In this document: one piece after another, positions 1 to 64,000 of the stretch
Position numbering within the stretch: the stretch's first letter is position 1
Layout: each line of letters begins with the position of its first letter
Source of the DNA: Bradyrhizobium diazoefficiens
GTDB lineage: Bacteria; Pseudomonadota; Alphaproteobacteria; Rhizobiales; Xanthobacteraceae
Length of the DNA stretch: 64,000 nt
NCBI RefSeq assembly: GCF_018131015.1
Contig: NZ_JAFCJJ010000002.1
Span: 310,001-374,000 of the forward strand
Direction of reading: 5' to 3'
Translations under genes and position numbers: made by a program
Notes under the pieces: generated by a model
The model's input: only the letters and a program-made list of their open reading frames with translations
What the model was told of the DNA's origin: nothing
Databases searched by the model: none

Positions 1-14
1 ACAGAGCTCGCCGC

Positions 15-686
15 CTACTTCAAATGCGTCGCCAAAAATTCCAGGCTGCGCGGCCAGGCGATGTCGGCGCTGGCCTTGTCGTAGCTCGGCCGCTCGTCGC
101 AATGGAAGCCGTGCTGCGCGCCCGGATAGATGTACACCTCGACCTCCGGCCGCTTCGCCTTGACGGTCTCGACGTCGGTCAGGGGAATGCCGGCATCCTT
201 CTCGCCGAAATGCAGCTGGGTCGGCACTTTCGGCGTCTCGTCGGCAAAGCGCACGACGGCGCCGCCGTAATAGCCGATCGCGGCCTTCAGGCCCGACAGC
301 CGTGTTGCGGCGACGAAGGCGATGCTGCCGCCGAGACAGAAGCCGATGATGCCGACCGGGCCGACGCTCTTCACTGCATCGATCGCCGCCTGGGTGTCGC
401 GCAGCATCGCCGCCCAATCGGGATTGGCGACGAACTTGCGCGCCTCGGCGATCTCGTCGGCGGTGTAGCCCGACTGGAAGTTGGGCGCGGTGCGATCGAA
501 GATCGACGGCGCGATCGCGACATAGCCCTCGCCGGCAAGGCGGTCGCATACCCTGCGGATGTGGTGGTTGACGCCAAAAATCTCCTGGATCACGACCACG
601 GCGCCCTTCGGCGCCTGGGGCGGATCGGCGCGATAAGCGCCGAACTGGAAATTGTCGGAAGCCGTCAGTCTGATGTCCTGTCCCAC
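15..686 (-). CDS. Dienelactone hydrolase family protein
   Basis: This 223-residue protein belongs to the dienelactone hydrolase family, alpha/beta hydrolases that use a Cys/Ser-His-Asp triad on lactones and esters. The nucleophile elbow reads GFCLGGS with Cys as nucleophile, near residue 117. The acid is in FGEKDAG and the histidine in GAQHGFHC, in the usual order and spacing. The length matches the family (about 220-240) and there is no signal peptide, so it is probably cytoplasmic. It starts at the ATG at 686; the stop lies only 14 bases from the window edge. The physiological substrate is unknown; family members outside chloroaromatic pathways are often general carboxylesterases. It is transcribed away from a repeat-filled gap. 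Confidence 0.9.
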   Translation of the reverse strand: MGQDIRLTASDNFQFGAYRADPPQAPKGAVVVIQEIFGVNHHIRRVCDRLAGEGYVAIAPSIFDRTAPNFQSGYTADEIAEARKFVANPDWAAMLRDTQAAIDAVKSVGPVGIIGFCLGGSIAFVAATRLSGLKAAIGYYGGAVVRFADETPKVPTQLHFGEKDAGIPLTDVETVKAKRPEVEVYIYPGAQHGFHCDERPSYDKASADIAWPRSLEFLATHLK

Positions 687-737
687 GCGGGTCGTCCTTC
701 CTGTTCATCGTTGATCACGAATTCGGCTCTCTCCACT

Positions 738-859
738 CGTCATGCCCGGGCATAGCCGTCCGAAGGACGGCGTCGCTTCGCTCGCCTATGTCCCGGGCAT
801 CCACGTCTCACTTCCGCGTCGGAAGAACGTGGATGGCCGGGACAAGCCCGGCCATGACG
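738..859. repeat. Palindromic dispersed repeat (CGTCATGCCCGGG family)
   Basis: The stretch begins CGTCATGCCCGGGC and ends with its near reverse complement GCCCGGCCATGACG. Nested inverted repeats lie between, including GTCCGAAGGAC and ACGTGGAT arms. It sits between two minus-strand genes and has no coding character. A related copy is near 5449-5551. Such palindromic intergenic repeats are common in Bradyrhizobium genomes. Confidence 0.6.
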
Positions 860-917
860 ACGTGGCAAGTTCAACGCACGCCGGCAAGGCAGCGGCCGCT
901 CTGCGGAGGAGCTGCCC

Positions 918-1262
918 TCACTCCCACATCCAGTTCTCGCCGTAGTCCTCCTTCCATCCCGCCAGCCGTCCGTGGCGGAATTGCAGGAACAGGCGGTGGC
1001 GATGCGGGACCAGTCCGCTGCCGCCGATATTTCGCAGGGCGAGATAGATCTCGTTGCCCGGGCGTCCGCGGACATATTGCAGCGGCTGCCCCAGGGCGCG
1101 CGCGGTCTGCCCGGCGTCCATGCCGAAGGCGAGCGGAATGTTGTTCGACAAGGTTTCGACGAAGGGCCAGCGCGGCAGGCCCCCGAACGGATCGGCCTGG
1201 GCCGGCGCGGAGAGACATGCCGCCACTGCGCTCGCGGCCAACATCGCCGGCTTCAACATCAT
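918..1262 (-). CDS. Small secreted hypothetical protein
   Basis: This 114-residue protein has a clear N-terminal signal peptide: MMLKPAM, then a hydrophobic Ala-rich stretch ending in APAQA-DP at about residue 23. The mature part is short and basic/aromatic (PFGGLPRWPFVETL, WKEDYGENWMWE). It contains no cysteines or catalytic motif that I recognise. It probably acts in the periplasm. Its start is 15 bases past the end of the upstream alpha/beta hydrolase gene, so the two may be co-transcribed. I do not recognise the family. The signal peptide and same-strand context support it as real. An overlapping plus-strand frame is open but has no signal or motif. Confidence 0.7.
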   Translation of the reverse strand: MMLKPAMLAASAVAACLSAPAQADPFGGLPRWPFVETLSNNIPLAFGMDAGQTARALGQPLQYVRGRPGNEIYLALRNIGGSGLVPHRHRLFLQFRHGRLAGWKEDYGENWMWE

Positions 1263-1277
1263 CGACCCTCGTCCTGC

Positions 1278-2042
1278 CTATGCCGGCAAGTTCTTCAGGA
1301 AAGGCACCACGGCGTCAACAAAAGCCTGCGGCTGGTCGATGTTGACGGCGTGTCCGGCCGCGGGGATCACGACCTTCTGTGCGCCGGGGATCTTTGTGGC
1401 CATGTAGTCGGACGCCGCGAGGAACGGCGTGTCGTCGGCGCCGACCACGATCAGGCTCGGCACCTTGATGTCGGGCAACAGCTCCATCACCTTGGCATCG
1501 CGCTGGGTCAGCATGCCGCGCGCGGCGAGCGCCAGCCCCCTGGCGTTGCGATGGCTGGCGGTGGCGCGCTCGCGGGTCGCCGATTTCAGCATCGCCAGCC
1601 CTTCCTGGTCGAGCTTGTCGGCGGTCGCGAGCGCCCGCGCATTCCAGGCCTCGCGCGCATCGTCCTTCCTGAAGCCGGGGCCGGTGTCGATGATCAGCAG
1701 CGCGCGGGCGCGTTCCGGATGAGCGCGATAGAAGGCGAGCGACATGTAGCCGCCGAGCGACAGCCCGCCGATGATGGCGCGCGTCGCCCCGACCGCATCG
1801 AGGATCGCCGCCATGTCGCCGACCGTGAGCGCTTCGCTATAGGCTTTCGGGTCCTCCGGATAATCGGACTGGCCGTGCCCGCGCATGTCCCACAGCACGA
1901 GCCTGTGGTCCCGCGCCAGCGCCTCGACCTGGCCATGCCACATCGCCGAGGTCGAGGAATAGCCGTGGGTGAGCAGCAGCGGCGGTCCTTCGCCGTGGAC
2001 TTCGTAGTAGATGCCGACGCCGTCGCGGTCGATTTTTGGCAT
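1278..2042 (-). CDS. Alpha/beta fold hydrolase
   Basis: This 254-residue alpha/beta hydrolase resembles 3-oxoadipate enol-lactonase and other small-molecule esterases. The oxyanion region is LLTHGYSS near residue 25 and the nucleophile elbow is GGLSLGGYMSL near residue 94. An acid follows IVVGADDTPF and the catalytic His lies in IPAAGHAVNIDQP near the C terminus. No signal peptide is seen. The family is broad, so the substrate cannot be named. The start ATG at 2042 is preceded by an AGAGGCGA-type ribosome binding site. The gene is probably the first of a short unit with the secreted protein downstream. Confidence 0.9.
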   Translation of the reverse strand: MPKIDRDGVGIYYEVHGEGPPLLLTHGYSSTSAMWHGQVEALARDHRLVLWDMRGHGQSDYPEDPKAYSEALTVGDMAAILDAVGATRAIIGGLSLGGYMSLAFYRAHPERARALLIIDTGPGFRKDDAREAWNARALATADKLDQEGLAMLKSATRERATASHRNARGLALAARGMLTQRDAKVMELLPDIKVPSLIVVGADDTPFLAASDYMATKIPGAQKVVIPAAGHAVNIDQPQAFVDAVVPFLKNLPA

Positions 2043-2585
2043 GTCTGTCGCCTCTTATCTTTATTGTCGCCGCGAACTCCGTAGCACCCTCTCCCCTTGT
2101 GGGAGAGGGTGGCTCGCCGCTTTAAGCGGCGAGACGGGTGAGGGGTATCTCTCCGCGCGCAAAACTCTCGCCTGAGTTCGCAGGAGAGATACCCCTCAAT
2201 CCGGCGCCATAGCCGAAGCTTCGCTTCGGCGTTCTTAAGAACGGCGGCCGAAGGCCGCCTATGCCACCTTCTCCCACAAGGGGAGAAGGAAGTTCGCGCC
2301 ACGCCGCTGCACCTTAGCCCGCCAGGTTACACGGAAGAAACCGCCGCCAACGCGACCGCACGCATGCGCGGCGCGCCGATTGTTGCGTCCAGTGGCTAAC
2401 GGCAACGTTGTTGTCGCAACGCACAACAAGCAGATGCTGAGATAGTTTCGATCAGTTCCAAATTGCATTTGCAAGGCGGCATGAACGCGATCATGCTTAT
2501 GGCCAAGGTGAGCGCCAGCCCGGTGGGCGTTCACTATCAAGTTGCCGCCGTAAGCGGCTTCATGCACCGGCAGGGGAAGACGCCT
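2043..2585. other. 543-bp gap with palindromic repeats
   Basis: No convincing gene is present. From 2086 to 2289 there is a mosaic of palindromes. It starts with CCCTCTCCC-CTTGT-GGGAGAGGG (2086-2110), continues through AGCGGCGAG and GAGAGATACCCCTC units, and ends with CCTTCTCCC-ACAA-GGGGAGAAGG. This is the same family as 32949-33069. The remaining 300 bases before the molybdenum hydroxylase genes are less GC-rich around 2380-2470 and probably hold their promoter, but no confident -35/-10 pair could be chosen. Confidence 0.6.
2086..2289. repeat. Palindromic dispersed repeat (CTCTCCC...GGGAGAG family)
   Basis: Several hairpins lie in series: 2086-2110 (CCCTCTCCC with GGGAGAGGG), a GCTTTAAGC core, and a terminal CTTCTCCC/GGGGAGAAG hairpin ending at 2289. 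The GGTGAGGGG motif is shared with the copy at 32949-33069 in the liv operon. This is the rhizobial intergenic mosaic element type. Confidence 0.6.
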
Positions 2586-3077
2586 ATGCCAACTCTCACC
2601 ATCAACGGGCGGAGTATGTCCGTGGATGCGGCGAACGACACGCCGCTCCTCTGGGCCATCCGCGAACAATTGCAAATGACCGGCACGAAATTCGGCTGCG
2701 GCGCCGGGCTGTGCGGGGCCTGCACCGTGCACGTGAACGGCGAAGCCGTGCGCTCGTGCCAGACCATGGTCGGCGACGTCGCCGGCAAGAAGATCACCAC
2801 CATCGAAGGCCTTTCCGCCAAGGGCGATCATCCCTTGCAGAAGGCGTGGGTGGCCGAGCAGGTGCCACAATGCGGCTACTGCCAGTCCGGGCAGATCATG
2901 CAGGCGGCCTCGCTGCTGGCGAAGAACCCGAACCCGACCAAGGAAGAAGTCGTGGCCCACATGGACGGCAACCTCTGCCGTTGCATGACCTACTCGCGGA
3001 TCCAGAAGGCGATCATGCGGGCCGCAAGCGAAATGCGCACCGCGTCCGCCACCTCCAACGAGCGGAGGCCCACATGA
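2586..3077 (+). CDS. (2Fe-2S)-binding subunit of a xanthine dehydrogenase family hydroxylase (IorA-like)
   Basis: This is the small electron-transfer subunit of a molybdenum hydroxylase, 163 residues. The plant-type ferredoxin domain has Cys38, Cys43, Cys46 and Cys58 ([16 protein letters not shown] region). The second [2Fe-2S] domain follows with CGYCQSG and [10 protein letters not shown] chose the ATG at 2586 because it is preceded by an AGGGGAAG ribosome binding site and gives the family's normal N terminus ([10 protein letters not shown]). An earlier in-frame ATG at 2481 would add an untypical extension. Its stop overlaps the start of the large subunit by 4 bp (ATGA). Isoquinoline 1-oxidoreductase is the best-known two-subunit relative, but substrates of such pairs vary widely. 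Confidence 0.92.
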
Positions 3078-5368
3078 ATCAGCACGTCAAGAACGCCACC
3101 CCCGTGACGTCAGATCTCAGCCGCCGCTCCTTCCTGGTCGGCACCGCCGCGACCGGCCTCGTGCTCGGCTATGCCGGCGTGCCCGGCGTCGGTGAAGCGC
3201 TCGCTGCCGCTCCGGCCAATTTCGAGCCGAGCGTCTGGTATGCGATCTCGCCCGATGGTCTCGTCACCGTGACTTGCGGCAAGGCCGACATGGGCCAGCA
3301 CATCGCCTCCACCATGGCGCAGATCGTCTGCGAGGAGCTCGGCGCCAAATGGAGCGACATGCGGGTTCAGCTCGCCTCCAACGATCCGAAGTTCAACGAC
3401 CCCGTGCTGGGCGCCCAGATCACCGGCGGAAGCTGGTCGACCATGATGAACTTCGACGCGATGAGCCGCGCAGGAGCCGCGGGGCGCATGGCGTTGACCG
3501 AGGCGGCCGCTTCCGCCATGGGCCTGCCGCCCTTCTTCAAGGACGAGCTGGTCGTGCGCGATTCCGTGATCTCGCATCCGAAGTCGAAGAAGCAGATGAC
3601 GTTCGCCGAGGTCGTCAAGAGCGGCAAGGCAACCAAGACCTTCACGCCGGACGAGCTCAAGGCGATCAAGCTGAAGACGCCGGATCAATACACCATGATC
3701 GGCGTGTCGGTGCCGCAGCTCGACATTCCCTCCAAGACCAACGGCACGGCCAAGTACGGCATCGACGTGATGCTGCCGGGTATGGCCTACGGCGCGGTGG
3801 TGACCCCGCCGGTGCGCTTCGGCGCCACGGTGAAGTCGCTCGACGACGCCGACGCCAAGAAGGTGCCGGGCTTCATCAAGGCCGTCATCCTCGACGACAA
3901 GACCCAGACCACGTCCGGCTGGGTGGTCGCGGTGGCCAACACCTATGCCAACGCGAAGAAGGCGGCTCAAGCGCTGAAGATCGCCTATGACGGCGGTCCG
4001 AACGCGAAACTGTCGAGCCAGTCGCTGCTGGACGAGGCCAAGCGGCTGCAGGGTCTCGACGATTCCGGCCAGTTCTTCGTCAAGGACGGCGATCCCGCAG
4101 CCGCGCTCGGCTCGGCGGCGAAGGTGCTGGAGGCGGAGTACACCACCAGCATCAACATCCACGCGCCGATGGAGCCGATGAACGCCACCGCGGAGTTCAA
4201 GGGCGACATCCTGCACATCTATTCCGGCAACCAGTTCGCGACGCGCTCCGGTGCGATCGCAGCGGGCGCCGCCGGGATCGATCCGAAGTTCGTGGTCATG
4301 CATCAGCATTGGCTCGGCGGCGGCTTCGGCCGCAGGCTCGATGCCGACATGATGGTGCCGGCGGTGCAGGCGGCGAAAGCCATCGGCAAGCCGGTGAAGG
4401 TGATCTACACGCGCGAGAACGACATGACGATGGATTTCTCGCGTCCGCTCACCTACCAGAAGATCAAGGCCGGCGTGGACGGCGACGGCAAGCTCACGGC
4501 GCTCAGCCACGACGTGGTTTCGGCCTGGCCGACCGCGCGCTGGGGAATCCCCGATTTCCTCACGCCCTCGGTCGACAAGAAGGGGCCGCTCGACAGCTTC
4601 ACCGTGAACGGCGCGGACTTCTTCTACACCGTGCCCAACCACTATGTGCGCGCGATCAAGAACGAGATGGCGCACAACGCCACGCCCTCCGGCCAGCTTC
4701 GTTCGGTGGCGCCCGGCTGGACCTTCTGGGCGGTCGAAAGCATGATCGACGAGATCGCGGCTGCGACCGGCAAGGACCCGGCTCAGTTCCGCATCGCGCT
4801 GCTCGACGGCAAGGGCAAGAACGACGGCGGCGCGCAGCGCTTGCGCAACACGCTGCTCGCCGCGATGGGCCTGTCCGGCTACGGCACCAAGCAATTGCCG
4901 AAAGGCGAGGGCATGGGCGTCGCCTGCGTGTCCTCGCAGGAACGCGCGACCGCGAGCTGGACGGCGTGCGTCGCCCATGTCGCAGTGGCGCCGTCGGGCG
5001 AGGTGACCGTGAAGAAGCTCACGGTCGCAACCGACGTCGGCACCCAGGTGCATCCCGACAACATCCGCGCCCAGGTCGAGGGTGCGGCGCTGTGGGGCCT
5101 GTCGCTGGCGATGTACGAAAAGGCGACATTGAAGGACGGCGGCATCGAGCAGCGGAATTTCGACAGCTACACGCCGCTGCGCATGAGCCAGGTGCCGGAA
5201 GTTGCGGTCGCCGTGATCGCCAATGGCGAGAAGGCGACCGGCGTCGGCGAGCCCGCGGTGACGGTCGTCGCCCCGGCCATCGGCAACGCCATCTTCAACG
5301 CCAGCGGCGCCCGCGTGCGGGCACTGCCGATCACGGCCGAAGCCGTCAAGGGTGCGATGAAGGCGTAA
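3074..5368 (+). CDS. Molybdopterin-binding subunit of a xanthine dehydrogenase family hydroxylase (IorB-like), Tat-exported
   Basis: This is the catalytic large subunit, 764 residues. The N terminus carries a twin-arginine signal ([13 protein letters not shown], about residues 15-27) followed by a hydrophobic stretch and an Ala-rich cleavage region. The enzyme is therefore expected in the periplasm, exported with its small subunit. Molybdopterin contacts are seen in [14 protein letters not shown], and the catalytic glutamate is in [12 protein letters not shown] near the C terminus. The start at 3074 overlaps the small subunit stop (ATGA). No FAD subunit and no XdhC-type chaperone lie next to it. 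Two-subunit members usually pass electrons to a cytochrome or quinone rather than NAD. The substrate is unknown; N-heterocycles or aldehydes are the usual ones. Confidence 0.93.
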
Positions 5369-5391
5369 GGCCGGCCAAGGCTGTCTGAGAC

Positions 5392-5425
5392 AATCCGCCG
5401 GAGGACAACCTCCGGCGGATTTTTC
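5392..5425 (+). terminator. Rho-independent terminator of the hydroxylase operon
   Basis: A 13-bp perfect stem (AATCCGCCGGAGG / CCTCCGGCGGATT) closes on an ACAA loop, and the 3' arm runs into TTTTTC. It lies 23 bases after the large subunit stop codon. Strand is assigned from the T run. Confidence 0.9.
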
Positions 5426-5762
5426 TTGGCGCGGTCTCCGCAATCTCACCGTCATGCCCGCGAAGGCGGGCATCCAGTACGCCGCGGCCCCTCGATTCAG
5501 CACAGCCGTGTCGGAATACTGGATCGCACGGTCGGAGGCCGGGCGATGACAGCGGGGCCCGAAAATCGCTTTTGTTATCAATGGCCATTCATCAGTGCAT
5601 GGGGTTGTTTTCGTCGTTTTGACGGGTCCCGCCGCCGGGAACCCGAAATCCCTAAAATTGCGTGCACGCCCGGAGGCGCCCGTTGACCATACCTCTTAAG
5701 GGCCGAGGAACCTGATCCGGCCTAGGCTGACCCTGAATACGTCCCGTGCTTTTGGGGAAGCC
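5426..5762. other. Intergenic stretch with a palindromic repeat
   Basis: Bases 5449-5551 form a repeat starting CCGTCATGCCCGCGAAGGCGG and ending CGGGCGATGACAG. This is the same type as 738-859, with the internal pair CCAGTA and TACTGGATCG. Bases 5552-5762 hold no gene I can support. The promoter of the following HD-GYP gene probably lies here, but I could not choose a -35/-10 pair. Confidence 0.5.
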
Positions 5763-6857
5763 ATGACCGTCACAGCCAAACCCGCAGCCAAACGCCAGCT
5801 TCTGCTGGCCTCGGATCGCAGCGACCAGAGCAGCGAGCTCGCCAGCATCCTGAAGGCGGTCGGCGAGGTCTCGACGGTCGCGACCGAGGACATCCCCGAG
5901 CAGCCGTCGCGCGATCTCTCCGGCCTCGTCGTCGACATCAACCTGCGCTCGGCGGAGAGCGTGCAGCGGGTGCGCAACAAGCTGCGCGGCGACGCCTATC
6001 GCTCGATGCCGCGGCTGTTCGTGCTTGCGGACGCCCTGCACCACGGCACCATGCAGGCCTGGGCGCTGGGCGCCACCGACACGATCTCGCGGCCGCTCGA
6101 GCCCGACGCCATCCTGCAGCGCATCCGCGCCGCCTTCCCCGACACCGCCAGCTACGACGCGACCGATCGCGGCAAGACGCTCAACCGCGGCGTCGAGGCC
6201 GCGCATGCGGTGCTGACGAAAATGTTCGAGAAGCTGCCACTCGGCGTGCCCCTGAGCTTCGACGACGTGGTCGCCGCCGAGAACAAGATCCTGAAGGCGA
6301 TCAAGCACTCCTCGCTGCGCGAATGGCTCACCACCGTCGGCTGCCACCATGTCGGCAGCTACCGCCACTGCCTGTTCGTCACCGGTTTTGCGGTCGCCTT
6401 CGCGCAGCATCTCGGCATGCGCGACGACGACCAGCGCCGGCTGACCCGCGCGGCGCTGCTGCATGATGTCGGCAAGGCCTTCGTTCCGGTCGCCCTGCTC
6501 GAAAAGCCGGGCAAGCTCACCGACGAGGAAATGAACGAGGTGCGCCAGCATCCGCGGCGCGGCTACGAGGCGCTCGCCGCGCAAGGCGGCTTCCCGCCCG
6601 AGATGCTCGACGTGGTGCTGCATCACCACGAGTTCCTTGACGGCTCCGGCTATCCGAACGGGCTGTCGTCGAACCAGATCAGCGACATCGTGCGGCTGAC
6701 GACCATCGTCGACATCTATGCCGCGCTGGTCGAGAAGCGCGCCTACCGCATGCCCTTCACCCACGCCCGCGCCTTCACCATGATGGAAGGCATGGGCGGC
6801 AAGCTCGACCAACAATTGCTGCAGGCGTTCCGCCCGGTGGCGCTGGGCTCGTTCTGA
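5763..6857 (+). CDS. HD-GYP domain protein with degenerate receiver domain
   Basis: This is a 364-residue cyclic-di-GMP phosphodiesterase of the HD-GYP type. Residues about 13-125 look like a response-regulator receiver (GLVVDIN with Asp58, RLFVLAD). The usual N-terminal acidic pair is replaced by LASDRSDQ, so phosphorylation is uncertain. Residues about 190-350 are the HD-GYP domain: H234-D235 in HDVGK, a HHHE stretch at 287-290, and the diagnostic GSGYPNG with GYP at 296-298. These residues support an active metal-dependent hydrolase of c-di-GMP to GMP. It is a single-gene unit between a terminator and a hairpin. The role (motility or biofilm control) is inference from the family. Confidence 0.93.
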   Translation: MTVTAKPAAKRQLLLASDRSDQSSELASILKAVGEVSTVATEDIPEQPSRDLSGLVVDINLRSAESVQRVRNKLRGDAYRSMPRLFVLADALHHGTMQAWALGATDTISRPLEPDAILQRIRAAFPDTASYDATDRGKTLNRGVEAAHAVLTKMFEKLPLGVPLSFDDVVAAENKILKAIKHSSLREWLTTVGCHHVGSYRHCLFVTGFAVAFAQHLGMRDDDQRRLTRAALLHDVGKAFVPVALLEKPGKLTDEEMNEVRQHPRRGYEALAAQGGFPPEMLDVVLHHHEFLDGSGYPNGLSSNQISDIVRLTTIVDIYAALVEKRAYRMPFTHARAFTMMEGMGGKLDQQLLQAFRPVALGSF

Positions 6858-6863
6858 TTCAGT

Positions 6864-6889
6864 GTCGTCCTGGCTTTCGCCAGGACGAC
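6864..6889. terminator. Bidirectional hairpin between convergent genes, solo end of the large dispersed repeat
   Basis: An 11-bp perfect stem (GTCGTCCTGGC / GCCAGGACGAC) with a TTTC loop lies between the convergent HD-GYP and acyl-CoA synthetase genes. The same sequence is the right-hand end of the 132-139-bp repeats at 36149, 44739, 49467 and 51384. It lacks a long T run, so terminator function is likely but not certain. Confidence 0.55.
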
Positions 6890-6908
6890 GATGCTGCAAT
6901 AGCTCCGG

Positions 6909-8489
6909 CTACCCCACCATCTTCCTCAGCTCCGCCTTTGCCACCTTCTCCAGCGTCGAGCGCGGCATGTCGTCGACGAGGCGGATCTCGCGCGGCACCT
7001 TGAAGTCGGCAAGCCCGTTGCGGCACGCCACCATGACGCGGTCATGCAGGTCGGGCCCGGCGCCGGCGACGCCGCCCTGCGGGATGATGAACACCACCGG
7101 CACCTCATCCAGCATCGGATGTTTCTTCGCCACCACGGCCGCTTCGCGCACGCCGGGGACGACCGCGATCACCTGCTCGATCTCGGATGCCGCGACGTTC
7201 TCGCCGCCGACCTTAAGCATGTCCTTGGCGCGGTCGCCGAACCTGATATAGCCGTTCGGCAGCCGCACCACGCGGTCGCCGGTGAGGAAGAATCCTTGCG
7301 CGTCAAAACTGTCGCGCGTCGCCGTCTCGTTGTGCAGGTATTCGGCGAACAGCGACAGGCCGGGAATGCCCTTGATCGAGAGATTGCCGGTGTCGCCGAC
7401 CGCGGTCGGCCGCCCGTCATCGTCGGTGATGCGGATCTGGTATTCGGGCGCGGCGCGTCCGATCGACAAGGGAACGTTGGGCTGGTCGACCTCGCCGACG
7501 ATGCCGTGGGTAATGGTCTCGGTCATGCCCCACCAACCGATGATCTTGACGCCGAAGCCGGCAAAGGCCGGCGGCTCGTTGATGGCCGTGCCCCACAGGC
7601 GGAATTTGTGGTCCTTCGGGATCTCCTGCTCGAGCAGCGCCTTCATGCAGAACGGAATGGTCGAGGTCCAGGTCGAGCCGTGCTCGCGCGCGACCTTCCA
7701 GAACCGGCTTGAGGAGAAGCGCGGCTGGATCACGCAGGTTGCGCCGACCCAGAGCGTTGCCAGCATGGAATAGGCGAGCGCGTTGGTGTGGAACAGCGGC
7801 AGGTAGGTCTGGTGCACGTCGCCTGCATGAAGATCCTCATGCGCGGCGTTGACCTTGGCGCCCCACAGCGCGTTGGCGTGGGTCCACAGCACCGCCTTCG
7901 GCCGCGATGTCGTGCCGGACGTATATTGCACGCTGCACGGCGCAAGCGGATCGGTCGCACGTCGCGGCCGGTCGGCGCTGTCGGCGAACAGCGACTCGAA
8001 ACTGTCGCCGCGAGCGATCGCGTGCGCAGGCGCTGCGCCCGCATCGTGCGAGGTCACCGCCATCCAGCGAATGTTGCGGCAGTTCCGCGCGACGATCTCG
8101 GCATAGGCCGGCTGTGTGATCGCGGCGACGGCGCCGCAATGGTCGGCAAAATATTCGATCTCGGCCGGCGCCGAGCGCGTGTTGGTGGTGACCGCGATGG
8201 AGCCGAGTTCGACGCAGGCAAACCAGGCCAGCAGCGCCTCGATGCAGTTGTCGAGATGGATCAGCACATATTCGCCGCGCTTCACCCCGCGCCTTTCGAG
8301 TCCTGCCGCCAGCGCGCCGACCCGCTCGTGAAACTCGCCATAGCTCCAGTGCCGTGCCGGCGCATCGAACGGCGTCCAGATCAGGAACGGATGCGAGCCG
8401 CGCGTCTCGGCTTGAAGCTTCAGGAGCCAGGGCACGTCGAGCCCATCGAAGGGGCCCACGATTCCGGCGGCGGTCTGTTGAATAGGCAT
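6909..8489 (-). CDS. AMP-binding acyl-CoA synthetase
   Basis: This 526-residue member of the ANL superfamily activates a carboxylic acid with ATP and transfers it to CoA. The P-loop-like motif is YTSGTTSRPKAV near residue 185, the mid motif is GWWGMTETITHG, and the hinge/A8 region is LTGDRVVRLPNGYIRFGDR. The C-terminal catalytic lysine region is PRSTLEKVAKAELRK. I took the ATG at 8489 because GGGAGG precedes it by four bases; an upstream start at 8510 has no ribosome binding site. Family relatives include long-chain and cyclohexanecarboxylate-type ligases, so the substrate is open. It is convergent with the HD-GYP gene. Confidence 0.92.
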   Translation of the reverse strand: MPIQQTAAGIVGPFDGLDVPWLLKLQAETRGSHPFLIWTPFDAPARHWSYGEFHERVGALAAGLERRGVKRGEYVLIHLDNCIEALLAWFACVELGSIAVTTNTRSAPAEIEYFADHCGAVAAITQPAYAEIVARNCRNIRWMAVTSHDAGAAPAHAIARGDSFESLFADSADRPRRATDPLAPCSVQYTSGTTSRPKAVLWTHANALWGAKVNAAHEDLHAGDVHQTYLPLFHTNALAYSMLATLWVGATCVIQPRFSSSRFWKVAREHGSTWTSTIPFCMKALLEQEIPKDHKFRLWGTAINEPPAFAGFGVKIIGWWGMTETITHGIVGEVDQPNVPLSIGRAAPEYQIRITDDDGRPTAVGDTGNLSIKGIPGLSLFAEYLHNETATRDSFDAQGFFLTGDRVVRLPNGYIRFGDRAKDMLKVGGENVAASEIEQVIAVVPGVREAAVVAKKHPMLDEVPVVFIIPQGGVAGAGPDLHDRVMVACRNGLADFKVPREIRLVDDMPRSTLEKVAKAELRKMVG

Positions 8490-8556
8490 GGGTCCTCCCG
8501 TGAGGATCACATCTTGGTGGCGGCTACCTTTGGATGATTGCGTTTTCCGGCCGGCC

Positions 8557-8967
8557 TCAATCCTCGTACGACGAAATCTCGATCAGGCTGCCGTCGGGAT
8601 CCCGGCAATAGACCGAGCGCAGCGTGCCGCGAGCGCCCTGCTTGGGAACCGGGCCTTCCTCGATCGCGACGCCATGGGCCTTCAGATGCGCCACCACCTC
8701 GCCGGGCGAAGCGGAGGTGAGAAAGCACAGATCCTCGCTGCCGACGGTCGCCTGGTCGGCGGTGAACCACTCGACCTTGTCGGCGTCGCGCGGCCGGACG
8801 TTGATCTTCTGGTTACCGAACTGCAGAGACGTCCGCGGCGCTTTGCCGCCGCCGGGATCGAACACCTTGACTTCCATGCCGAGGATCTTGCGGTACCACT
8901 CGGCGGTCGCTGCGACGTCGGCGACGTTGATGACGAGGTGATCGAGGGCTTCGACCTTGACCGGCAT
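8557..8967 (-). CDS. VOC family (glyoxalase/bleomycin resistance-like) protein
   Basis: This 136-residue protein has the two beta-alpha-beta-beta-beta units of the vicinal oxygen chelate fold. The first metal-ligand-type residue is in LDHLVINVADV near residue 9, and a Glu-type ligand is in DPDGSLIEISSYED at the C terminus. Together these suggest a metal-binding dioxygenase, lyase or isomerase fold, without a substrate. Its stop lies 67 bases before the acyl-CoA synthetase start on the same strand, so the two may be co-transcribed. Length and motifs are typical. Confidence 0.88.
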   Translation of the reverse strand: MPVKVEALDHLVINVADVAATAEWYRKILGMEVKVFDPGGGKAPRTSLQFGNQKINVRPRDADKVEWFTADQATVGSEDLCFLTSASPGEVVAHLKAHGVAIEEGPVPKQGARGTLRSVYCRDPDGSLIEISSYED

Positions 8968-9075
8968 GCCTTATCCTTTCGTCGCCATGTCCGCTGCGCA
9001 CTTTTCGCCTGCCGCGGCCTTTGTTACAACGCCGCTGACGACCCAAGAGAACAACAAGTCGGGAGAAACCTTGAG

Positions 9076-10050
9076 ATGATCACTCGCCGTACCGCGCTGG
9101 GCCTGCTTGGCGCCGCTCCTCTTGCGGCCAGTCCGCTGTCGAGGGCCCTGGCCGCGGACTATCCGTCCCGGCCGGTGAAGTGGGTGGTCGGCTATCCGCC
9201 GGGCGGCGCCACCGACATCCTGGCGCGGCTGATCGGCCAGCGGCTGTCCGAAAAGCTCGGCCAGCAATTCGTGATCGAGAACAAGCCGGGCGCCGGCAAC
9301 AACATCGCCACCGAATCCGTCGTCAATGCCGAGCCCGACGGCTACACCGTGATGCTGGTCAATCCGGCCAACTACATCAACACCACGCTCTATGCGAACC
9401 TCAAGTTCAATTTCGTGCGCGACATCGCGCCGATCGCCTCGTTCCAGCGCGTGCCCAACGTGATGACCGTCAACAAGGACGTGCCGGCCAAGACCGTCCC
9501 CGAGTTCATCGAATATGTGAAGGCAAATCCCGGCAAGGTGAACATGGCCTCGTCCGGCAACGGCACCTCGGTGCACCTGTCCGGCGAGATGTTCATGGCG
9601 ATGACGGGCTGCAAGATGCAGCACGTGCCCTACCGCGGCGCGGCGCCCGCCATCACCGACATGCTCGGCGGCCAGGTGCAGGTGATCTTCGACAACATGC
9701 CCTCGATCATCCAGCACATCCGCTCCGGCTCGCTGCGCGCACTCGGCGTCACCACCACGCAGCGCTCGCCGCAACTGCCCGACGTGCCGGCGATCGCCGA
9801 GACCGTGAAGGACTACGAGGCGAGCGCGCTGTTCGGCATCGGCGGACCGAAGAACATGCCGAAGGACCTGATCGCCAAGCTCAACGCGGAGATCAACACG
9901 CTGCTGCAGGAGCCCGACATGACCAAGCGCCTGGTCGAGCTCGGCGGTGATCCGCTGGTGCAGACGCCGGAGGCGTTCGGCAAGGACATCGAGGCCGAGA
10001 CCGCGAAGTGGAAGAAGGTCGTCGAGTTCGCCGGCCTGAAGGTCGAGTAG
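9076..10050 (+). CDS. Tripartite tricarboxylate transporter (Bug family) substrate-binding protein
   Basis: This 324-residue periplasmic receptor belongs to the TctC/Bug family, which binds carboxylates for TTT transporters. A Tat-like or Sec signal (MITRRTALGLLGAAPLAASP, then ALA-ADYPSRPVK) ends near residue 27. The mature part starts with the family hallmark YPSRPVKWVVGYPPGGATDI and continues with IENKPGAGNNIATE. The ATG at 9076 has a GGGAGAAACC ribosome binding site upstream. No TctA/TctB membrane genes are adjacent, which is usual for Bug proteins in Bradyrhizobium and Bordetella. The gene is monocistronic, followed by a strong terminator. The ligand is unknown. Confidence 0.93.
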   Translation: MITRRTALGLLGAAPLAASPLSRALAADYPSRPVKWVVGYPPGGATDILARLIGQRLSEKLGQQFVIENKPGAGNNIATESVVNAEPDGYTVMLVNPANYINTTLYANLKFNFVRDIAPIASFQRVPNVMTVNKDVPAKTVPEFIEYVKANPGKVNMASSGNGTSVHLSGEMFMAMTGCKMQHVPYRGAAPAITDMLGGQVQVIFDNMPSIIQHIRSGSLRALGVTTTQRSPQLPDVPAIAETVKDYEASALFGIGGPKNMPKDLIAKLNAEINTLLQEPDMTKRLVELGGDPLVQTPEAFGKDIEAETAKWKKVVEFAGLKVE

Positions 10051-10084
10051 CGATCTTGTGATCGTCCGATCCGGATGAGGATGG

Positions 10085-10112
10085 AGCCCTGCCCTATGGC
10101 AGGGCTTTTTCT
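10085..10112 (+). terminator. Rho-independent terminator after the Bug receptor gene
   Basis: A 9-bp stem (AGCCCTGCC / GGCAGGGCT) closes on a CTAT loop and is followed by a TTTTTCTT run. It lies 34 bases downstream of the stop codon. Confidence 0.9.
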
Positions 10113-10222
10113 TGCATTACTTGTTCGTCTCGATTCCGGAATAAAGCGGCGCGGCGAAACCTGATGAGGATGGCGCCGTATCTCGCGCCGCCAAGAGAGC
10201 CATCAAGAGAGGAGTTTGGATC

Positions 10223-10498
10223 ATGCGCAAGACGCAATTGGCGCTGCTGACGCTGGGCGCGACGGTCCTTGCGGGTTTTGTCCACGTTACCCCGGCCGCG
10301 GCGCGCGACTATCCCTGGTGCGCGCAGGGCGGCGAGCTCGACTACCCCGGCGAATGCGCCTACAGCACCTATCAGCAATGCTTGGCCAGCGTCTCCGGCC
10401 GGTTGCTGTATTGCGGTCCCAATCCGCTCGTCGCCTATGGTCAGGCGCCTCAACCCCAGCCACAGCCGCGCCGCCGCGCGCCCGTCGCACCCTATTAG
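10223..10498 (+). CDS. DUF3551 small secreted cysteine protein
   Basis: This 91-residue protein has a signal peptide (MRKTQLALLTLGATVLAGF, cleavage near TPAAA-RDYPWC). The short mature domain has the DUF3551 pattern: YPWCA, a CAYSTYQQCLASVSGR core and a last Cys in YCGPNP. The four cysteines probably form two disulfides in the periplasm. A low-complexity tail of Pro/Gln/Arg follows. DUF3551 genes occur in many copies in Bradyrhizobium and relatives and have no known function. The ribosome binding site GAGAGGAG lies just upstream of the ATG. Confidence 0.85.
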   Translation: MRKTQLALLTLGATVLAGFVHVTPAAARDYPWCAQGGELDYPGECAYSTYQQCLASVSGRLLYCGPNPLVAYGQAPQPQPQPRRRAPVAPY

Positions 10499-10570
10499 CC
10501 GCGCAAGCAGGCGACGGCGATCCTGGTCGGAAAGGCTCGACCGCCTTGTCGCCTTCGTGGAGGAAGATAC

Positions 10571-11044
10571 ATGGCCACCGTCAGCGCCAAGCCCCGCACC
10601 GCGGCGCAAGCGACCGAACGCCCGAGCCTCACGCTCACGCGCCGGCTCCGCGCGCGGCCGGAAAAGGTCTACGCCGCCTGGACGCAAGCCCGGCAGCTAG
10701 CGCAATGGTTCGGCCCGCCGAACATGAAGCCGGCGACGTTGAATGCCGATCTCGATGTTCGCACCGGCGGCCGCTTTCGCATCAGCTTCACGCGCGACGA
10801 CGGCGAATACTTTGAGGCCGGCGGGAGCTACCGCGAGGTGGTGCCGCACGAACGGCTGGTCTTCACCTGGGCCTGGCATTCGACGCCGGAACGTGAATCG
10901 CTGGTGACGATCACCTTCAAGCCGGACGGCGAGGGGACGCTGATGATCTTCAATCACGCCGAGTTCTTCGACGAGACCGCGCGCGATAACCACCGGCGCG
11001 GCTGGACCTCGTTCTTCGACAGGCTCGATGCGTTCGTCGCCTGA
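10571..11044 (+). CDS. SRPBCC domain (AHSA1-like) protein
   Basis: This 157-residue START/SRPBCC-fold protein is of the activator-of-Hsp90-homologue (AHSA1) type. Typical motifs are TRRLRARPEKVYAAWTQ, QWFGPPNMKPA, DVRTGGRFRI and VPHERLVFTWAW, ending with GWTSFFDRLD. The fold has a hydrophobic cavity, and ligands are mostly unknown. In other genomes such genes often sit with ArsR-type regulators, but none is next to it here. The ATG at 10571 has a GGAGGAAG ribosome binding site. It lies 72 bases after DUF3551 with no terminator between. Confidence 0.9.
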   Translation: MATVSAKPRTAAQATERPSLTLTRRLRARPEKVYAAWTQARQLAQWFGPPNMKPATLNADLDVRTGGRFRISFTRDDGEYFEAGGSYREVVPHERLVFTWAWHSTPERESLVTITFKPDGEGTLMIFNHAEFFDETARDNHRRGWTSFFDRLDAFVA

Positions 11045-11079
11045 GACAAGGCGTTGGAGCCAGGGAATGACAGCTCGGC

Positions 11080-12335
11080 CTACCGCTTGGCGTCGGCCTG
11101 CTCCGTGCCATTGCACGAGATCAGCATCGTATACGGCCGCGCGTTGCCGGCGATGTCGGTGGTCTTGAGCTCGCCCTTCGGCTCGGCGGTCTGGTAGGGC
11201 ACCACGGAGTTGTCGAGGAAGTCGCGCAGCGCGCCGGTCTTGATCGCGAAGTTGATGTTTTCGGGAATGCTGCCGGTCGCCGCGGCGATGCGCAGTGCGG
11301 GGATCTTTGCCGTGACCACACCCACGATCTGACCGCTGGTGTCGAACAGCGGGCCGCCGCTATTGCCCGGCTGCACCGGCGCGCTGATCTGCAGGAAGCG
11401 GGTATCGTTGCGCATGCCGCTGAGCGAGCTCGCGATGCCGGTCGTCACGGTGAAGTCCGACGTGAGCAGGCCATGGAAGGGAAAGCCGATCACGATGACG
11501 GAATCGCCGGAGCGGATCGAGCGGTCGCGAATCCGCGCAAAGTCCTTGAATGTCGCCGTCGGCGGCGCCTGCAGGAGAGCGAGATCGTTGTTCGCATCGT
11601 TCGACACGACGCGCAGTGTCATCGCGGCCTCTCCGGTGAGATTGCCCTTGATGTCGCCGACGCAGCCGTCGATGACGTGGTTGTTGGTGACGATGTGCCC
11701 GTTGGCGCTCACCACGAAGCCGGTGCCGCTGAAGCTCTTGCCCCTGCCGGGCTTGCCGGGCGGCGGGGAGCCCTGCTTGTCCTTGTCCGCGGTGGCCGCC
11801 GGCTTCGCCGCGCCCTTGGTGAAATCGCCGGCCTTGCTCAGTCCGTCGGCCTTCACCCTGGTAACGCAATTGGCCAACGCGGCGATCACGGGGCCTGTCG
11901 AGGTCAGGTCAAAATTCAGAACGGACCGGCCCGCCGTTGCGACCATCAGGCTGGCCTTCTGAAACGTACGCACGACGTTGGCGGGCATCACGGACGTGAG
12001 CATGTTGGGCTGGTTCGCCGTGGCGAACAACCTGGCTTGCTCCTGCCCGTCGAAGATCACGTCGATCGCAACGTTCTCGCCCTTGTTGAAGGGTAGCCGG
12101 GGCTCGCAAAGGCCAGCGTCCAGGTGCCGACGGCATTGTAGCCCACGACCAGGATGACGCCGTTGGCGTAGGGCGCCGTCGCGGCGCAGTGGGAGAACGC
12201 GCCCGTCTCGTCATTGCTGAAGGCGCCGCCGATCCAGTTGCCGACATTGGCGCTGCCGAACGGCCCTGCCGCATGCGCCACGCAGGTGGCGCTCATCTGC
12301 AACAGCGATGCGACGACGAATGCCTTGAGCCACAT
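11080..12335 (-). pseudogene. S1C trypsin-like serine protease, interrupted by a one-base frameshift
   Basis: Two overlapping minus-strand frames make one secreted protease of about 418 residues. The first (from the ATG at 12335) holds a signal peptide, MWLKAFVVASLLQMS to AHA-AGPFG, and runs to ASPGY. The second continues with FNKGENVAIDVIFDG and carries the protease domain: His in TNNHVID, Asp in NNDLALL, Ser in PGNSGGPLF. The reading changes frame at about 12089-12096, where CCC-TTC-AAC appears to have lost one C. The catalytic triad is intact, so this is either a recent inactivation or a sequencing error. The second frame's own GTG at 12060 has no signal peptide and is probably internal. 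The linker (about 150 residues, Gly/Pro/Lys rich) precedes the catalytic domain. Confidence 0.8.
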
Positions 12336-12442
12336 GACTTTCCCCCGGGACGCTTTTGGGGCCGATCTTATCCGCGGGAGGAGGCGCAGTGCAACCGGCA
12401 GTTGTCCGGCCGCGCCGAACCTGCCCGGGGCGGCGCCTGGTC

Positions 12443-12484
12443 TTGCCTTTACTTTGCGGTGCTATATACTTTGCGATACAAAGT
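12443..12484 (+). promoter_or_regulatory. Promoter and palindromic operator of the membrane protein-regulator-uppS unit
   Basis: A plausible promoter reads TTGCCT (12443-12448), 16 bp, TATACT (12465-12470). Overlapping the -10 is an inverted repeat ACTTTG-CGATA-CAAAGT (12468-12484). An extra half-site ACTTTG lies at 12451-12456. The same palindrome recurs at 13538-13554 in front of uppS. This suggests autoregulation by the winged-helix protein encoded in the unit. Confidence 0.55.
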
Positions 12485-12537
12485 GACGGGGCGGGCGAGC
12501 CCCGGTGCACGGGCGGAACGAGGTTTTGGCGTTGCAG

Positions 12538-13155
12538 ATGCGCGATCTCGACAAGGCGCTGGCCGACATCGTGGCGATCCGCAGCCAGATCGCGGCCGGC
12601 ACGGCGTTCCGCGGCTACGGCCCGGCGACGATGGCGGCGACCGGCGCGGTCGCGCTTGTCACGGCAATCCTGCAATTCTGGCTGCTCGGCGATCCCACCG
12701 GTGAGCCGCTCGGCTTCTTCCTCGGCTGGTTCGTCGCCGCCGCGCTTTCCGGCCTGATGATCGGGATCGAGATGCGCGCGCGCTCGCGCCGCCATCACTC
12801 GGGTCTTGCGGATGCGATGATCCACCAGGCGGTCGAGCAATTTCTCCCCGCGGGCGTCGCCGGCGTGCTGCTTGCCGTGGTGCTGTGGAAATTCGCGACC
12901 GAGACGCTGTGGCTGTTGCCGGGCCTGTGGCAGATCCTGGTGTCGCTCGGCATCTTCGCCTCCGTCCGCTCGTTGCCGCGCACCGTTGCGCTCGCCGGCG
13001 CCTGGTACTTCATGTCCGGCTTTGCGGTAGTGGTGCTGGCGAGCCGGACCCACACGCTGTCGCCATGGACCATGGGCCTGCCTTTCGTGATCGGCCAGTC
13101 GGTGATGGCGGCCATCCTGTATTTCGCGTCCGGAGACAATGATGTCGAAGACTGA
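12538..13155 (+). CDS. Membrane protein, first gene of the regulator-uppS unit
   Basis: This protein of about 205 residues has a short charged N terminus (MRDLDKALADIVAIRSQIA). About five hydrophobic segments follow: MAATGAVALVTAILQFWLLG, LGFFLGWFVAAALSGLMIGI, a GVAGVLLAVVLWK region, a segment near SLGIFASVRS, and one ending GQSVMAAILYFAS. I do not recognise a named family. The start is uncertain: ATG 12538 or the TTG six bases upstream are possible, and a GTG at 12505 is less likely. The 3' end overlaps the regulator start by 17 bases, which implies translational coupling. A membrane protein encoded with its own winged-helix regulator is a common arrangement, but the role is unknown. Confidence 0.75.
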   Translation: MRDLDKALADIVAIRSQIAAGTAFRGYGPATMAATGAVALVTAILQFWLLGDPTGEPLGFFLGWFVAAALSGLMIGIEMRARSRRHHSGLADAMIHQAVEQFLPAGVAGVLLAVVLWKFATETLWLLPGLWQILVSLGIFASVRSLPRTVALAGAWYFMSGFAVVVLASRTHTLSPWTMGLPFVIGQSVMAAILYFASGDNDVED

Positions 13156-13516
13156 CAGCGCGCCGTTCTCCTATGAGGGGCTCGACCGCGTGATCCACGA
13201 GAAGGCGAGGCTCGGGCTCTTGACCTCGCTGATGGCGCACCCCAAGGGCCTGGCGTTCGCCGATCTCAAGCAGCTCTGCGGGCTCACCGACGGCAATCTC
13301 AGCCGGCACCTCGCCGTGCTGCAGGAAGCCGGCCTCGTCGAGGTGACCAAGGGCTATGAGGGCAACCGCCCGCACACCACCTGCCGCCTGACCAGGACCG
13401 GGCGGCGCCGCTTCCTCGACTATCTCGCCGTGCTCGAGCGGCTGGTGCGCGACGCCGCCAAGGCCGCCGGCCGCGAGGCGCAGCCGCTCGGCCGTCTCGG
13501 CATTCTCCCGACCTGA
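13139..13516 (+). CDS. Winged-helix transcriptional regulator
   Basis: This is a 125-residue DNA-binding protein of the winged-helix (ArsR/MarR-like, HTH_27 type) class. The recognition region is [20 protein letters not shown] (about residues 40-60). The wing follows with [20 protein letters not shown], then a C-terminal helix [18 protein letters not shown] likely used for dimerisation. There are no cysteine or metal motifs. Either ATG of the ATGATG pair (13139 or 13142) may be used. It overlaps the preceding gene and ends 29 bases before uppS. The two identical ACTTTG/CAAAGT palindromes, upstream of the first gene and at the uppS start, are its most likely binding sites. Confidence 0.85.
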
Positions 13517-13537
13517 TCGCTACTTTTTTGACCGGAG

Positions 13538-13554
13538 ACTTTGCGATGCAAAGT
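13538..13554 (+). promoter_or_regulatory. Perfect palindrome over the uppS start codon, candidate operator
   Basis: The sequence ACTTTGC-GAT-GCAAAGT has 7-bp arms and covers the uppS ATG at 13546 and the space after its GGAG. It is nearly identical to the palindrome at 12468-12484. At this place a bound repressor would act as a roadblock, or the same sequence in mRNA could fold over the start. Confidence 0.5.
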
Positions 13555-14277
13555 GACGTCACGTCCCCGAACGAGAAGCTCCATGTCGGCATCATCATGG
13601 ACGGCAACGGCAGATGGGCGACGCGGCGCGGCCTGTCGCGCGTGCGCGGTCACGAGGCCGGCGTCGAGACAATTCGCCGCATCGTCGAGGCCGCGCCAAG
13701 GCAGGGCATCGGCACGCTGACGCTCTACGCGTTCTCGACCGACAACTGGCGCCGGCCCAAGGCCGAGGTCGCCGCCCTGATGACGCTGCTCCGCTTCTAC
13801 CTCGGCAACGAGGTGCAGAGCCTGGTCAAGAACGGCGTGCGCCTCTCCGTGATCGGCCGCCGCGACCGCCTGCCCGACGGCATCGCCACCGCCATCGCGC
13901 AGGCCGAGCGGGCCACCGCGCACGGCAGCACGCTGCATGTGCGCATCGCGGTCGACTATTCCGCGCGCGACGCCATCCTCAACGCCGCGGCCAAGGCGGC
14001 CGCGCTGACCAGCCTCACCCGCGAGGCTTTCTCGCAGCTCGTCACCGGCGAGGCCGGCTTGCGCGACGTCGATCTCATCATCCGCACCTCCGGCGAGAAG
14101 CGGCTGTCGGACTTCCTGCTCTGGGAGGGCGCCTATGCCGAGCTGCACTTCACGGAGCGGATGTGGCCGGACTTCGATGCGGGCGATCTCGCCGAAGCGC
14201 TCGCCGCCTTCCACGGCCGCGAGCGCCGCTTCGGCGGCCTGCAGGCGATGGCCCTCGAGCCCGCGCCGAGCCTCTGA
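13546..14277 (+). CDS. uppS: Isoprenyl transferase (undecaprenyl diphosphate synthase family)
   Basis: This 243-residue cis-prenyltransferase condenses isopentenyl diphosphate units in cis, normally to make undecaprenyl diphosphate, the cell-wall carrier lipid. All signature regions are present: [13 protein letters not shown] with catalytic Asp19, [26 protein letters not shown], and the C-terminal [14 protein letters not shown] with [12 protein letters not shown]. The ATG at 13546 follows GGAG at the right distance. Here it is not beside cdsA, dxr or frr, the usual housekeeping context. It sits instead behind a membrane protein and a winged-helix regulator with an operator on its start. It may therefore be a second, regulated paralogue with a different chain length or role; that is inference. 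Confidence 0.93.
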
Positions 14278-14382
14278 CGACCGGCCGCGGCAATGCCGGA
14301 AATTTGAGCAGCCGCGCGGCTTTTATCGCTTCGACGCCTGCCCGTCCCGCGCCTAGTCTCGGCCGCATCGGGGGTGTGGGTC

Positions 14383-14868
14383 ATGCGCGCAGTTCTGGAC
14401 TATTGCACCGGCGGGACGGAGCGGCAGCTCAAGGCCGGCACGCATCTGGTCACGGAGGGCGGGCCCTCCGGCCATCTCTACGTCCTGCTGGAGGGCCGGC
14501 TCGAAGTGCTCAAGGGCGACATGGTGGTCGCCACCATCGCCGAGCCCGGCGCCGTGCTCGGCGAGATGTCGGTGCTGCTGGGGTTACCGCATACCGCGAC
14601 GGTACGGGCCTGCTCGGACACGCGCGTCTATGAGTTCGAGGATGCAGCCGCGATCCTCAGGCGCGAGCCGGACCTTGCGCTCCTGATCGCCCGCATGCTG
14701 GCGCAGCGCCTCAACGCCGCCAACACCTATCTCGCCGATCTGAAGCGGCAATATGCCGGCCACGGCACCCATCTGGCGATGGTCGGCGAGGTCCTGCAGA
14801 GCATGATCAACCTGCCGCCGACCGAGGTCTCGCCAGGATCGGATCGGCAATCCGATCCAAGGATATGA
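14383..14868 (+). CDS. Cyclic nucleotide-binding domain protein
   Basis: This 161-residue protein consists of one CRP-type cNMP-binding beta roll (residues about 10-125). The motifs are GGPSGHLYVLLEGRLEVL, AEPGAVLGEMSVLLG (the phosphate-binding-cassette position) and TATVRACSDTRVYEF. The cassette lacks the canonical Arg-Ser/Thr pair of cAMP binders, reading GEMSVLLGLPHTATV, so the ligand is uncertain. There is no DNA-binding domain; a helical tail follows. The ATG at 14383 has a GGGGGTG-type upstream sequence. The last 62 bases overlap the convergent metallophosphoesterase gene. Confidence 0.87.
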   Translation: MRAVLDYCTGGTERQLKAGTHLVTEGGPSGHLYVLLEGRLEVLKGDMVVATIAEPGAVLGEMSVLLGLPHTATVRACSDTRVYEFEDAAAILRREPDLALLIARMLAQRLNAANTYLADLKRQYAGHGTHLAMVGEVLQSMINLPPTEVSPGSDRQSDPRI

Positions 14869-15634
14869 GCCAGTCCGGCGGATCCCGGACCGCGGCGGCC
14901 GGTCGTTGCAGCGGGGCATGAAGATCGATCCATTGCGCCTGCCCGGCCGCCAGCCAGAACGCCTTGCCCGCGTCGAGATCCAGCACGATGTAGGTCGGCG
15001 GCCGGCCCGGCTGCAGGCCGGCATTGAAGACCCAGCTCTCGCCCAGCCGGTCGAACCACGAACCATCCTGGATGAAGGGCGATTGATGCACATGACCGGA
15101 GATCACCATCGCGGGCTTATACTGCGTGATCCACTGCACGAGCTCGACGTCGCCGAAGAAGCGCTTGCCGCCCCAGCTCGTCGGTGAATTGGCCGGCGGC
15201 GCATGATGTGCCCAGATCCACCGCTTCGGCCTGATGGCGGCGGCTTCGCGCAACTGTTCGGCGATGCGTTGCTTGACCTGCGGCCCGTCCCACCACGGGC
15301 ACACCGTGAACAGCGTGTCGCCAATGGTGATGTTTTCACTATCGCAGGCGATGCCGAGCTCGCGGACCTCCGCGATCCAGCGCGAAATCTTCTCGCCTTG
15401 CGCGTTGCGCTCGTCGAGGTCGTGATTGCCGGAGCAGAGAATGACGCGGGTCCTGCCTGCGAGTAGCGCAAGGTACTTCTTCACCACCACGATCTGGGCT
15501 CGAAAATCCACCATCGAGCCGATGTCGAGCGCATCGCCTGCGAAGATCACGAGGTCGAATTGCGGCGCGGCGCTGACCAGCCAGTCGAACTGCGGCAGCG
15601 AATAGTGCAGGTCGGCCACGACCAGGCAGCGCAT
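14807..15634 (-). CDS. Metallophosphoesterase
   Basis: This 275-residue protein is a calcineurin-like phosphoesterase with all metal-binding blocks: ADLHYS (D-x-H) at residue 7, FAGDALDIG (GD-x-x-D), LCSGNHDLDERN (GNHD), and SGHVHQSPF near residue 200. A histidine block IWAHHAPP lies between. These predict a dinuclear metal centre acting on phosphomono- or diesters such as nucleotides. The substrate is unknown. Its C terminus overlaps the end of the convergent cNMP-binding gene by 62 bp. It appears monocistronic. Confidence 0.92.
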   Translation of the reverse strand: MRCLVVADLHYSLPQFDWLVSAAPQFDLVIFAGDALDIGSMVDFRAQIVVVKKYLALLAGRTRVILCSGNHDLDERNAQGEKISRWIAEVRELGIACDSENITIGDTLFTVCPWWDGPQVKQRIAEQLREAAAIRPKRWIWAHHAPPANSPTSWGGKRFFGDVELVQWITQYKPAMVISGHVHQSPFIQDGSWFDRLGESWVFNAGLQPGRPPTYIVLDLDAGKAFWLAAGQAQWIDLHAPLQRPAAAVRDPPDWLISLDRIADPILARPRSAAG

Positions 15635-15791
15635 CGAGAGGTCCGTTCTTGAGCTTGAAAAATGTCGGGGGATTCCGCGCCGTTACGAAGCAAGAAGCGG
15701 ACCAGTGCGGCAGCTCCCGTCGCGATCATCGGCAGGGCTGGACCGGAACGATGATTTCTGATGTCGTGGCGCGCTTCAACGCGGTGACCGC

Positions 15792-16478
15792 ATGACCTCC
15801 TTCAAGACCATTCGCGCACGTGCCGAGAAGCGCAAGGGCGGGCCCAAGGCGCTCGACAGGCTGATGCCGGACAAGCCCGACCTGAAGCGGCTGGCCAAGC
15901 TCGGCGACGACCGCATTCTCGCCGAGATGACCAGGCGGGTGTTCTGCGCGGGCTTTGCCTGGAGCGTGATCGACGCGAAATGGGACGGCTTTGAAGAGGC
16001 CTTCCTGCACTTCGCGCCGGCGAGGCTCGCCTTCCAGCCCGAAGACTATTGGGAAGGCCTGCTGCGCGACGCGCGCATCGTGCGCAACGGCGCCAAGATC
16101 ATGTCGGTGCGCGACAACGCCGCTTTCGTGCAGGAGATCGCGAAGGAGCATGGCAGCTTCGGCAAGTTCCTGGCGAAATGGCCGCCGTCTAACGAGGTCG
16201 GCCTGCTCGACCTCCTCGCCAAGCGCGGCAGCCGGTTAGGGGGCAACACCGGGCAGATGCTGCTGCGCTTCATCGGCTGGGACGGTTTCGTCACCTCGAA
16301 GGACGTCGTCGCGGCCTTGCGCGATGCCGGGCTCGACATCGCCGAGGAGGTCAAGTCGAAAGGCGATCTTGCCAAGGTGCAGGCGCAGTTCAACGCCTGG
16401 GCCGAGGAGACGGGCCTGCCCTACACATATCTGTCGCGCATCTGCGCGCTTTCGGTTGGCGAGAACCGCAGCGAGTGA
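15792..16478 (+). CDS. DNA-3-methyladenine glycosylase I family protein
   Basis: This 228-residue protein resembles the TagI/COG2818 alkylbase glycosylases, which excise 3-methyladenine during base excision repair. Recognisable segments are TRRVFCAGFAWSVIDAKWDGFEEAFLHF, the DYWEGLLRDARIVRNGAKI helix-hairpin region, and GNTGQMLLRFIGWDGFVTSKDVVAAL. It lacks the zinc-binding Cys/His set of the Escherichia coli Tag N terminus and starts with a basic stretch (RARAEKRKGGPKAL). It is monocistronic. The base specificity is inferred from the family only. Confidence 0.85.
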   Translation: MTSFKTIRARAEKRKGGPKALDRLMPDKPDLKRLAKLGDDRILAEMTRRVFCAGFAWSVIDAKWDGFEEAFLHFAPARLAFQPEDYWEGLLRDARIVRNGAKIMSVRDNAAFVQEIAKEHGSFGKFLAKWPPSNEVGLLDLLAKRGSRLGGNTGQMLLRFIGWDGFVTSKDVVAALRDAGLDIAEEVKSKGDLAKVQAQFNAWAEETGLPYTYLSRICALSVGENRSE

Positions 16479-16590
16479 CGGCTCGACGCGGCCGACTGAC
16501 GCCGTCGGCGGTCAGATCGTGGACATCGTGTGACGATCTCGTGCCGCGAACGCGGCGAATGAGCCAAGCGATCACGAAATGCATTTCTTC

Positions 16591-16615
16591 GGAACATTTG
16601 CGCGCAGCACCTGTT
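16591..16615 (+). promoter_or_regulatory. Candidate EcfG-type promoter upstream of a 97-residue protein gene
   Basis: GGAAC (16591-16595) is followed after 17 bases by GTT (16613-16615). The alphaproteobacterial general-stress sigma factor EcfG prefers GGAAC-N16/17-cGTT, and here the base before GTT is T. The next gene starts 79 bases downstream. Confidence 0.35.
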
Positions 16616-16693
16616 CGGAAGCTTGAGCCAGGCTACGCAGGGAACGTCCGTTCTGGCCCAGCTCGATGAAACCGGACAGATACGGAGCAGCGC

Positions 16694-16987
16694 ATGAAGC
16701 TTACATCCGAGCAGGTGAAGCAGACCCTCTCGCAACTCGGCGCCCAGGTGCTGCCCGAGGAACATCCCGCCATGCCTCAGCTCAACAGCATGTTCGGCGA
16801 GCACACCTTCTTCGTCGACGAGATCGGGCTCAAGGTGGTCGAGCCTACCCCGTCGCTCGGCGCGGAGCGCGAGAGCGGCGAGGTCGTCAGCCTCGCCGAC
16901 TGGAGCGATTCGGACCTGACGCGCCTGATGGCGCACGAGCCCGAGCCGACCGGCGTGATCGTGGTGTTCGAGCAGAGCGTCCACTGA
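16694..16987 (+). CDS. Small hypothetical protein
   Basis: This is a 97-residue acidic protein with no signal peptide, membrane segment or cysteine. The sequence reads like a conserved globular protein: MKLTSEQVKQTLSQLGAQVL, FGEHTFFVDEIGLKVVEP, LADWSDSDLTRLMAHEPEPT, VIVVFEQSVH. I do not recognise the family. A CGGAG ribosome binding site precedes the ATG. A possible EcfG promoter lies upstream, so it may be stress-induced. It is a single-gene unit. Confidence 0.7.
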   Translation: MKLTSEQVKQTLSQLGAQVLPEEHPAMPQLNSMFGEHTFFVDEIGLKVVEPTPSLGAERESGEVVSLADWSDSDLTRLMAHEPEPTGVIVVFEQSVH

Positions 16988-17095
16988 CGTCGGTCCGGTG
17001 TTCCAAGCGGGGGCTTTGACAAACTGCCGCGCCCGGATTGTCTCGATTTCGCCGCATTACCCCACCCATTTGCCGGATATCTTTGGGGGTGGGAG

Positions 17096-18277
17096 ATGAC
17101 GCACTACGACGTGATCGTGCTTGGCCTCGGCGCGATGGGCAGCTCGGCGCTCCATCAGCTTGCATCCCGAAACGTGCGCGTGCTCGGCATCGATCAGTAC
17201 GATCCTCCGCACCGGCTTGGCTCGACCCATGGCGAGAGCCGGATCACGCGGGTAGCGTGCGGCGAAGGCAAGATGTATTCGGCACTGGCGCGGCGGTCCC
17301 ATCGGATCTGGACCGAGCTCGAACAGGCGCTCGATGCCAGGCTCATGACGCTCAACGGGCTCGCCGTCATCGCCGGGCCCCGGGGCGCGCATCGGCACGG
17401 CAATCGCCGCTTTCTCGAGACGACCGAAGAGGCGGCCGTCCTGGCCGGCGTTGACTACAAGCTGCTGTCGCCTGCCGACATGATGGCCAGGCATCCGGCG
17501 TTCAGGATCCAGAGCGACGAGAAAGTCTACTACGATTGGGACAGCGGCTACGTGATGCCGGAAGCCTGCATCCGGGCGCAGCTCGTCCGGGCCCGACAGC
17601 AAAAGGCCGAGATTGGGATCAACGAGCGTGTCCTGTCCTATGAGAGCGTGTCCGGCGGCGTTCGCGTCGAAACGGATCGCGGCGTCTACCACGCCGGTCA
17701 GCTCATCGTCACTGCGGGGCCATGGCTGCCGCAAATATTGCGCACGAGCGTGCCGGTCGATCTAAAGGTGCAGCGCCAGGTGCTGTACTGGTTCGCGCTC
17801 GAGGACCGCAAGGCGCTGGACATGTACAGGCCCGAGAATTGTCCGGTCTATATCTGGATGGTCCCGGACAGGGACCAGAACATCTACGGCTTCCCCGCGA
17901 TCGGCGGCGTATCGGACGGCATGAAAGTCGCGACCGAACAGGAGAAGACGCAGGACACGCCGGAGAATGTCGCGAGGACCGTCTCCGAGGACGAGCGGCG
18001 TTCGATGTTCGAAACCTATGTCGCGCCGTTCTTCAACGGCGTGACCTCGCAATGCGTCCGGGCCGAAGTCTGCCTCTACACCAAGGTCAAGGATGCCCGC
18101 TTTATCATCGATCGCCATCCAGACATGCCGAACGTCATCGTGGCCTCGCCTTGCTCGGGCCACGGCTTCAAGCATTCCGGCGGCATCGGTGAAGTTTTGG
18201 CGATGCTCGCTCTTGGCGAGCCGATTCCCGATGATATCGATATGCGGCAGTTTGGGTTCGAGGAGCCGTCGCCGTGA
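17096..18277 (+). CDS. FAD-dependent amine oxidase of the SolA/monomeric sarcosine oxidase family
   Basis: This 393-residue flavoprotein belongs to the DAO superfamily, closest in layout to N-methyl-L-tryptophan oxidase (SolA) and monomeric sarcosine oxidase. The FAD-binding motif is VIVLGLGAMGSSALHQLASR (residues 7-26), followed by IDQYDPPHRLGSTHGESRITR. The C-terminal flavin contacts lie in IIDRHPDMPNVIVASPCSGHGFKHSGGIGE. That segment holds the Cys of ASPCSGHGFK at the position where family members attach FAD covalently. The reaction is oxidative demethylation of a secondary amine, giving H2O2. It ends 14 bases before the tRNA fragment that marks the edge of the island, so it is outside it. 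Confidence 0.9.
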   Translation: MTHYDVIVLGLGAMGSSALHQLASRNVRVLGIDQYDPPHRLGSTHGESRITRVACGEGKMYSALARRSHRIWTELEQALDARLMTLNGLAVIAGPRGAHRHGNRRFLETTEEAAVLAGVDYKLLSPADMMARHPAFRIQSDEKVYYDWDSGYVMPEACIRAQLVRARQQKAEIGINERVLSYESVSGGVRVETDRGVYHAGQLIVTAGPWLPQILRTSVPVDLKVQRQVLYWFALEDRKALDMYRPENCPVYIWMVPDRDQNIYGFPAIGGVSDGMKVATEQEKTQDTPENVARTVSEDERRSMFETYVAPFFNGVTSQCVRAEVCLYTKVKDARFIIDRHPDMPNVIVASPCSGHGFKHSGGIGEVLAMLALGEPIPDDIDMRQFGFEEPSP

Positions 18278-18290
18278 AGTGCGGATGAAA

Positions 18291-18335
18291 TGGCGCACCC
18301 GACACGATTCGAACGTGTGACCTTTGCCTTCGGAG
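18291..18335 (-). repeat. 45-bp fragment of the tRNA-Arg(CCG) 3' half, candidate attachment site (attR)
   Basis: These 45 bases are identical to 25860-25904, the part of tRNA-Arg(CCG) from the anticodon loop to the CCA end, in the same orientation. The 5' half of the tRNA is absent, so it cannot be a functional tRNA. A tRNA 3' fragment in direct orientation downstream of an intact copy is the classic footprint of a tRNA-integrating element. Confidence 0.85.
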
Positions 18336-18517
18336 AACGCCGGGGTTGCTCTTCGTTCAAGCTCCGTTCGACAAGCTTGCGCTCGATCGTCTGTCCCTCG
18401 CTCAACTCGGCCCGCGGGTGGGGGTGGGACAGGTATCATGCCCCATCGCGCCGCAATAATTTCACAGTTTGGGGAACCAATGCCGCTGCCGGCTGGGGAA
18501 CAGCGCATGGGGGAGCC

Positions 18518-18703
18518 ATGACTGACAGCGAGTGGAAGGAGCGCTGGCACGAGGTCGAGCGCTTTCGACTGATGGCGCGGGAAACGACCGACCCGGTCGC
18601 GGCGGCTCTGCTTCTCGATATCGTGCTGGACCTGGAAGCCGAGTTGAATGAGCTGGTCGACGTAGAGGCGCAAGGGCTGCCACGGTTTGGCGCGGCGGCC
18701 TGA
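18518..18703 (+). CDS. Small hypothetical protein (61 residues)
   Basis: This small acidic, probably helical protein begins MTDSEWKERWHEVERFRLMA and ends VEAQGLPRFGAAA. The ATG at 18518 is preceded by GGGGGAG. A longer in-frame reading from 18290 would include the tRNA fragment and is rejected. The sequence pattern (charged heptads around LLLDIVLDLEAELNELV) suggests a helical hairpin or short coiled coil. No function can be given. It lies near the left edge of the island, and its C terminus is 10 bases from the convergent zinc-ribbon gene. Confidence 0.55.
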   Translation: MTDSEWKERWHEVERFRLMARETTDPVAAALLLDIVLDLEAELNELVDVEAQGLPRFGAAA

Positions 18704-18713
18704 GCGCAGGCCC

Positions 18714-18959
18714 CTACTTGGGTGGCTGCAAATCGCCTTGAAGCCAGCGGCCAAGAGCCTTGGAATGCAGGGGATCCTCGCAGGCGGCGAGGAGCGTAAG
18801 CACGTCATCGCAGACGGCACACCGGAACCTGTGCAGGTCCATGCCCGAGCGCTCTGGCTCCATGCTGACGAGCATCATCGAAGCCTTGCACCTGGGACAG
18901 CTCGGGCGCTGAAATGTGATCGGTGGAATGGCGAGCGATGGGCGTTGAGGCTGGATCAT
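18714..18959 (-). CDS. Small zinc-ribbon-like protein
   Basis: This 81-residue protein has two CxxC pairs: PSCPRCKASM near residue 20 and FRCAVCDDVL near residue 47. The spacing is typical of a zinc ribbon. An N-terminal Pro-rich lead and a C-terminal stretch (ACEDPLHSKALGRWLQ) flank it. It is probably a small zinc-binding protein, either nucleic-acid or protein binding. Similar short genes are scattered through Bradyrhizobium genomes as hypothetical proteins. It lies 155 bases beyond the last gene of the quinoprotein operon on the same strand and is probably not part of it. Confidence 0.65.
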   Translation of the reverse strand: MIQPQRPSLAIPPITFQRPSCPRCKASMMLVSMEPERSGMDLHRFRCAVCDDVLTLLAACEDPLHSKALGRWLQGDLQPPK

Positions 18960-19114
18960 GACGCCTCCCTTCGCATCGGCGGGAGCGCAACACTCTCAGT
19001 CACCGGCAATTGCCAGGATACGGAGCGGTGATCACGCGAGTATGCGCCGTAGCGGCCTCAAACGCGAGTCAATTCGGGCCCCGGCACCAGGCAGGTTCTT
19101 TCACTGTTTGGCGT

Positions 19115-20533
19115 TCACCTGTTGCGCGGAGCGCTACTGCCTTCCAGCAGCCCTCGATCCAGCAGCCAATTCATGACGGCTGGAACGCCGTCTGTTGGCA
19201 GAACCGACGCCAGCGCTTGTTCGAGCTCTGAAATTGTGCAAACCGGCGGCATCCGATCGAGAAATGCCGGCAGGTCCAATCCGCCGACGAAAGCAACGGG
19301 GCGCGAGAGGGCCGGGTGACTGACGGCTGGGCGTAACACGACGAAATCCCCGACAATTGCGGGCACATCCTCGACGCTCGCGTCGGACGACAGCACAACG
19401 CAATCGTCACTGCGCCACGCATGGCGGATGGTTCCGTTTTCTCGCGCTGCGGTCGCTCGAGCTCCCGCTGCACGCCGTCGCCAAAATGCCTCTGCGGCAT
19501 AGCGCACGTGCTCCGCGTAATGCAGTGTCGCCCAGGTGGCATGCTGGGAGGCGGCGTCCTCGACGTGCCGGACGTAGAAGCGTTGCGCGACGGCCGCCGA
19601 ATCCGGATTCAACAGCATCGTGTGCACCGCGACGCTGCCGGCAAGTGCCGACTGGATCGCGGCCTGCACGCCGCTGGACGATAACGGATCGATCGCAAAC
19701 GCGGCCTCGCCGACCTTGATGAAGCCGGCACCGCAACATTGGCGGTCTTCGAAACGGGTGGCGTCACAACACAACACGCGGTCGTCGAGCCGCACGGACG
19801 TCGCTCCCGACAGCAACTGCGAGACCTCGATCAAGCGATGATAGTGATGGCGCAGGGTCGCGCCATCCGCGTTCCGAAAATCGCGGTCGACGAACGCGAT
19901 CGCGTTGAAACCGCGTCCCGGGATCGGCGATCCCCAATACCATTGTCGCCGGCCGGCCTCGACACGCGGCGTCTCCGGCAATCCGGTGCCGCGCCAATAG
20001 CCGTACAACGCCAGCGTTTTCGGCGACGTCTCGCGCCGTTGTCGCGGCAGAAAACCGGTTCGGCCGGACGCGTCGATCACGAACTTCGATCGAATGGAAA
20101 GGCTGGTCTCCTCCGCCTCGGCGCTGATTTGCCAGACCGAGTTATCCCGCTCGGCTGCCCGCGCCGTGGCAGGCTGGATGACGCGTGCACCGGCCTGTTG
20201 CGCGGCTTCGAGCAGGAGCTGGTCGAACTGCGCCCGGTCGACGCTAAAGCCGCGCGGGTCCATCGGCCTGTGCGCGAACCCGTCGCCGCGCCAATTGACC
20301 TCGGCGTGATCGAAGCGCAGCGCGCTTACGCGATCCAGCACCTGGGCCGCCCCGAGGAACTCGAGCTGAGCCGACACGCCACCGCTGAGGGCCTCGCCGA
20401 CATGCGATCGCGGGAATGCCCTTCGTTCAAGCAGGCAAACACTGTGGCCCAGCTGGGTGATGCGGAGTGCGGCAGCAGAACCCGCAGGCCCGCCACCGAC
20501 GATCAGGACGTCACAATCGAGCTCCAGCGCCAA
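19115..20533 (-). CDS. LodB/QhpG-like FAD-dependent oxidoreductase (tryptophan halogenase-like fold)
   Basis: This flavoprotein of about 472 residues has the GxGxxG motif in DVLIVGGGPAGSAAALRI near the N terminus, followed by LLERRAFPRSHVGEALSGG. A second FAD motif is FIKVGEAAFAIDPLSSSGVQAAI. These match the class A/halogenase-type monooxygenases that include LodB and QhpG, which hydroxylate a tryptophan of their partner during tryptophylquinone formation. The C-terminal 60 residues (VCTISELEQALASVLP region) form a small extra domain, possibly winged-helix-like. The gene starts at a TTG (20533) only 4 bases after the radical SAM stop; a longer reading to 20608 would lie inside that gene. It is the last gene of the operon. 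The role as a cofactor-forming enzyme is inferred from context. Confidence 0.82.
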   Translation of the reverse strand: MALELDCDVLIVGGGPAGSAAALRITQLGHSVCLLERRAFPRSHVGEALSGGVSAQLEFLGAAQVLDRVSALRFDHAEVNWRGDGFAHRPMDPRGFSVDRAQFDQLLLEAAQQAGARVIQPATARAAERDNSVWQISAEAEETSLSIRSKFVIDASGRTGFLPRQRRETSPKTLALYGYWRGTGLPETPRVEAGRRQWYWGSPIPGRGFNAIAFVDRDFRNADGATLRHHYHRLIEVSQLLSGATSVRLDDRVLCCDATRFEDRQCCGAGFIKVGEAAFAIDPLSSSGVQAAIQSALAGSVAVHTMLLNPDSAAVAQRFYVRHVEDAASQHATWATLHYAEHVRYAAEAFWRRRAAGARATAARENGTIRHAWRSDDCVVLSSDASVEDVPAIVGDFVVLRPAVSHPALSRPVAFVGGLDLPAFLDRMPPVCTISELEQALASVLPTDGVPAVMNWLLDRGLLEGSSAPRNR

Positions 20534-20537
20534 ATGC

Positions 20538-21917
20538 CTAGGCCTCTTGATGCGCCGCCCGAGACGTCTGTTCGAACATCTCGGGCCTGGCGCGCGACAT
20601 CCGTCCATAGACCGTCAGGCAATAGTGCAGCCAGCCGCGGATGAAGTCACACGCCGGCCGGCCGCGGTGCATTGCCTCGTGATGGCACGAGCCGCCGCAG
20701 AGATAACGCGCCCAGCAACTGCTGCATGGCTCCTGCTTGTGGACATGACGCCCGGCCAGCCAGAGCGACTGCCTGTCGAGGTCGACGCCGGAGGCGAGAT
20801 CTCCCATGCGGCCGCTGTCATCGCCGACAAACCGGTGGCAGGCGCTCAGCTCGCCGTCTGCGGAGACGCCGAAATAGCCGCCGCCCGCGCCGCAAGGATA
20901 AGGCCGGTGCGTGCCCTTGTGGATCTCGCGCAGGGCGTTGAGGAGGTTGGCAAACGGATAGCGGCAGCCGGCGAGGCTTTGCCGGACAAATGCCTCGCCG
21001 CAATCCACCATCTGTTCGAGCATCACGCCGAGATCGCCGTGCTGCATCTCATCGGCGTGGTCGGGCGCGCTGAGCATCGGCGAGAAGCCGACGCTGTGAA
21101 AGCCGCGCGCGACAAAGCTGTCGAGCGTCGCGCGCAAATCGAGATTGCGCGGCGTGACGGTGACCCGTGCGGACACCTGCATCCCGTTCTGGCGCGCCAG
21201 CATCGGAGCGATATTGGCCATGATGCGCGCATAGCTGCCGCTGCCGCGCTTGAAGGGCCTGAGGCGGTCGTGGGTCGCTTCCGTTCCGTCGAGGCTGACC
21301 GTCACGGCGAAGCGATGCCGCTCGAACAGGTCGATATCGGACGCGCTGACCAGTGTGCCGTTCGTCGTGATCGAGAACGTCAGTGGGACGCGCATTCGTT
21401 CGGCCTGCGCCGCGGCGTATCGCGTGGCATCGTGCAGGACCTCGCGGTTGGCGAGCGGCTCGCCGCCGAGAAACGCCAGATTCACCCGCTCGCCCGGCGC
21501 GACCTGCGAGAGCAACAGGTCCACCGATCTGTGCGCGATCTGCTGGCTCATCGCCTTCGCGGCGCCGCCAAACTCGCCGCCGCGGGCGTAGCAATAGCTG
21601 CAACCGAGATTGCAGCTCTGCGCGATGGCCAGCGACAGCGCCCGAACCCTCAGGCCCTGCGGCGGTGTGTCGTTGACATAGGGTGCGCAGCCAAGTTCGA
21701 GCCCGGCGAGCCGCTGTTGCAGGGCGGAATGGTCTGCCGCGCGCAGATCCGCCCCGAGCTGCGCGGCCGTTGCGGAATCGATCTCGAACAGCCGGCTGCC
21801 TTGCGGCAGAAAGAGCTGGTGTACCCCGCCGGATTCGAGCAGATGCGCGTCGCGCGACCGGGGCCGGGAGTCCCGGAACAATCTCGGCGCGTTATCCGGA
21901 AGGGCTGAAACGTTCAT
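20538..21917 (-). CDS. Radical SAM/SPASM peptide maturase (QhpD-like)
   Basis: This 459-residue protein has the radical SAM motif Cys102-x3-Cys106-x2-Cys109 (SCNLGCSYCYA). LAFLGGEPLAN and SLDGTEATHDRLRPF follow. A Cys-rich SPASM region occupies roughly residues 340-440 (PYPCGAGGGYFGVSADG, SACHRF, CSSCWARYLCGGSC, CDFIRGW, HYC). It would hold two extra [4Fe-4S] clusters. Residues 25-75 resemble the N-terminal recognition region of peptide maturases. The layout matches QhpD, which forms Cys-to-Asp/Glu thioethers in the small subunit of quinohemoprotein amine dehydrogenase. The start codon directly follows the stop of the LodA-like C part (TAG-ATG), so translation is coupled. Its likely target is one of the two LodA-like proteins. 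Confidence 0.88.
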   Translation of the reverse strand: MNVSALPDNAPRLFRDSRPRSRDAHLLESGGVHQLFLPQGSRLFEIDSATAAQLGADLRAADHSALQQRLAGLELGCAPYVNDTPPQGLRVRALSLAIAQSCNLGCSYCYARGGEFGGAAKAMSQQIAHRSVDLLLSQVAPGERVNLAFLGGEPLANREVLHDATRYAAAQAERMRVPLTFSITTNGTLVSASDIDLFERHRFAVTVSLDGTEATHDRLRPFKRGSGSYARIMANIAPMLARQNGMQVSARVTVTPRNLDLRATLDSFVARGFHSVGFSPMLSAPDHADEMQHGDLGVMLEQMVDCGEAFVRQSLAGCRYPFANLLNALREIHKGTHRPYPCGAGGGYFGVSADGELSACHRFVGDDSGRMGDLASGVDLDRQSLWLAGRHVHKQEPCSSCWARYLCGGSCHHEAMHRGRPACDFIRGWLHYCLTVYGRMSRARPEMFEQTSRAAHQEA

Positions 21918-22787
21918 CTAGCTGTCGCCGCTGTCGCGATCGGCACTGTCCTGCGCATTGCTGCCGCCGATGATGAAGCGCAGCATACCCTGCCAGTCCC
22001 GAAACAGATCGTCGTAGCTGAGCAACCGGGGATCCTTGCGGTCGTCCAGAACGTAGTAGGGCTCGCCCGGTGTCTTCGGCTTGTTCATCCAGTTGTCGCC
22101 GCGGGTCTCGCCGCTCGCGGTATCGACCACGTTGACGTAGTCGGGCCGGCTCGCAGCCCAGTAGTAGCAGGCGCATTCACGGTAGTCGTTCTGCCAGGGC
22201 GAGCACAGCCCCTGGGTGAGCTCGCCGGGGTTGACGAGCGCCCGGGCGATGACCGGCTGGATCGTGGGCTGGCCGTTGACGTCCTTGATCTCGAAGAACC
22301 GCCGCAGCTCAAGCTCGCGATAGATCACCGATTTCGGATGGTCCTTGTCGAACAGCACCTCGTTCTCGGATTTCTCGGCGGTGAATCCGCACCGGATCTT
22401 CTGCCCCTGCTTCGCGATGATCCGGGCGAGGCTGTTCGACCATTCCATGAAGGACACGCCGTTCGGATTCGAGCCGTTGACGAGGGAACCCGCAGGAAAG
22501 CCCGGAAGGGTGATGCCGGTGGTCGCGACGCCGGTCGGAAGATCGTCGTCGTCGATCAGGATCAGGCGATGGTGAACGAGATCCTGGAAGGCGGGGTCCT
22601 CCGCTTCGAGCACATAGTTGTTATTCTCGATCAGCACGATGCCCACGAACATGCGCCGCCAGATCGCGCGGAAGTCCATCTCCAGGCCCGGGTAGCAGTT
22701 GGAAATGGCCGACACCGGCAAGGTGTTGGGCGGGTTGCCGCGCGCGCGATAATGCAGCTGAGCGGTGAGGTTCTGCGGCTTGATCAT
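21918..22787 (-). CDS. LodA-like C-terminal protein with tryptophylquinone-forming residues
   Basis: This 289-residue protein matches the C-terminal half of LodA/GoxA oxidases. SAISNCYPGLEMDF (residues 26-39) corresponds to the GGPFFPGIE-type segment, and GELTQGLCSPWQNDYREC (188-205) to the PGDLTxWMxxPWQADFxxC segment. LodA uses Asp512, Cys516 and Trp581 to make cysteine tryptophylquinone. Here Asp201 and Cys205 keep the D-x3-C spacing and Trp265 (DWQGMLRFI) lies 60 residues on, against 65 in LodA. Additional cysteines at 31, 133, 195 and 207 are present. There is no signal peptide. The gene overlaps the N-part stop by 4 bp (ATGA). In known LodA-like enzymes both halves form one chain, so this is a natural split. 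Substrate is unknown. Confidence 0.8.
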   Translation of the reverse strand: MIKPQNLTAQLHYRARGNPPNTLPVSAISNCYPGLEMDFRAIWRRMFVGIVLIENNNYVLEAEDPAFQDLVHHRLILIDDDDLPTGVATTGITLPGFPAGSLVNGSNPNGVSFMEWSNSLARIIAKQGQKIRCGFTAEKSENEVLFDKDHPKSVIYRELELRRFFEIKDVNGQPTIQPVIARALVNPGELTQGLCSPWQNDYRECACYYWAASRPDYVNVVDTASGETRGDNWMNKPKTPGEPYYVLDDRKDPRLLSYDDLFRDWQGMLRFIIGGSNAQDSADRDSGDS

Positions 22788-24184
22788 GATTTTGCTCCGC
22801 GCTTCGAAGCGGAAAACAGGTCGCCGACTGCGTTCTTGACGATGGTGTCGATCTGGCGCCGCGACAAGGCCAGCATCCGTCCGTCGGCGCCGCGCATCAT
22901 TGCCGGCATTTTCCGCCGCCCGGCATCGGACAAGTCGCCGATCTCATCGGGCTGGCGCAAGGCCTGGGCGAACCATGCGCCGGTGCCGCTGCGCAGCGCC
23001 GCCAGGATGTTCTGGTGCAGCGCCATCAGGGCATGGTTGTCGACCGAGGTCGGCGTCATGATCGGTTGGTAGTAGCGGCTGAAATCGTTGGTATCCTGCC
23101 GCACCATCGTGCTCGCGACGTTGATCCGGCCTTCGATCGTGTTGCCGTTCATGGCGGCGGTGTTCATCAGCCTCACCGACTCGATCGCGCGGCGGACGAT
23201 CTCTTCGGCGTCTTCCAGGGTGACGCTGGCGTCCGCTTCGGGGCCGAGAAGGACCTGGTCGAGTTCGTCCGCGGCGGTGCGGATCGGCACTGAATCCGGC
23301 GCAAAGGTCGGCGGGCCGGCGGCGATGCGCGCGAAGGCGGACAGCGTCTTGCCGCCGATCACGAGCGTCGCCGTGACGATGCCGTCGCACTCGTCGTCGA
23401 GATACCCCCAGCTGATCTGGTCGCCGGATTTGGGGTCGCTGTAGCCGGCATAGATTGCGCCGGGCACCGTGCGCTCGGGCGCCGGCGTCTTGCCGTCGTC
23501 GAAGCCGCGCCAGGTGCCCTTCTTGGGATCGTAGATGATACGCTCGGGCGAAATGATGTCGTCCCTGGTCTCCACCACCTTGTTGAAGGCGTTGACCGTC
23601 TTGCGCTTGTCGGATGAACCGTAGACCCAGCCGCCCGCAGGTGTGAAGCGCAGGCGGATTTCAGGGAATGCGCGCGTCGGCTTGATGTATTGCACCGAGC
23701 CCAGCGGCAGGACCTTGCCATGGAAGAAGTTCACGCAATGCCCCTCCAGCGCGTGGGCCGCGTGATCGTTGAATTCGGCCTTGGCCTCGATGCGGTCGGC
23801 GGCAATGCCCGTTCTGCGGAAGATCTTGTGATTGCCGACCTCGACCTTCCATGCCAGCGATGCCGGCTTTAGCTTGTGCTTGTCCAGCAGCGCCAGCGTC
23901 AGCGGTTCGAGCGCATCGTCGCCGGTTCGTGCGAAGACTTCCAGGAAGGGAGCCACCGGCCGGATGGCGCCGCCGTCCCGGAACTTGACGCGGTCCGGCG
24001 TGTAGGTTCCCTTGATCTCGCCGGTCGCGCGATCGACGCGAAAGGTCTCCGCGCCCGTGATCTTGCGAAAGCCAAGGGCGTCGTTGTCGTCGAGGACGAG
24101 ATCGTAGTTCTCGAGCGGCGTTTCGGATGCGCCCAACCGTGCGATCGCAAACGGCGGCAGGATGCGAATTTCGGTGATGCTCAT
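22784..24184 (-). CDS. LodA-like N-terminal protein
   Basis: This 466-residue protein matches the N-terminal and middle part of LodA-type quinoprotein oxidases. The first segment, MSITEIRILPPFAIARLGAS, is the LodA-type IxxhPxxxIARLGxS start, followed by beta-rich sequence (GAIRPVAPFLEVFA, GVxWYG-like AGGWVYGS). Near the C terminus, RRKMPAMMRGADGRMLALSR resembles the MPxLxGD...LTxxQY segment before the cofactor domain. It has no signal peptide and no cofactor residues of its own. It starts at the ATG at 24184, overlapping the ferritin-like stop by 4 bp, and its stop overlaps the C-part start in the same way. The two parts together (755 residues) are close to LodA (about 726). They probably assemble as subunits. 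Confidence 0.78.
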   Translation of the reverse strand: MSITEIRILPPFAIARLGASETPLENYDLVLDDNDALGFRKITGAETFRVDRATGEIKGTYTPDRVKFRDGGAIRPVAPFLEVFARTGDDALEPLTLALLDKHKLKPASLAWKVEVGNHKIFRRTGIAADRIEAKAEFNDHAAHALEGHCVNFFHGKVLPLGSVQYIKPTRAFPEIRLRFTPAGGWVYGSSDKRKTVNAFNKVVETRDDIISPERIIYDPKKGTWRGFDDGKTPAPERTVPGAIYAGYSDPKSGDQISWGYLDDECDGIVTATLVIGGKTLSAFARIAAGPPTFAPDSVPIRTAADELDQVLLGPEADASVTLEDAEEIVRRAIESVRLMNTAAMNGNTIEGRINVASTMVRQDTNDFSRYYQPIMTPTSVDNHALMALHQNILAALRSGTGAWFAQALRQPDEIGDLSDAGRRKMPAMMRGADGRMLALSRRQIDTIVKNAVGDLFSASKRGAKS

Positions 24185-25629
24185 ATCGCGCCCCGCATCG
24201 CAGATGGCCCAAGCGCGGCACCGCCGATTCCCAGGATCGTCCTGATGGCTGCGATCGTCTCGCGGTCGAGCACGGCAAGGCCCTTCAGATAGTCCTTCTC
24301 GGTCGCGTCCGCATGGGTCGCGATCCGGCCGTTGAGCGTGATCGAAGCGTCCAGCAAATCCAGATGCAGGCGCCAGCAATCGCGCTCGGCCGCTGGCAGC
24401 GTGATCGAATATGGCATTTCGAAGGGCGGGCCGGCGCGTGGGCCATCCGGGGATGGACCCAATGGCAGCTTCACCAGGATCCTGCCGATGGCACGCAGAT
24501 TGTACATCTCGCCAAACGTCCGGTGCACGATCATGCCGCGCGCTGCGGCGTCCTCCTGGCGGGAGTCGGCGCCGGAGATGCGGAACGCATGCGACAAATA
24601 CACCAGCAGCATGCGATAGCGGAGATTGAACAGCTCAGCCCAGCGTCGCGTCCGGTCATTTGCAATGTAGCTCGTGCCCGGGATATCGCCCTCACCGCCC
24701 TGGGTGCGCGGATTGGGCGCGAGTTCGATCGTCGGCGACCAGCCGTCGCCTTCTTTCGGAAACTCGCGATAGATCTGCAGGAAACGACGGAAATGCGATA
24801 ATTCGTCGATGTCAGGGTCGATATCGGCCGCTTCTCCCTGTTCGGCGACGGCTTCAAGCGCGGTCACCGCGCTGTCGCGCGAATAGGCCGTCATGATCAG
24901 AAGATCCGGCGTCTTGCTTTCGGGGGAAAGCGTCGCGCCACGCTCGCCCTGGCGGTAGGCTCGTCCCCATTCGTCCCACGAGGCCTGATAGGGCAGCGTG
25001 TCCGGCTGGAATACCGCGTCGGACAAGAGCTTTTCGTTTCCGATCACGTCGATCATGAGGGAGTACAACACGCCGACGCGCTTGACCGGCATCGACTGGC
25101 CCGCAAGTGCGAGATCGTAGATCTCCTTTTTCTCGTCGGCCGTGACGTCCTTGGGCCACTTCTCCGGGCTCTCGGTGACGACATAGCGGGCAAGGGAGGC
25201 CCGGCTGAGCGGCTCGAGTGCAAACTCGAAGGGATAGAACGGCGCGTCCCAGGGATAGTCGTTGCGATCGAGATTGAGCGGACCACCGATCAGCCGCAGA
25301 ACATTCTCGACGGTGATGAGATGGGCCATTTCCTCCTTGGCAATACCGAGAATGACCTCCTGCCATCGTCGGACGTCCGCCTGCCGGGCCCTGGGAACCT
25401 GAGGGCCGCCGAGCGAATAGGCGGCATAGAGATATTGCACCATCAACAGGTGTTCGATCTCGGCGCCGATATGAAGCAGGTAGACCGCGTAATCGTGCCC
25501 GGAGAAGCCTGCCGGCAGCTCGTGCTTGTCTTTCGCCGCGGCCGTTCGCGCAAACGCCGCCATCGAGGAGACTACGGGCGCCTTCGGCGAGAACAGCCAT
25601 TCCAGGTTCTTGGCGACACGGGAGCGCAT
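24181..25629 (-). CDS. Ferritin-like domain protein (VioB/RebD-type iminophenyl-pyruvate dimer synthase family)
   Basis: This 482-residue protein is the first gene of the island operon. Residues about 40-260 form a ferritin-like four-helix bundle of the type in VioB and RebD. ExxH motifs occur at E57-H60 (GAEIEHLLMVQYLYAAY) and E100-H103 (IAKEEMAHLITVENVL), and a third lies later in DIDELSHFRRFLQIYREF. These would bind a non-haem iron pair. The C-terminal 200 residues are helical and lack the haem catalase-like domain of VioB, which is much longer. The ATG at 25629 follows GAGGGG. The stop overlaps the LodA-like N part (ATGA). Iron-dependent oxidation of an amino-acid-derived imine or of a peptide is conceivable; the reaction is not known. 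Confidence 0.82.
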   Translation of the reverse strand: MRSRVAKNLEWLFSPKAPVVSSMAAFARTAAAKDKHELPAGFSGHDYAVYLLHIGAEIEHLLMVQYLYAAYSLGGPQVPRARQADVRRWQEVILGIAKEEMAHLITVENVLRLIGGPLNLDRNDYPWDAPFYPFEFALEPLSRASLARYVVTESPEKWPKDVTADEKKEIYDLALAGQSMPVKRVGVLYSLMIDVIGNEKLLSDAVFQPDTLPYQASWDEWGRAYRQGERGATLSPESKTPDLLIMTAYSRDSAVTALEAVAEQGEAADIDPDIDELSHFRRFLQIYREFPKEGDGWSPTIELAPNPRTQGGEGDIPGTSYIANDRTRRWAELFNLRYRMLLVYLSHAFRISGADSRQEDAAARGMIVHRTFGEMYNLRAIGRILVKLPLGPSPDGPRAGPPFEMPYSITLPAAERDCWRLHLDLLDASITLNGRIATHADATEKDYLKGLAVLDRETIAAIRTILGIGGAALGPSAMRGAI

Positions 25630-25859
25630 GGCGAAATCCCCTCGTTCGTCGACGAAATAAGGAAGGCGATCAAAAGTCTGATGAGATCAATAAATTTGTT
25701 GTGCAGCTGAGAAGATCACAACCTTTGAGCGAAATCAATGGTTCGAAGGATCTGTTGCTGAAGATCCCGACCCACCGTCCGCGCCTTCGATCGGCCGGCT
25801 TCGTGAGACCAGGAAGCGCAGGCGCCGAACGAAACACCAGCAATCAAGGGGAGTGGCGC

Positions 25860-25936
25860 TGGCGCACCCGACACGATTCGAACGTGTGACCTTTGCCTTC
25901 GGAGGGCAACGCTCTATCCAGCTGAGCTACGGGTGC
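25860..25936 (-). tRNA. tRNA-Arg (anticodon CCG)
   Basis: On the minus strand the 77 bases fold as a tRNA. The acceptor arms are GCACCCG and CGGGTGC with discriminator G and an encoded CCA. The D arm contains AGCTCAGCTGGATAGAGC, the anticodon loop is CTCCGAA in a TTGCC/GGCAA stem, and the T arm carries GGTTC-type GTTCGAATC. Anticodon CCG reads CGG (Arg). Its 3' half is duplicated at 18291-18335, so it appears to be the integration site of the neighbouring island. Confidence 0.95.
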
Positions 25937-26059
25937 TGACCGAGGTGTCATGTAGCCGATTGGCGGGGGGCGGGCAACTGGTCTGGGGGCGTCAATCCGG
26001 GCCGATTTTCGCGCGGGCGGGGCCAGGAACCGGCACTCCTGCCGCCCGGCTGTGCCGTG

Positions 26060-29000
26060 TCAGGCCACCGCAGCCACCTCGACGCCGCCGAGCAGTTGGC
26101 GGACCTCGGCCGCCGGCTTCGGGGCGCTGAACAAATAGCCCTGCATCTCTGTGCAGCCGAGCGCCCGCAGCATCTCGCGCTGGGCTTCGGTCTCGACGCC
26201 CTCGGCGACCGTGGTCATGTTGCTGGTGGAGGCGATGTTGACCACGGACTGCACGATCACGGGCGCGCCGCTCTCCTCGGCGATGTCGGCGACGAAGCAG
26301 CGGTCGATCTTGATCTTGTCGAACGGGAAACGCTTCAGATAGCTCAGCGAGGAGTAGCCGGTGCCGAAATCGTCGAGCGCGATGCGCACGCCGATGGCGC
26401 GGAGCTGGTGCAGGATCGAGAGCGCAACCTCGTCATCGCGGATCAGCACGGCCTCGGTGATCTCGAGCTCGAGCCGGTGCGCATCGAGCCCGGAGGCGAG
26501 CAGCGCGCTCGCGATCCTGAGCGCGAGGTTGTCGCATTTGAGCTGCACCGGCGAGACGTTGACCGCGATCCGCACATGGTCCGGCCAGCTCGCGGCCTCG
26601 CTGCAGGCCGTGCGCAGCACCCAGTCCCCAAGCTCGTTGATCAGGCTGGTATCCTCGGCGATCGGGATGAACTCCGCCGGCGACACCATGCCCCGCTCGG
26701 GATGACGCCAGCGCAGCAGCGCCTCGCAGGCAGAGACCTCGCCCGAGCGCAGATTGACCAGCGGCTGGTAGTGGATCTCGAAGCCGCCGTCCACCATGGC
26801 CTGGCGCAGATCCTGCTCCAGCATGAGGCGCGCCTTGGCGCTCGCATCCATCTCCGGCTCGAAGAAGCGATGGGTGCGCCGCCCCTCCGCCTTGGCGCTG
26901 TACATCGCGAGGTCGGCGTTCTTGACGAGCTGGTCGAGATCGGTGCCGTCCTGCGGCGCCAGCGCGATGCCGATACTGGCGTCGGTGGAGAGCTGGTGGC
27001 CGAGGCAGTGATAGGGGCGGCGGATCGCCTCGTGGAGGCCGGTCACGAAGGACAACGCGTCGGCCGGCGATTCAATCCCGGTCCGGATCACCGCGAACTC
27101 GTCGCCGCCGAGCCGGGCGATCAGGTCGCCCTCCCTGAGGCAGCCGCGGATGCGGGCCGCGATCGCCTTGAGCAGCTCGTCGCCGACATGGTGGCCGAGC
27201 GAATCGTTGATGCCCTTGAATTCGTCGACGTCGATATAGAGCAGCGCGAACTGCGCGCCGCTCGCGATCTTCTCCAGCTCGCGTTCGATCTGCGCGCGAA
27301 ACAGCGTGCGGTTCGGCAGGTCGGTCAGCGCGTCGTAATGCGCCATATGCGCGATCTTCTCGTCGGCCTGCCGTCGTTCGGTAACGTCGTCGACCACGTT
27401 GATGAGATAGCGCGGCTCGCCGGTGTCGTCGCGAAGGCCGACCCGGGTCGAGGTGATGTAGCGTAGTCCCATGGCCTGGGACTGCCAGGGGTGCTCGCCC
27501 TTGAACAGGCCGTCGGGCGATTGCAATGCCTTGTCGTCGTCCTCGGTGACCAGCCTGGCGGCCTCCTGCGGAAAGATCTCGAAGGCGGTCTTGCCGACCA
27601 CGGTTTGGCGCGACTGACCGAATTGCTGTTCGGCCACGCCGTTGATCAGCAGATATTGCCGCGTGCGCGCGTCCTTCACCGTGATCTGCGACGGGATGTG
27701 ATCGATGATCTCGCGCAGGAAGGTGTAGTTGCGATCGCGCTCGTGCTCGAGGTTGCACCGCTCGGTGATCTCCTCGATGGTGGCGACCCATCCGCCCTGG
27801 GCGAGCGGAGTGTTGATGACCTGGAAGGTGCGGCCGTTGGGAAGCGCATGGACCTTGCTGGAGATCCTGCCTTCGGCGACGTCCTTAAGGATGTCGTCAC
27901 AGAACGCCTCGACATCGCCGCTGTACACGCCGCGTTCCTGGCGATGATACATCACCTCGCGGAGATGGCAGCCCGGCTTGATGATTTCGGTGGACAGGCC
28001 GAACATGTCGGAGTAGCGGCGGTTGCTGATGACGATATGGCCGCTGGCGTCGTAGAGGATCAGCCCCTGCGACATGTTGTTGAGGGCGGTGTCGAGCCGC
28101 CGCCGTTCCGCTTCGACCCGCTCCTGGGCCTCGCGGTTCTGCCGGTTGATCTGGCGGATGATCAGATAGAGGATCAGCGCGATCACGAGGGCCGCAAGCG
28201 CGGCGGCGGTCACCATGACGCCGGTCTGCTGCCGCCAGTCCGCAAGCGCGGCCGACATGGTGTTGGTCGCGGCGATGACCAGCGGGAAATGCGACAGCGA
28301 GGCGGCCGAACCCAGCAGCTCTTCACCGCTCACCAGTCCCTTGACCCGAAACGTGTGCTGGCCGCCTGAGGCCAGCACCCTGCGCATCATCGGCGCGCCC
28401 TTGTAGCTCTTCCCGATCCGGGATGCGTCATGTGGGTAGCGCGCCAGCATCTTGCCGTCGCGGTCGAACAGCGAGATCGCGGCGCCGTCGGCGAGCGCCA
28501 CGGAGGCGAAATAATGCTGATAGCTGTCGGGATCGATTCGCCGGACCATCGCGCCGACGAAGGTGCCGTCCGGCAGGCTCAGCCGGCGCGCCACGATCGT
28601 GGTCCACTTGTCGATCAAATAGCTGTGCACGGATTCCAGCAGCACCGGCTCCGACGCCGGATTGGACTTGAACGTCTGGAAATAGGCGCGCGAGGAGACG
28701 TTGACCTTGGGCAGCGGCTGATTGCTCGACCAGCTGATCAGCTCGCCTTCGGAATCGTAGACCGCGATATCCCCGAGATGGGACGCGGCGCCGACCTTGC
28801 TCTGCAGCATCCTGGCCGCCTCGGGCCCGGACATGCGCTCGCGAAACATCTGCGGCGAGGTGATCTCCGGCAGACGCATCTGCCAGATCAGGTCGGCGGC
28901 GACGACGTCGGAATCCTCGAACTGCTGGTCGAAATGCCGCGCGATCAGTTGAACGGTGGTTTCCAGCTCGCGCTCGCGATTGGCGAGCGTCCGCTCGCGA

Positions 29001-29161
29001 AATTCGCCGACGGCGATCGCGGTCGCGGCAAAGATGCCGGCCACCAGCAGCGCGCCGGACAGGGTCAGCCAGAGCACGGGGCCGCGCCTGGCGGCAGCGT
29101 CGCGGCTGCGCCTTGCGGCGAGTGACAGTCTGGCTGCCATGCTGGAAATTACGTCGCGCAT
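26060..29161 (-). CDS. Membrane sensor GGDEF-EAL protein with PAS domains
   Basis: This is a 1033-residue cyclic-di-GMP enzyme. A membrane segment (PVLWLTLSGALLVAGIFAATAIAV, about 28-51) is followed by a periplasmic dCache-like sensor (about 55-305) and a second membrane segment (VTAAALAALVIALILYLII). PAS domains occupy about 355-460 and 475-590. The GGDEF domain carries ARLGGDEFAVI and the EAL domain CEALLRWRHPERG with DDFGTGYSSLSYLK. Both catalytic motifs look intact, so synthesis and hydrolysis of c-di-GMP are both possible. I chose the ATG at 29161 because AGGGGGCGG precedes it; an upstream start at 29206 would only add 15 residues before it. It is a single gene next to the tRNA. Confidence 0.93.
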   Translation of the reverse strand: MRDVISSMAARLSLAARRSRDAAARRGPVLWLTLSGALLVAGIFAATAIAVGEFRERTLANRERELETTVQLIARHFDQQFEDSDVVAADLIWQMRLPEITSPQMFRERMSGPEAARMLQSKVGAASHLGDIAVYDSEGELISWSSNQPLPKVNVSSRAYFQTFKSNPASEPVLLESVHSYLIDKWTTIVARRLSLPDGTFVGAMVRRIDPDSYQHYFASVALADGAAISLFDRDGKMLARYPHDASRIGKSYKGAPMMRRVLASGGQHTFRVKGLVSGEELLGSAASLSHFPLVIAATNTMSAALADWRQQTGVMVTAAALAALVIALILYLIIRQINRQNREAQERVEAERRRLDTALNNMSQGLILYDASGHIVISNRRYSDMFGLSTEIIKPGCHLREVMYHRQERGVYSGDVEAFCDDILKDVAEGRISSKVHALPNGRTFQVINTPLAQGGWVATIEEITERCNLEHERDRNYTFLREIIDHIPSQITVKDARTRQYLLINGVAEQQFGQSRQTVVGKTAFEIFPQEAARLVTEDDDKALQSPDGLFKGEHPWQSQAMGLRYITSTRVGLRDDTGEPRYLINVVDDVTERRQADEKIAHMAHYDALTDLPNRTLFRAQIERELEKIASGAQFALLYIDVDEFKGINDSLGHHVGDELLKAIAARIRGCLREGDLIARLGGDEFAVIRTGIESPADALSFVTGLHEAIRRPYHCLGHQLSTDASIGIALAPQDGTDLDQLVKNADLAMYSAKAEGRRTHRFFEPEMDASAKARLMLEQDLRQAMVDGGFEIHYQPLVNLRSGEVSACEALLRWRHPERGMVSPAEFIPIAEDTSLINELGDWVLRTACSEAASWPDHVRIAVNVSPVQLKCDNLALRIASALLASGLDAHRLELEITEAVLIRDDEVALSILHQLRAIGVRIALDDFGTGYSSLSYLKRFPFDKIKIDRCFVADIAEESGAPVIVQSVVNIASTSNMTTVAEGVETEAQREMLRALGCTEMQGYLFSAPKPAAEVRQLLGGVEVAAVA

Positions 29162-29335
29162 TTCCGCCCCCTGCAGGTACAGAAATACGCCGCACAAATG
29201 GCCCAAAGCTTAGGAAAGCCGGTTAGCTAACAGTAAATCTGGTTGTATATTTCCGCTGCGATGAACCGCAGCGGGAATCGGATCGCGGTTGCGTGGCCTC
29301 CGCAATGACCGCCGCGCTGCATCATGAATCGCCGC

Positions 29336-30421
29336 TTAATGCGCGCCGCCCGCGTCCCTCGCGCCGCCGGCATTGCGCAGCCGTCCGACCACGCCGGTCG
29401 GGAAGAAATAGACGCTGGCGATGAACAGCAGCCCGAGCCAGAGCAGCCAGCGGTCGGGATGCAGCAGCCCCGGCAGCAGCGGCAGGCCGGCTTCGCTCGC
29501 CGCCTTGGAGGCGACGCCCATCAGCGACTGCAGATAGTTCTGGGCGAGGATGAAGATGGTGGCGCCGATGATCGCGCCGTAGATCGTGCCCATGCCGCCG
29601 ATCACCACCATCAGCAGGATGTCCAGCATGATCGAGAAGCTGAGAGAGGTGTCGGGGCCGGCATAGCGCAGCCAGAGCGCATTCAGGATGCCGGCGCCGG
29701 CGGCGACCAGTGCGGCGAGACAATTGGCGTAGGTCAGGTGGAACACCGTGCGGAAGCCGAGCGCCTCGGCGCGAAAGCGGTTCTCGCGAATTGCCTGCAG
29801 CACGCGTCCGAACGGCGAGTTCACCACCCGCAGCAGTGCGAGGATCATCAGGGCCGAGACGGCGAACACCAGGTAATAGGTCAGGGTGCGGCCGTTGATC
29901 TCGAATCCCATAAGGCTTTTCGGGATCAGCACCGTGCCGGGCCGCAGCAGCTCCGGCAGCTGGAAGCTGCGGCCGTCCTCGCCGCCGGTGAGCCAGGACA
30001 GCTGCGAGGCCAGCACCTGGAACGCGGAGGCGACCGCGAGCGTGATCATGGCAAAGAAGATCGCGGCCACCCGCAGCGAGAACAGGCCGATGGCGAGCGC
30101 GAGCAGGGCGGCGAGCGGCAGGCCGACGACGATGCCGGTCGCGACCGCGGCCCAGTTCGGGCCCATCCCGTACAGCGCGATCGCGATCGCGTAGCTGCCG
30201 ATGCCGTAGAACATGGTGTGGGCGAACGACACCGAGCCGGTGTAGCCGAGCAGGAGATCGTAGGAGGCGACCAGCGCGGCGAAGACGCAGATTTTTGCAG
30301 CAACGTTCAGCGCTTTTGCGCCGGGGAACAGGAACGGCGTCGCCGCCAGCGCCAGGATGATGACGACGAGGAGAAGCGTGAGCACGCGGCTCTTGGGCGG
30401 ATCGCCTGACAGGATCATCAT
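29336..30421 (-). CDS. livM: Branched-chain amino acid ABC transporter permease
   Basis: This 361-residue inner-membrane permease of the LivM type has about 8-10 hydrophobic segments. It carries the family signatures YDLLLGYTGSVSFAHTMFYG and the EAA-like loop AIRENRFRAEALGFRTVFH, plus MVVIGGMGTIYGAIIGA. It starts in the ATGATG at 30421 or 30418, overlapping the LivH stop by 4 bases. It is the last gene of the liv operon and pairs with LivH to form the channel for branched-chain or other neutral amino acids. The C-terminal tail is Gly/Ala/Arg rich (RLRNAGGARDAGGAH). Confidence 0.94.
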   Translation of the reverse strand: MMILSGDPPKSRVLTLLLVVIILALAATPFLFPGAKALNVAAKICVFAALVASYDLLLGYTGSVSFAHTMFYGIGSYAIAIALYGMGPNWAAVATGIVVGLPLAALLALAIGLFSLRVAAIFFAMITLAVASAFQVLASQLSWLTGGEDGRSFQLPELLRPGTVLIPKSLMGFEINGRTLTYYLVFAVSALMILALLRVVNSPFGRVLQAIRENRFRAEALGFRTVFHLTYANCLAALVAAGAGILNALWLRYAGPDTSLSFSIMLDILLMVVIGGMGTIYGAIIGATIFILAQNYLQSLMGVASKAASEAGLPLLPGLLHPDRWLLWLGLLFIASVYFFPTGVVGRLRNAGGARDAGGAH

Positions 30422-31428
30422 CGGCTGGTCACCGCATAGAGGCCGCGCGGCCGCCACATCAGAATGGCGACCATCAGCAGGATGTTGGAGACGAGGGCGA
30501 GTTTCGGCAGCAGGAAGCCGCCGTAATTGGCGACCATCGCCACCAGGATCGCGCCGATGAAGCAGCCACCGATCGACCCCAGGCCGCCGATGATGACGAC
30601 GATGAAGATCAGCACGGTGAGGTCGTCGCTCATGGAGGCGTGAACCTGCTCGCGATAGAGCGCCCACATCACGCCGCCGAGCCCGGCCAGCGCCGATCCC
30701 GTCATGAACACGCCGAGGAACAGGCGGCGGATGCGGTAGCCGAGCGCTTCTACCATCTCGCGGTTCTCGACGCCGGCGCGGATCAGAAGGCCGAGCTTGG
30801 TGCGGTTGAGCACGAGCTGGATCGCGATGAAGACGGCGAGCCCGACCAGCATCGCCAGCAGCCGGTATTTGGCGATCGCGACGTCGCCGAGGATGAAGGA
30901 GCCGCGCAGCGAGGCCGGCAGCGGCATCGGGATGATCTGCGGCCCCCACAGCGCATAGAGGGTCTGCTCGGCGACGATCAGGCCCCCGGTCGTCATCAGG
31001 ATCTGCTTCAGATGCTGGCCGTAGACGGGGAGGATCAGCACGCGCTCGACGACGAGGCCGAGCGCGCCGGACACCGCCATCGACAGCAGCGCGGCGGGGG
31101 CCAGCACCGCGAGATTGGTCCAGAGCGATTCCGCCTGCACGGAAGCCGCGAACGGCGCGAACACGAGGGTCGCGATATAGGCGCCGACGGCGATGAAGGC
31201 GCCGTGGCCGAAATTGAGCACGTCCATCAGGCCGAACACCAGCGTCAGGCCAGAGGCCATGATGAAGATCATCATGCCCATGGCGAGGCTCGCCACCGTC
31301 AGCGTCAGCCAGGAGCTGGTCGAGCCGACCAGCGGGATCATCAAGAGCGCGAGCGCGACCGGCAGCAGGATCGGCGCGAGATCGCGCTTCGGCTTCGGCA
31401 GCGGATCATTGGCGGCCATCTCGCTCAC
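30418..31428 (-). CDS. livH: Branched-chain amino acid ABC transporter permease
   Basis: This 336-residue integral membrane permease of the LivH type shows FGLMDVLNFGHGAFIAVGAY, the cytoplasmic loop RAGVENREMVEALGYRI, and VVIIGGLGSIGGCFIGA. The gene most likely starts at the GTG at 31428: GGAG lies 8 bases upstream and the GTG overlaps the LivF stop (GTGA). An in-frame ATG at 31419 is 9 bases further and badly spaced. The N terminus before the first membrane segment is short and charged (PLPKPKRDLA). It overlaps LivM at its 3' end. Confidence 0.93.
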   Translation of the reverse strand: MSEMAANDPLPKPKRDLAPILLPVALALLMIPLVGSTSSWLTLTVASLAMGMMIFIMASGLTLVFGLMDVLNFGHGAFIAVGAYIATLVFAPFAASVQAESLWTNLAVLAPAALLSMAVSGALGLVVERVLILPVYGQHLKQILMTTGGLIVAEQTLYALWGPQIIPMPLPASLRGSFILGDVAIAKYRLLAMLVGLAVFIAIQLVLNRTKLGLLIRAGVENREMVEALGYRIRRLFLGVFMTGSALAGLGGVMWALYREQVHASMSDDLTVLIFIVVIIGGLGSIGGCFIGAILVAMVANYGGFLLPKLALVSNILLMVAILMWRPRGLYAVTSR

Positions 31429-32147
31429 TGATGTGTCTCCAGGCTCAGGCCGAGCAGCCGTTCCTGCAGCGATACGTCGGCGGCCAGCGCCGCCATCTCG
31501 CCGCGATGGACGATGGTGCCGTTGTCCATCACCAGCACGCTGTCGCCGAGCTCGCGGGCGGCGAAGAAATTCTGCTCGACCAAAAGGATCGTCGCGCCCT
31601 TGCGCTTGATCTCCTTCAGGCACTCGATCAGCGCCATCACGATCGCCGGCGCCAGCCCCTTGGTCGGCTCGTCGATCAGCAGCAGCTTGCGCGGCTCGAC
31701 GATGGCGCGGGCGATGGACAGCATCTGCTTTTGCCCGCCGGAGAGGCTTCCTGCCCGCGACAGCCAGAACCGGCGCAGCGCCGGGAAGAAGCCGAAGATC
31801 CAGTCGAGCTGGGCATCGTCGAGCGGCCCGTCGCGCGCGGCCAGCACGAGGTTCTCCCTCACCGTGAGGTCGGAGAACACGGCCATGCTCTCCGGCACGT
31901 AGCCGACGCCGAGCCGGGCGATGTCGGGCGTGGCGCGGCTCTCGATGCGCTCGCCGGCGAGCATGATCTCGCCCTTCGATGCCTGCCACAGGCCCATGAT
32001 GGTGCGCAGCGTCGTGGTCTTGCCGGCGCCGTTGCGCCCGAGCAGCATCGTGACCTGGCCTTGCGGGACGGCGAGGTCGATGCCCTGCAGGATGTGATAG
32101 CGGCCGATATGGGTGTGCACGCCGGAGAGTTTGAGCAGGTCGGTCAT
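31425..32147 (-). CDS. livF: Branched-chain amino acid ABC transporter ATP-binding protein
   Basis: This 240-residue ABC ATPase is of the LivF type. Walker A is LLGRNGAGKTTTLRT near residue 40, the signature is AGSLSGGQKQMLSIAR, Walker B is KLLLIDEPTKGLAP, and the switch His follows in ILLVEQN. It powers the LivHM channel together with LivG. The start overlaps the LivG stop by 4 bp (ATGA at 32144-32147) and the stop overlaps the LivH start, so all five genes appear to be one mRNA. Confidence 0.95.
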   Translation of the reverse strand: MTDLLKLSGVHTHIGRYHILQGIDLAVPQGQVTMLLGRNGAGKTTTLRTIMGLWQASKGEIMLAGERIESRATPDIARLGVGYVPESMAVFSDLTVRENLVLAARDGPLDDAQLDWIFGFFPALRRFWLSRAGSLSGGQKQMLSIARAIVEPRKLLLIDEPTKGLAPAIVMALIECLKEIKRKGATILLVEQNFFAARELGDSVLVMDNGTIVHRGEMAALAADVSLQERLLGLSLETHQ

Positions 32148-32920
32148 GCGGCGCTCTCTGCGGTGTTCTTGGGGCTTACACCGAGATAGGCTTCCTGCAC
32201 GATCGGCGAGGCGATCACCTCCGCCGGCGGACCGTCGGCGACGAGCTGGCCGTTATGCAGCACGATGATGCGGTCGGCCAGCGAGCGCACCACGTCCATC
32301 TTGTGCTCGACGAGCAGGATGATCTTGCTCTTGTCCTGCTTGAGCTGCGCGATCAGGTTCAGCACCACCGGCACCTCGTCGATGCTCATGCCGGCGGTCG
32401 GCTCGTCGAACATGAACACTTTTGGCTCGAGCGCGATCATCAGCGCGACCTCGAGCTTGCGCTGGTCGCCATGCGACAGCGCGGTGGCGGCGGCGCCGCG
32501 GCGGCTGCCGAGCGCGACCTGGTCGAGGATGGCCTCTGCCCGCGCGATCAGGTCGCGGCGCACGGTCCAGGGCCGCAGCATGTCGTAATGCGTGCCGGAG
32601 GCGGCCTGCACCGCGAGGCGGACGTTCTCTTCCACGGTGAGGTTCGGAAACAGATTTGTCAGTTGGAACGCGCGTCCGAGACCCGCACGGGTCCGCATCG
32701 GCGCGGAATGCTCGGTGATGTCGGTGCCGTCGAAATGGATGCTTCCGCCGGAGGCGCGGAGCTGGCCCGAGATCAGGTTGAAATAGGTGGTCTTGCCGGC
32801 GCCATTCGGTCCGACGATGGCGGTGAGTTCGCCCGGGCGGAACGTGCAGCTGACGTTGTTGACCGCGACATGGCCGCCGAAGCGGATGGTGAGGTCGCGG
32901 GTTTCGAGGGTGAGCGTCAT
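32144..32920 (-). CDS. livG: Branched-chain amino acid ABC transporter ATP-binding protein
   Basis: This 258-residue ABC ATPase is of the LivG type. It has Walker A VGPNGAGKTTYFNL near residue 41, the D-loop/Walker B VFMFDEPTAGMSIDE, and ILLVEHKMDVV with the switch histidine. The signature reads ALSHGDQRKLEVALMI, a variant of LSGG normal for LivG, where LSHG is common. It begins at ATG 32920. A 155-bp space with a palindromic repeat separates it from livK, and it overlaps livF at its end. Confidence 0.94.
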   Translation of the reverse strand: MTLTLETRDLTIRFGGHVAVNNVSCTFRPGELTAIVGPNGAGKTTYFNLISGQLRASGGSIHFDGTDITEHSAPMRTRAGLGRAFQLTNLFPNLTVEENVRLAVQAASGTHYDMLRPWTVRRDLIARAEAILDQVALGSRRGAAATALSHGDQRKLEVALMIALEPKVFMFDEPTAGMSIDEVPVVLNLIAQLKQDKSKIILLVEHKMDVVRSLADRIIVLHNGQLVADGPPAEVIASPIVQEAYLGVSPKNTAESAA

Positions 32921-32948
32921 TCTTGCAAACCGGTTGGTCTATCGATTC

Positions 32949-33069
32949 ACCTCTCCCCAACGGGGAGAGGTCGATTTGCGCAGCAAATCGGGTGAGGGGG
33001 CACAGGTCCCACGAGGGGACGGAGCCCCTCACCCGGCGCTTTGCGCCGACCTCTCCCTACGGGAGAGGT
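32949..33069. repeat. Palindromic dispersed repeat inside the liv operon
   Basis: Two hairpins, ACCTCTCCCC-AAC-GGGGAGAGGT at 32949-32971 and ACCTCTCCC-TAC-GGGAGAGGT ending at 33069, flank nested palindromes. The internal part includes GGTGAGGGG and CCCCTCACC. It is the same family as 2086-2289. Lying between livK and livG, it may act as an mRNA stabiliser that keeps receptor levels higher than the rest of the operon; that is inference. Confidence 0.65.
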
Positions 33070-33075
33070 AGAAGC

Positions 33076-34260
33076 TCAGCGCTTGTTCTTGATCGGAACG
33101 TTCATGTCCTCGATCTTGAGCTCGCGCACCGGCTCGAGGATGGCCCAGGCGACGTTCGGATCGACCTTGACCTTGAAGTGATACATGCTCTGCAGCGCCT
33201 GATGGTCCTCTTTCCGGAACACCATCTTGCCCTTCGGCGTGTCGAACTCCATGCCCTCCATGGCGGTGATGAGCTTCTCAGTGTCGGTCGACTTCGCCTT
33301 GGTGACGGCGGTCACGACCGACATCGCGGCGGCAAAGCCGCCCGCGGTGAAGAAGTCCGGCGGTGCGTTGAAGCGCTTCTGGTGCTCGGCGACGAGCCAG
33401 TCGTTCACCGGGTTCTTCGGGATGTCGTAGTAGTAATAGGTCGCGCCTTCCATGCCCGGCAGGCTCTTGTAGGCGGCGAGCGCGGGCAGGATGTTGCCGC
33501 CGGTGGACAGCTCGATGCCGTAGCGCTTCGGGTCCATGTCCTGCAGCTTGGCCAGCGGATTGCCGGCGCCGGCCCAGATCACCCAGATCACCTTGCGGCC
33601 GGGCTTGTCCTTGAGCGCGTCGAACAGGCGCTGGCCGACCGCGGTGAAGTCGGTGGTGTTGGTCGGAGCGTATTCTTCCGCGGCGAGCGTCGCGCCGGTC
33701 TTGGCCAGCGCCTCCTTGAAGGCGGCGACGCCGTCGCGGCCGAAGGCGTAGTCCTGCGCCAGGGTCGCAACCGTGACGCCCTGCTTGCCGATCGCGACCG
33801 CGTTCGAGATCGCGTCCTGCGAGGAGTTGCGCGCGGTGCGGAAGATGTAGCGATTCCACTTCTCGCCGGTAATCTGGTCCGCAACCGCCGGCTCGACGAT
33901 CAGGATTTTCTTGTTCTCCTCGGCGACCGGGAGAATGGCGAGCGCCGCGGCCGACGAGGTCGTGCCGATCGCGATGTCGGCCTTGTCGTCCTGATAGGCT
34001 TCGGCGAGCGCGGCCTTGGAAAGGTCGGGCTTGCCCTGGTCGTCCTTGGTGATGATGACGATCTTGCGGCCGTCGATCGTCATGGTGCCCTTGGTGGCGT
34101 ATTCAAACCCCATCTGCAGGCCGGTCTCGGTCTGCTTGGCATAGGCCTCGAGCGGGCCGGTCTTGCCGTAGATCAGCGCGACCTTGAGGTCGTCGGCTCG
34201 TACGGAGCTGCTCGCCGCCATGCCGAGCATGGCTGCTGTGAGAATGAGCGATCGACGCAC
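33076..34260 (-). CDS. livK: Branched-chain amino acid ABC transporter substrate-binding protein
   Basis: This 394-residue periplasmic receptor has the type I fold of the LivK family. The signal peptide is (V/M)RRSLILTAAMLGMAASSS with cleavage near VRA-DD. The mature start DDLKVALIYGKTGPLEAYAK and later QDYAFGRDGVAAFKEAL are typical of the family. The GTG at 34260 follows GGGAGG by 7 bases. A longer reading adds residues covering the upstream 12-bp repeats and is rejected. It is the first gene of livKGFHM. The ligand may be branched-chain or aromatic compounds; LivK relatives in Bradyrhizobium bind many substrates. Confidence 0.92.
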   Translation of the reverse strand: MRRSLILTAAMLGMAASSSVRADDLKVALIYGKTGPLEAYAKQTETGLQMGFEYATKGTMTIDGRKIVIITKDDQGKPDLSKAALAEAYQDDKADIAIGTTSSAAALAILPVAEENKKILIVEPAVADQITGEKWNRYIFRTARNSSQDAISNAVAIGKQGVTVATLAQDYAFGRDGVAAFKEALAKTGATLAAEEYAPTNTTDFTAVGQRLFDALKDKPGRKVIWVIWAGAGNPLAKLQDMDPKRYGIELSTGGNILPALAAYKSLPGMEGATYYYYDIPKNPVNDWLVAEHQKRFNAPPDFFTAGGFAAAMSVVTAVTKAKSTDTEKLITAMEGMEFDTPKGKMVFRKEDHQALQSMYHFKVKVDPNVAWAILEPVRELKIEDMNVPIKNKR

Positions 34261-34607
34261 GATGGTTCCTCCCTGAAAAGATTGTCTTGGACATTGTCTT
34301 GGACATTGTCTTGGCCACAGCGATTTGCACAAAGGTGCAAACATTGCAATTCCACCTTCCGGCGGACCTTGCATGAGACGCATGTGACAGTCTCTTGACC
34401 TGCTTGTGCGCGATCGTCGCAGGTCGGCGAGATCTTGCATGAGCCCATGCGCTTCCTCTGGCCGCCCGGAGAGCAAGCTCTGCGCCAGTTGCCGGACTTT
34501 TCGCGCGACTGGCTGAAAATACGGCAGATTGCGCGCGAATGCCAATGGCGAGAGCCGGCTTCGTGGTGTCAGGAATCCGAGACTGCGGACACGCGCCGTC
34601 TCGAAAC
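34261..34607. promoter_or_regulatory. Control region upstream of the liv operon
   Basis: No gene is seen in these 347 bases. They contain three tandem copies of ATTGTCTTGGAC (34281-34316, last copy ending GCC) in the leader and an inverted repeat TTTGCAC-AAAG-GTGCAAA (34324-34341). The inverted repeat is a good candidate activator or repressor site. A sigma-54 activator gene ends at 34608. I could not find a proper GG-N10-GC sigma-54 promoter, nor a convincing -35/-10 pair. Confidence 0.45.
34281..34316. repeat. Three tandem 12-bp repeats in the livK leader
   Basis: The unit ATTGTCTTGGAC occurs at 34281-34292 and 34293-34304, and as ATTGTCTTGGCC at 34305-34316. The array sits just upstream of the livK ribosome binding site. 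Copy-number variation here would change leader length without changing the protein. Confidence 0.9.
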
Positions 34608-36062
<1,455 letters not shown>

Positions 36063-36148
36063 GAGATACCTCAGCAGAGGCCGCCTGTTTAGCACCAAAA
36101 GTGCAGCAATTTCAAAGGGGGATCGGGGCGGTGGGGTCCATCCTCATC

Positions 36149-36280
36149 GTCGTCCTGGACAAGCGAAGCGCAGATCCAGGACCCATTACCCCAGGGCCTA
36201 GTTTGGCGAAGACATTTGGTGACCGGCGTGCGCCACAACGTCGCTTTGGGGTAATGGGTCCTGGCTTTCGCCAGGACGAC
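36149..36280. repeat. Large palindromic dispersed repeat, copy 1
   Basis: The ends are GTCGTCCTGGACAAGCG and CTTTCGCCAGGACGAC. Inside these, GGACCCATTACCCC pairs with GGGGTAATGGGTCC, and the central 50 bases vary between copies. Other copies are at 44739-44877, 49467-49598 and 51384-51516. It lies between a divergent-type gap and a GGDEF-EAL gene end. Confidence 0.85.
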
Positions 36281-36307
36281 ACCGAAGCTTTGGCGCTGCC
36301 GTCGCCC

Positions 36308-38044
36308 TTACCTTCGATACCCGCTCGCCCGGGCATAGCCCTGCCGGTTCGGCTCGGACGGGCGGCTGGCGGAGCTCATGCGGGCTTCGCTGGAGGCGGG
36401 CGTCGCGAGCTTCAGCTCCTCGAGGAAGATCGGCCTCGAGAAGTAATAGCCCTGCGCATAGCGGATCTTGGTGGCGGCCTGGAGGTAGGCGAGCTCCTCG
36501 TAGGATTCGAGGCCTTCGGCGATCACGGTCATGCCGAGCGCCTCGCTCAGGGATTCGATCGCACGCAGGATGCCCTGGCTGCGCGGGCGCTTGTGGATGT
36601 CGGTGATGAAGGAGCGGTCGATCTTGATCTCGTCGGCGGTGATGTCGGCGAGCGCCGACAGCGAGGAATAGCCGATGCCGAAATCGTCGATGGAGATGCC
36701 GACGCCGAGCCGGCGGAACAGCGGCAGGATCTCGGTCTGGAAATGATTCTTGGCGACGAAGGCGTCTTCCGTCACCTCGATCATGAAGCGCCTGGGAAAG
36801 CCGGTATCTTCCAGCGCCTGCGCGAAATTGCGCATGAATTCGGGATTGCCGGCCTGCTTGGCGGCGACGTTGATGCTGATGCTCGCTTCCGCGCCGAAGG
36901 TGTCGTTGATCAGGTCGATCGATTTCACGATCTCGGCGAGCACCAGATGGGTAAGCTCGTCGATCAGCCCGAGCTCGACGGCGAGATTGATGAACGAGCC
37001 CGGCGCCTGGATCACGCCCTCGTCGTCGCGCAGGCGCACCAGCGCCTCGATGCCCTTCACGGCCTGGGTGCGGATGTCGACCTTGGACTGGAAGGCGCAG
37101 CAGAAGCGCTTCTCCAGGATGGCCTGCCGCAGCGACTGCTCGATCTTCATCCGCGCGAGCGCCTCGCGCTCCATGCTGGAATCGAAGAAGGTCGCCGCCC
37201 CCTTGCCATCGTTCTTGATGCGGTACATCGCGATGTCGGCGTTCTGGCGCAGCGTCTCGAAATTGCGGCCGTGGTCCGGATAGAGGCTGATGCCGACGGA
37301 GGTGGAGGCGAAGACCTCCGAGCTGTCGATGAAGAACGGGGCCGTCAGCCGCTGCAGCGTCGATTGCATGAACTCGGCGACTTCCTCCTGGCTCTGGATC
37401 GGCGACAGCAGCAGCAGGAACTCGTCGCCGGAGATTCGCGACAGCATGTCGGAATCGCGCAAATCGCGGCCGAGCCGCTTCGACAGCTCGACCAGCAGCG
37501 CATCGCCGACGGCGTGGCCGTAATAGTCGTTGATGTGCTTGAAATTGTCGACGTCGAGGAAGGCGAGCGCGAAACGCTCGCCCCTGTTGTCGCGCGCCAG
37601 CAGACTGTTGGCGCGATGCTCGATCACGCGCCGCGAGGGCAGCCCGGTCAGCTCGTCGAAATAGGCCGAGCGAAACAGCTGGTCCTCGAAATTCTTCTGC
37701 TCCGTGATGTCGGAAGAGGCCGAGATCAGGAGGTCGCGGCCGGCGAGACGGACCGGACGGTGGGTGGTGAGCAGCACCTGGCGCGCGGCGCCGTCATGGA
37801 GCGCTTCCTCGATGACCACGGCCTGGCCGGCCTGCAGCGCCTGCCGGCCGGCTTCCTTGCGCTGCGCCAGATCGGGCGGAGGCCGGCGGCCGTCCATGCC
37901 GAGCTGGTTCAGTGCGGTATCGTTAACGAGGAGAAGCTCGCCATGGGCGTCCTGCACGGTCAGTCCGGCCGGCAGCAATTTAACGATTTCCTTGAGAAAT
38001 CCGAACTCGGCCTCTGTCGCGCTGAAATGCTTGTTATCGCTCAT
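36308..38044 (-). CDS. PAS-GGDEF-EAL protein, soluble
   Basis: This 578-residue cyclic-di-GMP protein has no membrane segment. A PAS domain (residues about 10-125: LLPAGLTVQDAHGELLLVNDTAL) leads into a GGDEF domain whose signature reads RISGDEFLLLL. The first Gly is Ser, which still occurs in some active cyclases. The EAL domain contains KGIEALVRLRDDEG, NVAAKQAGNPEF and DDFGIGYSSLSALADI, consistent with an active phosphodiesterase. The start at 38044 gives the natural MSDNKHFSATEAEF N terminus. The protein is probably a PDE with a regulatory or weak GGDEF domain. It is a single gene. Confidence 0.91.
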   Translation of the reverse strand: MSDNKHFSATEAEFGFLKEIVKLLPAGLTVQDAHGELLLVNDTALNQLGMDGRRPPPDLAQRKEAGRQALQAGQAVVIEEALHDGAARQVLLTTHRPVRLAGRDLLISASSDITEQKNFEDQLFRSAYFDELTGLPSRRVIEHRANSLLARDNRGERFALAFLDVDNFKHINDYYGHAVGDALLVELSKRLGRDLRDSDMLSRISGDEFLLLLSPIQSQEEVAEFMQSTLQRLTAPFFIDSSEVFASTSVGISLYPDHGRNFETLRQNADIAMYRIKNDGKGAATFFDSSMEREALARMKIEQSLRQAILEKRFCCAFQSKVDIRTQAVKGIEALVRLRDDEGVIQAPGSFINLAVELGLIDELTHLVLAEIVKSIDLINDTFGAEASISINVAAKQAGNPEFMRNFAQALEDTGFPRRFMIEVTEDAFVAKNHFQTEILPLFRRLGVGISIDDFGIGYSSLSALADITADEIKIDRSFITDIHKRPRSQGILRAIESLSEALGMTVIAEGLESYEELAYLQAATKIRYAQGYYFSRPIFLEELKLATPASSEARMSSASRPSEPNRQGYARASGYRR

Positions 38045-38256
38045 GGACGTCAGGAATCTGCTGGTTCGGCGCGCTTGCAATGCGTGCGATCTTGCAGAAT
38101 TCCCTCTTAGGTTTGGTTAAGGGCTCCGCAGAAATACGAGGGTGTTTCGCAAGAAACTCGCGGCGCAGCACGGCGCGGCCCATCGTCATTAACAGAACGT
38201 CAATGCGGTCTGCGAAAGCGCAGGCGGTGCGCGATCCGCTTTCGTTCGCCTTGAAA

Positions 38257-39222
38257 CTATTCGTTGCGCGGGACGCGGCACTGCATGATGCAGTGCAGAC
38301 CGGTCTTGAGATAGGTGAGCTCGGTCTTGCCGTCGAAGGCGAACAGCGCCGACTTCAGCAGCTTGGTGCCGAAGCCGGGCTCGGCCACCGCGTCGATGCT
38401 CGGACCCTCGGTCTCGTCCCAGGTCACGGTCAGGCGGTCGTCGCTCAGGGTCCACGACACCTGCAAGAGGCCGCGCGGCGCGGAGAAGGCGCCATACTTG
38501 CCCGCATTGGTCGCGAGCTCGTGAAACATCAGCGACAGCGTGACCGCGAGCTTCGGCGGCAAATGCAGCCGGTCGCCATTGAGGGTGAAGCGGACATGAC
38601 CGTAGGGGCCGAGCTCCGAGATCAGGAGATCGCGGATGTCGCAGCCGGCCTTGTCGACCCGCGAGATCAGATCGTCGGTCGCGGCCAGCGACCGCAGCCG
38701 CGGATCGATCCTGGCCCAGACCTGCGGCTCGTCGTGCAGCACCTGGTGCAGCACCGCATGCACGGTCGACAGCTTGTTCTTGAGCCGGTGCTGGAGCTCG
38801 TCGATCAGGAGCTTGCGGTAATCCTCTTCCTCGGTCAGGCGCCGCGCGATCCGGCGCTGCTCTGCCAGCATCGTGCGATAATGCTCGACGCCCCAGATGG
38901 TGATCGCGGAGACGACCCAATAGAGCCCGAGCAGGACGAACCGGGAGCGGTCGGCGAAGGCGTCGCCGAAATTCAGGACGACGCCGAGCAGGCCGCCCGC
39001 CAGCGCCGTGACGACACCGATCCGCAAGCCGCCGAAGGCGGCGGCAAACAGCACGGCCGGGAAATACGGCGTGAAGTAGATGTCGGGCCGCACATGCGCG
39101 AGGCCCCAGCGCGCCAGGGTCGCGACCAGCAGGCAGGCCGCGGCGAACGCAATGCCGAGCCCCGGCGATGGCGGCGCCAGGCCCTGCCAGCCCTTGCGGA
39201 ATTCATCGATCAGCTTTGCCAT
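38257..39222 (-). CDS. HWE-family sensor histidine kinase with membrane region
   Basis: This 321-residue kinase has an N-terminal membrane part of four hydrophobic segments (LGIAFAAACLLVATLAR through FVLLGLYWVVSAITIW, residues about 20-125). The H-box is LIDELQHRLKNKLSTV, the N-box FHELATNAGKYGAFS, and the TWDETEGP segment is the W-x-E motif that names the HWE class. The ATG at 39222 was chosen because GGGCAGGGC precedes it; upstream starts lack a ribosome binding site. No response regulator is adjacent. HWE kinases often feed PhyR and the EcfG stress response in alphaproteobacteria, but that link is inference here. Confidence 0.88.
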   Translation of the reverse strand: MAKLIDEFRKGWQGLAPPSPGLGIAFAAACLLVATLARWGLAHVRPDIYFTPYFPAVLFAAAFGGLRIGVVTALAGGLLGVVLNFGDAFADRSRFVLLGLYWVVSAITIWGVEHYRTMLAEQRRIARRLTEEEDYRKLLIDELQHRLKNKLSTVHAVLHQVLHDEPQVWARIDPRLRSLAATDDLISRVDKAGCDIRDLLISELGPYGHVRFTLNGDRLHLPPKLAVTLSLMFHELATNAGKYGAFSAPRGLLQVSWTLSDDRLTVTWDETEGPSIDAVAEPGFGTKLLKSALFAFDGKTELTYLKTGLHCIMQCRVPRNE

Positions 39223-39401
39223 GCCCTGCCCGGCCGCGATGCGCATTCGAAAATCGAGCGGCAGACGGGAATGTAACGCATGCTGCCCCCACAAGCGCAA
39301 CTTGCCATGTTAAGAGCCGGCAAGGATAGTGATCCTTGCGGCAATGGCAGTGGCCGGTTGTTCGCGCTTTTCATCAAATCGTACGGAAACAGGAACATTC
39401 A

Positions 39402-40241
39402 ATGGGCAGGCTGGATGGCAAGGTCGCGGTGATCACGGGAGCGACGAGCGGGATCGGACTGCGGACCGCGGAAGTCTTCGTTGCCGAAGGTGCCAAAATT
39501 GTGATTGCGGGCCGGCGCATTCCGGAGGGCGAGGCGCTGGCGAAGCGGCTTGGCCCGGCCTGCGTCTTCCGCCAGACCGACGTCACGGTCGAAGCGCAGA
39601 TGCAGGCGCTGATCGCGCTCGCGGTCGAGAAATTCGGCAGGATCGACTGCCTCTTCAACAATGCCGGCGGCCCGGCCCAGACCGGCGGCATCGAGGGCCT
39701 CGAGGTCGAGCGCTTCGACGCCGCGATGGCGACGCTGGTCCGCAGCGTCATGCTCGGCATGAAGCACGCCGCGCCCCACATGAAGAAGCAGGGCTCCGGC
39801 AGCATCATCAACAATGGCAGCATCGCCGGCCGCCTCGCCGGCTTCTCGTCGTCACTGGTCTACGGTGCGGCCAAGGCGGCGGTGATCCATCTCACCAAAT
39901 GCGTGGCCATGGAACTCGGCGAATCCAACGTTCGCGTCAACTCGATCTCGCCCGGCGCGATCGCGACCGGCATTTTTGGTAAGGCGCTGGGGCTTTCGAC
40001 CGATGCCGCGGAGCAGACGCCTGCCATGTTGCGTGACGTCTACAAGACCGCTCAGCCGATCCCGCGCGCCGGCCTGCCCGACGACATCGCCTACGCTGCG
40101 GTGTTCCTTGCAAGCGACGAGTCGAGCTTCGTCAACGGACATGATTTCGTCGTTGACGGCGCCGTCACCGGCGGTCGCAACTGGACCCAGCAGCAGCAAG
40201 GCCTGACGGCGCTGCGCAAGGCGTTCGACGGCGGGGCGTAG
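39402..40241 (+). CDS. Short-chain dehydrogenase/reductase
   Basis: This 279-residue classical SDR uses NAD(P)(H). The cofactor motif is TGATSGIGLRTAEVF (TGxxxGIG, residues 13-20) and the structural NNAG follows. The catalytic Ser is in NNGSIAGR and the Tyr-x3-Lys in VYGAAKAAV near residue 157. Arg in IAGRRIPEG suggests possible NADP use. The ATG at 39402 has AGGA upstream. The C-terminal FVNGHDFVVDGAVTGG is standard. The substrate is unknown. A repeat and the convergent P450 gene follow it. Confidence 0.93.
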   Translation: MGRLDGKVAVITGATSGIGLRTAEVFVAEGAKIVIAGRRIPEGEALAKRLGPACVFRQTDVTVEAQMQALIALAVEKFGRIDCLFNNAGGPAQTGGIEGLEVERFDAAMATLVRSVMLGMKHAAPHMKKQGSGSIINNGSIAGRLAGFSSSLVYGAAKAAVIHLTKCVAMELGESNVRVNSISPGAIATGIFGKALGLSTDAAEQTPAMLRDVYKTAQPIPRAGLPDDIAYAAVFLASDESSFVNGHDFVVDGAVTGGRNWTQQQQGLTALRKAFDGGA

Positions 40242-40243
40242 CT

Positions 40244-40362
40244 CTCGTGCCCCGGACGCAGCGCAGCGCTCTTCAGCGGTGCGCTGCAGAGCCGGGGTCC
40301 ATCCCTCAGGAGTCTCAAAGATTCTGGGTCCCGGCTCGCGCTTCGCGCGTCCGGGACACGAG
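40244..40362. repeat. Palindromic dispersed repeat (CTCGTG...CACGAG family)
   Basis: The stretch begins CTCGTGCCCCGGACGC and ends GCGTCCGGGACACGAG, making long imperfect arms around GCGCTGCAGAGCCGGGGTCC and GGGTCCCGGCTC units. It lies between the convergent SDR and P450 genes and may double as a terminator. Confidence 0.7.
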
Positions 40363-40367
40363 AGTGG

Positions 40368-41744
40368 CTACACCGCCTTCACCACCACCCGCAACCCATC
40401 GCGCGGCTTCGGGATCGGCCACATCTGCCAGTCCGGCTTGTAGCCGGGCTCCAGCGAGACCTCGACATTCTGCAAAAAGTGCCGGGCGAAGCACTTGGCC
40501 TGCATGTAGGCGAAGTGCAGGCCGAGGCACATATGCGCGCCGCCGCCGAACGGCACCCAGGCGAAGCGGTGGCGGTTGCGCTGCGCCTCCTCGGTGAAGC
40601 GAAGCGGATCGAAGCGGTCAGGCTCCGGCCAGATGTCCTTCATGTGGTGCGTGTAGAGCGGATTGACGCCGACCGACGTGCCGGCGGGAATGGCGTAGTC
40701 CCGGAATGTGAAGTCGCGTACCGCGCGGCGTGGCATCGACGGCACCGGCGGCTTGATCCGCAAAGCCTCCTTGAACGCCATTTCCGTCAGCGGCATCTTC
40801 TCGAGATCGTCAAAACTCGTCGGCGCGTCGGACGCAAGGCCGAGCGCAAGGACCTCCTCGCGCAGTTTCTGCTGCCAGTCGGGATGCGCCGCCAGCTCGC
40901 CGATGAAGGAGGTCAGCGACGAGGTCAGCGTGTCGTGCGCGGCCATCATCAGGAAGCTCATGTGATCGATGATGTCCTGCTCGGAGAGCAGCGCGCCGTC
41001 CTCGTGGGTGGCGCGGCAGAGCTGCGAGAACAGATCGTCACCGCCGTGATTGCCGCGTCGCAGCGGAATCTGCTGCCTGAAATAGGCGATGATGCGCTTG
41101 CGGCCCTTCACACCGGCCGCCATCTGCGTCCACGGCAGCGGCCGGCGGATCGGGGCGACGGCCGCGGCCACCATGTCGACGAAGGCGCGGTTGATCTCGT
41201 CAACCTCCGGCCCGATGTCGGCGCCGAGGAACGACGTCGCGGCGAGGTCGAGCGTGAGCTGCTTCATCTCGGGATAGAGCAGCATTGCGCCGGGCCTGGC
41301 CTTCCATGTCCGCACGCGCGCCGCGATGCCCTTGTCGAGCTCGGCGAGGTAGGACTTCATCGGCCCCGACTTGAAGGCGATCGACAGCGTCTTGCGATGC
41401 AGGCGGTGCTCGTCGAAATCGAGCAGCATCAGGCCGCGCGGAAACAGCCGTCCGAGCACGGGATTCCAGCCGTGCTCGGACGAGAACTGCTTCTGCTGGT
41501 CGAACATCACGAGCTCGTTGGCCTCGGGCCCCAGCAACACCACGCTGGTCTCGCCGAAGACATGGGTGCGATAGACCGGGCCGTATTTGCGCCCGTTCGC
41601 CTCGATGTGGCCCTTGGGATCGGCCAGCACCTGGAGCGTCTTGCCGATGATCGGCCAGCCCTCATCGCCCGGAATGTGCGTCAACTGGTTGCGCCTCGGT
41701 GGCGTGAAGGGGGCCTTGGGCGAGGCCCCGCCGTGCATCGACAT
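40368..41744 (-). CDS. Cytochrome P450
   Basis: This 458-residue haem monooxygenase has the I-helix AAHDTLTSSL (near residue 267), the ExxR motif FKEALRIKPP, and the haem loop FGGGAHMCLGLHFA with cysteine ligand near residue 400. There is no N-terminal membrane anchor, as is usual for bacterial P450s. The proline-rich region GDEGWPIIGKTLQVL precedes the core. No ferredoxin or reductase gene is adjacent, so electron partners must come from elsewhere. The substrate is unknown; the sequence style is like CYP families acting on fatty acids or terpenoids. The start is ATG 41744. Confidence 0.93.
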   Translation of the reverse strand: MSMHGGASPKAPFTPPRRNQLTHIPGDEGWPIIGKTLQVLADPKGHIEANGRKYGPVYRTHVFGETSVVLLGPEANELVMFDQQKQFSSEHGWNPVLGRLFPRGLMLLDFDEHRLHRKTLSIAFKSGPMKSYLAELDKGIAARVRTWKARPGAMLLYPEMKQLTLDLAATSFLGADIGPEVDEINRAFVDMVAAAVAPIRRPLPWTQMAAGVKGRKRIIAYFRQQIPLRRGNHGGDDLFSQLCRATHEDGALLSEQDIIDHMSFLMMAAHDTLTSSLTSFIGELAAHPDWQQKLREEVLALGLASDAPTSFDDLEKMPLTEMAFKEALRIKPPVPSMPRRAVRDFTFRDYAIPAGTSVGVNPLYTHHMKDIWPEPDRFDPLRFTEEAQRNRHRFAWVPFGGGAHMCLGLHFAYMQAKCFARHFLQNVEVSLEPGYKPDWQMWPIPKPRDGLRVVVKAV

Positions 41745-41829
41745 GCTGCTGGCTCCGGTCTGGTTGGCGGCAGCATAACACGGTCCGGCCCGAACGGGGG
41801 CGCTGCCGAGCCGCCGCGCGTTGGCTGTA

Positions 41830-43071
41830 TCAGCCCTGCTGCTTCGCCGCCGCCTTCTGCAGGTCCGGCGCGTTGACGGCCGGAATGGCGACGCGGCCGG
41901 GGCCGGTCACCTTCAGGGCCTCGGCGGCCTTCTCGTTCTCCATGATCTTGGCCATCACGGCCTGGCCCGCGCGCTCGAAGATCGCGCGGTTCTCGATCAC
42001 GAATTTTTGCGACCGGCGCAGGCCGTCGATGTAGCCGTTGATCTCCGGCACGACATAGCGCGCGACCATGTCCCAGCTCCGGCGGGTGTTTTCCGGGTTG
42101 GCCCAGTCGTGCACGAAGCCGATGATGGCGCCGACGCCGCCGGACACCTGCATCACGTTCTTGATGGTTTTGACGAGATCGTCGGGCGTGCCGATGGTGG
42201 AGGCGGCGCCCTCGACGAAGGCGGTCTTGTCCACGGCCTCGTCGGGCGAGGAGAATGCGGTGAGGCCCGGCCGTTGCAGCGTGCCGACATTATATTCGTT
42301 ATGCCAGCGCATCAGCCCGGCGCCGGCCTCGCGGCGGGCCTGCTCGCGGGTCTCGGCGATATGGAAGGTCAGCAGCACGCGCCAGTCGGCCCGGCTCACC
42401 TTGGTGCCGTGCTTCCTGGCGGCATCCTCGGCGAACTGCCATTGCTGCTGCAGCGACATCAGCCCCTGCGTCGTCATCGAGCCCAGCGAGATGATGCCGA
42501 TGCCGTACTTGCCGGCGAGCGTCATGCCGGAAGGCGAGATCTGCGAGGCCACCACGAACGGCATCTCCTCCTGCAGCGGCAGGATCTGCAGCGCGGCGTC
42601 GTTCATGGTGAACCAGTCGCTCTTCGCCGTGACGCGCTCGCCGTTGAAGAGGCGGCGGATCACGGCGATCGCCTCGTCCTGGCGGTCGCGCTGGGTCATC
42701 GGGTCGATGCCGAGCGTATGCGCATCCGAGGCAAGCGCGCCGGGACCGGAGCCGAAGATGGCGCGGCCGCCGGTCATGTGGTCGAGCTGCACCATGCGCT
42801 GGGCCACGTTGAAGGGATGGTGATAGGGCAGCGACACCACGCCGGTGCCGAGCTTGATGCGCTTGGTGCGCTCGCCGGCCGCGGCCAGAAACATCTCGGG
42901 CGAGGCGATCATCTCCCATCCGGAGGAATGATGCTCGCCGCACCAGAATTCATCATAACCGAGCGCGTCGAGCTGCTCGACGAGGTCGAGATCGCGCCGG
43001 AACTGGAGCATCGGATGCTCCCCGATCGGGTGATGCGGGGCAAGGAAGGCTCCGAACTTCAGGCGCGCCAT
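41830..43071 (-). CDS. Luciferase-like (LLM class) flavin-dependent monooxygenase
   Basis: This 413-residue protein has the bacterial luciferase TIM-barrel fold. Motifs are KFGAFLAPHHPIGEHPMLQFRR at the start, GYDEFWCGEHHSSGWEMI, GTGVVSLPYHHPFNVAQRM and GRAIFGSGPGALASDA. Such enzymes use FMNH2 from a separate reductase and molecular oxygen. The organisation resembles alkanal monooxygenase or nitrilotriacetate-type branches; the substrate is unknown. It lies 85 bases upstream of the P450 on the same strand, so the two oxygenases may form one unit. Confidence 0.9.
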   Translation of the reverse strand: MARLKFGAFLAPHHPIGEHPMLQFRRDLDLVEQLDALGYDEFWCGEHHSSGWEMIASPEMFLAAAGERTKRIKLGTGVVSLPYHHPFNVAQRMVQLDHMTGGRAIFGSGPGALASDAHTLGIDPMTQRDRQDEAIAVIRRLFNGERVTAKSDWFTMNDAALQILPLQEEMPFVVASQISPSGMTLAGKYGIGIISLGSMTTQGLMSLQQQWQFAEDAARKHGTKVSRADWRVLLTFHIAETREQARREAGAGLMRWHNEYNVGTLQRPGLTAFSSPDEAVDKTAFVEGAASTIGTPDDLVKTIKNVMQVSGGVGAIIGFVHDWANPENTRRSWDMVARYVVPEINGYIDGLRRSQKFVIENRAIFERAGQAVMAKIMENEKAAEALKVTGPGRVAIPAVNAPDLQKAAAKQQG

Positions 43072-43547
43072 GGCGTTCTCTCCGGCTCATTTTCTGTTTG
43101 TTGGCGACGTCAAAGCTACGTGCTGAGAGATGCGAACGCAATCGGAGCGATGTCCCGTGCCGCGGAATGCCGTGTCGTGGTTTTCGCGCGCGCACTTTCG
43201 TCGCGGTGCGCGGCGTCATGGTCGGCATCATCGTGTGGGAACGAAATGCGGCCGGAGCGGGCACAATCGGCAAAGGTAATTTCTTCGCGATTCGAAGTGT
43301 TCCAGTTATCGCGCTGGATTTCTTGTCGCGCTCGTGCTGTTCGCGCATTCGTCATGGATCCGCGCCGCGTTTTTGGGCGTGCATGCGTCGCGCGGTTGCA
43401 CGGAGTCGCGGCACCCGTCGCAATACCCCCGGATTTCTGCGGGATTTCCCCGGTTTTGGGGCGATTGACAGCCGCGGCCTTTTTATTTTGCAATGCAGCA
43501 ACTATTTGGTTTGGATGAACGTTGAACGCCGCTTGCCAGGAGCTGCC
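43072..43547. other. 476-bp divergent intergenic region
   Basis: It separates the divergent monooxygenase and esterase genes and should hold both promoters. TTGACA at 43465-43470 is a -35-like hexamer pointing to the esterase, but no good -10 follows at 16-18 bases. An AT-rich stretch lies at 43480-43515. I see no gene, repeat family or RNA structure. Confidence 0.4.
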
Positions 43548-44720
43548 GTGTCGCTCGCCCGAAATGTCGATCTCTTGAGACGTTTGCCAAAGCTGGACGG
43601 GCTGCGCCTGCCGGACTTTGGCCGGAGCGCCGATATCTCCAGCCCGCTGCAAGAGGTGACGGGCTTCGGTGATAATCCCGGCGCCTTGCGCATGTTTGCG
43701 TTCGTGCCGGCGCAATTGCAGAAGCCGCGCGCGCTCGTCGTCGTGCTGCATGGCTGCGGCCAGACCGCCGCAAGCTACGATCTCGGCGCGGGATGGTCGA
43801 CGCTCGCCCAGCATTTCGGCTTCGCGCTGCTGATGCCCGAGCAACGGCGCGCCAACAACGCCAACACCTGTTTCAACTGGTTCAATCCCGAGGACACCGC
43901 CCGCGACAGCGGCGAGGCGCGCTCGATCCGCGCGATGATCGCCCACATGGCGGACGCGCACCGCATTGACCCTGCGCGCGTCTTCATCACCGGCCTGTCC
44001 GCCGGCGGCGGCATGACCACGGTGATGCTCGCGACCTATCCGGAAGTGTTTGCGGCCGGCGCGGTCATCGCCGGGCTGCCCTATGGCATCGCCTCGAATT
44101 TGCGCGAGGCGCTGGACGGCATGTTCCACTCGCCGCAGCGTCCGGCGCGCGAGCTCGGCGATCGCGTGCGCAAGGCCTCGGACCATCGCGGGCCGTGGCC
44201 GAGAATTTCAGTGTGGCATGGCGGTGCCGACCGCACCGTCAATCCCGGCAATGCCAACGAAATCGTCAAGCAGTGGCTCGACCTGCATGATCTGCCTGAT
44301 GTGCCGATGGCGGAGACCAATGTCGACGGCTATCCGCGCCAGGCCTGGTGGAACAGGGATGGCGAGACGCTGGTCGAGTCCTACGCCATCACGGACATGG
44401 CCCATGGCACGCCGCTCGGCCGCGCCGACAACGACCATCGCTACGGCGTGGAGGGGGCGTTCCTGATCGAGGCGGGGATTTCCTCGTCCTATCACATTGC
44501 AAAATTCTTCGGGCTGACCGGCTGGATTCCCGACGCGAAAAAGCCGGCCGCAAAGCCCGCTGCCGTGCCGCCGAAGAAGACTCCACTCCCGCCCCTCCCG
44601 TATCCGGCCCGCTCGATCGGCACCGCAGGCGCCGACACGCCGGCGCAGGAGAAGGCGCACGGCTTCGATCTCGGCGAGATCGTCACGCGCGCGCTGACCG
44701 CCGCAGGACTGATGAAGTAG
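43548..44720 (+). CDS. PHB depolymerase family esterase
   Basis: This 390-residue member of the esterase/PHB depolymerase family has the oxyanion motif VVLHGCGQTAASYDLGAGW and the nucleophile elbow ITGLSAGGGMTTVML. The Asp is in VWHGGADRTVNPGNA and the His in ITDMAHGTPLG. A Pro/Ala/Lys linker (KKPAAKPAAVPPKKTPLPPLP) and a short C-terminal helical tail follow. There is no clear Sec signal, so cytoplasmic action on short polyhydroxyalkanoate or other esters is likely. I prefer the GTG at 43548, which has AGGAG 5 bases upstream; the ATG at 43515 gives 11 more residues but lacks a ribosome binding site. Confidence 0.88.
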   Translation: MSLARNVDLLRRLPKLDGLRLPDFGRSADISSPLQEVTGFGDNPGALRMFAFVPAQLQKPRALVVVLHGCGQTAASYDLGAGWSTLAQHFGFALLMPEQRRANNANTCFNWFNPEDTARDSGEARSIRAMIAHMADAHRIDPARVFITGLSAGGGMTTVMLATYPEVFAAGAVIAGLPYGIASNLREALDGMFHSPQRPARELGDRVRKASDHRGPWPRISVWHGGADRTVNPGNANEIVKQWLDLHDLPDVPMAETNVDGYPRQAWWNRDGETLVESYAITDMAHGTPLGRADNDHRYGVEGAFLIEAGISSSYHIAKFFGLTGWIPDAKKPAAKPAAVPPKKTPLPPLPYPARSIGTAGADTPAQEKAHGFDLGEIVTRALTAAGLMK

Positions 44721-44738
44721 CCCTGCCGAAATTTAGTC

Positions 44739-44877
44739 GTCGTCCTGGACAAGCGCAGCGAAGCGGAGCGCAGATCCAGGACCCATTACCCCAGGGAGGA
44801 GTTTGGCGAGGGCTGGCAACCAGCTCACGCTACAATTGCTCCTTGGGGTAATGGGTCCTGGCTTTCGCCAGGACGAC
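44739..44877. repeat. Large palindromic dispersed repeat, copy 2
   Basis: Ends GTCGTCCTGGACAAGCG and TTTCGCCAGGACGAC with the inner ACCCATTACCCC / GGGGTAATGGGT pair. It lies between two convergent genes. This copy carries an extra CAGCGAAGCGGAG insertion near its left end, making it 139 bp. Confidence 0.85.
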
Positions 44878-44888
44878 ACCAAGTGCAG

Positions 44889-45191
44889 TCACGCCGTCGC
44901 GTCGATCATTTCGATCGGCGTCGCCGTGACCTCGCCGCCGGCGACCTGACGCGTCATCGCGGAATAGTGCTTGAAGAAATCGCGCGACTGCAGCGTCTTT
45001 TGCGCGGCTTCGTCGCTGACGCTGGCGATGTGGAAATAACTGCCGTCGTCGCGGTTCTTCATGCAGCGATAACCGATCCTGCCCTTCAGCTCCGGGTCGG
45101 CCTCGATCGCCCGGATGAAGCGGCCGATCTCCGCGTGCCAGGCCTCCGCCGTGCCGTTCCTGAACTGGTACTTGATCATGAAGTGCTTCAT
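44889..45191 (-). CDS. Small ABM-like or stress-responsive-type protein
   Basis: This 100-residue protein begins MKHFMIKYQFRNGTAEAWHA and continues with DPELKGRIGYRCMKNRDDGSYFHI. The pattern suits a ferredoxin-like dimeric alpha-beta fold, as in antibiotic-biosynthesis-monooxygenase (ABM) proteins. The ATG at 45191 has AGGGAG upstream. It diverges from an HxlR-type regulator, and the space between holds two direct repeats, so it is probably that regulator's target. The function is unknown. Confidence 0.75.
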   Translation of the reverse strand: MKHFMIKYQFRNGTAEAWHAEIGRFIRAIEADPELKGRIGYRCMKNRDDGSYFHIASVSDEAAQKTLQSRDFFKHYSAMTRQVAGGEVTATPIEMIDATA

Positions 45192-45248
45192 GTGATGCTC
45201 CCTGTTGGCCTTGTGCGCAATGATCTGCGCGCTGGAAGCGATCCTGCA

Positions 45249-45275
45249 AGTATGGACAAAATTGATAGTATGGAC
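45249..45275. promoter_or_regulatory. Direct repeat AGTATGGAC, candidate HxlR operator
   Basis: AGTATGGAC occurs at 45249-45257 and 45267-45275, exactly 18 bases apart, in an otherwise AT-rich spot between the divergent genes. Both copies would be on nearly the same face of the helix. The region likely overlaps one or both promoters. Confidence 0.55.
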
Positions 45276-45334
45276 TTTTTCGGCCTCGCTCCTATCCTTG
45301 CCCCGTGGCTCGGCTGACGCAGGGAGGCGACGGC

Positions 45335-45691
45335 ATGGCGAAGGCAAGAATGGGCTGCCCGGTCGCGGCCTTCCAGAAGATGATCAGCGGCAAGTACAAG
45401 CTGCGCATCGTCTGGGACCTCAAGGACGGCCCGCGCCGCTATGGCGAGATCAGGAGCGGGCTGCTGCGCGGCATGGAAGGCAGCGCCGAAATCACCCCGC
45501 GCGTGCTCAGCCGCGAATTGAAGGCCTTGACCGAGAACGGCCTGATCGACCGCAAGGATTTTGGCGAGGTGCCGCCCAAGGTCGAGTACCGCCTGACCCG
45601 CAAGGGAAGGAGTTTCGTGCCGGTCGTCGCGGCGATCCGCGAATGGGGCGAGCGCAATCTCGGCGAGGCGGCGGCGGATGCCGCCGAATAA
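45335..45691 (+). CDS. HxlR-type winged-helix transcriptional regulator
   Basis: This 118-residue regulator has the typical HxlR layout: CPVAAFQKMISGKYKLRIVWDLKDGPRRYGEI, then ITPRVLSRELKALTENGLIDRKDF with the recognition helix, and VEYRLTRKGRSFVPVVAAIREWGE with the wing and dimer helix. Only one Cys (Cys8, in MGCPV) is present, at the position that senses redox or electrophiles in relatives. The ATG at 45335 follows GGGAGG; the frame is open upstream to 45305. It probably controls the divergent small protein gene. Confidence 0.9.
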   Translation: MAKARMGCPVAAFQKMISGKYKLRIVWDLKDGPRRYGEIRSGLLRGMEGSAEITPRVLSRELKALTENGLIDRKDFGEVPPKVEYRLTRKGRSFVPVVAAIREWGERNLGEAAADAAE

Positions 45692-45695
45692 ACCC

Positions 45696-46367
45696 TTACA
45701 TCTCGCCGGTGATGAACGGATTGGTCATCCGCTCCTGGCCGATGCTCGAGCCCGCGCCGTGGCCGCAGATGAAGCCGACGTCGTCGCCGAGCGGCAAGAG
45801 CTTGGTCATGATCGAGTTGATCAGCGTGGCGTGACTGCCGCCGGGCAGGTCGGTGCGCCCGACCGAGCCCGCGAACAGCACGTCGCCGACATGGGCGAAG
45901 CGCAGCTCCTTGTTGAAGAACACCACGCTGCCGGGCGAGTGGCCGGGGCAGTGCAGGATGTCGAACTGCAAGCTACCGATCGATACGGTGTCGCCCTCGT
46001 CGAGCCAGCGGTCCGGCGCGAAATTGCGCCCGCCGGTCATGCCGAAGCGCGCGCCGCTCTCGACCACGTTGTCGAGCAGGAACTTGTCGGCGACATGCGG
46101 GCCCTCGATCGGCACGTTCAGCGCGTCGCGCAGCTCGGCCGCGCCGCCGACATGGTCGATATGGCCATGCGTCAGCCAGATCTTCTCCACGCTGACGCCG
46201 GTCTGCTTGATCGCCTCCAGAATCTTCGGCACGTCGCCGCCGGGGTCGATCACGACGGCCTTCTTGCCGGGCTCGTCCCAGATGATGGTGCAGTTCTGCT
46301 CGAACAGCGTCACGGGAACGATGATCGCGCCGGCCTTGGCCTTTTGGGATTCTTGCGTCTCGGTCAT
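45696..46367 (-). CDS. MBL-fold metallo-hydrolase (glyoxalase II-like)
   Basis: This 223-residue protein carries the metal-binding set of the metallo-beta-lactamase fold: THGHIDHVGG near residue 62, the middle histidine in ILHCPGHSPGS, the Asp in HVGDVLFAGS, and the late His in GHGAGSSIG. The size and spacing match the single-domain YcbL/GloB-like hydrolases that cleave thioesters such as S-lactoylglutathione. The ATG at 46367 has GTGAGG upstream. It is convergent with the HxlR gene, which ends 4 bases away. Confidence 0.92.
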   Translation of the reverse strand: MTETQESQKAKAGAIIVPVTLFEQNCTIIWDEPGKKAVVIDPGGDVPKILEAIKQTGVSVEKIWLTHGHIDHVGGAAELRDALNVPIEGPHVADKFLLDNVVESGARFGMTGGRNFAPDRWLDEGDTVSIGSLQFDILHCPGHSPGSVVFFNKELRFAHVGDVLFAGSVGRTDLPGGSHATLINSIMTKLLPLGDDVGFICGHGAGSSIGQERMTNPFITGEM

Positions 46368-46456
46368 GGCCTCACATTGCCGATTTTTGCCATGCCGCCA
46401 AGCAAAAGATTTTGCCCGGCACCCGGGGAACGGCTGTTCCCCGGGCAGCGAGCGGG

Positions 46457-47569
46457 CTAGCGCCTGATCTGCGCTTTCAACGTGTCCTGCACGACCCGGT
46501 CGAACGACGATGTCTTGGGTGATTTCGCCGCCTGGTCGGCGATGTACTGGTCGCGCTGTGCGACCAGGGCCGTGAGTTTCTGGTTCAGCGCCTTGCGCTG
46601 CTCGACCCGCCTCGCGACCTCGGCGGTACGCTCTTCCGGCTTCATGGCCTGCAGGGTCTCGGGCAGGTCGGCGTCCTTGACGGTGGCCACGCTGGTCGCA
46701 CCCGTGGCCGCGTCGGCGACGAGATCGCCGCCGCCGGTGACCGCTTCCGAAGTTTGCGCGGACCGTTTGCCGATAAAGCTCGCCATGTCGCTGGCCGTCG
46801 CCGGCGCGGCCGCTGCGATGCTGGCCGCCTGCTTCAGCTTCAACTCGGTATGTTTCTGCCGCTCGCGCGGGCCATAGGGGATCACGGTGTCGTTGAGCTG
46901 CCGTTGCAGGATGATGATGTCCTGGTCGTACGGGGTCTCGATCACCACGACCTGGCCGCCATCCTGTGGAATCGGAATGAAGCGGCCGTTGCCGCCCTGC
47001 GCGATGTCGCGCCACACCCGCTCGGTGTCGCGGGCATTGCCGGCGAGCACGGCGTTCACGGTGATGTCCTTCTGCTTGGCGACCGCGAGCGTCACCGGAT
47101 ATTTGGTGTCCTGCGCGTAGTCCATGTGCGGCGGCGCGTCGCCGACCAGGAAGACGATCCGCCGCGTCTCGCTTCCCGCGGTCCATTGCAGCTTGTTGAC
47201 GGCGACGTCGAGCGCCTCGTTGACGCTTTCGGGCCAGTCGCCGCCGCCGCGCGCCTTCAACTCCAGGAGATTGGCGTAGAGGTCCTGGATGTCGCGGGTC
47301 AGCTCGATCTTCGAGGTCACGTAATCATCGCCGAGGTCCCGATAGGCGACGAGGCCCATGCGGATGTCGGCGTCCGGATTGGTATCGACGATGGTGGTGG
47401 CGATCGACCAGATCTTGCGCTTGGCGCCCTCGATCAGTTGCGCCATCGAGCCGGTGGTGTCGAGCACGAAGGCGACCTCCACGGTCGGCCGGGCGGCGGC
47501 CGGAGAAAGTGCGGCCAACAGGGGCAGGGTGGCGAAGGCGAGCGAACAGAGCGTGATGCGTGACCTCAT
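46457..47569 (-). CDS. Secreted von Willebrand factor type A domain protein
   Basis: This 370-residue protein has a signal peptide (MRSRITLCSLAFATLPLLAAL, cleavage near AAA-RP). The VWA domain starts at EVAFVLDTTGSMAQLIEGAK, with the MIDAS motif D-x-T-x-S (DTTGS), and continues through YRDLGDDYVTS and FLVGDAPPHMDY to about residue 225. The C-terminal 130 residues are helical and rich in Ala, Lys, Gln and Glu (LKQAASIAAAAPATAS, RRVEQRKALNQKL), likely a coiled coil. It probably binds a metal-dependent protein partner in the periplasm. The ATG at 47569 follows GGAGGAG. It is a single gene. Confidence 0.85.
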   Translation of the reverse strand: MRSRITLCSLAFATLPLLAALSPAAARPTVEVAFVLDTTGSMAQLIEGAKRKIWSIATTIVDTNPDADIRMGLVAYRDLGDDYVTSKIELTRDIQDLYANLLELKARGGGDWPESVNEALDVAVNKLQWTAGSETRRIVFLVGDAPPHMDYAQDTKYPVTLAVAKQKDITVNAVLAGNARDTERVWRDIAQGGNGRFIPIPQDGGQVVVIETPYDQDIIILQRQLNDTVIPYGPRERQKHTELKLKQAASIAAAAPATASDMASFIGKRSAQTSEAVTGGGDLVADAATGATSVATVKDADLPETLQAMKPEERTAEVARRVEQRKALNQKLTALVAQRDQYIADQAAKSPKTSSFDRVVQDTLKAQIRR

Positions 47570-47824
47570 GGGTCTCCTCCAAGTGGCATTAAGTGGCTTT
47601 CGTCGTGGTGTCGTCCCCGGAACCGAGGTTCCCTGTGCATCACGGTCGGCTGACGCCGGAAAAAGGGCGGGACTGTCGCGGAATTGCGGTTTCGCGGTGG
47701 AACCGGGCCGCGCCACCCGGCCCGCCGTCATATCGCCGACCCAAAGCCCTGCTCGGCTGAGGCCTTGAACCCTTTGGCGCGATCCCGCGTTGCTTCGCGC
47801 GAAGGGCATCTCGGGGGCTGCACC

Positions 47825-49444
47825 ATGGCGCAGAGCGACGAAAACTGGTGGCGCGACGGCATCTTCTACCAGGTCTATCCGCGTTCGTTTCAGGACTCGA
47901 ACGGAGACGGCGTCGGCGATCTCGCCGGCATCCTGCGGCGGCTTCCTTACGTGAAATCGCTCGGCGTCGACGCCATCTGGCTGTCGCCGGTCTTCCCCTC
48001 GCCGATGGCCGATTTCGGCTACGACATCTCCGACTACACCGGCATCGATCCCCTGTTTGGCACGATGGCGGATTTCGACGCGCTGCTCGCTGCCGCCCAC
48101 GGCAACGGCTTGAAGCTGATCCTCGACCTCGTGCCCAACCACACCTCCGACCAGCATCCCTGGTTCGCCGAGAGCCGCTCCTCGCGCGACAATCCCAGGC
48201 GTGACTGGTACATCTGGCGCGATCCGGCGCCGGGCGGCGGCGTGCCCAACAACTGGCTGTCCGAATTCGGCGGCAGCGCCTGGCAGCTCGACGAGGCCAC
48301 CGGCCAATATTACTACCACGCCTTCCTGGCGCAGCAGCCGGACCTGAACTGGCGCAACCCGGACGTCCGCGCCGCGATCTACGACGTGATGCGGTTCTGG
48401 CTGGAGAAGGGCGTCGACGGCTTTCGCGTCGACGTGATCTGGCACCTGATCAAGGACGCGGAGTTCCGCGACAACCCGCCGAACCCGCATTACGTCGAGG
48501 GCCGGCCGCCGAACGAACAGATCCTGACGCAATATTCGACCGACCAGGACGAGGTGCATGACGTCATCGCCGAGATGCGGCGCGTCACCGATGCCTATTC
48601 CGCCCGCGTGCTGATCGGCGAGGTCTATCTGCCGCTGCACCGTCTGATGGCCTATTACGGCAATGACCTGACCGGCGCGCAGATGCCGTTCAACTTCGCG
48701 CTGCTCTCGACCTTCTGGAGCGCGCGCTCGATCGAGACGATCATCGAGGACTACGAGAAGGCGCTGCCGAAGGGCGCCTGGCCGAACTGGGTGCTCGGCA
48801 ATCACGACCGGCCGCGGGTCGCCAGCCGCGTCGGCCCCGAGCAGGCCCGCGTCGCCGCCATGCTGCTCTTGACCCTGCGCGGCACGCCGACGCTTTACTA
48901 TGGCGACGAGATCGGCATGCACCAGCTCGCGATCGCGCCCGAGGATGTCAGAGATCCCTTCGAGAAGAACGTGCCGGGCATCGGGGTCGGGCGCGACGGC
49001 TGCCGCACGCCGATGCAATGGGATTCGTCGAATTTCGCCGGCTTCTCGAACGCGAGGCCCTGGTTGCCGCTGCCGGAGGATCATGTTCACGAGAACGTCG
49101 TCAATCTCGAGGCGGACCAGCGCTCGATCCTGTCCCTCTACAAGCGGCTGATCGCTTTTCGCAGGCGCTGCCCGCCGCTGATGAGCGGCGACTATCATCC
49201 GATCGCGGCGCAAGGCGACCTCCTGATCTACCGCCGCGAGGCCGAGGGCCGCGCGGTGATCGTGGCGCTCAATCTCGGCCCCGCCCCGATCGCGGTGACC
49301 ACCAGCGCGATCCGCCTCGGCAGCGCGATCCTGCTGTCGACGTTCCTCGATCGCGAGGGCGAGCGGCTGGAGGGCGTGCTGGATTTGCGCGGCAATGAGG
49401 GCGTGGTGGTCGGGCAGCTCCAGCCGTCGTCCCGGGGAACGTAG
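47825..49444 (+). CDS. GH13 alpha-glucosidase
   Basis: This 539-residue glycoside hydrolase of family 13 is of the oligo-1,6-glucosidase/alpha-glucosidase type. It shows WWRDGIFYQVYPRSFQDSNGDGVGDL, LVPNHTSDQHPWF, GFRVDVIWHL with the nucleophile Asp, LIGEVYLPLH with the acid Glu, and LGNHDRPRVASR with the third Asp. A C-terminal beta domain follows. It has no signal peptide, so it probably acts on maltose, isomaltose or trehalose-type sugars in the cytoplasm. It is convergent with another GH13 gene across a dispersed repeat. Confidence 0.93.
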   Translation: MAQSDENWWRDGIFYQVYPRSFQDSNGDGVGDLAGILRRLPYVKSLGVDAIWLSPVFPSPMADFGYDISDYTGIDPLFGTMADFDALLAAAHGNGLKLILDLVPNHTSDQHPWFAESRSSRDNPRRDWYIWRDPAPGGGVPNNWLSEFGGSAWQLDEATGQYYYHAFLAQQPDLNWRNPDVRAAIYDVMRFWLEKGVDGFRVDVIWHLIKDAEFRDNPPNPHYVEGRPPNEQILTQYSTDQDEVHDVIAEMRRVTDAYSARVLIGEVYLPLHRLMAYYGNDLTGAQMPFNFALLSTFWSARSIETIIEDYEKALPKGAWPNWVLGNHDRPRVASRVGPEQARVAAMLLLTLRGTPTLYYGDEIGMHQLAIAPEDVRDPFEKNVPGIGVGRDGCRTPMQWDSSNFAGFSNARPWLPLPEDHVHENVVNLEADQRSILSLYKRLIAFRRRCPPLMSGDYHPIAAQGDLLIYRREAEGRAVIVALNLGPAPIAVTTSAIRLGSAILLSTFLDREGERLEGVLDLRGNEGVVVGQLQPSSRGT

Positions 49445-49466
49445 GGCAACAGCGTCATCCTCCAAT

Positions 49467-49598
49467 GTCGTCCTGGACAAGCGAAGCGCAGATCCAGGAC
49501 CCATTACCCCAGGGAGCAGTGTGACGGAGGCTGGTGGCCTGCACTTCGCGCGCCAATGACTTCTTGGGGTAATGGGTCCTGGCTTTCGCCAGGACGAC
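49467..49598. repeat. Large palindromic dispersed repeat, copy 3
   Basis: Ends GTCGTCCTGGACAAGCG and TTTCGCCAGGACGAC with the inner GGACCCATTACCCC / GGGGTAATGGGTCC pair. It fills the whole gap between the two convergent GH13 genes and may act as a bidirectional terminator. Confidence 0.85.
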
Positions 49599-49603
49599 GC
49601 TGG

Positions 49604-51304
49604 CTACCCCGGATGCTTGTTCCCCCGCACCGTATTCTTATCGATGTCGCTCCGCTTCAACAGATAATCCAGCCCGCCGACGCGGTACCAGCGATAGCCG
49701 TAGGGCTCCAGCACGACGCGGTGCCGGCCGCGCGCGTCGGCGTGGCTGTGATCCTCCGCGAGCAGATTGATCAGGTGCTTGCCGGCGTCGCCCGGAAGTC
49801 CCGCCGCGAAGGCGACCTCGCGCGGCTTCTCGTCGAGATTGTGCACGAACAGCACGGAATTGTTGCGCCAGTCGTAGCGCATGATGAACACGGCGGGATC
49901 GCGCGGTTGGATGATGGCGAAGTCGCCCCAGCCGATTTCGGGCACTTCTTTCCGCATGCGGACGATGCGCTCGGTCCAGTTCAGCATCGAGTTGGGATCG
50001 CGCCGCTGTTTGGCGACGTTGACGTGCGGGTAGCCGTAGGGGCCCTTGTCGATGACGGGGCATGACGGCTTGTTGCTCTTGGTGAAGCCGCCATGCGGCT
50101 CGGTCGACCATTGCATCGGCGTGCGTGCGCATTCGCGCTCCGGCAATGACAGGTCTTCGCCCATCGCGATCTCGTCGCCATAACGGATCACCGGCGTTCC
50201 CGGCAGCGTGCACATCAGGCTGTAGGCGAGCTCGAGCCGCCGCCGGTCGCCGCCCAGCATCGGCGCGAGGCGGCGGCGGATGCCGCGGTCGTAGAGCTGC
50301 ATGTCCTTGTCGGGGCCGAAGCACTTGAACACGATATCGCGCTGCGCCTTGGTCAACCGTCCCAGGTCGAGCTCGTCGTGATTGCGCAGGAACAGGCCCC
50401 ATTGTGCCGTGGCCGGCCGCGGCCGGGTGTCCTTCAGCGCCTTCGCCAGGGGGCGCGAATCGCCGGACGCCAGCGCGTAGAACAGGTGCTGGTTGACGTG
50501 GAAGTTGAACATCATGTGCATGCGGTCGGCGTCGCGGCCGAAATATTCCATGTCCGTCTTGGGCAGCACGTTGGCTTCGGCGAGGATGATGGCGTCGCCC
50601 TGCCGCCATTGCAGGAATTCGCGGAACGCGCGCAGCATCTCGTATTGCTCGACCGGCTTCTTCACCTTCGCGCCCTTGGTCGCGATCACGAAGGGCACGG
50701 CGTCCATGCGGAAGCCGGAGACGCCGAGCTGGATCCAGAAGCCCATGATCTTCAGGATCTCGGCCTGCACGTGCGGGTTCGACGTGTTGAGATCGGGCTG
50801 GAAATCGTAGAAGCGGTGGAAGTAATACGCACCCGCTTCCTTGTCGCGCGTCCAGGTCGATTTCTGCACGCCGGGAAACACCATGCCCTTGTTGGCGCCG
50901 GCCGGCTTCCTGTCCGACCACACGTACCAGTCGCGATAGAGCGAGTTTTTGTCGCGCCGCGCCTCCTTGAACCAGTGATGCTGGTCGGAGGTGTGGTTGA
51001 CGACGAGGTCGATGATGACGCGGATGCCGCGCTGCTTGCAGCCGTGGGTGAACTCGACGAAGTCGCCGAGCGTGCCGTAGCGGGAATCGACGCTGTAGTA
51101 GTCGGCGATGTCGTAACCGGCGTCGCGTCCCGGCGAGGTCTGGAACGGCATCAGCCAGATCGTGGTGATGCCGAGGCCATGCAGATAGTCGAGCCGGCGC
51201 GAGAGCCCTTTGAAATCGCCGACGCCGTCGCCGTCGGCGTCCATATAGGAGCCGACGGAGAGGCAGTAGATCACGCCGTTCTTGTACCAGAGATCGTCGA
51301 TCAT
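49604..51304 (-). CDS. GH13 alpha-amylase/trehalose synthase-like enzyme
   Basis: This 566-residue family 13 enzyme starts LWYKNGVIYCLSVGSYMDADGDGVGDF. It carries DLVVNHTSDQHHWF, GFRMDAVPFVI (nucleophile Asp), ILAEANVLPKTD (acid Glu) and FLRNHDELDL (third Asp). The overall style resembles the catalytic part of trehalose synthase, which interconverts maltose and trehalose, but the activity cannot be fixed from reading. There is no signal peptide. The ATG at 51304 is the first start giving the standard N terminus. It faces the alpha-glucosidase gene, hinting at shared maltose or trehalose handling; that is inference. Confidence 0.9.
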   Translation of the reverse strand: MIDDLWYKNGVIYCLSVGSYMDADGDGVGDFKGLSRRLDYLHGLGITTIWLMPFQTSPGRDAGYDIADYYSVDSRYGTLGDFVEFTHGCKQRGIRVIIDLVVNHTSDQHHWFKEARRDKNSLYRDWYVWSDRKPAGANKGMVFPGVQKSTWTRDKEAGAYYFHRFYDFQPDLNTSNPHVQAEILKIMGFWIQLGVSGFRMDAVPFVIATKGAKVKKPVEQYEMLRAFREFLQWRQGDAIILAEANVLPKTDMEYFGRDADRMHMMFNFHVNQHLFYALASGDSRPLAKALKDTRPRPATAQWGLFLRNHDELDLGRLTKAQRDIVFKCFGPDKDMQLYDRGIRRRLAPMLGGDRRRLELAYSLMCTLPGTPVIRYGDEIAMGEDLSLPERECARTPMQWSTEPHGGFTKSNKPSCPVIDKGPYGYPHVNVAKQRRDPNSMLNWTERIVRMRKEVPEIGWGDFAIIQPRDPAVFIMRYDWRNNSVLFVHNLDEKPREVAFAAGLPGDAGKHLINLLAEDHSHADARGRHRVVLEPYGYRWYRVGGLDYLLKRSDIDKNTVRGNKHPG

Positions 51305-51383
51305 GGACGCGCGGCCTCGCTGTTCCGCCGGGGCGCGGCGGCTGCGTGATAAGCGCGTGGGGAAGGGGAGGTTCCGCCTCACT

Positions 51384-51516
51384 GTCGTCCTGGACAAGCG
51401 AAGCGCAGATCCAGGACCCATTACCCCGGGGAGGAGTTTGGTGAAGACTCGTTGTCATCGCCTGTGCGTGACAACGGCCTCTTGGGGTAATGGGTCCTGG
51501 CTTTCGCCAGGACGAC
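51384..51516. repeat. Large palindromic dispersed repeat, copy 4
   Basis: Ends GTCGTCCTGGACAAGCG and TTTCGCCAGGACGAC with the inner ACCCATTACCCC / GGGGTAATGGGT arms. Unlike the other copies, it lies between divergent genes, so promoter effects are possible there. Confidence 0.85.
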
Positions 51517-51546
51517 ATGGAGGGTGGAATCGTCTACACTCCCCCC

Positions 51547-52038
51547 ATGGACAACCCCGCCCGCAACATCGCCCTCGTGCCGCCGCCGGATCGCCGCCAA
51601 TCGGAGACGGCGCTTGCGATCGCGCGCGGCACGGCGCGGCTGTTACGCTCGCTCGGCTTCTCCTGCATCAGCGAATTGCCGCTGCCGTCGGGCCGGCGCG
51701 CCGATCTCGTCGCGCTGAACGAGCGCGGCGAGATCTGGATCGTGGAGATCAAGTCGTCGGTGGAGGATCTGCGCGCCGACCAGAAATGGCACGAATACCG
51801 CGCCCATTGCGACCGTCTGTTCTTCGCCTTCACGCAGGACCTGCCTTGCGAGATCTTCCCCGAAGGCACCGGCCTGATCATTGCGGATGCCTATGGCGCG
51901 CACCTGCATTGCGAAGCGCCCGAGCACAGGATCGCCGCCGCCACGCGCAAGCAGATGACGGTGCGCTTTGCGATGGCCGCGGCCTTGCGGATCAACCGCC
52001 TGGTCGATCCGCAAGGCCACGCGGATTTCTGGGAATAG
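51547..52038 (+). CDS. mmcB: MmcB family DNA repair protein
   Basis: This 163-residue protein has a PD-(D/E)xK nuclease-like core: RRADLVALNERGEIWIVEIKSSVEDLRAD, with the Asp and the E-x-K pair. KWHEYRAHCDRLFFAF and IFPEGTGLIIADAYG follow. MmcB in Caulobacter and relatives belongs to the DNA damage response and acts with the mutasome genes on lesions. The ATG at 51547 lies just after CCTCCACT-type spacing without a strong ribosome binding site. It is a single gene. Confidence 0.88.
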   Translation: MDNPARNIALVPPPDRRQSETALAIARGTARLLRSLGFSCISELPLPSGRRADLVALNERGEIWIVEIKSSVEDLRADQKWHEYRAHCDRLFFAFTQDLPCEIFPEGTGLIIADAYGAHLHCEAPEHRIAAATRKQMTVRFAMAAALRINRLVDPQGHADFWE

Positions 52039-52063
52039 CGGCAGGAACGCGAAACTATCGGCC

Positions 52064-52192
52064 CGTCATCCTGAGGTGCGAGTGGTGCGATGCAAAGCAT
52101 CGCGCCGGGAGCCTCGAAGGATGCACGGCCGCGATGCAGCCGGGCCGTCGCCCTTCGAGGGCCGCTGAAGAAGCGGCCACCTCAGGGTGACG
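52064..52192. repeat. Palindromic dispersed repeat (CGTCATCCTGAGG family)
   Basis: The stretch starts CGTCATCCTGAGGTG and ends CACCTCAGGGTGACG, with internal arms around CCTTCGAGGG and CCTCGAAGG. It lies between the convergent mmcB and regR genes. Confidence 0.7.
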
Positions 52193-52217
52193 GTGATAGA
52201 TTGTCGATTTGCGGAAT

Positions 52218-52772
52218 TCACCTCGGCGCGCGCTTGGCCAGGATCCGCTGCAGGGTGCGGCGGTGCATGTTGAGGCGGCGGGCCGTTTCCGAGACGTTGC
52301 GGTTGCACATTTCGTAGATGCGCTGGATGTGTTCCCAGCGCACGCGGTCGGCCGACATCGGGTTGGCCGGCAACTCGGATTTGTCCGCGCCGGTCGACAG
52401 CAATGCGGCGACGACGTCGTCGGCATCGGCGGGCTTCGACAGGTAGTCGATCGCACCCATCTTCACCGCGGTCACGGCGGTGGCGATGTTGCCGTAGCCG
52501 GTCAGCACGATCGCGCGGGCGTCCGGGCGCTTCTTCTTCAGCGCGGAGACGACGTCGAGGCCGTTGCCGTCGCCGAGCCGCAGATCCACCACGGCGAAGG
52601 CCGGGGCCGCCTTGCCGATTTGCGCGAGTCCGTCGGTGACGGTGTCACACGAGGTCACTGCAAAGCCCCGCGTCTCCATGGCGCGCGACAGGCGCTCCAG
52701 AAACGCCTTGTCGTCCTCCACGATGAGAAGCGAGCGGTCGGTCTGTTCGTTCAGTTCGGCGATGGCGTTCAA
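52218..52772 (-). CDS. regR: Redox response regulator of the ActR/PrrA/RegA family
   Basis: This 184-residue response regulator has the receiver acidic pair in LLIVEDDK, phosphoacceptor Asp63 in VVDLRLGDGNG, Thr/Lys in VLTGYGN and YLSKPAD. A C-terminal Fis-type helix-turn-helix (RNVSETARRLNMHRRTLQRIL) follows. A TTG start at 52772 with GAGAGGA upstream gives Asp63, the number known for Bradyrhizobium RegR; a longer reading to 52814 lacks support. The family controls respiration, carbon and nitrogen fixation genes in response to redox state. It lies 103 bases downstream of regS. Confidence 0.92.
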   Translation of the reverse strand: MNAIAELNEQTDRSLLIVEDDKAFLERLSRAMETRGFAVTSCDTVTDGLAQIGKAAPAFAVVDLRLGDGNGLDVVSALKKKRPDARAIVLTGYGNIATAVTAVKMGAIDYLSKPADADDVVAALLSTGADKSELPANPMSADRVRWEHIQRIYEMCNRNVSETARRLNMHRRTLQRILAKRAPR

Positions 52773-52875
52773 GGTTTTGTCCTCTCTCCAGCACATCCAG
52801 ATATGGCCCCGCATTCCTGCGGTGCCAAGGCCGCCAATGGTCGATCGACCCGTCCGTGCGACGCAAGGTCGCGGC

Positions 52876-54186
52876 TTATCCTATTGTTTCTTCGAGGGTC
52901 TCGATAGCCTCAAAACGCTCCCGCGGCCACGCGATCTGTACCACCGCACCGTGTTCCGGGAAGGTCCGGTTGGTAAACGAGACCTTGGCGCCGGTGCGTT
53001 CGAGCAGCGTGCGCGCGATGAACACGCCGAGGCCCAGCCCGCCGCCGGCGTCCTGGGCATGCCGCCGCGACAGATAGGGCTCGCCGATCCGGTTCATCAG
53101 GTCGGGCGGAATGCCGGGCCCGTCATCGGAAATCACCAGCTCGATCGTGTCATTGTTCCACCACGCGTTGACCTCCACCGTGGTGTGCGCGAAATCGACG
53201 GCGTTCTCGATGATGTTGCCGACCCCGTAGAGGATCGCCGGGTTGCGCGATCCGACCGGCTCGGTGGTGGCGGCCACCGCGATCCGCACCTTGATGTCCA
53301 CCCCGAAATCGCGGTGCGGCGCCACCACCTCCTCGATCAGCTCGGACAGCTTCATGCGGTCGAACGGCGCGCCGGTGGACGAAAGCTGGGTGATCTTGGA
53401 GAGGATGTCGCGGCAGCGCTGGGTCTGCTCGCGCAGGGTTTTCAGGTCGGCGGCAAAGGCCGGATCCTTCACCGTCTTCTCCAGCTCGCGCGAGATCAGG
53501 AAGATCGTCGCGAGCGGCGTGCCGAGCTCGTGGGCTGCGGCCGCGGCGAGGCCGTCGAGCTGGGTCAGATGCTGCTCGCGCGTCAGCACCAGCTCGGTCG
53601 CGGCCAGCGCGTCGGCGAGCTTGCGCGCTTCCTCGGTGACCTGGAACGAATAGAGGCTGGTGACGCCGATCGCGAGCACGATCGAGAGCCAGGCACCGGC
53701 GAGATAGATCGGCGGCAGCACGAGGGGATCATCCGGGTCCCAGGGCAGCGGCAGGTGCCAGAAGACCAGCAGCGAGGCGCAGGCCACGGCCAGGAGGCCG
53801 ATGCCGAAGGTCAGCCGGGCCGGCAGCGCCGTGGCCGAGATCAGGACGGGCGCGAGGAACAGGAACGAGAACGGGTTCTGCAATCCGCCGGTGAAGTACA
53901 GCAGTCCCGCCAGTTCCACGATGTTCAACGCCAGGAGCCCGGCGGCCTGGATCGGCTCCAGCCGCTGCATCGGATTGACCGCGGTCTGCAGCGCCAGGTT
54001 GAGCAGCGCCGATACGCCGATGATGCTGACACAGGGGACGATCTCGACGTCGAACTCCAGCCCCTGCGCCACGACGAAGATCGCAGCGAGCTGGCCCAGC
54101 ACCGCGAGCCAGCGCAGCCGCAGCAGGGTGTCCAGGCGGATGTGTCGCTGCGAGGGACGGAAGGCTGAAGCGGCAGTCTCGGTCAT
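52876..54186 (-). CDS. regS: Redox-sensing histidine kinase of the ActS/PrrB/RegB family
   Basis: This 436-residue membrane kinase has about six hydrophobic segments over residues 25-180. The quinone-site hexapeptide region is GGLQNPF at residues 100-106, the phosphorylated His219 lies in AAAAHELGTPLATI, and the redox cysteine Cys258 in LREQTQRCRDIL. The ATP-binding region has IIENAVDFAH, DDGPGIPP and GGGLGLGVFIA. These are the hallmarks of RegB/RegS, which phosphorylate RegR when the quinone pool is reduced. The ATG at 54186 was chosen; the frame stays open to a TTG at 54195. It is upstream of regR on the same strand. Confidence 0.93.
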   Translation of the reverse strand: MTETAASAFRPSQRHIRLDTLLRLRWLAVLGQLAAIFVVAQGLEFDVEIVPCVSIIGVSALLNLALQTAVNPMQRLEPIQAAGLLALNIVELAGLLYFTGGLQNPFSFLFLAPVLISATALPARLTFGIGLLAVACASLLVFWHLPLPWDPDDPLVLPPIYLAGAWLSIVLAIGVTSLYSFQVTEEARKLADALAATELVLTREQHLTQLDGLAAAAAHELGTPLATIFLISRELEKTVKDPAFAADLKTLREQTQRCRDILSKITQLSSTGAPFDRMKLSELIEEVVAPHRDFGVDIKVRIAVAATTEPVGSRNPAILYGVGNIIENAVDFAHTTVEVNAWWNNDTIELVISDDGPGIPPDLMNRIGEPYLSRRHAQDAGGGLGLGVFIARTLLERTGAKVSFTNRTFPEHGAVVQIAWPRERFEAIETLEETIG

Positions 54187-54327
54187 CGCGGTCAATCTAG
54201 CGATACGCAGGCTCCTTCACAAACAAGTCCCTTCACAAGCACGCTGGCCACCCGTTTCCATCCGGTTCAAGCCTTGCGCTTTCAAGCCTTGCGCTCGGCC
54301 GCGCAATGGCGGAAGAACGCCTCCAGC

Positions 54328-55131
54328 ATGACCGGGAATGATAATGCTTCAAGCCCGCCGACTGTCGCGGATGACACTTTGTCCGCGGCCATCGAGGTCG
54401 ATCGCCTGGTCAAGGTCTACAAGCAGACCCGCGCGGTGGACGGCATCTCCTTCAAATTGCCCCGCGGCAGCATCACCGGCCTGCTCGGCGGCAACGGCGC
54501 CGGCAAGACCACGACGATCGCGATGATCATGGGCCTGGTGCTGCCGACCTCCGGCCGTGTGCGCGTGCTCGGCCATCGCATGCCGGAGGAGAGCGCCGCC
54601 GTGCTGGGGCGGATGAACTTCGAGAGCCCCTATGTCGACATGCCGATGCGGCTCACGGTGCGGCAGAACCTCACCATTTTCGGCAAGCTCTATGCGGTGA
54701 CGGATCTCGCCGACCGCATCGCTGGGCTGGCCGGGGACCTCGATCTCAATGATTTCATCGACCGCGCCAACGGCAAGCTCTCGGCCGGGCAGAAAACCCG
54801 TGTCGCGCTGGCGAAAGCGCTGATCAACCAGCCCGAGCTCCTGCTGCTGGACGAGCCGACCGCCTCGCTCGATCCGGATACGGCCGACTGGGTGCGCGGG
54901 CACCTGGAGCGCTACCGCAGGGACAACAATGCCACCATCCTGCTGGCCTCGCACAATATGCTCGAGGTCGAGCGTCTCTGCGACCGCGTCATCATCATGA
55001 AACGCGGCCGCGTCGAGGATGACGACACGCCCGAAGCGATCATGGCGCGCTACAACCGCACCACGCTGGAGGACGTGTTTCTGGACGTCGCGCGCGGCCG
55101 GGCGAACGGCGCGAAGGAGGTGGTGCGGTGA
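54328..55131 (+). CDS. ABC transporter ATP-binding protein, permease missing
   Basis: This 267-residue ATPase has Walker A LLGGNGAGKTTTIAM near residue 55, signature KLSAGQKTRVALA, Walker B ELLLLDEPTASLDP and the switch His in LLASHNM. It resembles the ABC-2/drug or polysaccharide export ATPases. The end overlaps a GTG (GTGA at 55128-55131), a typical coupled start for a permease gene. The frame after it is only 64 codons and runs into a palindromic repeat and an IS110 element. The permease therefore seems to have been lost or moved. The ATPase may be non-functional in export. The start at 54328 avoids a repeated upstream CAAGCCTTGCGCT sequence. Confidence 0.85.
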   Translation: MTGNDNASSPPTVADDTLSAAIEVDRLVKVYKQTRAVDGISFKLPRGSITGLLGGNGAGKTTTIAMIMGLVLPTSGRVRVLGHRMPEESAAVLGRMNFESPYVDMPMRLTVRQNLTIFGKLYAVTDLADRIAGLAGDLDLNDFIDRANGKLSAGQKTRVALAKALINQPELLLLDEPTASLDPDTADWVRGHLERYRRDNNATILLASHNMLEVERLCDRVIIMKRGRVEDDDTPEAIMARYNRTTLEDVFLDVARGRANGAKEVVR

Positions 55132-55480
55132 GCAGGCCCGGATGTTTCGGCTGTAGCCCGGATGAGCGAAGCGACATCCGGGAATCTTCTTGCACTGTCC
55201 CCGGATATCGCTTCGCTCATCCGGGCTTCTGTAACGGGCCTTGGTTAGTCAATCCCTTTTTGCGTCGTCCACTCGCTGGGCACTTGCTTCTGTACGGGAT
55301 CGGCGCGAAGGCCGTCGCCTGATGGGGTGCATGAGGAGCCGGTCGGCCAATCTACGGAATGCGTGGTCGTGAGCCACTTCCCGGATGGCGGCCTGGCCGG
55401 ATCCATCGTCCCAGCGGAGGGACTTCGCTCAGGGAGAGCCTGGTGTCGTAGCTCTCCCGGAACCGATCGATACTCCTTGC
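55132..55480. other. Gap with repeat and non-coding part of the IS110-type element
   Basis: No complete gene lies in these 349 bases. A palindromic repeat fills 55155-55227. From about 55231 to 55480 is probably the non-coding 3' side of the transposase gene. It shares inverted GTAACGGGCC with 56651-56660 and TTGGTTAG with 56592-56599. This region could encode the bridge RNA of the element. Confidence 0.4.
55155..55227. repeat. Short palindromic repeat (AGCCCGGATGAGCGAAGCGA type)
   Basis: AGCCCGGATGAGCGAAGCGA is followed after about 30 bases by TCGCTTCGCTCATCCGGGCT, a 20-bp inverted match. It forms a single long hairpin. Copies of this kind are common in Bradyrhizobium intergenic space. Confidence 0.85.
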
Positions 55481-56660
55481 TTAGCTTGCCGTAGCCTTGG
55501 CCATCGGGTTGAACGGTTGAGCGTCGGCGAGCATGCGATGCAGGATCACGGCGAGCTTGCGCGCCAGCGCCACCTTGGCCTTGCGCATGCCTGCGCGCCG
55601 GGCGATCCGCATCGCCCAGCCCTTGAGCGCCGCGCAATTCCTGACCGGCTTGGTCAGCAGGACATGCGCCGCCTGGTAGAGCGCCTCACGCACGGAGGCA
55701 TCGCCGATCTTGCTGATGCGGCCGGTGTAATCGGTTTGCCCGGATTGGTACTTCTTCGGGGTGAGGCCAAAATGCGCGCCTGTCGCCTTCGACGAGCGGA
55801 AGCGCTTCGGGTCGTCGACCGCTGAAGCATAGGTGAGCGCCACGATCGGGCCGACCGACGGCGTGGTCATGAGCAGCTTTGCTTGCGGGTGCGATCGGGC
55901 GAGCTTCTGGACTTGCTTGTCCAAATTATTGAACTCGCGCCGCAGCACGGCATGAGCTTCCAACATCGCCCTCGCCACCACCTCAAGTCCGGGATGGCCG
56001 GTCACGAGCTCCTGGATGCGGCCGGCGAAGCTGCGCTCGGTGGTCGTGCCGACCTTCAGGCCAAAGCCGCGAAGCACGCCACGCAGGCTGTTCTCGATGT
56101 CGCGCAGCTTGGATTGCAGCAGCTTGCGAGCCGTTAAAATGGCACGGGTCTCCTGCGCCGCCATCGACTTGCAGTGCACCGGCCGGAACCAGCCGAGCCG
56201 CATCAGCTGCGCGATCCTGCGGGCATCGTTGCGGTCTGTCTTCACCGGCATCGATTTGAAGGCCTCGCGAACGTGACGCGTCTCCAGAAGTTCGACCGCA
56301 AGTCCTGCCGCCCGCAGAGCGGCGTATAGCCATTGGGACAAGGGGCCGGCCTCCAACCCGATCCGCTCGAGGACCACTCCTTGAGCCCGGAACCAGGCAA
56401 CCAGCGCTTCCGGCTCGCTCGCAACCTTCGCCTCGCGCAAAATCTTGCCCGTCCCATCGACAAGGCAGACGCTCGAGCATTCCAACGATACGTCAATTCC
56501 TGCATACTGGTACATGGTCGTCCCTTAATGATGCTTGGAGCAGGCTTGCCTGACTCCCTTTCACACCATCAGTTTGAGGGACGACCGCCTTCTAACCAAC
56601 AGGCCGCTCGCGAGCGCGCTTCCAAATCGCGCCGTAGCGAGCGGGCGGCCGGCCCGTTAC
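55231..56660 (-). mobile_element. IS110/IS1111-type insertion sequence
   Basis: The transposase gene is flanked by non-coding sequence on both sides. Ten-base inverted repeats GTAACGGGCC (55231-55240) and GGCCCGTTAC (56651-56660) surround it, and a shorter pair TTGGTTAG / CTAACCAA lies inside. IS110-type elements lack classical terminal repeats and target duplications, so the true ends may differ by tens of bases. A 10-bp stem, GGTCGTCCCT (56516-56525) with AGGGACGACC (56577-56586), lies upstream of the transposase start. Confidence 0.45.
55481..56515 (-). CDS. IS110 family transposase
   Basis: This 344-residue DEDD-type transposase starts MYQYAGIDVSLECSSVC (first Asp), continues GLEAGPLSQWL and PVKTDRNDARRIAQLMRLGWF (D-x-x-D pair), and has the C-terminal transposase_20 domain (LLMTTPSVGPIVALTY). 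The catalytic serine region is SKATGAHFGLTPKKYQSGQ to GRISKIGDASVREAL. It appears complete and intact. IS110 enzymes are guided by a bridge RNA that reads donor and target DNA. The ATG at 56515 is the natural start. Confidence 0.94.
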   Translation of the reverse strand: MYQYAGIDVSLECSSVCLVDGTGKILREAKVASEPEALVAWFRAQGVVLERIGLEAGPLSQWLYAALRAAGLAVELLETRHVREAFKSMPVKTDRNDARRIAQLMRLGWFRPVHCKSMAAQETRAILTARKLLQSKLRDIENSLRGVLRGFGLKVGTTTERSFAGRIQELVTGHPGLEVVARAMLEAHAVLRREFNNLDKQVQKLARSHPQAKLLMTTPSVGPIVALTYASAVDDPKRFRSSKATGAHFGLTPKKYQSGQTDYTGRISKIGDASVREALYQAAHVLLTKPVRNCAALKGWAMRIARRAGMRKAKVALARKLAVILHRMLADAQPFNPMAKATAS

Positions 56661-56681
56661 TCCATCTACGGGTATCGCGCC

Positions 56682-57866
56682 TCACAACACGTGTGACGCG
56701 CCCGGGATCTTCCGCAACGCCGCCGTCAGGCCCCAGCTCAAAATCACCGTCAGCACGAAGCCGATCGCGGCCTTGGGGATGGCGGGCAGCGTGTAGTCGA
56801 ACAGCACGTACTGGATCCACAGCGCGATCGGGTAGTGCACCAGGAACATGCCATAGGCATCGGCCTGCATGCGGTCGAGCAGGTTCGGCCCCGGCGACTT
56901 CGAATGCAGGAAGAAGGCGAGGATCGCGAGCAGGATAGAGGCCGAGAACAGCACGAAGAACGTGCCGTAGAACAAATGGTACCAGGATGGCAGGTGATCG
57001 GGATTCCCGAGGATCTCCCGCTTGATGTAGATCATGCACCACATCAGGCAGTACGGGACCAGCGTGGCGATCACCCATAGCCAACGGTTCTTTGGCAACT
57101 CGCCCTCGGGACTGAGGATGCCGCGGTCGAAGTTCGCAGCACCGACGCTGGCGCCGATAAAGAAATAGGCGAAGTAGAGCAGGATGCGGCTCGCCTGCAC
57201 CGAGAACGGCCCGAACTCGAACCATTTGTTGGTGCCGAAATAAACTAGCGGCGGCAGGTAGACGACGACGCTCACGCCGACGAGCATCAGCCAGAACAAT
57301 GCGGGCTGCCCAAATCCGCGCAGCGAAATGCGATTGCCGGGATCGACGAGGTGCGCCGAAACCCGGTAGAGCAGGCTCGCGGTGAGGTCGAAGGCGAGCA
57401 GCACCCACACGAACCAGATCGGGCCGCTCGGCCACGGGCCCGTCGTGACCGTCTTCCACCAGAACGCTGCGAAGGTCAGGTTGGGATCATGCCGCAGCGC
57501 GATCGCGTAATAGGCGAGCGGGATGACCGTCAGGGCCGCGATCGCGAACGGCAACCCCAGCCGCAGCAGGCGATCGCGCAAAAACACCGATGTCGCCTTG
57601 CGCGCAATGCCGGGCCAGGTGAACAGTCCTGACAGGAAGAAGAACATCGCCATGAAGAAGCTGTCGGTGGCGAGCACGACGACGTCGAAGCCGATCCAGG
57701 ACGCCGGATCGGTGTGACCGAAATGGGTGTAGGGGATGACGGCGTGATGCAGCAGCACCACCAGGGTCAGGAAGGTGCGGGCGCGGTCGATCGACAGGTT
57801 GCGCGCCTTGGCCTTCGGCGCGGCATGCGCCTCTGCGCCGATCGTCGCCGAATGTGCCATCGTCAT
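56682..57866 (-). CDS. Acyltransferase family membrane protein
   Basis: This protein of about 394 residues belongs to the acyltransferase 3/OpgC superfamily, which acylate sugars or glucans at the inner membrane. The signature start is NLSIDRARTFLTLVVLLHHAVIPYTHFG, with Asp and double His, and FFFLSGLFTWPGIARK follows. About ten membrane segments fill the rest, ending with TAALRKIPGASHVL. The start is uncertain: ATG 57866 or ATG 57887 both give a sensible N terminus, and longer readings do not. The gene lies just past the IS110-type element on the same strand, with its 3' end towards the IS. Substrate is unknown. Confidence 0.88.
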   Translation of the reverse strand: MTMAHSATIGAEAHAAPKAKARNLSIDRARTFLTLVVLLHHAVIPYTHFGHTDPASWIGFDVVVLATDSFFMAMFFFLSGLFTWPGIARKATSVFLRDRLLRLGLPFAIAALTVIPLAYYAIALRHDPNLTFAAFWWKTVTTGPWPSGPIWFVWVLLAFDLTASLLYRVSAHLVDPGNRISLRGFGQPALFWLMLVGVSVVVYLPPLVYFGTNKWFEFGPFSVQASRILLYFAYFFIGASVGAANFDRGILSPEGELPKNRWLWVIATLVPYCLMWCMIYIKREILGNPDHLPSWYHLFYGTFFVLFSASILLAILAFFLHSKSPGPNLLDRMQADAYGMFLVHYPIALWIQYVLFDYTLPAIPKAAIGFVLTVILSWGLTAALRKIPGASHVL

Positions 57867-57971
57867 CCCGGTCGCCCCGCCTTGCATTCCCGTCCCGGGC
57901 TGGACTGTGCCGCCGGGAACTGGATTGGGCAAGAGCGCTTTGTGCCATCTTTGATCGGCGCGGTTTTGCCG

Positions 57972-57996
57972 GGAACCAGTGCTGCAGAGCAAAGTT
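57972..57996 (+). promoter_or_regulatory. Candidate EcfG-type promoter upstream of DUF1328
   Basis: GGAAC (57972-57976), 17 bases, then GTT (57994-57996), with A before GTT. This fits the spacing of alphaproteobacterial EcfG promoters. DUF1328 starts 61 bases further on; such small membrane proteins are frequent general-stress targets. Confidence 0.4.
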
Positions 57997-58056
57997 AGCG
58001 TCGCGATATGGGTGCGAGGCCGGCCGATCACGGCGGCCAATGGTTCGGAGTTGCCG

Positions 58057-58230
58057 ATGACGATCCTGAAATGGGCGCTGATCTTCCTGCTGATCTCGAT
58101 CGTGGCCGGCGTGCTCGGCTTCACCGGCCTCTCGGCCGCCTCCGCCGATGTCGCCCGCTTCCTGTTCTATGTCTTCGTCGTGATCTTCCTGGTGCTGCTG
58201 ATACTCGGGCTCACGATCTTCAGGGCGTAG
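58057..58230 (+). CDS. DUF1328/UPF0391 small membrane protein
   Basis: This 57-residue protein consists of two hydrophobic helices: [20 protein letters not shown] and [21 protein letters not shown] short [14 protein letters not shown] loop joins them. That is the complete DUF1328 family pattern. The ATG at 58057 has GGAG upstream; an in-frame start at 57979 would add unusual sequence. It is probably in the inner membrane and has no known function. A possible EcfG promoter precedes it. Confidence 0.85.
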
Positions 58231-58265
58231 CGGGGCCGCCGCTTGAAATCGGGACGTCGCGGCCC

Positions 58266-59369
58266 TCAATCGCGAGCGAACGGTCTAACGCGGGCCACCA
58301 GCTCCGCCAGGAACTCGTCGGGACGATCGAACGGAATGAAATGATCGCCGCCGCGAACCCAGACGAATTCCTTATGCGGGGCGGTGATCTGATTGAAGAG
58401 TTGTTCGGCCGGCCCAGCCGGTGTGTTGTAGTCCGCATCGCCCTCAATAAAGATCACCGGGATCGGAAACGCGAGTCCGAGCGAAGCGACGTCACGCTTG
58501 AACATGGGGCCCTCTCGTCCGCGAAGATATTTCGCGGAGAAGGTCATGCCCCTGCGCCAGTTGTACCAGTCCAGCAGCGAGAAATCCGGCATGAACGGGG
58601 GCGGCACGGGCCCCGCCAGCTGAAAGCTCTCGATGGAGGGTAGCCTGAGTGCCTTGCTCCATTTATCTGCAACCAATCGATTTTCTGGAGTCATCACCGG
58701 GCGCGCGACGAGGGGCGCCAATTCCGCCTGAGCCTCGCCGTTGCCGGCGGACTGCGCCAGCTCTTGCAGATGCTTGATCGCGAGCTCGAATGATGTCTCG
58801 AATGTCAGCCTGCCAACCACCTGTCCGGTGCCGACATAGGCATAAAACAGGTCGGGGCGCTGCTTGACGATGTGAATGCCCAGGAATGAGCCCTAGGAAT
58901 GCCCGACCAGGACAATCCTGTCCTTTTGCAGATGGGTTCGCAGGTACTCGACCAGTTCGATGCCATCCTGCGTCATGCGCTCCAGCGTCATGGTTGGCGC
59001 GAGCGCGTCTCCGGCGGCGCCATAGGTCCGGCCGGCGCCGCGCTGGTCCCATTGCACGATGGTGAAGTGCTTTTCCCAGGGGCGCCAGCCCGACGAGATC
59101 GGCCAGCTGGAGCCCCCGGGCCCGCCGTGGACGAACAGGAGGACCGGGTTATCCCGATCCTCGCCGCGGATTTGAATCCATTGCTTGATGCCGCCGATAT
59201 CGACGAACTCTCCCTCCTGAATCCCCTTCGGTGAACGGATCGCGAGAGTCTCGGCAGCAAGATGCTGGCGATAGGCGCGAAAACCAAGTCCCGCAGCCGC
59301 CACCACGATGAAGACGCCGGCCGCTCCCAGCAACGACAGACCAATCAGTCTTCCTGTCCTGCGCGGCAT
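58266..59369 (-). pseudogene. Alpha/beta hydrolase broken by an amber codon at the nucleophile elbow
   Basis: One continuous minus-strand frame of 368 codons reads as a membrane-anchored alpha/beta hydrolase of the proline iminopeptidase-like kind. The N terminus has a membrane segment (LIGLSLLGAAGVFIVVAAAGLGF), then LLFVHGGPGGSSWP and VQWDQRGAGRTYG. At 58893-58895 there is a TAG directly after VGHS. The elbow therefore reads GHS-stop-GSFLG where relatives have GHSWG. A single TGG to TAG change explains it. Downstream the frame continues with IFIEGDADYNTPAG (acid) and VRGGDHFIPFDRPD (His). All other features are intact, so inactivation looks recent. Confidence 0.88.
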
Positions 59370-59370
59370 C

Positions 59371-59403
59371 GGTGTGCCTTGGGTGTGCCTTGGGTGTGCC
59401 TTG
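59371..59403. repeat. Three tandem 11-bp repeats upstream of the broken hydrolase
   Basis: The unit GGTGTGCCTTG occurs at 59371-59381, 59382-59392 and 59393-59403, immediately 5' of the hydrolase start codon on the minus strand. All three copies are identical. Confidence 0.9.
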
Positions 59404-59458
59404 CCGTTGACTGAGAGGAGACCCTGACGACTGCTCCCGGCATCACGGTGCCGTGAGG

Positions 59459-59818
59459 CTACCCTAATTCCTCGATCCTCACCTTGTCCGGATAGAAGGC
59501 GAGATGGCCCGAGATTTCGCTCATCGCGGGGAAGGGGGTCTCATAGGTCCAGATCGCGTTGTCCAGCGTCTTGCCGCCGGCCTTGACGCTAAAATAGCTT
59601 GCGTCGCCCTTGTACGGGCAATGGGTGGTGCGGTCGGTCCGCTCCAGCAGCGCCATGTTGGCGTCTTCCCGCGGCACATATTGCACCGCCGGATATTTGG
59701 CCTCCTTCAAGGTCAGCGCCTTGCTGGTCTCGGCGATCACGATGTCGCCGGCCGTGACGCGGACGCGGCGGGGGTTTTGGGTGATGGTGATGGGGTGGTC
59801 GGGCCCTGGAAGCTTCAT
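59459..59818 (-). CDS. DUF427 domain protein
   Basis: This 119-residue protein has the DUF427 core: MKLPGPDHPITITQNPRRVRV, YPAVQYVPREDANMALLERTDRTTHCPYKGDASYFSV and ENAIWTYETPFP-like DNAIWTYETPFPAM, ending FYPDKVRIEELG. The family is a small beta barrel of unknown function, common in actinobacteria and proteobacteria. There is no signal peptide. Stop and start are clear. It is a single gene divergent from bolA. Confidence 0.87.
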   Translation of the reverse strand: MKLPGPDHPITITQNPRRVRVTAGDIVIAETSKALTLKEAKYPAVQYVPREDANMALLERTDRTTHCPYKGDASYFSVKAGGKTLDNAIWTYETPFPAMSEISGHLAFYPDKVRIEELG

Positions 59819-60001
59819 GATTTCACGCCTTTTCGATCGATCTGCCGCGCGCGGCACTTTGTCGTGCCTTTATCCCGCCGGGAGCGGAGATATAGTGGCT
59901 GAAGGCGTGACCTAGAAGACCGTTCACGCTAAGTTTGGCGCTGCCGGGGCCGGGGATTCCGGCAGCGATTCGATGCCGAGACCAGAAGGAGCGAGACCCG
60001 A

Positions 60002-60238
60002 ATGCCAATGGACGCCCACGATATCGAGGCGATGATCAAGGCTGCGATCCCCGATGCCGAGGTAACCATTCGTGACCTCGCCGGCGATGGCGACCATTAC
60101 GCCGCGACCGTGATCTCGGAATCTTTCCGCGGCAAGTCCCGCGTCCAGCAGCACCAGATCGTCTATCGGTCCCTCCAAGGCCAGATGGGCGGCGTGCTGC
60201 ATGCGCTGGCGCTGCAAACCGGGGTGCCGGGGACTTGA
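60002..60238 (+). CDS. BolA family protein
   Basis: This 78-residue protein is a complete BolA domain: MDAHDIEAMIKAAIPDAEVTIRDL, HYAATVISESFRGKSRVQQHQIVY, SLQGQMGGVLHALALQT. The conserved FxGKSRVxxHQ segment with the invariant histidine is present; in related BolA proteins it helps bind a [2Fe-2S] cluster with monothiol glutaredoxin. A grxD gene usually follows bolA in Bradyrhizobiaceae, but here the next gene is a broken ltrA. It is likely involved in iron-sulfur trafficking or iron regulation. Confidence 0.9.
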   Translation: MPMDAHDIEAMIKAAIPDAEVTIRDLAGDGDHYAATVISESFRGKSRVQQHQIVYRSLQGQMGGVLHALALQTGVPGT

Positions 60239-60272
60239 CCTGAAGAGCACCTGACCTGACCGCGCGACGGGG

Positions 60273-61471
60273 ATGATGATGGCTGCGGACAATCCTCGCG
60301 GCGCAATGTTTCGCGTCATCCTGCCGAACCAGCCGAGCCGCGTCACCAACGCCGAGCTGTTCTTCGACCTCGTCTTCGTCTTTGCCGTCACGCAGGTGTC
60401 GCACACGCTGCTGCACCATTTCACCCCGCTCGGCGCGGTCGAGGTCACGCTGCTGTTCCTGGCGGTGTGGTGGGTGTGGGTCTACACCGCCTGGGTCACC
60501 AACTGGCTCAATCCCGAGCTGACGCCGGTCCGCGTCCTGATCTTCCTGATGATGCTGGGCGGCCTCGTGCTGTCCACCACGATCCCGACCGCCTTCGACG
60601 GCCGCGGCCTGTGGTTCGCGCTCGCCTATGCAACGATGCAGGTCGGCCGCACCGCGTTCTGGCTGTTCGCGACCCCGCGCCATCGCACGGCGGTCCGGCA
60701 CAACGCGATCGCATCCTGGTCTGGCTCTGCGGCTCGGCGACGTTCTGGATCATCGGCGGCCTTTCGCATGGGGAGGAGCGGCTGTGGTTCTGGATCGTGG
60801 CGCTCGCGATCGAATACGTCTCGCCGGCGGTCCGCTTCTGGGTGCCGAAGCTGGGCTTCTCGTCGGTCGAGGCCTGGGCGGTCGAAGGCGGCCACATGGC
60901 CGAGCGCTGCGCCGGTTTCATCATCATCGCGCTCGGCGAGGCCGTCGTCGTCAACGGCGCGACCTTTGCCGAGCTGGAGTGGACCGCCGGCAACATCCTC
61001 GCCTTCGTCTCGGCGCTGGTCGGCAGCATCGCGATGTGGTGGATCTATTTCCACAAGGGCGCGGAGGCCGGCTCCGAGCGCCTCTCGAAATCAGCCGAGT
61101 CCGGCCGGCTGGCGCGGCTCGCCTATACCTATCTGCACATGCCGATCATCGCCGGCATCATCCTGACCGCGGTCTCGGACGAGCTGGTGCTGAAGCATCC
61201 CTCCGGCCATTCCGACCTCAGGACCATCCTGAGCACCATCGGCGGGCCGCTGGTGTTCCTGATCGGCACGGTCCTGTTCAAGCACGCGATCCGCGGCTTC
61301 CTCCAGCTCTCCCACGGCATCGGCATCATCCTGCTGCTGGCGCTGTGGTGGTTCGCCGCCGACCTCTCGCCGCTCGTTCTGTCGATCGCGACCACCGTGA
61401 TCCTGATCGTCGTGGCGGTGTGGGAGTCGGTGTCGCTGGGGTCGAAGCCGGAAGCGGCCGCCGAGCACTGA
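60273..61471 (+). pseudogene. ltrA: LtrA family membrane protein with a one-base frameshift
   Basis: Two plus-strand frames together make one low-temperature-requirement protein A of about 399 residues. The first frame has NAELFFDLVFVFAVTQVSH, the family signature, and runs through four or five membrane segments to RTAVRHNAI at about 60710. The second frame continues with RILVWLCGSATFW, then GFSSVEAWAVEGGHMAERCAGFIIIALGE and further membrane segments to the end. A CCG to CG loss at about 60708-60712 explains the shift. All motifs on both sides are intact, so it is a recent inactivation or a sequence error. The function of LtrA is not firmly known. Confidence 0.85.
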
Positions 61472-61483
61472 GGGCGGAGCGTC

Positions 61484-62455
61484 TTACTCCGCAACCTCCA
61501 GCGCGTGCACCGAGAACATCTTCGCCGCGTCGGTCCAACTCTCGCGCACCCGCCAGCCCGCGCCCTGCGCCAGCACGGCGAAGCGTTCGAGGCTGTATTT
61601 GTAGCTGTTCTCGGTGTGGATGCTCTCGCCGGGGCGGAACGAGAAGCTGGTGCCGAGCAGGCGCACGGTCTGGTTCTTCTTGCTGATCAGATGCATCTCG
61701 ATGCGATGCCGCTCGCGATTGTAGATCGCGCGATGGGTGAAGGCGGAGAGATCGAAATTGCCGCCGAGCTCGCGGTTGATGCGCACCAGCACGTTGAGGT
61801 TGAAGCGCGCGGTGACGCCGGCTGCATCGTTATAGGCGTCGTAGAGGACGCGCTCGTCCTTCTCGAGGTCGGCGCCGATGATCATCTGCGCGCCCTGGCC
61901 CAAAATAGCGCGCGCGCTCTTCAGGAAGGCTTCCGCCTCATGCGGCTCGAAATTGCCGATGGTCGAGCCCGGGAAGAATCCGACCTTGGGCAGTGATGCG
62001 ACAGCTTTTGGCAATTCGAACGGCGTGGTGAAGTCGGCCGCGACCGGATAGATGCCCAGTGACGGAAAATCCCGCTTCAGCCCGTTGGCCTGGGACTGCA
62101 GGAAGTCGCCGGAGATGTCGACGGGGACATAGGCCGCGAACTTGCAGTGGCCCAGCAGCAGGCGGACCTTCGTGGTGGCGCCGGCGCCGAACTCGACCAG
62201 CGCCGCATGCTCCGGGATGATCTTCGCGATCTCGCTGCCGCGCTCCTTCAGGATCGATAGCTCGGTGCGCGTCGGATAATATTCGGGCAGGCGCGTGATC
62301 GCCTCGAACAGCTCCGATCCCGTCGCGTCGTAGAAATACTTCGGCGACAGTTTTTTCGGCTGCTGCGAGAGATCCTCGATGGCCTCGCGGGCGAAAGCGG
62401 TGGTCTGCTCGTCAGGAAGATGGGCCTCGGCCAAAGCGCTGGCATGCACATTCAT
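61484..62455 (-). CDS. egtD: L-histidine N(alpha)-methyltransferase, ergothioneine biosynthesis
   Basis: This 323-residue SAM-dependent methyltransferase converts histidine to hercynine (three methylations), the first step to ergothioneine. The EgtD fold is recognised from PKYFYDATGSELFEAITRLPEYYPTRTE, the SAM-binding ALVEFGAGATTKVRLLL, the PVDISGDFL acid, FFPGSTIGNFEPHEA, and ADLEKDERVLYDAYNDAAGVTARFNLNVL. The ATG at 62455 has AGGAGAG upstream. It lies 50 bases after egtB on the same strand. The product hercynine is then used by EgtB. Confidence 0.94.
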   Translation of the reverse strand: MNVHASALAEAHLPDEQTTAFAREAIEDLSQQPKKLSPKYFYDATGSELFEAITRLPEYYPTRTELSILKERGSEIAKIIPEHAALVEFGAGATTKVRLLLGHCKFAAYVPVDISGDFLQSQANGLKRDFPSLGIYPVAADFTTPFELPKAVASLPKVGFFPGSTIGNFEPHEAEAFLKSARAILGQGAQMIIGADLEKDERVLYDAYNDAAGVTARFNLNVLVRINRELGGNFDLSAFTHRAIYNRERHRIEMHLISKKNQTVRLLGTSFSFRPGESIHTENSYKYSLERFAVLAQGAGWRVRESWTDAAKMFSVHALEVAE

Positions 62456-62505
62456 GGTACTCTCCTGAACGCGCTGTCCGGCGCGCGGTTGTCGTCGGAT
62501 ATGAA

Positions 62506-63753
62506 TCAGTCGTAGTCGGCGAGCCGCAGCCCCGTGAACTGCCAGCGGTGGTGCGGATAGAAGAAGTTCCGATAGGTAATACGGCTGTGCCCGTCCGGGG
62601 TTGCAAGCGAGGAGCCGCGAAGGACGAGCTGGTTCACCATGAACTTTCCGTTGTACTCGCCGAGCGCGCCCTCGATGGCGCGATAACCGGGGTAGGGCGC
62701 GTAGGACGACCGCGTCCATTGCCAGACGATGCCGAAAGCGTCGTTGAGCTGGCCGGCGCGCGCCGCGACCTCCCATTCCATCTCGGTCGGCAGGTGTTTT
62801 CCGGCCCAGCGCGCAAAGGCGTCGGCCTCGTAGTAGCTGACGTGGCAGACCGGCGCGTCCGGATCGACCGGCGTGAGCCCGGCAAGCGTCATCACCTGCC
62901 ACTGGCCGTCGATCTCGCGCCAATGGCCGGGAGCGTCCCAGCCCTCGTTGCTCCCGGCGGCAAAGCCGTCCATCAGCCACAGCGTTGCGGTCCGGTAGCC
63001 GCCGTCGCGCATGAAGGCGAGCCATTCGCCGTTGGTGACGAGGTTGCGGGCGATCCTGACCGGGCCGACGAGGGCGCGATGGGCCGGCTTCTCGTTGTCG
63101 AAATGAAAGCTGTCATCGGCATGGCCGACGGTGTGAATGCCCTCGTTCAGCGTCAGCCAGTCCTCTCCGCCGCGCGCAGGGGCCGGGAAGTGCCAGTCCG
63201 GATCGTAGACCGGGGAGACCGGGTTCTGCGCAAACGCGTGCAGGATGTCGGTGAACATCAATTCCTGATGCTGCTGCTCGTGGTTGAGCCCGACCTCGAT
63301 CAGCGGCGCGACGGTGCGAAGCTTGTCCTCGCCGGCTTCGCGGAAGAATTTGACGACGGCCTCATCGACATGGCGGCGATAGGCGCTGACCTCCTCGGCA
63401 CTGGGCCTTGTGATGTCGCCGCGGCGATGGCGGGCGTGGCGGGGCCCCGCGCTGACGTAATAGGAATTGAACAGGAACGCGAAATCGGGATGGAAGGGCC
63501 GGTAGCCAGAGGCGTGCTCGCCGAGCAGAAACTGCTCCCAGAACCAGGTGGTGTGGGCCCGGTGCCACTTCGCCGGGCTCGCATCCGGCATGGACTGGAT
63601 CTGCTGGTCCTCCGCCGACAGCGGCGCCGCGCGGCGCTCGGTCTCGTTGCGGACTCTGACGAACGCGTCCTCCAGCCGCTGGGCGAGATCGCCCGGTCCG
63701 GAGGACGGTGAGGCAAGTGGAGGGGCGGCCGTGGCGGAGGCTTGTTTCGTCAC
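62506..63753 (-). CDS. egtB: Hercynine sulfur-transferring oxygenase, ergothioneine biosynthesis
   Basis: This 415-residue non-haem iron enzyme joins hercynine to a thiol with O2 in ergothioneine synthesis. The N-terminal DinB-like iron-binding domain has the first His in KWHRAHTTWFWEQF and the H-x3-H pair in GLNHEQQHQEL. The C-terminal formylglycine-generating-enzyme-like domain has PTEMEWEVAARAG and VWQWTRSSYAPYPGY, ending RFFYPHHRWQFTGLRLA-like. The GTG at 63753 with GGAG 6 bases upstream was preferred over the start at 63804. No egtA/C/E are here, as in two-gene ergothioneine operons. A candidate EcfG promoter lies just upstream. Confidence 0.93.
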   Translation of the reverse strand: MTKQASATAAPPLASPSSGPGDLAQRLEDAFVRVRNETERRAAPLSAEDQQIQSMPDASPAKWHRAHTTWFWEQFLLGEHASGYRPFHPDFAFLFNSYYVSAGPRHARHRRGDITRPSAEEVSAYRRHVDEAVVKFFREAGEDKLRTVAPLIEVGLNHEQQHQELMFTDILHAFAQNPVSPVYDPDWHFPAPARGGEDWLTLNEGIHTVGHADDSFHFDNEKPAHRALVGPVRIARNLVTNGEWLAFMRDGGYRTATLWLMDGFAAGSNEGWDAPGHWREIDGQWQVMTLAGLTPVDPDAPVCHVSYYEADAFARWAGKHLPTEMEWEVAARAGQLNDAFGIVWQWTRSSYAPYPGYRAIEGALGEYNGKFMVNQLVLRGSSLATPDGHSRITYRNFFYPHHRWQFTGLRLADYD

Positions 63754-63777
63754 GTTTTTCTCCAGACAGGACAAGAG

Positions 63778-63802
63778 AACGTTGCCGGCGTGGCCCGGTT
63801 CC
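63778..63802 (-). promoter_or_regulatory. EcfG-type promoter of egtBD
   Basis: On the minus strand GGAAC (63802-63798), 16 bases, then CGTT (63781-63778). This matches the alphaproteobacterial EcfG consensus GGAAC-N16/17-cGTT exactly. The expected start of transcription is about 18 bases before the egtB GTG. Confidence 0.6.
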
Positions 63803-63941
63803 AAACCCGGGGTTCGTCCTAGATAGGGCCTCCGTTACGGTATAAAAGTCCTCCTCGGCGATTATATTGCCCTCGTCAGGCTATACCCGGCGGGCGGCCG
63901 GACCGGCCGCCGGGAGCGCCGTCGCCGCCATTTTACTTTGG

Positions 63942-64000
63942 ATGCACAATAGTTTGGGCTACCTATATAGGCAGTATCGGGTTAGATCGGCTGAGCCGGC
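63942..64000 (+). CDS. Possible start of a gene cut by the window edge
   Basis: An ATG at 63942 opens a frame that runs to the end of the window (MHNSLGYLYRQYRVRSAEP). A palindrome CCTATATAGG lies inside at 63962-63971. There is no clear ribosome binding site. The frame is too short to identify and may simply be part of a control region. Confidence 0.25.
   Translation, partial: MHNSLGYLYRQYRVRSAEP

Follow-up and report, generated by a model that had tools for sequence, protein, structure and literature searches.

There are few protein-derived quinone cofactors, and work on their formation continues. In LodA, an L-lysine epsilon-oxidase, and GoxA, a glycine oxidase, the amine or amino acid is deaminated via a Schiff base, and the enzyme is then re-oxidised by O2 with release of H2O2. 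For quinohemoprotein amine dehydrogenase (QHNDH), the maturation chemistry of QhpD and QhpG is set out in PMC7876137, in which the tryptophylquinone systems are taken to suggest convergent evolution.

The initial annotation of a 64,000-nucleotide stretch of Bradyrhizobium diazoefficiens DNA (the window) proposed an operon joining a LodA-type chain, a QhpD-type radical SAM enzyme, a QhpG/LodB-type flavoprotein and a ferritin-like protein, with two maturases acting on the chain. This central idea survives the computational tests reported below, and such an operon would connect two cofactor systems regarded as separate in origin.

Results

The five-gene operon

The coordinates and strand of the initial annotation were confirmed, all five reading frames being open where it had placed them (Table 1). 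It had also described the genes as overlapping or abutting throughout. FER and LN, and LN and LC, do overlap by 4 bp each (ATGA), and the ATG of rSAM directly abuts the LC stop, but rSAM and the flavoprotein gene are separated by a 4-bp gap, provided that the flavoprotein starts at TTG 20533, a start that is not proven. The longest flavoprotein reading frame, from ATG 20608, would begin within the rSAM gene.

The operon is flanked by two direct-repeat copies of the 3' end of a tRNA-Arg gene. In a query for an empty insertion site at the tRNA, made with the flanks and scoring two candidates per genome, the tRNA tail was present in 145 of 146 genomes; two relatives had the flanking oxidase gene at full length, and the candidates scored did not show an empty site.

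Table 1. Features of the locus, in window positions
Feature	Position	Strand	Description
tRNA-Arg(CCG) 3' end, direct-repeat copy 1	25860..25904	-	inside tRNA 25860-25936
FER	24181..25629	-	ferritin-like protein, 482 aa
LN	22784..24184	-	N-terminal part of LodA/GoxA-fold protein, 466 aa
LC	21918..22787	-	C-terminal part of LodA/GoxA-fold protein, bears cofactor loop, 289 aa
Putative PDZ-like domain	22293..22652	-	between PGLE and cofactor loop; approximate limits from fused homologue L088
Cofactor loop GELTQGLCSPWQNDYRECACYYWAASRPD	22140..22226	-	in LC; predicted CTQ pair C205-W210
rSAM	20538..21917	-	QhpD-like radical SAM/SPASM maturase, 459 aa
FAD	19115..20533	-	QhpG-like flavoprotein monooxygenase, predicted peptidyl-Trp hydroxylase, 472 aa
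tRNA-Arg 3' end, 45-bp exact repeat, copy 2	18291..18335	-	

LN and LC form one LodA/GoxA-fold protein

As single sequences, LN and LC lie below the thresholds of the LodA families. LN scored 15.4 bits against Pfam LodA_N (PF17990; cut-off 26.3) and the window's LC 23.8 bits against LodA_C (PF18417; cut-off 25), a cut-off reached by the relative L109 (25.6 bits) and by the gene of G070 (25.2 bits, with its neighbours). Plain phmmer searches of the PDB returned LodA and GoxA at E 0.28–0.9 only, oligopeptidase B ranking above LodA in the LC search, so kinship with LodA is not supportable by phmmer alone and family profiles and fold were needed. When 27 fused relatives were compared with 19 ordinary LodA-like proteins by hhalign, the families matched at 99.3% (E 1.2e-20, 410 columns), the alignment stopping just past the PGLE motif. 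An hmmsearch of the PDB gave 11 matches under 0.001, all of them LodA/GoxA and top-ranked, with one matched stretch falling on the LodA cofactor loop.

The fold was tested on a model of the fused relative L088 (758 aa). The 50 Foldseek matches listed were all GoxA/LodA (E 7e-13 to 2e-10), at TM-scores of only 0.23–0.36, and the VIA fold comparison placed 14 GoxA/LodA entries at Z 14.9–21.1 (best values 21.1 for GoxA and 20.9 for LodA), the next row being at 6.1; the match covers residues 4–752, and absence from the VIA lists was not used to exclude any family. The window's LN and LC match these fused LodA/GoxA-fold chains, and LN plus LC is one LodA/GoxA-fold protein. The LodA-family assignment of both genes is thus upheld by the family-profile comparison, the PDB profile search and the fold, Pfam alone being sub-threshold.

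Residues ~504–652 of the L088 model resemble PDZ-bearing proteases (tricorn, D1 processing protease, Deg) at Z 4.7–6.1, a weak hint from the model that LC may carry a PDZ-like insertion.

The initial annotation's description of a split LodA is correct for the window, but the split does not define the family: LN and LC are fused as one chain in 39 of 80 relatives and classed as split in 40, across five phyla, so that encoding by two genes is a stable state. On these counts, we reject the idea that the split reflects recent breakage of a LodA gene.

The cofactor loop carries two added cysteines

Around the predicted cysteine tryptophylquinone (CTQ) pair, the loop holds a conserved D201, two added cysteines (C195 and C207) and D216. 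The six residues C195, D201, C205, C207, W210 and D216 are kept in 58 of 58 aligned rows and in 80 of 80 loci, a count which the scan pattern partly guarantees for C205, C207 and W210 but not for C195, D201 and D216. YYW is likewise present at the loop in all 80 loci, the pattern having required [YH]YW. In LodA chain 3weu_A, the aligned positions are 516 for C205 and 512 for D201 (E 0.013), Asp512 being the conserved Asp of LodA. W210 sits where short-loop ordinary LodA-like proteins have Trp, and it is through these proteins, not by direct alignment, that it is predicted to be the equivalent of LodA Trp581. Elsewhere in LC, C31 is found in 54 of 58 rows, while the 19 ordinary LodA-like proteins all have Phe there.

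The order of Cys and Asp is the same as in QhpC read from qhp loci, with a spacing of C-x-C-x2-W here versus C-x3-C-x-W in QhpC; against the QhpC gamma subunit profile (NF037958) LC scored 13.7 bits (cut-off 50), over the cofactor loop only. Two QhpC-type pairs can be matched, C195-D201 and C207-D216. The QhpC crosslinks include C27-D33 and C7-E16. Residue comparison gave no clear counterpart of the third QhpC crosslink in the LC loop, and C31-E36 as a third pair is a guess. LodA and the ordinary LodA-like loci L146, L149 and L151 have a Cys one position off the place of C195, so a cysteine near this place is not unique, and D216 too is matched by Asp in several ordinary LodA-like proteins. 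The cofactor loop was modelled at a pLDDT of ~50.

Among 36 distinct LodA_C loci, all four with both added cysteines adjoin a QhpD-like radical SAM gene, compared to none of the other 32, related sequences being counted as independent.

The two putative maturases resemble QhpD and QhpG

The rSAM protein reached 49.2 bits against Pfam Radical_SAM (cut-off 29.5). Its best NCBIfam match was QhpD (TIGR03906) at 309.1 bits, short of the cut-off of 453 and of the 746–780 bits of seven QhpD proteins of the phylum sample, and its identity to QhpD is 27–31%. C102, C106 and C109 and seven further cysteines are present in 37 of 37 operon-linked rSAM rows and in 6 of 6 QhpD, while an extra C306 is found in all 37 rows and in none of the six QhpD. 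The initial annotation's radical SAM maturase can be specified as QhpD-like, by its best match, though below cut-off, and by the retained QhpD cluster cysteines. Against PapB-type ranthipeptide maturases it scored 266.8 bits (cut-off 340). In the rSAM tree, QhpD forms a clade of its own; very long outgroup branches make the root untrustworthy, and only this clade was used. Given the sub-threshold score and low identity, the product of rSAM could differ from that of QhpD.

The flavoprotein matched Trp_halogenase/FAD_oxidored in Pfam and scored 289 bits against QhpG (NF049967), above the cut-off of 240. By comparison, QhpG of six qhp genomes scored 407–588 bits; phmmer had found no QhpG in the first qhp regions, and these proteins were then located with NF049967. 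The LodB/GoxB profiles NF038171 and NF038174 gave 135.6 and 134.9 bits, not reaching their cut-off of 400, and a tree sets the flavoprotein apart from the LodB clade (SH-aLRT 100). The flavoprotein, initially labelled LodB/QhpG-like, is nearer to QhpG than to LodB.

The ferritin-like protein

FER matched PF12902 with 114.5 bits on residues 53–288 (cut-off 22.3). Its model (pLDDT 86.6) resembled 3hl1 at Z 21.7 over residues 35–404, and bacterioferritins and their kin at Z 15.6–17.8 over ~321–475. From the model, FER apparently consists of two ferritin-like helical bundles, at ~44–290 and 321–475. E59, E99, E100, H103, E153, E266 and H279 are present in 44 of 44 aligned sequences; the diiron site is apparently intact, and FER is probably a diiron protein. 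The initial annotation called it a VioB-type iron protein. FER is not VioB, scoring 57.7 bits against TIGR04492, where the cut-off is 1250, but PF12902 is common to both.

Spread and conservation of the locus

A scan of a collection of 84,980 species, with one genome per species, counted 217 relatives, and the operon recurs in 8 phyla. The survey of co-occurrence bears the arrangement out: all genes were found in 71 of 80 related loci, and in 71 of 71 they lie in the order FER-LN-LC-rSAM-flavoprotein, which makes the arrangement more than chance. L032, the only complete locus in which no rSAM gene adjoins LC, has its rSAM and flavoprotein genes on the strand and contig of FER, ~5.5 kb upstream of it. 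FER was found in 75 of the 80 loci with LN, and in three distant relatives a ferritin-like domain is fused to LC (L020 and L109 by Pfam, L110 by phmmer). Flanking-gene clustering gave no recurring sixth gene, the largest clusters reaching 10 of 80 loci, and a protein of one such cluster (L041:3362-4909) had no Pfam match. With the A1 profile, the family was found in 1 of 398 genomes of the phylum sample, the window's own; the three other matches were weak, two being ordinary LodA genes and one lacking the motif.

Two annotated records of the same operon (L107 and L108) list LN and LC as 'hypothetical protein' and the flavoprotein as 'tryptophan 7-halogenase'. The initial annotation had considered the five-gene arrangement undescribed, and no describing paper was found among the matches listed in a search of open-licence PMC papers.

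Discussion

The operon probably encodes a LodA/GoxA-fold quinoprotein amine or amino-acid oxidase, with a CTQ built by the QHNDH route and a ferritin-like partner. This reading takes the genes, the conservation of the operon, the LodA/GoxA fold and the conserved residues directly from the present analysis, as it does the joint occurrence of the radical SAM gene and the added cysteines, and the FER-LC fusions in distant relatives. In the proposed sequence of events, the QhpD-like rSAM would staple the cofactor loop by Cys-to-Asp thioethers, linking C195 to D201 and C207 to D216, on the model of the QhpC pairs C27-D33 and C41-D49. The QhpG-like flavoprotein would then hydroxylate W210 twice, after which a bond from W210 to C205 and oxidation would give the CTQ. 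As in LodA and GoxA, the mature enzyme would deaminate a primary amine or amino acid via a Schiff base and be re-oxidised by O2, producing H2O2. FER may act as a steady partner that handles this peroxide (or the imine) at the site of its production; PMC4417212 mentions other LodA-like proteins with a fused catalase domain, and genes for PF12902 proteins that adjoin fungal lodA.

The part given to FER can also be read otherwise. In VioA/VioB, an imine is made from an amino acid and then coupled by a partner, and the locus might likewise be a biosynthetic cassette in which the LodA-like enzyme supplies an imine that FER couples or oxygenates towards a small-molecule product. The domain common to FER and VioB, the presence of FER in nearly all loci with LN and the ferritin-like fusions to LC would fit such a cassette, which overlaps the preferred oxidase reading on cofactor and maturation; we nevertheless hold it to be unlikely, because FER falls far below the VioB cut-off and no biosynthetic neighbour recurs widely. 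Quite unlikely, in our judgement, is a LodA-type protein in which rSAM carries out another modification, such as a direct Cys-Trp or Cys-Tyr bond or a thioether to another residue, the cofactor being a new quinone or crosslinked cofactor instead of CTQ. The low identity to QhpD, the invariant C306, the likeness to PapB-type maturases and the YYW motif, even if partly required by the pattern, all favour it. Against it, the protein retains LodA's CTQ Cys and conserved Asp, and the added cysteines follow the order of QhpC.

A true qhp operon is rejected on the Pfam and NCBIfam results. PMC4417212 describes LodA-like genes as normally followed by a flavoprotein gene, so the locus could in principle be an ordinary LodA operon that adjoins an unrelated radical SAM gene. 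This is very improbable, and we reject an accidental neighbour, since one gene order is conserved in so many loci and phyla and the added cysteines and radical SAM gene occur together.

If the oxidase reading is correct, the locus may, as we suggest tentatively, represent a third, widespread CTQ system that links the known two. It would be an oxidase of the LodA fold with its loop stapled as in QhpC by two radical SAM thioethers and possibly a third, C31-E36. LodA and QHNDH might then have CTQ loops of shared ancestry or, alternatively, QhpD/QhpG-type maturases might have moved between unrelated scaffolds; tryptophylquinone systems would not be wholly convergent. With its ferritin-like partner, the oxidase would be a complex whose two redox centres differ in kind. 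Convergence can be tested directly where QhpC-type cysteines occur in a LodA-fold protein beside QhpD/QhpG-type maturases. The predicted substrate of the radical SAM enzyme is here a full-size oxidase chain, not a small subunit, and genes annotated 'hypothetical protein' and 'tryptophan 7-halogenase' gain a residue-level hypothesis.

Compared with known systems, the operon has in common with LodA/GoxA (with LodB/GoxB) the fold of LN and LC, the CTQ Cys and conserved Asp, a loop Trp as in short-loop LodA-like proteins, and a flavoprotein gene in the operon. Unlike LodA/GoxA, the chain is split in the window (as in 40 of 80 relatives) and may hold the PDZ-like insertion, has two added loop cysteines and Cys31 in place of Phe, and is encoded with a QhpD-like radical SAM gene, a QhpG-type flavoprotein and a ferritin-like gene. 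With QHNDH (QhpA-G) it has in common a QhpD-like rSAM with the same cluster cysteines, a flavoprotein of the QhpG class and the Cys/Asp order around the CTQ. Unlike QHNDH, the five genes include no small gamma subunit and gave no Pfam match to the dihaem alpha or beta-propeller beta subunits, and the loop, shorter by two residues, lies within a LodA fold. Finally, FER has the PF12902 ferritin-like domain in common with VioB/RebD-type proteins and with CC_0557 (3hl1), but unlike these it has a second, apparent ferritin-like bundle and stands in an operon with a quinoprotein.

Gene set and domain matches

The window occupies positions 310001–374000 of a 7.1 Mb genome (G000). Five ORFs on the minus strand, proposed in the initial annotation, were confirmed by an ORF check, and their overlaps and spacing agree with the DNA sequence. 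They encode a ferritin-like protein (FER), the N and C parts of a LodA-like protein (LN and LC), a radical SAM enzyme (rSAM) and a flavoprotein (FAD).

Features of the window, with their positions and profile or structure matches
Feature	Position	Strand	Evidence
FER, ferritin-like	24181–25629	−	Pfam PF12902, 114.5 bits
LN, LodA N part	22784–24184	−	Pfam LodA_N, 15.4 bits (cut-off 26.3); NCBIfam GoxA, 18.9 bits (cut-off 750)
LC, LodA C part	21918–22787	−	Pfam LodA_C, 23.8 bits (cut-off 25)
Putative PDZ-like insertion in LC, PGLE to cofactor loop	~22293–22652	−	VIA on L088 model, weak
rSAM	20538–21917	−	Pfam Radical_SAM; NCBIfam QhpD, 309.1 bits (cut-off 453)
FAD	19115–20533	−	Pfam Trp_halogenase/FAD_oxidored; NCBIfam QhpG, 289 bits (above cut-off 240)
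45-bp exact repeat of tRNA-Arg(CCG) 3′ end, flanking the operon	18291–18335 and 25860–25904
Small ORFs	18290–19031
DAO-family oxidase gene, adjoining the repeat copy at 18291–18335	17096–18277	+	Pfam

In NCBIfam, overlapping stretches of LC matched both LodA (12.9 bits) and QhpC, the gamma subunit of quinohemoprotein amine dehydrogenase (13.7 bits, cut-off 50), while FAD scored ~135 bits against LodB/GoxB (cut-off 400). As single sequences, LN and LC thus fell short of the Pfam and NCBIfam cut-offs for the LodA family to which they had been assigned, and by such tests alone their kinship would have been undecided; the assignment stood on family profiles and fold.

LN and LC resemble LodA and GoxA

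Searching the genus sample with LC gave relatives, some of which carry LN and LC as a single reading frame. Loci L016–L018, when translated, share the gene order of the window, and L019 reads LN-LC-rSAM-FAD, with FER not found up to the contig end. An alignment of 27 fused LN-LC chains matched one of 19 ordinary LodA-like proteins in hhalign (99.3%, E 1.2e-20, 410 columns, 19% identity) over profile columns 3–534, which take in LN and the first part of LC, as far as a point shortly after PGLE, but not the cofactor loop. In a PDB search, the fused-chain profile found 11 LodA/GoxA sequences (E 7e-6 to 3e-4) before the next match at E 1.1; in LodA it scored best on two stretches, one around YLDDECDG in LN and the other at the LC cofactor loop.

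An AlphaFold model of a fused relative, L088 (758 aa, mean pLDDT 78.7, pTM 0.86), retrieved only GoxA or LodA among the top 50 Foldseek rows, at low TM-scores (0.23–0.36) that reflect either a different domain arrangement or a loose model. VIA aligned it with 14 GoxA/LodA entries at Z 14.9–21.1, the following row having Z 6.1; the matches included GoxA 6byw (Z 21.1, 416 residues, rmsd 3.9) and LodA 2ymw (Z 20.9, 430 residues, rmsd 3.7). From these profiles and models of fused relatives, LN and LC together are taken to be one LodA/GoxA-fold protein. Lower VIA rows held several PDZ-bearing proteases on model residues ~504–652 (Z 4.7–6.1, where chance likeness is common), and ~160 LC residues separate PGLE from the cofactor loop; together these make a PDZ-like insertion in LC likely, if weakly supported.

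Cofactor loop and co-occurrence with radical SAM genes

Residues C195, D201, C205, C207, W210 and D216 of LC are invariant in an alignment of 58 rows (58/58 each). A PDB profile alignment (E 0.013) places C205 at position 516 of 3weu_A and D201 at position 512. The cysteine tryptophylquinone (CTQ) of LodA is formed by C516 and W581, according to PMC4417212. Trp581 lies 65 residues beyond 516, outside this alignment, and W210 was equated with the CTQ tryptophan by way of short-loop ordinary LodA-like proteins, e.g. PWQADFYECRDHWWPAVRPD. C31 is present in 54/58 rows, with Phe there in 19/19 ordinary LodA-like proteins; at a guess, C31 and the invariant E36 might form a third pair.

Loci with LodA_C (PF18417) were drawn from a 398-genome phylum sample, a 146-genome genus sample and weak LC matches, giving 44 loci (L112–L155). 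L114 and L148, without the motif, were left out and identical motif windows were merged, leaving 36 distinct loci. Both added cysteines occurred in four (the window, G070, G136 and G002), all with an rSAM ORF. The other 32 had rSAM in 0/32, within loci spanning ~1.5 kb either side of the match (less near contig ends), so that a more distant gene would escape notice; none had only one of the two cysteines. The association gave a Fisher p of 1.7e-5 when related sequences were treated as independent. Outside this count were seven genus-sample LodA_C rows without their own locus, including the gene of L018 (both cysteines, rSAM adjoining) and that of the window. The 32 ordinary loci have Ala, Gly or Ser at the C195 position and never Cys at the C207 position; a Cys stands one position off the place of C195 in LodA itself and in L146, L149 and L151.

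Ferritin-like partner

The FER model (pLDDT 86.6) matched 3hl1 over residues 35–404 (256 aligned, Z 21.7), and its second bundle (~321–475) matched bacterioferritins and their kin (Z 15.6–17.8); helical bundles often score high, so these matches speak to fold, not function. By sequence, FER had no significant PDB chain (best E 0.13). E59, E99, E100, H103, E153, E266 and H279 are kept in 44/44 aligned FER proteins and would suit a putative diiron site. In L020 the LC chain continues into a ferritin-like domain (Pfam PF12902), and LC-ferritin fusions also occur in plasmid loci L109 (Pfam) and L110, which argues for a physical complex with the ferritin-like partner.

Distribution and mobility

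The LC match was found in 10/146 genus genomes, six of which (G000, G002, G017, G070, G136 and G137) are family members by gene content. In the rSAM tree, the nearest relatives of the window enzyme come from Sphingomonas solaris and a Bradyrhizobium plasmid. This patchiness and these relatives make horizontal transfer of the operon likely. The 7.57 kb between the 45-bp repeats holds all five genes and resembles a small genomic island at a tRNA locus, as would follow site-specific integration; no integrase was found among the five by Pfam. The tRNA-Arg tail was matched in 145/146 genus genomes, in several twice on one contig (e.g. contig C50 of G136), and among the candidates scored no empty site was identified. 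With two candidates scored in each genome, full-length DNA matches to the DAO-family gene were listed in two other of the 146 genomes, so this gene may be mobile too. In L027, L068, L075, L077 and L079, an oxidase that resembles it on visual inspection is found upstream of the operon.

The family was found in 1/398 genomes of the phylum sample (that of the window), LodA_C in 12/398 and QhpD above cut-off in 6/398. PLSDB held 19 plasmid records with an LC match. In L107 and L108 the annotation names FER a ferritin-like protein, LN and LC hypothetical proteins, rSAM a radical SAM protein and FAD a tryptophan 7-halogenase. Nostoc and Streptomyces plasmids (L109, L110) carry a re-ordered variant: LN, radical SAM, then the LC-ferritin-like fusion, with no strong QhpG-like gene found in these stretches (18 bits at most). 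The LN frame of L109 matches FER as well (58 bits).

A scan for related loci gave 249 stretches and 217 relatives, of which the best 80 were analysed: Pseudomonadota 35, Bacteroidota 27, Actinomycetota 6, Myxococcota 5, Acidobacteriota 3, Planctomycetota 2, Chloroflexota 1 and Verrucomicrobiota 1. C195, D201 and D216, absent from the scan patterns, were kept in 80/80; conservation of C205, C207 and W210 was partly selected by the pattern R[ED]C[ASG]C[YH]YW. A ~500-aa protein with no Pfam match (e.g. L041:3362–4909) occurs in 10/80 loci; of eight members listed, all but the one in L073, which is downstream, are located upstream of the operon.

Proposed function and alternatives

We consider it probable that the operon encodes a LodA-fold oxidase with a Cys-Asp stapled CTQ, matured by QhpD/QhpG-like enzymes and served by a ferritin-like partner. 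Two thioethers would be formed in the LC loop, the LN-LC enzyme would contain CTQ and act as an oxidase, and FER would hold a diiron centre and deal with peroxide. Peroxide handling by FER, the weakest step, is preferred over imine coupling because PMC4417212 describes PF12902 genes close to lodA in fungi, as well as fusions of group III LodA-like proteins to a catalase domain. A VioA/VioB-like role, which would share the maturation steps, is unlikely. A DyP-type peroxidase-like gene lies near the operon in L035 (13094–14755), with similar genes by clustering in L030, L032 and L088; the match, in L035 alone, is only just above the Pfam cut-off. Such neighbours would fit peroxide production.

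That rSAM makes a different product is rather improbable. Its second NCBIfam match is the ranthipeptide maturase PapB (266.8 bits, cut-off 340), and it is 27–31% identical to QhpD. C102, C106, C109 and seven more cysteines are common to 37/37 operon-linked rSAM and 6/6 QhpD; C306 is present in 37/37 and 0/6, and a Cys at the A168 position in 0/37 and 5/6, respectively. QhpD forms a single clade (SH-aLRT 99) separate from the operon-linked enzymes, as are the Nostoc and Streptomyces variants. In the FAD tree, LodB lies on one side of a branch (100), as does QhpG (100), and the mean path from the operon-linked enzymes is shorter to QhpG (4.2) than to LodB (5.0), a measure of distance rather than branching order. 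G000 holds two ordinary LodA genes elsewhere, and a genome profile search found no QhpD above cut-off in it. An accidental assembly of the gene set is very improbable. Among the best 80 of 217 relatives, FER was placed in 75/80, LN in 79/80, rSAM in 78/80 and FAD in 76/80; 71/80 were complete, with the order FER-LN-LC-rSAM-FAD in 71/71. LN and LC formed one chain in 39 loci and two chains in 40 (L038 unclassed), and gaps were ≤60 bp for FER-LN in 72/75 and for rSAM-FAD in 75/76. Of the nine incomplete loci, L032 has FAD and rSAM on the contig and strand of FER, ~5.5 kb upstream of it; the L089 contig stops past LC, and its genome has rSAM and FAD on another contig, of 3.8 kb; L034 stops within FAD; L091 has FAD upstream on the opposite strand; and L105 has a FER match of 252 bits whose start the script left unassigned. 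FER was not found in L092, L095 and L103, at contig ends, or in L038, where the LN match was short only.

Relation to known quinoproteins

Among matches listed from open-licence PMC papers, no paper was found joining LodA-type proteins to a radical SAM gene; the only one with LodA, radical SAM and quinoprotein was the QhpG paper. The main text of a 168-protein LodA survey has no word starting with 'radical'. The operon type may nevertheless have been described before.

QhpC carries a C27–D33 crosslink. Its loop stretch, read from six qhp loci, has 24 letters, with variants differing by one to three, and the LC counterpart is LCSPWQNDYRECACYYWAASRPD. Set against LodA, LC has the CTQ Cys-to-Trp spacing of short-loop LodA-like proteins; set against QhpC, its two added cysteines stand in the QhpC order, so that the LC loop joins short-loop LodA spacing to two QhpC-ordered cysteines.
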